From the IMG/VR virus record IMGVR_UViG_3300030102_001687, positions 1-20,343 of that record: a stretch of 20,343 bases of DNA; one strand, given 5' to 3'. Positions 1 through 20,343 of the stretch are shown piece after piece. Position numbers and translations under genes: made by a program. The DNA comes from a virus. Below the pieces are notes generated by a model, which did not search any database, was not told where the DNA came from, and was given only the letters and a program-made list of their open reading frames with translations. Every line of letters starts with the position of its first letter. Position 1 is the stretch's first letter.

Positions 1-236
1 GTATTCGGTTTATTAATAATCGGTTTTTCATAAACTACATAGTCAAATCCTTTAAATAAGCCCTTTTCTCGTTTTTGTATTCTTTCTATATAACCAAGCT
101 TAGAAAGTTCCTTAAAAGCGTTATAAATAGCTGTTTTGCCGTCTTTATGATGTTTTTCTATTTCCTCAACGTAAAGCTCCCAATCTTCTGGAAGTGCTAA
201 TAAATGACACAACAAACCTTTTGCTTTTAAACTCAT
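1..236 (-). CDS. Winged-helix phage replication protein, N-terminal part (runs off left edge)
   Basis: An open frame starts with ATG at 236 and stays open to base 1, giving 78 complete codons. It begins MSLKAKGLLCHLLALPEDWE and continues with a helix-turn-helix-like stretch (KTAIYNAFKELSKLGYIERI) and a beta-wing-like basic turn (QKREKGLFKGFDYVVYEKP). This is the N-terminal pattern of phage replisome-organiser or DnaD-like proteins, where the winged helix binds origin DNA and a C-terminal domain contacts helicase or loader. The C-terminal part is outside the window, so the exact subfamily is open. It follows a DnaA-domain-IV-like gene by 43 bases, which fits a replication cassette. The ATG is the first in frame and has an A/T-rich leader without a Shine-Dalgarno sequence. 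Confidence 0.72.
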   Translation of the reverse strand, partial: MSLKAKGLLCHLLALPEDWELYVEEIEKHHKDGKTAIYNAFKELSKLGYIERIQKREKGLFKGFDYVVYEKPIINKPN

Positions 237-279
237 ATTTTTGTTAAATATAAATTCATTGTTAATAGTCGTATAGTTA

Positions 280-717
280 TTATTTTTCTTGACTAGTATT
301 TTCTTCATTTGCCTTTAATGTTTTTGATAAATGTCTTCTTTTAACTTCTCTAACTTCTTCAATAATGTTTTGAATATCAAAGAATCCAATGTCAGCTCTA
401 ACTAAATCTTCAAATCCATAGTATTTTTTAAGATAAAATTTATCAACTTGTATTAATTGAGAATGTACTTTATAATGATGTATTATAGAAGCGTGATTTA
501 AGTCAAATTGTCTAGCAATAGCTGACCAGCCAAGATTTAAAACATCTTTGCAAAATGTGAAAACCATTCTTCGACAATCTACTAAATGCCTTTCTCTTTT
601 TTTACTATTAAATTCTTTTTTAGATATATTGCAAACTAAACAAGCCGCTTCAACAGCCTTGTCAATTCTTGACCTAGTTTCCATTAAGTCAGTTGCTTCT
701 TGTAGTATATTATCCAT
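280..717 (-). CDS. Stand-alone DnaA domain IV-like DNA-binding protein
   Basis: This 145-aa protein matches the C-terminal DNA-binding domain of the bacterial initiator DnaA. Residues 15-90 hold the expected order: a first helix (RSRIDKAVEAA), the S-x-x-R-x-R-H-type basic loop (NSKKRERHLVDCRR, 37-50), W64-SAIARQF, and the signature helix NHASIIHHYK (74-83), which lies where DnaA has RDHTTVLHA. There is no AAA+ ATPase domain and no Walker motif, so it can bind DNA but cannot assemble like DnaA by itself. The Lys/Arg/Glu-rich tail (120-145) is probably flexible. Its ATG lies inside the last codons of the upstream gene (8-base overlap), so translation is probably coupled. I infer a role in phage origin recognition or interference with host DnaA boxes; a transcription-factor role is the alternative. 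Confidence 0.75.
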   Translation of the reverse strand: MDNILQEATDLMETRSRIDKAVEAACLVCNISKKEFNSKKRERHLVDCRRMVFTFCKDVLNLGWSAIARQFDLNHASIIHHYKVHSQLIQVDKFYLKKYYGFEDLVRADIGFFDIQNIIEEVREVKRRHLSKTLKANEENTSQEK

Positions 718-916
718 TTATTTCTTGTAATTTTTCTGTTAAGGACCAGCAATAATCGTCAGCGATTTCATAAAGCAAATCCATTATATTTATTCCGTTG
801 TAAGTGATTGATTCAATATCTATTTGAACTGAAGGCGGGTCGATATAAGTTCCGTCATCTTTGTAAAATGTATATTCTACTTCCAAACCTTCGTCAGTTG
901 TAAACGTTCGTCTCAT
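710..916 (-). CDS. Small acidic hypothetical protein
   Basis: This 68-aa protein reads as a small beta-sheet fold: MRRTFTTDEGLEVEYTFYKD, a turn (DGTYIDPPSVQIDIESI), then TYNGINIMDLLYEIADDYCW and a helix. The pattern of strands ending in 'ITYNGINIMDLL' resembles small uncharacterised proteins common in early regions of phages, but I cannot name a family. The start overlaps the stop of the upstream gene in a TAATG junction, and its end overlaps the downstream DnaA-like gene by 8 bases, so it is part of a tightly coupled early operon. No membrane segment, signal peptide or cysteine pair is visible. Confidence 0.7.
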   Translation of the reverse strand: MRRTFTTDEGLEVEYTFYKDDGTYIDPPSVQIDIESITYNGINIMDLLYEIADDYCWSLTEKLQEING

Positions 917-1119
917 TATTTATAAGATTTATTTTCAATGATAGGTTTAAATTTATCATTCTTTTGCATTTCAATATAATTATTATAATGAGTTTTAGCT
1001 TCATTTAAAGCAGTTTCAAGGTCAATCATATCATAATTAAATTTAGATTCTTTTATGTGTTTTGTAACACTTTGAAGAACTTGAACAGCTTTCTTTTTAT
1101 GGTTTTTATAATAGCTCAT
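916..1119 (-). CDS. Small helical hypothetical protein
   Basis: This 67-aa, Lys/Asn-rich and mostly helical protein (MSYYKNHKKKAVQVLQSVTK..., then DMIDLETALNEAKTHYNNYI) has no recognisable catalytic or metal-binding motif. Reality as a gene is supported by its placement: its ATG lies 2 bases after the stop of the SSB-like gene and its stop overlaps the next start. The charge pattern suggests a soluble helical hairpin. It may be an accessory to the replication or recombination proteins around it, but that rests only on position. Confidence 0.62.
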   Translation of the reverse strand: MSYYKNHKKKAVQVLQSVTKHIKESKFNYDMIDLETALNEAKTHYNNYIEMQKNDKFKPIIENKSYK

Positions 1120-1121
1120 AT

Positions 1122-1526
1122 TTAAAAAGGTAAGTTAGTATTCGATTGATTTGGTTTTTTATTATTCAAAACCCAGTCAGCAAAAACTTCAGCAACCTCA
1201 ATAATTTTAGAAACGTCAGCTTCTCCGATAACATTACAAGCGTTTGTTAAAGCATTCTGTTTAATAATATATTCTTGAGTTTTATCGTCCTTTTTAAAAC
1301 TTGAAGTTTGTTGAAATGTGTTTACTGGTTTTACTTTAGGAAATTTTCCGTCAATAAATTCATATTCAGTTTCTTGACCTTCAATAAATTTAGTTTGATT
1401 TTCACTTTTTGTAGAATATTCTCCACAATCTCCATTTTCAAAAGAAACCTCATGTTTATAAAATAAACCATATTGAGACTCCCATGTTCCGTTAGCTTGT
1501 ACGCTAATTACTTTACTTTTTTTCAT
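1122..1526 (-). CDS. OB-fold single-stranded DNA-binding-like protein
   Basis: The 134-aa protein has an N-terminal beta-rich part (residues 5-68: GTWESQYGLFYKHEVSFENGDCGEYSTKSENQ...) of the kind seen in phage OB-fold proteins that coat single-stranded DNA or nucleotides. The pattern is 'W-x-x-x-x-G-x-x-x-x-x-x-x-x-F-x-N-G-D-x-G-x-Y-x-[ST]-K-S-E-N-Q' followed by 'K-x-K-P-V'. A linker (70-84) leads to a helical segment (IIKQNALTNACNVIGE... VAEVFADWVL) and a tail ending NTNLPF, which recalls the -PF tip of bacterial SSB, used to dock partner proteins, but without its acidic residues. The role is inferred to be ssDNA binding during phage replication or recombination. The location among replication genes agrees. 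Upstream leader ends in ATAACA-ATG, typical of Bacteroidota and without a Shine-Dalgarno sequence. Confidence 0.65.
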   Translation of the reverse strand: MKKSKVISVQANGTWESQYGLFYKHEVSFENGDCGEYSTKSENQTKFIEGQETEYEFIDGKFPKVKPVNTFQQTSSFKKDDKTQEYIIKQNALTNACNVIGEADVSKIIEVAEVFADWVLNNKKPNQSNTNLPF

Positions 1527-1528
1527 TG

Positions 1529-1654
1529 TTATATTGATAAATTAATAAATCCTTTTTGGTGCAATAAAATTATTGCTAATAAAATCATAAGTCCAATTGT
1601 ATAACATATTATTGGAGCAATGTTTTTGTCTATAAATTTTAAAATACTATTCAT
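1529..1654 (-). CDS. 41-aa single-pass membrane peptide
   Basis: An ATG at 1654 opens a 41-aa frame that overlaps the end of the upstream 101-aa gene by 8 bases (ATGAATAG junction). The sequence is a short polar N-terminus (MNSILKFIDKN), one clear hydrophobic segment (roughly residues 12-32, IAPIICYTIGLMILLAIILL) and a short tail (HQKGFINLSI). This is a plausible small inner-membrane protein. It fills the 120-base gap between two well-supported genes and uses the same coupling style as its neighbours, which argues against chance. Function is unknown; early phage membrane peptides can alter host envelope functions, but nothing here proves that. Confidence 0.55.
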   Translation of the reverse strand: MNSILKFIDKNIAPIICYTIGLMILLAIILLHQKGFINLSI

Positions 1655-1952
1655 TTTCCTTATTATTTAAAGTTAATTGCTTCCAAAGAATATCAGACTT
1701 TAAACGTCTAAGCATTAATAAAGAAGCTTTTAAGCCATTATCAAAACCTTGAGCAAATCTAAGGTCTTTGAGTTTATTGTTTTTTTCTAGCTCTTTCATT
1801 GATTCTTTATTAGCTAATCTTTGTTCGTTTATTTCAGCAGTTATTTGATTGATTGTAGCTTCTACCATATCTAAGTTTAAAGTAGTTTTTTTCTCAATAA
1901 ATGGATTTTCTTTTGGATTAAAGAAAAGGCTGTCAATTAGTTCTTTTGTCAT
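1647..1952 (-). CDS. Hypothetical early coiled-coil protein
   Basis: This 101-aa protein starts MTKELIDSLFFNPKENPFIE and is dominated by helices with many Glu, Lys and Asn residues (TINQITAEINEQRLANKESM, KELEKNNKLKDLRFAQGFDN). The 'R-F-A-x-G-F-D-x-G-L-x-A-[SA]' part resembles small helical phage proteins of unknown function. No catalytic motif is visible. The start and its upstream bases share 21 identical bases (1938-1958) with the start of the 50-aa gene at 2307, which supports the chosen ATG. The 41-aa membrane peptide begins inside its last codons. Confidence 0.6.
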   Translation of the reverse strand: MTKELIDSLFFNPKENPFIEKKTTLNLDMVEATINQITAEINEQRLANKESMKELEKNNKLKDLRFAQGFDNGLKASLLMLRRLKSDILWKQLTLNNKENE

Positions 1953-1977
1953 TGTTTTGTTTTTAGTGTGTTGTTAG

Positions 1978-2130
1978 TTATTTAATTTTGTCTATAAATT
2001 CAAGCATAAATTTTTGCCAATCTTTTTTCTTTGTTATTTCAAATTGTTGTCTTATCATTGAATTACTATCTCCCATTATCATAATTTTGTAAAGTAATTT
2101 TTTTAATTCAAATTTTTCTTGGTCTGTCAT
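1978..2130 (-). CDS. 50-aa hypothetical early protein
   Basis: An ATG at 2130 opens a 50-aa frame (MTDQEKFELKKLLYKIMIMG ... WQKFMLEFIDKIK) ending at TAA 1978-1980. It is short, but the 29 bases spanning its start (2126-2154) match the start region of the preceding gene (2303-2331) with one mismatch, so the cell probably reads both starts the same way. The protein is amphipathic and helical, with hydrophobic spacing compatible with a small helical bundle. It has the same length and a weakly similar N-terminus as the upstream 50-aa protein, so the two could be diverged copies. Function unknown. Confidence 0.55.
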   Translation of the reverse strand: MTDQEKFELKKLLYKIMIMGDSNSMIRQQFEITKKKDWQKFMLEFIDKIK

Positions 2131-2154
2131 TGTTTTAGTTTTAATTAATATTTG
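2126..2154 (-). repeat. Copy 2 of a 29-bp leader/start repeat
   Basis: This segment covers the A-rich leader and ATG of the 50-aa gene starting at 2130. It matches the copy at 2303-2331 at 28 of 29 bases. Its position over two translation starts suggests either duplication of a leader-plus-gene cassette or selection for the same initiation signal. Confidence 0.7.
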
Positions 2155-2307
2155 TTATTTGTCTTGTTTTAAAACGTCGTGTAATTTGTCATATAATTGA
2201 CTAACTAAAAGTTTTGGGTCTTCTAAACTTTTATCGCTTGTAGACTGAACTAATTTGAATAATAATAGTTTTAGTTCTTTGTCTGTTAGTTGTAGTTCTT
2301 TTGTCAT
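2155..2307 (-). CDS. 50-aa hypothetical early protein, first gene of the early operon
   Basis: The open frame extends up to an ATG at 2343, but that codon lies against the -7 promoter element (2341-2348) and could not be transcribed from it. The internal ATG at 2307 gives a 50-aa protein (MTKELQLTDKELKLLLFKLV ...LYDKLHDVLKQDK) with an A-rich leader of about 25 bases, and its start region is repeated at 2126-2154. The protein is a charged amphipathic helix pair without known motif. As the first cistron after the promoter it would be made early and in quantity. Function unknown; a small regulatory or host-takeover protein is possible but unproven. Confidence 0.58.
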   Translation of the reverse strand: MTKELQLTDKELKLLLFKLVQSTSDKSLEDPKLLVSQLYDKLHDVLKQDK

Positions 2308-2331
2308 TGTTTTTGTTTTAATTAATATTTG
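2303..2331 (-). repeat. Copy 1 of a 29-bp leader/start repeat
   Basis: This is the A-rich 5' leader and start codon of the first early gene. It differs from 2126-2154 at one base. The 21 bases at 2293-2313 are also identical to 1938-1958 at the start of the 101-aa gene, so three early starts share parts of one leader sequence. Confidence 0.7.
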
Positions 2332-2340
2332 ATTATGGTT

Positions 2341-2371
2341 CAAAGATACAACCTTTTTTTAATTGTGCAAA
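2341..2371 (-). promoter_or_regulatory. Bacteroidota-type promoter of the early operon
   Basis: On the minus strand TTTG (2371-2368) is followed after 19 bases by TATCTTTG (2348-2341). This fits the known Bacteroidota primary sigma consensus TTTG / TAnnTTTG with normal spacing. Transcription would start near 2334 and reach the first good ATG at 2307 after a short A-rich leader. It lies in the only sizeable gene-free stretch of the window, just past the late terminator. Confidence 0.75.
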
Positions 2372-2463
2372 CTTTTTAACAATAAATATTAAAAAAACTT
2401 TAGTTTACTAGAGTAAAAAAAACTTAAAAAACTTTAACAAATAGGTAAATATATATAAGAAAA

Positions 2464-2483
2464 GAGGGGTTTTAACCCCTCTA
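2464..2483 (-). terminator. Intrinsic terminator of the late operon
   Basis: A perfect inverted repeat (AGAGGGGTT / AACCCCTCT on the minus strand, two-base centre that will open into a larger loop) is followed by TTTTCTT in the minus-strand direction. It stands about 65 bases after the last late gene (metallophosphoesterase) and before the early promoter, so it separates the two operons. The G+C-rich stem stands out in A+T-rich surroundings. Confidence 0.85.
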
Positions 2484-2548
2484 ATACTAATCAAAACAAA
2501 CAAATAAGATACGTTTGTACTACCAAAAACGTTGCAAATATATAAAAA

Positions 2549-3226
2549 TTATAGTTCCATTAAGATATTTAAAGGAGTTTTTCCGTTTAATATGACACCA
2601 CATCCGATTGCTGGTTTCTTTCCATACTTAGCGTAAGCCATTGCATAGGTTTTAAAATCTATTCCGCAACCAACTTGCATTCCAAAAACTCTATATTTAG
2701 CCCCAACAAAATGTTGAGTGTAAGCTAACGTGTGATAATGACCAGAAATCGTGTTCATCATATCAGCTCTAGCTTTAGTTGAAGCTTGTCCACCTTCGCC
2801 GTGAATGAATTGTATGTCATTAAAAACATAACGCTCCGTAAACTCCCATTTTGGAACTTCTAAAACCTCTTTATAACTCTTAATCCATTTACTAGGAATT
2901 GCAGATGTCTGAGCTTTTCTCATAATCATTCTGTCATGATTTCCGATTATTACAACAGCTTCTGGAAAAGCCTTATAATATTTTTGAAGTCTTTTTACAG
3001 CCACGTTTAATTCGTCAGCACCGCCAAGTCCGTCAGCAGATGTCTCATGATATGACGAAAAATGATTGTCTATAACATCTCCAATAAAGATAACTTTAGA
3101 ACATTCAAATTTTTTATATACATTTTTAAGAAATTTTAAATAGCTTAAACCTTTTTTTTCTTCAGCTAAATCAAAAGGACAATGCAAATCTCCAGCCACT
3201 AGAATATTTACATCTTTAATTTTCAT
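2549..3226 (-). CDS. Calcineurin-like metallophosphoesterase
   Basis: The 225-aa protein carries all canonical two-metal motifs in order: D-x-H at AGDLHCPF (D13, H15), GDxxD at IGDVIDNH (D50), the GNHD box IGNHDRM (N97-H98), a single His at FIHGEGG (H142) and the G-H-x-H box SGHYH (H163, H165). The family hydrolyses phosphomonoesters or phosphodiesters, including nucleic acid ends and nucleotides; the natural substrate here cannot be read from sequence. An upstream in-frame start (3325) would add 33 residues overlapping the holin gene in another frame, so I prefer ATG 3226, which overlaps the holin stop by 11 bases. It is the last late gene before the terminator. No signal peptide is seen, so it acts in the cytoplasm, perhaps in DNA or nucleotide processing. 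Confidence 0.85.
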   Translation of the reverse strand: MKIKDVNILVAGDLHCPFDLAEEKKGLSYLKFLKNVYKKFECSKVIFIGDVIDNHFSSYHETSADGLGGADELNVAVKRLQKYYKAFPEAVVIIGNHDRMIMRKAQTSAIPSKWIKSYKEVLEVPKWEFTERYVFNDIQFIHGEGGQASTKARADMMNTISGHYHTLAYTQHFVGAKYRVFGMQVGCGIDFKTYAMAYAKYGKKPAIGCGVILNGKTPLNILMEL

Positions 3227-3632
3227 TATTATTTTTTTTACTAGAGCCACCAAAAAAGAAATCAATAATAGTATTAACTTTACTTGACATTGCTCCAAAT
3301 ATTGTAGATATAAAACTAATTTCAAACTCTCCTAAATCTAAACTCTTAGTTACAAAATAACTAAACATTACAAACGTAATACCAAAATATGCTATTGTAA
3401 ATAATGAAGCTAATATCTTTTGAATAAAAGCGTCATCTTTATACATATCTCTAGCTGACTTTCTATCTTCTACTTCTTTAGCAAAAGCTTCTTTTTCAGC
3501 TTCTAATAATACCTTTCTAAGTTGAAGCTTTGCTTCTTCTCTTTCTTTGTCAGTAGTTATAACTTTGTCTAAGATGCTTTCAGCGTTATCTACAACTTTT
3601 CCTAAAATTCCTCCTAATATATTGTTAAGCAT
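3216..3632 (-). CDS. Holin of the 3TM-phage / GTA-holin type
   Basis: This 138-aa protein has an amphipathic N-terminus (MLNNILGGILGKVVDNAESI), a charged helical stretch (TTDKEREEAKLQLRKVLLEA..., ending in AKEVEDRKSARDMYKDD) and then two hydrophobic segments at about 71-94 (IQKILASLFTIAYFGITFVM) and 104-127 (containing the short FFGGSSKK end). That combination, in particular the 'D-R-x-S-A-R-x-M' element before the membrane part, is the layout of the 3TM-phage holin family, which forms membrane lesions that release endolysin. It overlaps the endolysin gene by 8 bases, so the two are probably translated together. The Lys/Asn tail would lie in the cytoplasm. Confidence 0.82.
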   Translation of the reverse strand: MLNNILGGILGKVVDNAESILDKVITTDKEREEAKLQLRKVLLEAEKEAFAKEVEDRKSARDMYKDDAFIQKILASLFTIAYFGITFVMFSYFVTKSLDLGEFEISFISTIFGAMSSKVNTIIDFFFGGSSKKNNNEN

Positions 3633-3999
3633 ATAACCAAATTGATTGTTGTTTTTCTTTGTCTAAATCTACATGAACAAAAGTCTTAGCTATTCCTAGT
3701 CTAGTGAATCCAGCTTTTATCAAACCCACCACAATAGCACTTCTTTGAAGTCCACTATTAACAGCAATATCAACAGCAACCCCTTTACAATGTGAACTCC
3801 CTTTGACACCACCGACTTTTTTATTATGTGATTCAGTACGAAATCCACTAGTAATTTTAAAAGGAGTTTGAGCATACATTCTAGCTTCGTCTAATTTAAA
3901 CAAAAACTCTTTGTCCATTTTACCGCCTTTGTCTTTAGGCATTCCAGAGCCGATTTCGTCTGGAGAATCGAACTCATTATAATTAAAATAATTTAACAT
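3625..3999 (-). CDS. Endolysin: M15-family peptidoglycan peptidase
   Basis: The 124-aa protein is a compact M15_3-type zinc peptidase that cuts peptide bonds in peptidoglycan. Visible hallmarks are ITSGFRTESHNKKVGG (49-64), the metal motif S-x-H-x-x-G-x-A-x-D as SSHCKGVAVD with ligands H70 and D77, and the final FVHVDLD with H109 as third ligand and D111 nearby. No signal peptide or cell-wall binding domain is present, so release to the periplasm should need the holin encoded next. Its ATG lies inside the end of the 44-aa basic-peptide gene (7-base overlap). Confidence in peptidase class is high; whether it is a carboxypeptidase or endopeptidase is not shown. Confidence 0.88.
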   Translation of the reverse strand: MLNYFNYNEFDSPDEIGSGMPKDKGGKMDKEFLFKLDEARMYAQTPFKITSGFRTESHNKKVGGVKGSSHCKGVAVDIAVNSGLQRSAIVVGLIKAGFTRLGIAKTFVHVDLDKEKQQSIWLYA

Positions 4000-4127
4000 T
4001 TTCCTTGTCCTTTATATGGCTTAACGTATTGGCTTCCTCCTTTAGTCCTAGACTTATTCTTGGAGTGTATTCCTTTACGTTTCTTTTTTTTCGGTTCTTT
4101 ATATATAAAAGATACTCCTTTAGCCAT
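3993..4127 (-). CDS. 44-aa Lys-rich basic peptide
   Basis: An ATG at 4127 shares bases with the TAA of the upstream gene (TAATG) and opens a 44-aa frame, MAKGVSFIYKEPKKKKRKGI and onward to a C-terminal YKGQGKC. It has roughly fifteen Lys/Arg residues and no hydrophobic segment. The 'G-I-H-S-K-N-K-S ... Y-x-K-x-Y-x-G-Q-G' pattern reminds me of small basic proteins that sit near lysis genes in other Bacteroidota phages, but this is recollection rather than a search. It could bind nucleic acid or membranes. Both junctions overlap neighbours (endolysin starts in its last codons), so it is very likely translated. Confidence 0.65.
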   Translation of the reverse strand: MAKGVSFIYKEPKKKKRKGIHSKNKSRTKGGSQYVKPYKGQGKC

Positions 4128-4492
4128 TATTGAAATTTATTTAAGATTATTTCGTTGATTGCATTTTGAACATCATTATAATTAGCTTCGCACTTCATCA
4201 TAATATTTGCTTCAAAACGTATTTTTTCTTGCCCAGAATCGAATATTATTAGAGTTGGTACTGTTTTTACCTTCAAAGCATTTGCGTTGCTTAAATCGAT
4301 TCTAAATGCTTTACAGTCTTTTAATTGAGGTAAAAAGCTTACTGAGTTCTTAGAGTTAAAGTCTGAATTAACTTCAACAATAACAACACCACTTTTGGTT
4401 TTTTTAAGATTGCTGACTTTTTCTTGAGCGTTTGCACTTAAACAAAAGCTTAATAATATTAAAACTAAAATTTTATTTAGTAGATAATTCAT
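4127..4492 (-). CDS. Exported thioredoxin-like protein without CXXC
   Basis: The 121-aa product starts with a clear signal peptide (MNYLLNKILVLILLSFCLSA, cleavage likely after NA before QEK; the Q after the cleavage site is typical for Bacteroidota). The mature part has thioredoxin-fold order: a strand VVIVEVNSDFN, a helix, then KAFRIDLSNANALKVKTVPT with the cis-proline loop V-P-T followed by the strand LIIFDSGQEKIRF, and a C-terminal helix. The place where active thioredoxins have CXXC reads NSDFNSKN, so there is no redox pair; the two remaining cysteines (in KDCKAF and MKCEAN) are far apart in sequence. It therefore probably acts in the periplasm as a binding or assembly protein. It overlaps the 93-aa gene by 20 bases. 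Confidence 0.7.
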   Translation of the reverse strand: MNYLLNKILVLILLSFCLSANAQEKVSNLKKTKSGVVIVEVNSDFNSKNSVSFLPQLKDCKAFRIDLSNANALKVKTVPTLIIFDSGQEKIRFEANIMMKCEANYNDVQNAINEIILNKFQ

Positions 4493-4754
4493 ATAATCTA
4501 GCGTCTAATTTATTAAGCTGAGATTTTATTTCTTGTAAATCTTTACCATTGTTAATTACTTCCAAACCAATGGCTTCAATTCTAAGGTCAAACTCAGTTC
4601 TCGTTACGTCTTGTTTTGGAAACTCCATAGCCGTAGCAATTTCTCCTTTTAAAGTAAAGTAAACAGCTGTTATGCTAACTAGAGCAAAACCCAAACTAAT
4701 AATGGTTTCCAAACTTAATTTTAATTTAGTGTCCTTGTTTATTTCCGTAGCCAT
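4473..4754 (-). CDS. Small membrane protein with coiled coil (spanin- or holin-accessory-like)
   Basis: This 93-aa protein has a short polar N-terminus (MATEINKDTKLKLS), one membrane segment at about 16-36 (ETIISLGFALVSITAVYFTL), and then a charged helical region to the end (FDLRIEAIGLEVINNGKDLQ..., QLNKLDARLYEL) with heptad-like spacing. One membrane anchor plus a coiled coil is the architecture of inner-membrane spanins and of small XhlA-like lysis accessory proteins. Its place just before the endolysin-holin block supports a lysis role. The ATG overlaps the stop of the 27-aa peptide (TAATG). Specific assignment is not possible. Confidence 0.65.
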   Translation of the reverse strand: MATEINKDTKLKLSLETIISLGFALVSITAVYFTLKGEIATAMEFPKQDVTRTEFDLRIEAIGLEVINNGKDLQEIKSQLNKLDARLYELSTK

Positions 4755-4837
4755 TATTTCTTACAATTTTTGTCGCATTTGTTAAAACATACTAAACCTA
4801 ACGTTAAAAACGTAATAATTTTACATATTGTTTTCAT
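4754..4837 (-). CDS. 27-aa Cys-containing membrane peptide
   Basis: An ATG at 4837 gives a 27-aa frame: MKTICKIITFLTLGLVCFNK followed by CDKNCKK. It has a basic start, a hydrophobic stretch (about 7-18) and a short Cys/Lys-rich tail. The shape suggests a minimal exported peptide or lipoprotein, but 'LGLVC' is a poor lipobox. It shares a TAATG junction with the 93-aa coiled-coil membrane gene, which supports translation. A tiny outer-membrane spanin partner for that gene is one reading; a leader peptide for coupling is another. Confidence 0.45.
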   Translation of the reverse strand: MKTICKIITFLTLGLVCFNKCDKNCKK

Positions 4838-4856
4838 AGTTATTAATAATCAATTG

Positions 4857-5951
4857 TTAATAAATCAAATAATTTAATCCACCAGTTAAATGAAAAAACT
4901 CTTTTCCAAACATTTTGTTATAATCTCCTTCAATAAACAATCCAAACCTTTTCATTTTACCTAGTTTAGAACCCAGAATAAATCCCAAAGAATAATCAAT
5001 TCTTTCGTTATCTAGTTCAATAAATCTAAGAACTTCTTCGTCTATTTCTTCAAGCCACCTTTTTGGGAATACGTCTCCAAAAGCATGAATCCAGAATCTT
5101 TCTCCATAATGATAAAAAGAAACCCCTAAAGCAACGTTTAATTCTCTAACCATTCCGAGACTATCTTGAATGTCCAAAGTGTATTCTCTAACAACTTTCC
5201 CAAAATGATATTTATAAAATTCATAATCAGTCTGAGCAATAACTTCTCCGTCTGGATTAGTCCAAGTCCAGTCATACCAGTCGAACCAGTCATCAACTCC
5301 ATTCTGGTTTCCGTCAATAAAATAATATTGGTCCTCGAATCCATAGTCGTAAGCTAATTGATACCAAGGATTTCCAGTTTCTTGATAAGCCTCAATAGCG
5401 TTGTATTCATATCCCAAAGGTCTCCAAGCATTCATAAAACCAGCTGTTATGTTTATCTTATTTCCTATCTTTAGTCTAAGTCTAGTGTCTATATTTTGTA
5501 GCTTAATATCAGCAAGTCCGTTGAATAATTGTTCAGCTTTTATTGTATAATAGTCTCCTAAATATCTAACCATAAAATGACGATTCTCGAACTCCCTTCC
5601 TTGCTGTCTTCTAGTGTTTATTTGAAACTTATATTCTAAGCCATTAACAGCACCGATATTTGATTTGTCGGAATATTCTCTTTCTTCTCCAGTATAGAAG
5701 TCTCCCTTCTTTTTTTGATACTCAAATCGAGCTAGTTTTCTTATTCCTATATTTATAGAAAAGTCATAAGGATTGTCCCTTGTTACATCAACCAGCTGTC
5801 CTTCTGGAGTCATTAGCCATATTCCTTGAGTAAATAAAGAATTATTTAAAGAAGCTGAAGTGTAAATTGTTGAGTATTTAAACAAATCAGACAATTGTCC
5901 AAAGCATTGAACAGAAATAAAAATAAATATTATTGTTAATAGTTTTCTCAT
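4857..5951 (-). CDS. Exported outer-membrane-like protein in the tail module
   Basis: The 364-aa protein starts with a strong signal peptide (MRKLLTIIFIFISVQCFGQL, cut probably after FG before Q). The mature part is rich in aromatic residues and alternating strands (YLGDYYTIKAEQLF, LRLKIGNKINITAGFM, LNVALGVSFYHYGERFWIHA) and ends HLTGGLNYLIY, with the C-terminal aromatic residue typical of outer-membrane beta-barrels. Residues 213-224 (DGNQNGVDDWFD) fit a calcium loop with ligands at D213, N215, N217, D221 and D224. A signal peptide argues against a simple virion protein: it may be placed in the host outer membrane to change receptor access, or help attachment and release. It overlaps the 263-aa appendage gene by 1 base. 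Function is inferred. Confidence 0.65.
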   Translation of the reverse strand: MRKLLTIIFIFISVQCFGQLSDLFKYSTIYTSASLNNSLFTQGIWLMTPEGQLVDVTRDNPYDFSINIGIRKLARFEYQKKKGDFYTGEEREYSDKSNIGAVNGLEYKFQINTRRQQGREFENRHFMVRYLGDYYTIKAEQLFNGLADIKLQNIDTRLRLKIGNKINITAGFMNAWRPLGYEYNAIEAYQETGNPWYQLAYDYGFEDQYYFIDGNQNGVDDWFDWYDWTWTNPDGEVIAQTDYEFYKYHFGKVVREYTLDIQDSLGMVRELNVALGVSFYHYGERFWIHAFGDVFPKRWLEEIDEEVLRFIELDNERIDYSLGFILGSKLGKMKRFGLFIEGDYNKMFGKEFFHLTGGLNYLIY

Positions 5952-6742
5952 TATCTGAATGAAGTTACTTCAAAGCCTATATCAGCGTACCATTCGACAC
6001 CGCTATTCAATGCTCCAGTACGTCTTATACTTACAAAGATAGCTTGTCCTTCCGTTAAGTCTTGATTCGCACTAGGAGTGTCTTCTAAGTCAAATAAATG
6101 ATTTTGATTGTTTTGACTGGTTAGAGTAAAGGCTTTTATTAAGTTAATAGTTAAGTTAGATGTCCCTCCAATATTTGGAGACATTTTCCAAATTGAAATA
6201 ACAGCGTCATCTCCAGTCCCAGCGTCCGAAGAACTAAGTCCTTTAATTTTTGTTAAAGTACAATCTTCAGTAGCTACATAAATAGGAAACTGAGAAGCCC
6301 AGCGATTTGGCTTAGAGTTTCCGTCAGCTAAAGTAACCGCTGAATTTACAGAAAAAGCACTAGTTCCAAAAGCTGAAAGATAATCATTTCCGTTAGTCCC
6401 AGCTGTTAGATATAATGATTGTTGAAAATAAAACTTTTTATTGTTTAGTTTTTCATGATAATTAGCATAGTCAAACAATATCAAACTCCCAGCTGGAATG
6501 TTAAAATCAATATCAATAGAAGAAAATGTAATTCTGTCAGCGTTTCCTAAGTCTGAAGTTAAAGTCAATTCATAAGAAACTTGAGATTGTTTAATCCATA
6601 AAAAAACTGAATCTCCACTTTTAGCCACTATTTTACCAGTATTTGCTGTTGATAAACTTGTCAAAGTTCCAGCTTCAGTAAATATTGTAGTCGCTGTTAA
6701 GCTTCGTAATTGTGCAAATGTCTCAAAGGTTTCTACTCTCAT
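5951..6742 (-). CDS. Putative tail appendage / fibre protein
   Basis: This 263-aa protein is Thr/Ser/Asn-rich and beta-rich. The N-terminal part (FETFAQLRSLTATTIFTEAG ... GKIVAKSGDSVFLWI) looks like a virion attachment or shaft region. The C-terminal half (VATEDCTLTKIKGLSSSDAG ..., GQAIFVSIRRTG, VEWYADIGFEVTSFR) looks like a jelly-roll-type domain such as those found in tail tips and fibres. It starts 1 base after the 755-aa tail-tip gene ends, so it is probably a structural partner of it. No collagen-like repeat, chaperone domain or enzyme motif is visible. Receptor binding is plausible by position only. Confidence 0.6.
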   Translation of the reverse strand: MRVETFETFAQLRSLTATTIFTEAGTLTSLSTANTGKIVAKSGDSVFLWIKQSQVSYELTLTSDLGNADRITFSSIDIDFNIPAGSLILFDYANYHEKLNNKKFYFQQSLYLTAGTNGNDYLSAFGTSAFSVNSAVTLADGNSKPNRWASQFPIYVATEDCTLTKIKGLSSSDAGTGDDAVISIWKMSPNIGGTSNLTINLIKAFTLTSQNNQNHLFDLEDTPSANQDLTEGQAIFVSIRRTGALNSGVEWYADIGFEVTSFR

Positions 6743-6743
6743 A

Positions 6744-9011
6744 TTAATAAATGTTTTGGCTTGAAGTTGGGGGAGTAGTGTTTGGGATTTGGCTTGTCGA
6801 ATAAGTTTGGGCTGTTATATCAACCGAAGCTTCAATCCATTGACCAGACCAAACTCCAGCTTCAGCATTGAACGTCATTTGTTGAGGAACAAAAACTTTC
6901 GAGCCACTTATGTTTGTTGGTGCATTAAAGTACTCATAATCTTTATCTCTTATTGTTCCGTTAAAAATATCGCAAGGAGTTTTTCTTCCAGCCAAAATTT
7001 CTTTTCCTAATATTTTAGAAAGTCTTCCAGTAACTCCGTCTCCAGTTGATTGATGATAAACTTCCCATGTCGAATTTGTTCCATCATCAAAAGTTATAGG
7101 AGTTAAAACACCACCAGAAACGTTAGTTATTACAATAACTTTAGTATTACTCAAAGCCGTTGGACCAGTTCCAAAAAATACTTCTTCAGTTTTTAAAATA
7201 GTGTTTGAAACTGTTGTTCCTTGAGTCGAAGTAAATTCATTAATACTAGTTCCAGACCCGTCCACTACATACCTAAAGAACTCATTTTGGTCATTTATTA
7301 TTGGAAGACCACAAGCAAGTCCGTCTATACCAGTTGGAGTAGCAGCCGTAGAAGTTCCACTTGGAAGCATTGTTCCACTAACATCTATACCAGCAGACGG
7401 TTGGCTTTGAAAACCAGAATAAACCCATTTAAATTGAGCGTAAGCAACTAAAAAAAGTGTTCCGTCTTCTGGAATAGCGTCTAAAGCCGAACCACCAGAA
7501 CCTCCATTTCCAGCAACTGTTGTCCCAGTAATTGCAACTTGATTATTTCCAGCTGGAAACTGGTTCCAAAGTGTATAAAAAGGAAAAGGCCCAGCACATA
7601 TATTTTTTAAATTAGTATTCATTTGACTAGGAACTGAAGGACTAGCGGTAGTTCCCGACTCAATCCATTCATAAACACCAACCGAGCTGTTAGCAGTATA
7701 TGTTAGAGAAGTAGCTGGACCAGACATTCCGATGTAATAATGTTTTCCAGAATCTCCAACTAGTTTCAAATAAGCATTAACAAAACAAGCTAAAGTTTGA
7801 AATGCATTACTAGGAGGAGACCAAGCTTCAGGGTACCCAGTTAAGTCTGGATTTCCAAACCATTTAGGACGGAATTTTAAATTCCATTCAATCCGTGCAT
7901 TCGTAGCCGCTGAAATACTTCCCATATCTCTTTCTAAAGCTGTCCCTATTGTTTTGTGTTGAGTAGCACTTGGAGACCCCCAGTCTGGGACTTCTCCTTT
8001 TACCCAAGTATTCCAAAGAACATAAGGAGTTGAAATAAAGTCCAAATCAAAAAGAAAGTTATAAGGTACAACTACACTTTGAACTGGGGGCAAAGCGTCA
8101 AAAGAACCACCAGTTAAAACGTTGCTTACTGAGTATCTGTAATCTGTTGAATCGGAAGCAATTACGTCATTGTCTTGTTTGTAATAGTCCCTTCTCCATT
8201 GACCGCCACCAGAAGCCATTTGAGTATATGAATTATTTTGAGTAAAGTTCCAACGTCCGTCAGCTAAGAACAATCTAGCCCCCCAAGCTTTACATATTCT
8301 GTCCAAAGCGTCATAAGAACTAATAGTTACTTCAGTTCCGTTTTCAACTTCTCTAAAAGCTCTAAATATGCTACCAGATTGTCTAAGTGGGTCTATGTTA
8401 GAAGCTGGAGTGGGCATATTGTCCGTGTACCAGTTTACCATAGTTCTTAGGAATCTATGACCAGTCCCAGTAGCATTCCAAAAAACAGAACTATCTAAAT
8501 CATTTTTTAAACTTGAAATAATTACATCAACAAAAGGAGTCAAAGTATTTAAAGAAGCGTAAGTTGTATTGTCATCGAGTTTAACATCTACTAACTCAGC
8601 CAGTCCGTCAGTTGCTGTAAAAGTAAAACTTGGGTGCTGTTGGAATGATAAATCTGGATTTGAAGAAACGTCTGAAAGTATATTTCCACACCACCAACGA
8701 GAGTAAGTTGAGCCGTTATCGTCTGACTTATCTATTCTAATTAAGAACCTTCCAAAAGCCGCTCCCTTAATATCTGAAGCCAAAGTTTCATCAGCAACGC
8801 TTGTTGTAACTATATCGAACTCAACGTTGCTAGGAATCAAACCAGTAAACCTTGTTCGGTCCTCAGTTTCATAAGTGAGGTCGAATCCTCTTTTGCTTAA
8901 AGTAAATGTGTCCGAAGAATCTCCAGACAAAGTATTGTCAAATATAATTACTTTATAATGTCTTCCAAGTTCATTTTGAAACTCAGCTGTATTTCTTACA
9001 AAATATCCCAT
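6744..9011 (-). CDS. Large tail-tip / baseplate hub-like protein
   Basis: The 755-aa protein directly follows the tape measure gene, where siphophages encode distal tail and hub proteins. The N-terminus (VRNTAEFQNELGRHYKVIIF ... TLSKRGFDLTYETED, later RFLIRI) looks like a Dit/hub-type beta-rich domain. The segment SSYDALDRICKAWGARLFLA with GRWNF is typical of phage tail-tip proteins that I have seen in Bacteroidota phages. The C-terminal GKEILAGRKTPCDIFNGTIR ... WSGQWIEA pattern also fits. The middle (about 440-640) is low-complexity Gly/Ser/Thr-rich and may carry inserted domains. No separate Dit or Tal gene is present, so this protein probably combines those roles. It is cytoplasmically made and lacks a signal peptide. 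Confidence 0.7.
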   Translation of the reverse strand: MGYFVRNTAEFQNELGRHYKVIIFDNTLSGDSSDTFTLSKRGFDLTYETEDRTRFTGLIPSNVEFDIVTTSVADETLASDIKGAAFGRFLIRIDKSDDNGSTYSRWWCGNILSDVSSNPDLSFQQHPSFTFTATDGLAELVDVKLDDNTTYASLNTLTPFVDVIISSLKNDLDSSVFWNATGTGHRFLRTMVNWYTDNMPTPASNIDPLRQSGSIFRAFREVENGTEVTISSYDALDRICKAWGARLFLADGRWNFTQNNSYTQMASGGGQWRRDYYKQDNDVIASDSTDYRYSVSNVLTGGSFDALPPVQSVVVPYNFLFDLDFISTPYVLWNTWVKGEVPDWGSPSATQHKTIGTALERDMGSISAATNARIEWNLKFRPKWFGNPDLTGYPEAWSPPSNAFQTLACFVNAYLKLVGDSGKHYYIGMSGPATSLTYTANSSVGVYEWIESGTTASPSVPSQMNTNLKNICAGPFPFYTLWNQFPAGNNQVAITGTTVAGNGGSGGSALDAIPEDGTLFLVAYAQFKWVYSGFQSQPSAGIDVSGTMLPSGTSTAATPTGIDGLACGLPIINDQNEFFRYVVDGSGTSINEFTSTQGTTVSNTILKTEEVFFGTGPTALSNTKVIVITNVSGGVLTPITFDDGTNSTWEVYHQSTGDGVTGRLSKILGKEILAGRKTPCDIFNGTIRDKDYEYFNAPTNISGSKVFVPQQMTFNAEAGVWSGQWIEASVDITAQTYSTSQIPNTTPPTSSQNIY

Positions 9012-10873
9012 TAGTTTCCTCTAGTTCTTTTTCTATTCCCTCTAGCCCTATCGCTTGAAAGCAATATGTCCGAACCGCTTATTCTTCCAAAAACTTCCGT
9101 TGAGCCACCTTGATTTAACATTCCTTGAAGTTTGTCTAGCGGTGCAATAACTTCTGGATTAACCATTGAAGTTCCTCGACCTTCTCCAACCATTCCTAAA
9201 GTAGCTCCAGAAACTAAACCCCCTTCAGCAAAAGGAGGAATTATTTTTGCGAATAAACTACCAGCAATAGCACCAGCCGAAGCCGCTAACATTAAGTTCA
9301 CTGGAAAAGGAACAGTAGCAAAAATAGAAGACGCAAAACCAGCCACAGCTTTAGCCGCTTCAACCTTAATTATTTCCCTTGCCGCATTTGCCGCCCCAGC
9401 CGCCATTTCTCCAAGTGAAGCTTCCGAGTTATCAGCCATAGACATAAAAGCACTTCCAGCCACATTAGCTGTTTCTTGCACTTTATTCTTTAAATCTTCA
9501 GCGGCTTGAGTTGCATTTTCAAAATTTTCTTTAATTACTAAAGTAGTTGCTTTTATTAATTCTGGAGCATTTGGGTCTATTTTAGGCATTAAAGTTATTT
9601 CTCTAGCTTCAGTCTTTCTTCCAGTTCCTTTCTGGTCTTCGCTTAATTCTAATGGCTGGAAAGGTTTAAAATTGTTAGTTGTATTCTGTAAATCTTTAAC
9701 AGCCTTAGTAGCTTCGTCAGCCGCATTCGCAGTTTCTTTTAATGGTTCTTCTAGCTTAAAAGGTTCAATTGGTTTTATTTTATTTTGTTCGTCCCTAAAA
9801 AAGTTAAGTCCTTCAATCATTAAATTAAGAGCATTAAGAACTCCATTCGCCATTTTCCTAAAAGCATTTCTAACTTTTATTGCAGTTTCACTAGAAGAAG
9901 TTGCAAAAAACACAATAGCCGCAACCACACCAGCTATTGCGGTAGCAATTAAAACAGCTGGATTAGCCGCCATCATTAAATTAAAAGCTCTTAGAGCCTT
10001 AGTTGCAGTTCCTAAAATACCAACTAATTTTCCAAAAACTACTAAAGTAGGACCTACAACAGCAACAACTCCAGCAACTTGAATAATAGTTTCTTTTTGT
10101 TCGGTGCTTAAATTTCTAAAAAAATCAACTAATTGTTGTCCTTTAGCAATAACTTTAGAAGCAACTGGAAGAAGTAAAGTTCCAAAATCTGTCGCTAGTT
10201 CTTTGACCGATTCAGTTAAAGTTCTGGTGCTGTTAGCAACTCCGTCAGATGTTCTCAAGTAATCTCCTTGAGCGTTTTTAGTTGCTTCAATTATAGCCTT
10301 ATATCTTATTCCAATCTTTTCAGCTTGGCTCATGTTTTTATTATAGCCAAATTGTTTAAGATTAGCTTCAGTCATTACAATACCTAGCTTTTTAAGAGAT
10401 TCAGTTTCTCCAGTAAATATTCCAGCTAAAGCCGTTTGAGCTTGTTCTATTCCAATATTCTTAAATGAAGCTAAGTCTCCAGCTAGTCCTACTAAAGAAG
10501 TGGCCATTCCTCCAGCTTGTTGTTGAGTAAGCCCCATAGAAGTAGCCATATCTCCAAACATTGAAGCCATATCTAAAGCTGAGCCTTCAGCTAGTCCAAA
10601 GTTCTTTAATGTAGTTTTAGCAAATGCTTCAACTTCCGTACTTGATTCTCCAAAAGCAACTCGAGTTTTATTCAATGATTCTTCAAAGTCTGAAGCCATT
10701 TTAACAGAAGCCACAGCCGCCGCCCCAATTGGAAGAGTTAATTTAGTGGACAAAGAAGCTCCAGTTTGAGCCATTTGTTTTCCAAATTTTTTCATTGAAT
10801 TTGAAGCTCTCTTCAATCCAGTTTGAAATTGTTTGTCATCTAAAAATAAGCCAACGGAAAGTCTTTTAGTCAT
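9011..10873 (-). CDS. Tail tape measure protein
   Basis: This 620-aa protein sets tail length. It has the TP901-type core: KFGKQMAQTGASLSTKLTLP, then MASDFEESLNKTRVAFGESS, GDMATSMGLTQQQAGGMATS and DLASFKNIGIEQAQTALAGI (about 30-160). Two hydrophobic segments (about 263-288 and 304-325) and a third near the C-terminus (about 500-545) match membrane-active segments seen in tape measure proteins. The C-terminal FAEGGLVSGATLGMVGEG with ...NPEVIAPLDKL is another frequent tape-measure ending. It overlaps the frameshift product of the tail chaperone gene by 8 bases. By the usual rule of roughly 0.15 nm per residue the tail would be around 90 nm; that is an estimate. No lytic domain is seen. Confidence 0.92.
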   Translation of the reverse strand: MTKRLSVGLFLDDKQFQTGLKRASNSMKKFGKQMAQTGASLSTKLTLPIGAAAVASVKMASDFEESLNKTRVAFGESSTEVEAFAKTTLKNFGLAEGSALDMASMFGDMATSMGLTQQQAGGMATSLVGLAGDLASFKNIGIEQAQTALAGIFTGETESLKKLGIVMTEANLKQFGYNKNMSQAEKIGIRYKAIIEATKNAQGDYLRTSDGVANSTRTLTESVKELATDFGTLLLPVASKVIAKGQQLVDFFRNLSTEQKETIIQVAGVVAVVGPTLVVFGKLVGILGTATKALRAFNLMMAANPAVLIATAIAGVVAAIVFFATSSSETAIKVRNAFRKMANGVLNALNLMIEGLNFFRDEQNKIKPIEPFKLEEPLKETANAADEATKAVKDLQNTTNNFKPFQPLELSEDQKGTGRKTEAREITLMPKIDPNAPELIKATTLVIKENFENATQAAEDLKNKVQETANVAGSAFMSMADNSEASLGEMAAGAANAAREIIKVEAAKAVAGFASSIFATVPFPVNLMLAASAGAIAGSLFAKIIPPFAEGGLVSGATLGMVGEGRGTSMVNPEVIAPLDKLQGMLNQGGSTEVFGRISGSDILLSSDRARGNRKRTRGN

Positions 10874-11225
10874 TTTTCTTTTTTTTGTTTTTTTCTATTG
10901 CTTCGTATTTCTTTTTAGCATATTCCCCTCTCAATTTTCTTTCTTTCAAATTAGTTTTTTTGTCTTTCTTTTCCCATTCAAACTTAATAAGGTCTGTCGG
11001 TTTTATTGACGTTCCTTTCTTTCTATGCGGCTGTAATAATACAGCACAAAGCCACCTTGTCCTCTCCCATTCAAATCTTTCTTTCATTTGAAAAATCTCA
11101 TTTCTTCCCCTTTGCAATAAAAAGAATTCGTGGAATGTTAAGTCCCAAAATTCTTTTGGTAAGATTCCAAAGCCATAAGCAATAGCTTCTAAATCGTCCC
11201 AGTCTATTTGTTTTTGTTGGGAGTT
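10866..11225 (-). CDS. Tail chaperone T extension, made by -1 frameshift as GT
   Basis: This frame has no convincing start of its own; it is open from 11249, just after a TGA at 11250-11252, to the stop at 10866. If ribosomes slip by -1 at the A7 tract (11224-11230), translation of chaperone G continues as NSQQKQIDWDDLEAIAYGFG, then LPKEFWDLTFHEFFLLQRGR and so on for 119 residues, to a Lys-rich end. 'W-D-D-L-E-x-x-A-x-G-x-G-x-x-P-x-E-F-W-x-L-T' is the usual pattern of phage T-type chaperone domains. The GT fusion is about 229 aa. A TTG at 11117 would start too late and drop the conserved part. It ends overlapping the tape measure start, as in lambda and many other siphophages. Confidence 0.82.
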   Translation of the reverse strand, partial: NSQQKQIDWDDLEAIAYGFGILPKEFWDLTFHEFFLLQRGRNEIFQMKERFEWERTRWLCAVLLQPHRKKGTSIKPTDLIKFEWEKKDKKTNLKERKLRGEYAKKKYEAIEKNKKKKND

Positions 11226-11554
11226 TTTTTCTCCCTCTTTGCGTTTCCCTCAGAATTGAATTTAGCTGAGAATTGTTCAGTAAACACATTTAAACATTTT
11301 TGTAAAGCTTCAAAGTCTTCGTCTAAAATGTCTGTTAAGTCATCAATTGTTAAAGTGAATTCTTTTCCAGCAACCCTTGAGCCGTCTCTAAGTCCAGCAA
11401 ACATAAGCTGAACAGCGTCATCTAAGCTCATATCTTGTCCTAGTTTTTGCAAATCGTTTAAGCTTCGATTTGTTTGTTTACAATAAATTCTAAGAGCGTT
11501 CATTCCAAATCTAATTGGATAATCTTTTTTATTAAGTATTACTACCTCAAACAT
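11204..11554 (-). CDS. Tail assembly chaperone G
   Basis: The 116-aa protein sits between the major tail protein and the tape measure gene, the fixed location of tail assembly chaperones. The N-terminal FGMNALRIYCKQTNRSLNDL and the following DDAVQLMFAGLRDGSRVAGK, then LTIDDLTDILDED, fit the small helical chaperone family. It ends in a Lys/Asn tail after an A7 tract in frame as AAA-AAA-ACT, where a -1 shift fuses it to the T domain. The chaperone would coat the tape measure protein in the cytoplasm while the tail tube polymerises. Its start is 2 bases from the 3' arm of an 8-bp inverted repeat (11556-11563), so its initiation may be controlled by RNA structure. Confidence 0.85.
   Translation of the reverse strand: MFEVVILNKKDYPIRFGMNALRIYCKQTNRSLNDLQKLGQDMSLDDAVQLMFAGLRDGSRVAGKEFTLTIDDLTDILDEDFEALQKCLNVFTEQFSAKFNSEGNAKREKKTPNKNK
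11224..11231 (-). other. Slippery site for -1 frameshift in tail chaperone
   Basis: On the minus strand the sequence is G followed by seven A residues, read in the G frame as AAA-AAA-ACT. It lies inside the only window (11204-11249) in which both the G and T frames are open. Slippage by -1 changes the next codon from ACT to AAC and enters the T frame. The heptamer G-AAA-AAA is not a perfect X-XXY-YYZ, so single-tRNA slippage or polymerase slippage on A7 are also possible. Confidence 0.75.
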
Positions 11555-11555
11555 A

Positions 11556-11615
11556 ATTTCGTTAGTTTTAAGTTCATTAGTGGAGCGGTCCGAAGACCAA
11601 CCCCACCAACGAAAT
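11556..11615 (-). promoter_or_regulatory. UUCG-capped RNA hairpin with outer 8-bp stem behind the tail tube gene
   Basis: In the minus transcript GGUC-UUCG-GACC (11598-11587) is a C(UUCG)G-capped 4-bp stem. It is extended, across a UU/G internal loop, by GUGGGG/CUCCAC (11606-11601 with 11585-11580; one G-U pair that only forms on this strand). An outer 8-bp repeat AUUUCGUU/AACGAAAU (11615-11608 with 11563-11556) encloses it, leaving a 16-base bulge on the 3' side. There is no U tract, so it is not a classical terminator. The 3' outer arm ends 1 base before the chaperone ATG (11554), so it could block that start, or protect the tail tube mRNA end. Confidence 0.65.
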
Positions 11616-11619
11616 GTTA

Positions 11620-12057
11620 TTAAATATCATTCTTAGTTAAAGCACCGCTTCCTTGAATACTTACTGAATAAGTAGGAGCGTCTTCAACACCACCAGAAAC
11701 TGAAAGAGCTGTTATAATTCCACTTCCAGAAAAAGTGTAATCTCCAGAAGCCGTTGTAGCTAAAGTGAAAGTAAATGTTACAGCTGTTCTATTTGTATAA
11801 CCTTGAACAAATAATTCGTCAAACTCCGTATTAGCCGCAGTTGTTGGATTGAAGTCCATTAAGCCATCTGAGCTTAAAGAGAATGAAGTTAAACCAGCTA
11901 GAAGTTCTTGTCTTCCAGAGGAGTCTTTTGTAGTTATATCTATTGTGTCCATTGACACATCTAAGCTAACGGATTGTGAGTGCATTAATTTTGCGTCACT
12001 TCCACCAGCACTTGGACTTACTTTTAATATTAAGTCCGTTCCATTAAAAATCGCCAT
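11620..12057 (-). CDS. Major tail tube protein
   Basis: The 145-aa protein is a TP901-1-type tail tube subunit: MAIFNGTDLILKVSPSAGGS, the internal VSLDVSMDTIDITTKDSSGR followed by QELLAGLTSFSLSSDGLMDF, and the C-terminal GSGIITALSVSGGVEDAPTY with VSIQGSGAL. 'I-D-I-T-T-K-D-S-x-G' and 'G-x-x-x-x-S-x-S-x-x-G-x-x-D-F' are typical of this family, which stacks as hexamers to form the tail tube. It should be among the most abundant virion proteins. The leader is A/T-rich without a Shine-Dalgarno sequence. A stable hairpin follows 4 bases after its stop. Confidence 0.9.
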   Translation of the reverse strand: MAIFNGTDLILKVSPSAGGSDAKLMHSQSVSLDVSMDTIDITTKDSSGRQELLAGLTSFSLSSDGLMDFNPTTAANTEFDELFVQGYTNRTAVTFTFTLATTASGDYTFSGSGIITALSVSGGVEDAPTYSVSIQGSGALTKNDI

Positions 12058-12074
12058 TGTTTTAAAATTTTAAA

Positions 12075-12254
12075 TTAAATACTAGTATCTAAGTCTCTAA
12101 CGGACTTTGATTTCTTTTTCGTTGTTTTCTTTATTTCTATTGCGTCTAATTTTAAGAATACTCTTCTTATCTTTCCAGACACTTCGTAAGTTTCTCCCTT
12201 AAGATATTCAATATCTCTAAAGGTTACATCTTTTTTCATTTTTAATTTGTGCAT
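12075..12254 (-). CDS. 59-aa hypothetical protein between tail terminator and tail tube genes
   Basis: An ATG at 12254 (4 bases after the upstream stop) opens a 59-aa frame beginning MHKLKMKKDVTFRDIEYLKG and ending in a Lys/Ser-rich tail (KKTTKKKSKSVRDLDTSI). A second in-frame ATG at 12239 would give 54 aa. The middle (GETYEVSGKIRRVFLKLDAIEIKK) looks like three or four short strands, as in a small SH3-like fold. It fills the gap between two conserved tail genes and ends 17 bases before the tail tube start. Possibly a small tail component or assembly factor; family not recognised. Confidence 0.55.
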   Translation of the reverse strand: MHKLKMKKDVTFRDIEYLKGETYEVSGKIRRVFLKLDAIEIKKTTKKKSKSVRDLDTSI

Positions 12255-12258
12255 AGTT

Positions 12259-12666
12259 TTATCTTTTTATATTAAATTGAAAATCCATAGCCACATAATG
12301 AATTCCCTTTTCTCCAAAATTATCGTCATAAATATCATTTGCGTCTTGGAAAAATATTTTATCAACTTGAATACTTGCATAAGTTCCACTAACATAATCC
12401 AAAGTTATTCTTATCAATCTAGCTAAATTAGAAGCTTGGTCATAAGTTGAGCCAAAAGCTGTAATTTGAACTTCAGTAAAGTCATATCTTGAAGCTCCGT
12501 TCTTTGTATTTGTTGGAGTTGTACTAGTAATAAAATAAGTTATTGCTGGAATTGTAGAATTGAACTCAATCTTTTGGGGAAAAATTCTAGTTCCAACTAC
12601 GTCAGTAATACTTGAATCATTACTAAGTATATTATATATTGCTTTTCCTACTCCGTTTACAGCCAT
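12259..12666 (-). CDS. Tail terminator-like protein (DUF3168 type)
   Basis: This 135-aa protein has the features of the DUF3168/gp17-like tail-completion family: an N-terminal helix AIYNILSNDSSITDVVGTRI followed by FPQKIEFNSTIPAITYFI, a strand FTEVQITAFGS, then a helix YDQASNLARLIRITLD and final strands KGIHYVAMDFQFNIKR. Such proteins cap the tail tube end and join it to the head. Its ATG overlaps the stop of the gp10-like gene by 1 base. Position in the connector cluster agrees with the family. No oddity seen. Confidence 0.82.
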   Translation of the reverse strand: MAVNGVGKAIYNILSNDSSITDVVGTRIFPQKIEFNSTIPAITYFITSTTPTNTKNGASRYDFTEVQITAFGSTYDQASNLARLIRITLDYVSGTYASIQVDKIFFQDANDIYDDNFGEKGIHYVAMDFQFNIKR

Positions 12667-13127
12667 TAGATTAATCCTTTTTTCTTAAATCTTTTATCAA
12701 TTATACTTCTTAAACTTGGAATTATACTTCCATAAACTTGTTGAGCCGTAGCCTTAGCCGATTTGTCTAAGTATCTTTTTGGAGATACTCCAGCTCTACC
12801 ATACTCAATATAATACATATAACCAGTTGGAAGCTTTCTTCCTTTTCCAGTTGCTTTTTTTCTTGGTCCTACATAAACTGAGGGAAAACTATCTCTTCTT
12901 CCTTTGCCGTTTATTAAACCGAAAGACTTAACCAAGTCTCCAGAATCTTTATGGTTAGAATAAAAGCTTTTTAATTGAGCTAAAAGAGGTTTCATAGCTT
13001 TTCGCATAGCTTGTCGAACTATTGTTTTAGTTCCCCTTCTTGGAGGTAATAGTCTTTCAATATCTTTTGCTATTTGATTTAGCTCAGTTTTATCAACTTC
13101 TATTTTTATGAATTGATTTGTAGCCAT
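12666..13127 (-). CDS. HK97 gp10-like head-tail / tail completion protein
   Basis: The 153-aa basic protein has the common HK97-gp10 signature: N-terminal helix (ELNQIAKDIERLLPPRRGTK), VRQAMRKAMKPLLAQLKSFY, a loop GDLVKSFGLINGKGRRDSFP, YVGPRKKATG and, near the end, YYIEYGRAGVSPKRYLDKSA with AKATAQQV. The 'E-Y-G-x-x-x-x-x-x-x-R-Y-L-x-x-[AS]' element is the typical family end. It is thought to work at the interface between neck and tail tube. It lies 3 bases after the head-closure gene and 1 base into the tail terminator gene, so it is part of a compact connector cluster. Confidence 0.85.
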   Translation of the reverse strand: MATNQFIKIEVDKTELNQIAKDIERLLPPRRGTKTIVRQAMRKAMKPLLAQLKSFYSNHKDSGDLVKSFGLINGKGRRDSFPSVYVGPRKKATGKGRKLPTGYMYYIEYGRAGVSPKRYLDKSAKATAQQVYGSIIPSLRSIIDKRFKKKGLI

Positions 13128-13130
13128 TTT

Positions 13131-13457
13131 TTAATCCGTTGTTTTTTCTTCTACTTCTAACAATAAACCTTCTTTCCTTCCTATTTCTTGAATTGAACGA
13201 ATAAACCATTCTTTACTATCATAAGAAATAAAGTGTTTAGGGGAAATTTGCAAGTCTGAGCGATAACGTATTGTAACTCGAGCCTTAGCTGTTCCAATAA
13301 AAGTGTCAGCTTCAAAACCAGCGTCACCTCTTTGAAATTCAAATCTAGCCCAAACCGAAGCTAGTGTCGAGGTACTTCTTATATTTTCGCCATAACCATT
13401 CTGGGAAAACGTTCCTTGAATTATATTAATATATCTGTCAAGCTTTCCAATATTCAT
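13131..13457 (-). CDS. Head closure / head-tail adaptor protein
   Basis: This 108-aa beta-rich protein fits the phage head-tail joining family (SPP1 gp16-like stopper): MNIGKLDRYINIIQGTFSQN, STLASVWARFEFQRGDAGFE, ARVTIRYRSDLQISPKHFIS and YDSKEWFIRSIQEIGRKEGL. The pattern 'L-[DR]-x-x-I-x-I', 'V-W-A-x-[FV]', 'I-R-Y-R', 'W-x-I-x-x-I-x-E' is characteristic. These proteins close the portal channel after DNA packaging and receive the tail. It overlaps the connector gene by 1 base. Nothing unusual is seen. Confidence 0.85.
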   Translation of the reverse strand: MNIGKLDRYINIIQGTFSQNGYGENIRSTSTLASVWARFEFQRGDAGFEADTFIGTAKARVTIRYRSDLQISPKHFISYDSKEWFIRSIQEIGRKEGLLLEVEEKTTD

Positions 13458-14074
13458 TATTGTTGGATTCTATATTGTCTTAATAAAAATTCAGATGTCT
13501 TAGGAATATGAGTTGCAATTGTTCCAGTTACTACGTTCTGTCTTATTTCATAATAAGTTCCAATCATTAAAAGAATAGCTTGTCTTATTGGAGCTGGTAC
13601 ATTTGACGCAGTTGAAAAACCTAAAGTAAACTCAACAGCAACTGCATTCGGTCTGTCAAAAGTATCTGGAATAGTGGCGTCATCAGCAAAATAAACTCTA
13701 GCTGGTCTATGGAATTCGTCAATAAAATAGTTAGAATTAGCTAAAGTTGTAAGAACATTACTATCATCATAATATTTAATCCCTCCAATTTCAGCTGTTC
13801 TAAGCGTTCCAATTAACAAATCAAAATAATCTGGAAACTCATCTAAATATAATACCCATGTTTGAGACATTAACTTTAGATTCAAAAACTCTTCAGCTGT
13901 CTGAGTTGCTACGTCTATTAACGTTGTAATATAAGTATCATCATCAGTTCCAGTAACTCTTAAATGTGTCTTAGCTTCAGTTAAAGAAACTGGAGTTGTA
14001 GAAGGAGCTGTTTTCAAAAAAAGTTTTCCGTAACCAGTAGTTATGTGTAATCCTAAATCCGAACTTGTTATCAT
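13457..14074 (-). CDS. Head-tail connector protein (HK97 gp6-like)
   Basis: The 205-aa protein has the connector signature near its start: TTPVSLTEAKTHLRVTGTDD, DDTYITTLIDVATQTAEEFL and the following W-V-L-Y-L-D-E-F-P. The later half holds VAVEFTLGFSTASNVPAPIR and AILLMIGTYYEIRQNV. This is the gp6/gp15-like family that forms a ring below the portal. Usual members are about 100-200 aa, so the length is at the upper end. Its ATG stands only 16 bases after the hairpin of the capsid terminator, so it must be expressed from read-through transcripts or an unseen promoter. Confidence 0.86.
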   Translation of the reverse strand: MITSSDLGLHITTGYGKLFLKTAPSTTPVSLTEAKTHLRVTGTDDDTYITTLIDVATQTAEEFLNLKLMSQTWVLYLDEFPDYFDLLIGTLRTAEIGGIKYYDDSNVLTTLANSNYFIDEFHRPARVYFADDATIPDTFDRPNAVAVEFTLGFSTASNVPAPIRQAILLMIGTYYEIRQNVVTGTIATHIPKTSEFLLRQYRIQQ

Positions 14075-14076
14075 AT

Positions 14077-14114
14077 TAAAAAAATAAAAAGGAAGAGAGC
14101 CGAAACCCTCTTCC
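14077..14114 (-). terminator. Intrinsic terminator directly behind the major capsid gene
   Basis: In the minus transcript GGAAGAG (14114-14108) pairs with CUCUUCC (14097-14091), continuing with a G-U, a G-C and a U-G pair to a UUCG loop (10-bp stem in all). It is followed by TTTTT-A-TTTTTTT (14090 to about 14078). This is a textbook rho-independent terminator. It lies between the capsid stop (14130) and the connector ATG (14074), inside an operon that must continue, so it is probably partial and lets the capsid mRNA outnumber the rest. Confidence 0.85.
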
Positions 14115-14129
14115 GATTAATTAAATAAA

Positions 14130-15353
14130 TTACGCTTCAATTAATGTAGCAAAAGCAGTATCATTTTGAACAGCGTCTCCGTCAACTAAAGAAGTTAAAA
14201 CGTAACGTGGTTCTCCAGTTCCAGCGTTAGTGTAAATGTCATATATAACATCTAAACCGCCAAACTGAGCAATGTGTACTTTCGAGAAGTCTCCGAATAG
14301 AACGTGTTCTTTTCCAGAAGCTCCAGAAGCCGCAACGTTACCAGAAACGAAAGTGAAATATCCGTTTGCAGTCTTGTCTCTATTGTCATATAATGGAGAT
14401 ACAGAATTAACTTGAGCTAAAGTTTTAGTTAATTTGTAAGCGTCCATATCCATTAAGTAAGCCATTCTAGCACCTTCTAACTGAACACCATTTCCAAGAA
14501 CCGTAGTTTCTAGTTCTAATAAAGAAGCCGCAGACACAGCCGCAGTTGAACCAGCCGCCGCGTCAGCAAATATAGAAGCTGGAGCATTAGAAACGTCTGA
14601 AGTATCTAATAAAGCATTCTCTAAAGTAGCCGCAACAGATTGAGCCATATTTCTTTGCAAAGCCGCTTCGATAGAAGCATTTTGAGTTATAGCTTCAGCT
14701 GTAACATTAACAATAGAAATAAGTTTCTTTGGGCTTAAAGTAACGCTTGAAGCAGTACCATTAGCCGCTGGAGCAGAACCGCCAGTCTCAGCTACGAAAC
14801 CAGAATTGATTGAGCTAAAAACTGGGAACTTCATATTTGTAACACCAGAATAGAAATTAGCACCAGCAGAAGCTAACACTAAGTTTGCTTCTAATTGGTC
14901 CGTCCAAGGCATAACCTCAGTAGCATTTCCAGCCGCAGTAGCCACAGCCGCTCTAGTTAAAATTGAAGCTGGTATTCCAATACCTTTGAATGATTGACCA
15001 GTATAGCGAGATTCATTTCTTGCTTCTTGGTCCATTTCTTTTACTAGTCCAGATAGTCTTCCAGAAGCCGCTTGAGCTAAAGCTTCTTGAAAAGAATAGT
15101 TACGGATTTCTTTAGGAGTGTTCTCCTCAGTTACTTCATTAGACTTAGAAGCCTTAGAAGCTTGTAACGACTCGAATGAAGCCGCTCTTTTAGCCATACT
15201 CTCTAAAGAGTTAGCTTTTTCGTTTAAAGAATCGAATTCAGTTGTCTCAGCTTCAGTCAGCTCTCGACCTTCAACTTTCGCTGTATCGATTATAGCCTCC
15301 ATATTTTCAACAACTGAACTTCTTTCTTCGATATAATACTTTGAGTTTTTCAT
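14130..15353 (-). CDS. Major capsid protein, HK97 fold, with delta domain
   Basis: The 407-aa protein is a HK97-gp5-type capsid subunit. Residues 1-about 75 form a charged coiled coil (YIEERSSVVENMEAIIDTAK, EFDSLNEKANSLESMAKRAA), the delta domain that acts as internal scaffold and is removed by the neighbouring protease. The linker (about 76-115) and the body follow with typical elements: IGIPASILTRAAVATAAGNA, MKFPVFSSINSGFVAETGGS, VTLSPKKLISIVNVTAEAIT and MDMDAYKLTKTL, ending with YVLTSLVDGDAVQNDTAFAT. The body is Ala-rich. No separate decoration-protein gene is visible nearby. It follows the protease gene by 23 bases and is itself followed by an intrinsic terminator. Start chosen at the first ATG, with an A-rich leader. 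Confidence 0.93.
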   Translation of the reverse strand: MKNSKYYIEERSSVVENMEAIIDTAKVEGRELTEAETTEFDSLNEKANSLESMAKRAASFESLQASKASKSNEVTEENTPKEIRNYSFQEALAQAASGRLSGLVKEMDQEARNESRYTGQSFKGIGIPASILTRAAVATAAGNATEVMPWTDQLEANLVLASAGANFYSGVTNMKFPVFSSINSGFVAETGGSAPAANGTASSVTLSPKKLISIVNVTAEAITQNASIEAALQRNMAQSVAATLENALLDTSDVSNAPASIFADAAAGSTAAVSAASLLELETTVLGNGVQLEGARMAYLMDMDAYKLTKTLAQVNSVSPLYDNRDKTANGYFTFVSGNVAASGASGKEHVLFGDFSKVHIAQFGGLDVIYDIYTNAGTGEPRYVLTSLVDGDAVQNDTAFATLIEA

Positions 15354-15376
15354 TTTAAATTCAGTTTATTAATTAA

Positions 15377-17029
15377 TTACTTTTTGTTTATGATTGACAA
15401 TCGTAACTCTCTTAAATTACGTTTGATTAAATCCAAATCCTCTCTCTCTCTTTCTTCCTTCTCTTTTTTTAGGTTCTCTTTGAAAACCTTATTTTCTTCT
15501 TCTTTTTTCCATTTGTCCATTGAACGTAAAGCCACCGAAGCTTCTTCGTAAGCTGGGTAAGTTACAGCTGAAACGTCATATAATCTAGACACTTTGTTTA
15601 TTGTTCTTATATTAACTCCGTCCTTAACCTCCCATGAATCATCATCAACTACGAAAGCGAATGAACTTTGATTGATAGTTCCGTTTCTCATTAACTCTAA
15701 TAAGTCGCGACCTAAAGAAGTGTTCGCCACTTTTGCTTCATATCTCAAACCAGTTTCATCTGTTGTAAGTCTAAGAGTGTCATTTGTTGTTCTAGCTAAA
15801 GGCAAACCTTCATGATTTATTAAGAATCTAACATCATCATTTAAACGTCCTTCAAAAGCGTCTGGAGAAATAATTTCTTTGAAGTTTCCTAAGTCATTGG
15901 AAAGAGTATTAAATACACTAGCGTAACCAACAACCACGTTAGAATCTCCTTCTTCTCTTAGCTCTAAGTTTTGAACGTTGAATGTTCTAACTTCTTTATT
16001 AGGATTTGAACGATATCCCATTGGCTTTTCTTCTTCTTCTTCGTGTCCTTCGATATGTTCGTTTTCTTCCATATCGTCTTCGTCTTCTTTATTCATTACA
16101 GCCATAATTTCTTCATGAGAACCAAACGGCATAAAAACAGTTTGTCCGTTAAGAGTATGTTCATGCGAAAGGTTTTCTCCTTCAGCTCCCATTTCCTTAG
16201 CCATTTCTTCAGCTTCTTCTTTCGTTGTAAATAAAGGCATTTCGATTCCATCTGTAATCATTGAACCGATTAATTCTCTTTTTACTTTTTCCATAATTTT
16301 AATTTTATTTTCTTCCATATCTTTTTTTACTGGATGATTATTCGGAAGCAAATCTGTATCATGTTTACCGCCTTGAAACCTTCCTTTTTTTAATGCAAAC
16401 AAAAATGAATTAACGCGTGAATAGGCCCACTGGTCTGGTCCACTTACATTAGGACGAACGCTTTCTGGATTGCTTTTATAAGCTCCTAAGCCCCTTTCAA
16501 ACACTTCCAATAAAGTTTTGTAAGTAACTCTCGGATTCCATGCAACGTCTAAATCCTTTACTTCTTCATTATGTTTTTCAACTTTGTTTTCTAAACCTTT
16601 TTGAATAGTAGCATTGACTTGCCTATCGTCTTTCTTACCTTCTAATTTTTTAGTCAATTCTAATATTACGTCTTTCATTCCTTGTTCTCCTAAAGTTCCA
16701 ATTACACCCCATTTCATTTGAGCAACTACTCCAGCCACATTTGAAAGGTTTGGTTCTAAGTCTTTTTTAAATTGTTTTCCGTCTTCAAAATGTCTAGCCA
16801 CCCAAGCTTCTCTTTCCTTAATCCATTTTAAAACACCTTCAGTTTCTTCTCCAGCTCTAGCTTTTTTCCATAAGTTAAAAGCTTCGTTTCCTCTTATATT
16901 TCCTCCAGCTTTCCAAATTTCTGGAGTTTGTTCTTTGACATTATTAGCAAAGTCAAAATCAAATTGAGGATGATTGCTGTTCCTTAAACTAATTTTTTTG
17001 TCTTCTCCTTTAGTTGGAAAATTAGTCAT
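15377..17029 (-). CDS. Prohead protease with about 340 extra N-terminal residues
   Basis: I place the start at ATG 17029, which overlaps the portal stop by 8 bases (550 aa), instead of an upstream start at 17065. Residues 344-505 are the HK97 prohead protease: VVVGYASVFNTLSNDLGNFK, INHEGLPLART (likely catalytic H406), NQSSFAFVVDDD (likely S456), and SRLYDVSAVTYPAYEEASVA. Usual family members are about 200 aa. Ahead lie three distinct blocks: about 36-130 (GNIRGNEAFNLWKKARAG, WIKEREAWVARHF, NVAGVVAQMKWGVIG), about 167-232 (VFERGLGAYKSNPESVRP, WAYSRVNSFL, DTDLLPNNHP), and about 264-312 (LFTTKEEAEEMAKEMGAEG ... HEH ... GQTVFMPFGSHEE), then a Glu/Asp-rich linker. The C-terminal 45 residues are a Lys/Glu coiled coil. 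The protease matures the prohead by cutting the delta domain; the extra blocks may be scaffold or injected internal proteins. Confidence 0.85.
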   Translation of the reverse strand: MTNFPTKGEDKKISLRNSNHPQFDFDFANNVKEQTPEIWKAGGNIRGNEAFNLWKKARAGEETEGVLKWIKEREAWVARHFEDGKQFKKDLEPNLSNVAGVVAQMKWGVIGTLGEQGMKDVILELTKKLEGKKDDRQVNATIQKGLENKVEKHNEEVKDLDVAWNPRVTYKTLLEVFERGLGAYKSNPESVRPNVSGPDQWAYSRVNSFLFALKKGRFQGGKHDTDLLPNNHPVKKDMEENKIKIMEKVKRELIGSMITDGIEMPLFTTKEEAEEMAKEMGAEGENLSHEHTLNGQTVFMPFGSHEEIMAVMNKEDEDDMEENEHIEGHEEEEEKPMGYRSNPNKEVRTFNVQNLELREEGDSNVVVGYASVFNTLSNDLGNFKEIISPDAFEGRLNDDVRFLINHEGLPLARTTNDTLRLTTDETGLRYEAKVANTSLGRDLLELMRNGTINQSSFAFVVDDDSWEVKDGVNIRTINKVSRLYDVSAVTYPAYEEASVALRSMDKWKKEEENKVFKENLKKEKEEREREDLDLIKRNLRELRLSIINKK

Positions 17030-18215
17030 TGCTTTCCTCAGTATTTGTTTGTCCAATTGGAGCAAAGTTTAATGGGAAATAATGTTTATCTCCGTCTTCT
17101 ATTTTATTTAACTTTTCAGCTTGTCTAACTTCGTTGATTGACAAAGCTCCGATTTGTGTCATCTCTCTATAATAAGTAGCTCTAGCCGTTGAATCCCCTC
17201 TTAATAATCCGTTAGTATTAAATTTGATTTCATAAGAATCCATTTCATTTTCTCTAAATAATTTCATTTCCATTTCTTGTTCTAATTGAACTAAGTAAGG
17301 CATAAGAGTATAACGAACAAAGTCAGTTGAAAGAGCTTCAATAGAATTGTAATTAGCCGCCTTTTCTAAGTGTCCAATTAAAGACAAAGGAACTCTAAAA
17401 ATTCTAGCTATTTCTTCAACTTGAAATTGTCTAGATTGAAGAAGCTGTTTGTCTTGAGCATTTATTGTAATCGGTTTAAAGTCTAATCCGTTTTCTAAAA
17501 TAGCTGTCTTATTAGAATTATATGGTCCTTGATAACGTTGATTCCAAGAATTTCTTAGTCTTTGAATTTGCTCAGTTGTTAAAGTCTGGTCTGTTTTTAA
17601 AACCCCAGCAACTTGAGCCGAATTTCCAAAATAAGTTGCCGCTGTAACGTTAGCACCCAACGAAAGTCCGATTGTATCTTGTTGCATTTTAAGAACAGAC
17701 TTTCCTTTTTTTCCGTCAAAACCAACTCCCATAAAATGAAGAATGTCAGTTTGGGGAATAGGATTTTCAAACTCTCCATGCTCATAAAATAAGTTCCCTT
17801 CAAAAGGAATAACTTTAACATGGTCTGGATTCAAATATAATAACTCAATCGGTCTAGCTGAGCCGTCTCTTACTATATAGAAATAACAATTGCCTTCTAA
17901 CAAAAGATTAGTTAAAGCAACTGAAAAAAAGTTGTAAGTAGTTTGAAACTTGTTAGGTCTTTGAATCAATCTAGCGACTGGATGTGCCTTGTCCAAAATC
18001 CTATCTCCGTCTTCTTCAATTTTATAAGTGTTAATCGGCATTGAAGCAATAGATTCTGAGATAACTCTCACACAAGCTAGGACAGCCGAAAAGGAAAGAG
18101 CTGAATTTTTATCTACTGAAACTCCAGAATTTGACCCAAATAAAGGAGAATTAACTCTCAAAAAAGTGTTCCCGTTATCTCTTTTTTCCGAACGGAAGAA
18201 ATCTAGTAATCCCAT
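17022..18215 (-). CDS. Portal protein, HK97 family
   Basis: The 397-aa protein shows the HK97 portal pattern: MGLLDFFRSEKRDNGN, then ALSFSAVLACVRVISESIAS with MPINTYK, PNKFQTTYNFFSVALTNLLL, GNCYFYIVRDG, and DILHFMGVGFDGKKGKSVLK. The second half has QFQVEEIARIFRVPLSLIGH, EKAANYNSIEALSTDFVRYT and LMPYLVQLEQEMEMKLF. Twelve copies form the channel for DNA entry and the site for terminase and connector docking. Length is normal for the family. It starts 40 bases after the large terminase gene, with a TATCTTTG box just upstream. Its last codons contain the start of the protease gene. Confidence 0.94.
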   Translation of the reverse strand: MGLLDFFRSEKRDNGNTFLRVNSPLFGSNSGVSVDKNSALSFSAVLACVRVISESIASMPINTYKIEEDGDRILDKAHPVARLIQRPNKFQTTYNFFSVALTNLLLEGNCYFYIVRDGSARPIELLYLNPDHVKVIPFEGNLFYEHGEFENPIPQTDILHFMGVGFDGKKGKSVLKMQQDTIGLSLGANVTAATYFGNSAQVAGVLKTDQTLTTEQIQRLRNSWNQRYQGPYNSNKTAILENGLDFKPITINAQDKQLLQSRQFQVEEIARIFRVPLSLIGHLEKAANYNSIEALSTDFVRYTLMPYLVQLEQEMEMKLFRENEMDSYEIKFNTNGLLRGDSTARATYYREMTQIGALSINEVRQAEKLNKIEDGDKHYFPLNFAPIGQTNTEESND

Positions 18216-18234
18216 AAATTATAGCTATATAATA

Positions 18235-18242
18235 CAAAGATA
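18235..18242 (-). promoter_or_regulatory. Possible internal late promoter (-7 box TATCTTTG) before portal
   Basis: The minus strand reads TATCTTTG at 18242-18235, identical to the -7 element of the early promoter, in the 39-base gap between large terminase and portal (ATG 18215). A TTTG at the expected -33 spacing is not seen (the region reads TTATTCATTTAGGG), so a full promoter is uncertain. A start near 18228 would give a short leader for portal and the following genes. Confidence 0.35.
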
Positions 18243-18254
18243 ATAAGTTTTTCC

Positions 18255-19823
18255 CTAAATGAATAAGACTCCTCTATCGTCATAAGGATTCGCTGGTTTA
18301 GTATTACCATTCATGTAACTTCCTAAAGCCATGACTAGAGAAATCATTCCGTCAATCTTTTCAGTTGATTTAGATTTGTCTAGTTTAATATTTCCAGCTG
18401 GGTCGGATTTTATTGCGACATTAGAACACATCCAGCGAAGAACTTTATTATTTCCATGATTTAATTCTTTTCCAATTACAATCTTTTCTAGCTCTTTTGT
18501 CGGTGCTGACATTGAAGCAAAGCCTTGTCCAAATGGAATCATTGGAAGTCCATCGTTTACGCAGTCGATTACAAGCTGTGAGCTATTCCAACGGTCGTAG
18601 GCTATCTCTTGAATGTTAACAACTTCAGCAATTTGTTTAATTCTTTCTTTTATAAAATTGTAGTCCGTAACGTCTCCTTCTGTTAGCTCCATAAGTCCTT
18701 CTTTTTCCCAGCCAATATAGTCAACTCCGTCCCTTCTACTTCTAACAAATGCAGTTTCTTTAGGAGTCCAAAAGTAAGGAAGACAAACATATTTATCATC
18801 TATCATAGTTAATAGAACCAAACAAGAAACGTCTCTAACCGAAGCTAAGTCAAGCCCAGCCCAAACTGGAAGTCCTCTTAAATCCTCGAGCTTTACTTCT
18901 CCAAAATTACAAGCGGTCCATTGAGCGTCGCTAAGCCATTTACTAACAGAAGACATCCATTGATTCAAATGAAGCATTCTAAAAGTGTTCTCATAAGACG
19001 GCATTTTAATTGCTTTTTCTTGTTCTCTTTTTAAATAATCTAATTTTACAACCCCACTTTCTAAGGCTGGATTTGCTAATCTTAAAGCTTCTTCCGTGTC
19101 CCATTTAACGTCTAAAGGACAAGCGTATTTAACGTAATAAAAAGAATCGTCTTTGATAATTCCTTCAGAAACTTTTCTTCCGTATTCTTCAGTTTTAAAA
19201 CAGATTGACTCTCTATTGTAACCAGCTGTTGTAATTGCAATAGTTAAAGGCTGTCTTCTCGAACCTACCGAAGTAGTTAAAGCGTCCCATAGTTGAGAAT
19301 CTTTTTGAATGAAAAACTCGTCCATAATTATACAGCTACAATTCATTCCGTATTTTGTTGAAGCTTCAGCACTAATAGCCTTGAATGCTGAATTACTTTT
19401 TTCATGAATAATAGAGTTTTTAAATACTCTTAAATTATCATTTAGTTGAACGTCAGCTCGGACCATAGAACTAGCAACCTCGAAGATAATACCAGCTTGT
19501 TGTCTGTCTCCAGCCGCCACATAACATTCAGCTGAAGGCTCTTTGTCAGCTAGTAACATATAAAGAGCAATTGCTGAAATTAAAGTGGACTTTCCGTTCT
19601 TTCTAGGAAGACAAATGTAAGCTGTTCTAAAACGTCTAAGATTAGTTTCTTTATATTTCCAGCCAAATAAATCTCTAACAATATTTTCTTGAAATGGTTC
19701 TAAGATAAAAGGCTGTCCTCCCTTTTCTCCTTTGATATGTTTGATGTGTCTTTGAATAAAAGCGACCACCCTATCAGCTGACTTTTCATCATAATAAAAT
19801 TTAGAGCATTCTTTTATTTCCAT
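18255..19823 (-). CDS. terL: Terminase large subunit (HK97/YmfN-type)
   Basis: The 522-aa protein is the packaging motor. The ATPase part has Walker A PRKNGKST (73-80), Walker B CIIMDEF with D168-E169, and the coupling motif AITTAG (196-201). The nuclease part has the expected acidic residues in WAGLDLASVRD (D325), AYDRWN (D410) and KIDGMISLVMALG (D491). The N-terminal FILEPFQENIVRDLFGWKYK is typical of the Terminase_1 family. With the small subunit it cuts concatemeric DNA and pumps it into the prohead through the portal. Length is normal, and the ATG overlaps the small subunit stop by 1 base. The exact packaging mode (cos or pac) cannot be read here, although a P27-type small subunit with this large subunit is often cos-type. 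Confidence 0.95.
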   Translation of the reverse strand: MEIKECSKFYYDEKSADRVVAFIQRHIKHIKGEKGGQPFILEPFQENIVRDLFGWKYKETNLRRFRTAYICLPRKNGKSTLISAIALYMLLADKEPSAECYVAAGDRQQAGIIFEVASSMVRADVQLNDNLRVFKNSIIHEKSNSAFKAISAEASTKYGMNCSCIIMDEFFIQKDSQLWDALTTSVGSRRQPLTIAITTAGYNRESICFKTEEYGRKVSEGIIKDDSFYYVKYACPLDVKWDTEEALRLANPALESGVVKLDYLKREQEKAIKMPSYENTFRMLHLNQWMSSVSKWLSDAQWTACNFGEVKLEDLRGLPVWAGLDLASVRDVSCLVLLTMIDDKYVCLPYFWTPKETAFVRSRRDGVDYIGWEKEGLMELTEGDVTDYNFIKERIKQIAEVVNIQEIAYDRWNSSQLVIDCVNDGLPMIPFGQGFASMSAPTKELEKIVIGKELNHGNNKVLRWMCSNVAIKSDPAGNIKLDKSKSTEKIDGMISLVMALGSYMNGNTKPANPYDDRGVLFI

Positions 19824-20293
19824 TAATCAAAGAAGTTAAAATCGTCTGTTTGTTTTTTGTCTTGTTCGGGCATACTTAAAGACGCTCGGTCTGAAGGACT
19901 GAATCCAAATTTACTAGCTAACTTAATAGAATTTTGCAAAGCATTTTGAGCCACTTTATACAAAGGAGATATTTTAGAAGCTCTAAGCTTTCCGTCTTTG
20001 TCATAGGTTCTCTCGGTAAACTGACCATTCATTTCATTCATTATTTTATGATAAGTTCCTATTTCAAAACAATAGGCTTTCAGCATTGACAAATCAACTA
20101 AATGAAGCATTTTAATCTTTGCAAGTTCGCTAGTAACTAAGTCCCATTCAGTTTGAGCGTACTCATTAAAATAAGACGGAGCGTCTGGCATTGTAACAAT
20201 TTCTGTAACTTCCATTTCGTTGGGAATGGTTCTACATTTTTGCAACGTACCAGATAGCTCCTTTATCTTTGTTGGTTTTCTTGGTCTAGCCAT
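19823..20293 (-). CDS. terS: Terminase small subunit, P27 family
   Basis: The 156-aa protein starts with the P27 family hallmark MARPRKPTKIKELSGTLQKC, a basic and Pro-rich DNA-contact region, followed by PDAPSYFNEYAQTEWDLVTS and the helical part LVDLSMLKAYCFEIGTYHKI. The next typical element is KISPLYKVAQNALQNSIKLA with SKFGFSPSDRASLSMPEQD. These proteins recognise the packaging site and stimulate the large subunit. It overlaps the large subunit gene by 1 base. Only 50 bases lie upstream to the window edge, so its promoter and the packaging site are probably outside. Confidence 0.9.
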   Translation of the reverse strand: MARPRKPTKIKELSGTLQKCRTIPNEMEVTEIVTMPDAPSYFNEYAQTEWDLVTSELAKIKMLHLVDLSMLKAYCFEIGTYHKIMNEMNGQFTERTYDKDGKLRASKISPLYKVAQNALQNSIKLASKFGFSPSDRASLSMPEQDKKQTDDFNFFD

Positions 20294-20343
20294 ATCTAGT
20301 TCCCCACTTATTTGCTTTAGTTATGCATATCAAAAAACGAGAC

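Follow-up and report, generated by a model that had tools for sequence, protein, structure and literature searches.

Frameshifting in the tail chaperone genes of phages is well known. In phage lambda the slip site of the gene pair G/GT is G GGA AAG, and to our knowledge no stimulatory structure has been established there. The lambda G protein binds the tape measure, and T recruits the tail tube protein (PMC5009743). For the g-t pair of the haloarchaeal virus HCTV-1, the site is given as G_GGA_AAC in PMC5009743, which cites Sencilo 2013. The locus described here has the same genes, the same gene order, the same frame relation and the same first six heptamer bases as lambda. Unlike in lambda, however, the last base of the heptamer (Z) is C, not G, across nearly the whole family, and a covarying hairpin follows. 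With HCTV-1, as cited there, it shares the identical heptamer and the gene pair, but the HCTV-1 host is archaeal. With the E. coli dnaX and IS-type signals it has in common the heptamer, a spacer in the range of 5-8 nt and a simple hairpin (PMC4066793, PMC3711429); dnaX, in contrast, has an upstream Shine-Dalgarno-like stimulator, and none is conserved at the junctions of this phage family.

The window, i.e., the entire stretch of DNA analysed, is the 20,343-base virus record IMGVR_UViG_3300030102_001687. Its tail genes are on the minus strand in the order major tail protein, G, GT and tape measure. The gene of the major tail protein (11620..12057; PF06199, E 3e-14; phrog_1407, E 6e-23) lies directly upstream of G, and between it and the tape measure gene (9011..10873; phrog_1535, E 8e-34) sit two overlapping open reading frames. 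Gene G (11204..11554, stop included) is the zero frame and encodes a putative tail assembly chaperone of 116 aa. The T frame (10866..11249) is -1 relative to G and would provide the C-terminal part of GT. Its stop overlaps the ATG of the tape measure gene by 8 nt (10866-10873, minus strand; ATGACTAA), which suggests coupled translation.

The sequence-only reading of the window had proposed that G is joined to T by a programmed -1 frameshift, and this proposal has stood. The T pattern, DWDDLEAIAYGFG...KEFWDLT, is indeed readable in the -1 frame only, which is open from 11249 to its stop at 10868-10866. In all loci in which both domains were found (220/220), the T frame is -1 relative to G and the two overlap. 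A programmed -1 frameshift yielding G and GT is thus strongly supported by sequence comparison. The only stretch open in both frames is 11249-11204; as had been noted, it contains G-AAA-AAA-A, and the expected sizes, 116 aa for G and 229 aa for GT, come out with either of the slip sites discussed below. Split into codons of the zero frame, the overlap is TCT GAG GGA AAC GCA AAG AGG GAG AAA AAA ACT CCC AAC AAA AAC AAA TAG.

Relatives were gathered by scans with G, with T and with profiles of both, which yielded hundreds of viral contigs. Some contigs were fetched repeatedly; counting each distinct sequence once, the overlaps number 81 and the 60-nt junctions 86. Five of the latter are distant Bacteroidales loci, and the remaining 81 make up the family set for the heptamer counts. 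Codon and hairpin tests were performed on 23 genomes dereplicated at 85%.

The likeness of both proteins to known tail assembly chaperones is remote, yet supportive. Among the T relatives, 12/13 aligned members match PF09550 (Phage_TAC_6, tail assembly chaperone; best E 3e-4), while the window's own T reaches E 0.016, under the curated cut-off. The relatives of G match phrog_2115, which is annotated as tail protein. An AlphaFold model of the window's G (pLDDT 81, pTM 0.74; residues 102-116 disordered, with pLDDT under 50) finds as its best viral-model match in BFVD a predicted tail assembly chaperone (E 5e-6). Its best match among solved structures is the HK97 tail assembly chaperone 2ob9, with Z 4.8 over 78 residues and the next row at 3.0; a Z under 8 is weak if taken alone. 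A sequence search of solved structures with G gave no convincing match, nor did Foldseek alone with the G and T models. A chaperone role of G and GT would fit these matches.

A complete heptamer of the X_XXY_YYZ type, G GGA AAC (11249-11243), stands at the very start of the stretch open in both frames, directly behind the TGA of the T frame (11250..11252), which is the upstream limit of the shift window. Its zero frame reads GGA AAC, its -1 frame GGG AAA. It is the sole heptamer of this type in the overlap, and GGGAAAC occurs once in the whole record. G GGA AAC is kept in 79/81 distinct family sequences. The two exceptions have other heptamers at the equivalent place: G GGA AAG in L041, which is exactly that of lambda, and in L215 the A AAA AAG of dnaX, there too with the family hairpin. 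No other block of the region is as well conserved as the eight bases GGGAAACG. On a tree built from the G and T cores, with the overlap left out, the heptamer changes twice, a rough count like all those from this tree, since many of its branches are weakly supported.

The conservation of the heptamer exceeds what the protein demands. Among about 45 degenerate codons of G with a conserved amino acid in the 23 genomes, only the GGA and AAC of the heptamer are free of synonymous change: GGA is used in 23/23 and AAC in 22/23, the remaining one being AAG. In the five other invariant glycine codons of G the commonest codon accounts for just 39-70%. The disorder of residues 102-116 in the model argues against a structural cause. 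The T frame reads the heptamer bases too, and some dual-coding constraint is possible; other conserved codons within the overlap do vary.

Behind the heptamer of the window follow a spacer, GCAAAGA (11236..11242; 7 nt), and a predicted hairpin, GGGAG-AAAAAAA-CUCCC (11219..11235; predicted -7.7 kcal/mol). The spacer has 6 nt in most relatives and 5 in L041 and L215, and the family range of 5-7 nt fits the usual distance of 5-8 nt between heptamer and structure (PMC4066793). Taken by itself, the hairpin of the window has no significant advantage in stability over shuffled sequence (z -0.9), and the case for it rests on the relatives. A stem-loop beginning 5-7 nt after the heptamer folds in 23/23 dereplicated sequences. 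A 5-bp stem free of mismatches at +6 or +7 is present in 21/23 sequences, versus a mean of 0.10 (maximum 2) expected from 2,000 codon shuffles. In control windows elsewhere in G the rate of perfect stems is 3.9%.

The stems of the relatives differ widely in sequence. Examples are GAGGAG-A7-CTCCTC, GAGGTG-AAGAAAA-CACCTC, GCCAC-GAAGAAA-GTGGC, GCTCC-GAAA-GGAGC, GCCGC-n13-GCGGC, GGGAGC-AAGAAA-GCTCCC and AGGGG-A8-CCCCT. A full-junction alignment by MAFFT came out ungapped, with the 3' arms out of register. A covariance model of the window's subclade found the element in relatives, but misaligned the far classes; the pairs were therefore counted on a hand-registered set from which the loops had been removed so that the arms align. 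In this set the four central stem pairs are standard in all cells but one of 120, with three or four pair types each and swaps that include G-C to C-G. This tally takes the best stem per sequence and is biased to finding pairs, a bias for which the codon shuffles above allow. One stem pair is broken in L128. The covariation score is 0.844 against 0.174±0.032 for shuffled sets (reached in 0/500), and it drops to 0.18-0.33 once the partner is slid; two further measures, based on the number of pairs or of pair types, gave no excess over the shuffles (53/500 and 270/500). By the same rough count on the protein tree, the stem was altered at least 18 times and still pairs. Probably, the predicted role of the hairpin is to stimulate the slip.

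The A7 run (11224..11230), which the sequence-only reading had named as the slip site, lies 12 nt downstream of G GGA AAC and is the variable loop of this predicted, covarying hairpin. Loops of the relatives measure 4-13 nt and consist mostly of A and G; a pure A7 is found in a minority. In most relatives the run is interrupted or missing, as in GTG AAG AAA ACA, AGC AAG AAA GCT, ACG AAG AAA GTG or CCG AAA GGA. Within the 30 nt past the heptamer the longest A run is 3 nt in 34 of the 81 sequences, 4-6 nt in 25 and 7-8 nt in 22. The A7-loop state changes 7 times on the tree, again roughly counted.

These data bear on several explanations. That the ribosome shifts -1 on the A7 itself, at G AAA AAA, agrees with the position of the run within the stretch open in both frames and with the A9 tracts at the junctions of distant gut Bacteroidales relatives. 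G AAA AAA, however, is not of the X_XXY_YYZ type, most members lack the tract or have it interrupted by G (longest run 3-6 nt in 59/81), and it varies in the manner of a hairpin loop. Relatives without the A7 led us to reject it as the slip site, and a shift there appears highly improbable. The earlier reading had named related phages with no slippery tract in the T frame as evidence that would refute it; by this test the A7 fails and G GGA AAC passes. An RNA polymerase that adds an A at the A7, so that an altered mRNA would encode GT, is more improbable still. A runs can be slippery for the polymerase, but seven A fall below An with n>7 (PMC3711429), and the mechanism would be better suited to the A9 tracts of the gut relatives. 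A run of at least 7 A is present at the junction in 22/81 sequences, so the conserved long homopolymer expected for polymerase slippage is not found; the run is lost among relatives though GT is kept, and the conservation of heptamer and stem would be left unexplained.

A combination is also conceivable, in which the A7-bearing subclade uses G GGA AAC as its main site and the A7 of the loop adds a little. A7 loops recur within the window's subclade. Such a second site is, however, not needed, the hairpin must already be open when the A7 is decoded, and downstream of the A7 no second conserved structure was found, only A-rich sequence; we regard the combination as improbable. Finally, T might have a start of its own and be translated separately from G. 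The sequence-only reading had seen no usable start upstream of T, and the wider set bears this out: ahead of the T core the T frame of the window has no ATG, GTG or TTG, and ATG, GTG, TTG or CTG occur there in 0/215 loci having a recognisable T core, on which count an independent start was rejected. In-frame ATA or ATT codons do precede the core in many of the 215 loci, ATA in the window among them, but a separate T would leave heptamer and hairpin unexplained, and we give this possibility practically no credence. Most likely, then, the slip would take place at the conserved GGGAAAC and not at the A7, which is not conserved in the relatives. The suggestion that the heptamer is imperfect and the mechanism open, perhaps special to Bacteroidota, is unneeded in the window, although a version of it, with A9 tracts, does occur in distant gut relatives. 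The locus cautions that the longest A run need not be where the ribosome slips.

The best explanation as a whole, which we hold to be very probably correct, is a -1 slip at G GGA AAC that is aided by the hairpin and yields G and GT. Ribosomes translating gene G would arrive at G GGA AAC, where the hairpin starting 7 nt beyond the heptamer would slow them. A minority would slip back by one base in tandem, tRNA-Gly then pairing with GGG instead of GGA and tRNA-Asn with AAA instead of AAC. The slipped ribosomes would continue in the T frame to make GT of 229 aa, and the others would terminate at 116 aa to make G. Judging from lambda, the two products, present in unequal amounts, would cover the tape measure protein and bring in the tail tube protein. 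The frame relation, the lack of a standard T start, the conservation of the heptamer, the covariation of the hairpin and the gene order are seen in the sequence and its comparison; that slippage occurs, how efficient it is, that the hairpin stimulates it, and the chaperone role, we infer. The anatomy of the signal, with heptamer, spacer and stem-loop, is that of a textbook -1 signal; the kind is known, the family is new. It is a large family with a complete signal defined comparatively, by a near-invariant heptamer and a stem often replaced by compensating changes.

With the shift at the heptamer, the predicted GT fusion (10866..11554, minus strand) would comprise residues 1-104 of G followed by R-K-E-G-E-K-N-S-Q-Q-K..., i.e., ...FNSEGN-RKEGEKNSQQKQIDWDD..., 229 aa in total. 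Slippage at the A7 would lead to the same total, but the junction would read AKREKK-NSQQK. Because the lengths are the same and the junctions differ, the tryptic peptide FNSEGNR distinguishes a slip at the heptamer (...FNSEGNR|K...) from one at the A7; the contrary reading would be ...EGNAKREKKNSQQK.

The A-site codon deserves a comment. High slippage in E. coli requires the final base of this codon to belong to the same class, purine or pyrimidine, as the others, and a move from AAC to AAA is tolerated less by E. coli than by eukaryotic ribosomes (PMC4066793). In the A site of E. coli ribosomes AAC slips poorly (PMC4066793, PMC5009743), whereas G_GGA_AAC is among the shiftiest heptamers of mammalian systems (PMC5009743). 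A near-fixed AAC in a family of bacterial phages is therefore notable. It may reflect a different slip rule in the hosts, or a low rate may simply be wanted. That the ribosomes of the hosts, which are probably Bacteroidota, slip efficiently on AAC like mammalian ribosomes and unlike those of E. coli is a tentative idea and rather unlikely. If true, the match in base class would not be general among bacterial slip codons, and the family would have evolved under a different slip rule, with a hairpin and without a Shine-Dalgarno stimulator. With G GGA AAC nearly fixed, the family lends itself to a direct test of whether the slip rules of E. coli hold in other bacteria.

The probable assignment of the host to the phylum Bacteroidota is based on distant homologues in Bacteroides and Cellulophaga phages and on the starts of the window, most of which are A-rich and lack Shine-Dalgarno motifs, as is typical of Bacteroidia (PMC8710568). 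Searches with G and the major tail protein gave no phage-isolate match, and the matches of terminase and tape measure do not converge on one host. Of 395 genomes sampled from the phylum to which the Parabacteroides genome belongs, just 3 matched T, which leaves few named hosts.

The gut Bacteroidales relatives (Bacuni_F1 and others) share homologous G and T proteins and the -1 relation, but differ in the shift signal. In contigs of this type (L312-L374; also L061, L062, L143 and L145) an A9 run is present at 34/39 distinct G/T junctions, mostly as GAA AAA AAA A in largely fixed register, and the hairpin of the window's type is absent from the gut Bacteroidales loci checked. At these junctions either polymerase or ribosome slippage may operate; the idea of an A-run slip fits them better than the window. 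In two contigs, L331 and L361, the run is an A8, not an A9, and T lies in the +1/-2 frame; this may stem from misassembly, or it may point to slippage by the polymerase or to one that is indifferent to direction. In Cellulophaga phage phi39:1 (L063, 2583-3309) the G and T homologues, gp19 and gp20, are split, and a +1 or -2 shift would be needed at an A8; their neighbours are annotated from virion mass spectrometry, gp19 and gp20 are not. In a Parabacteroides prophage (L144, about 2465-2507) T is in the -1 frame, with no recognisable slippery heptamer at the junction (GTG GGG GAG CCC).

Elsewhere on the minus strand of the window, a portal-like open reading frame and the next one overlap by 44 nt (17022-17065); the latter looks protease-like by eye and would have 562 aa if it starts at a TTG. 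At 280-717, again on the minus strand, an open reading frame of 145 aa has one stretch that resembles, by eye, the DNA-binding end of DnaA.
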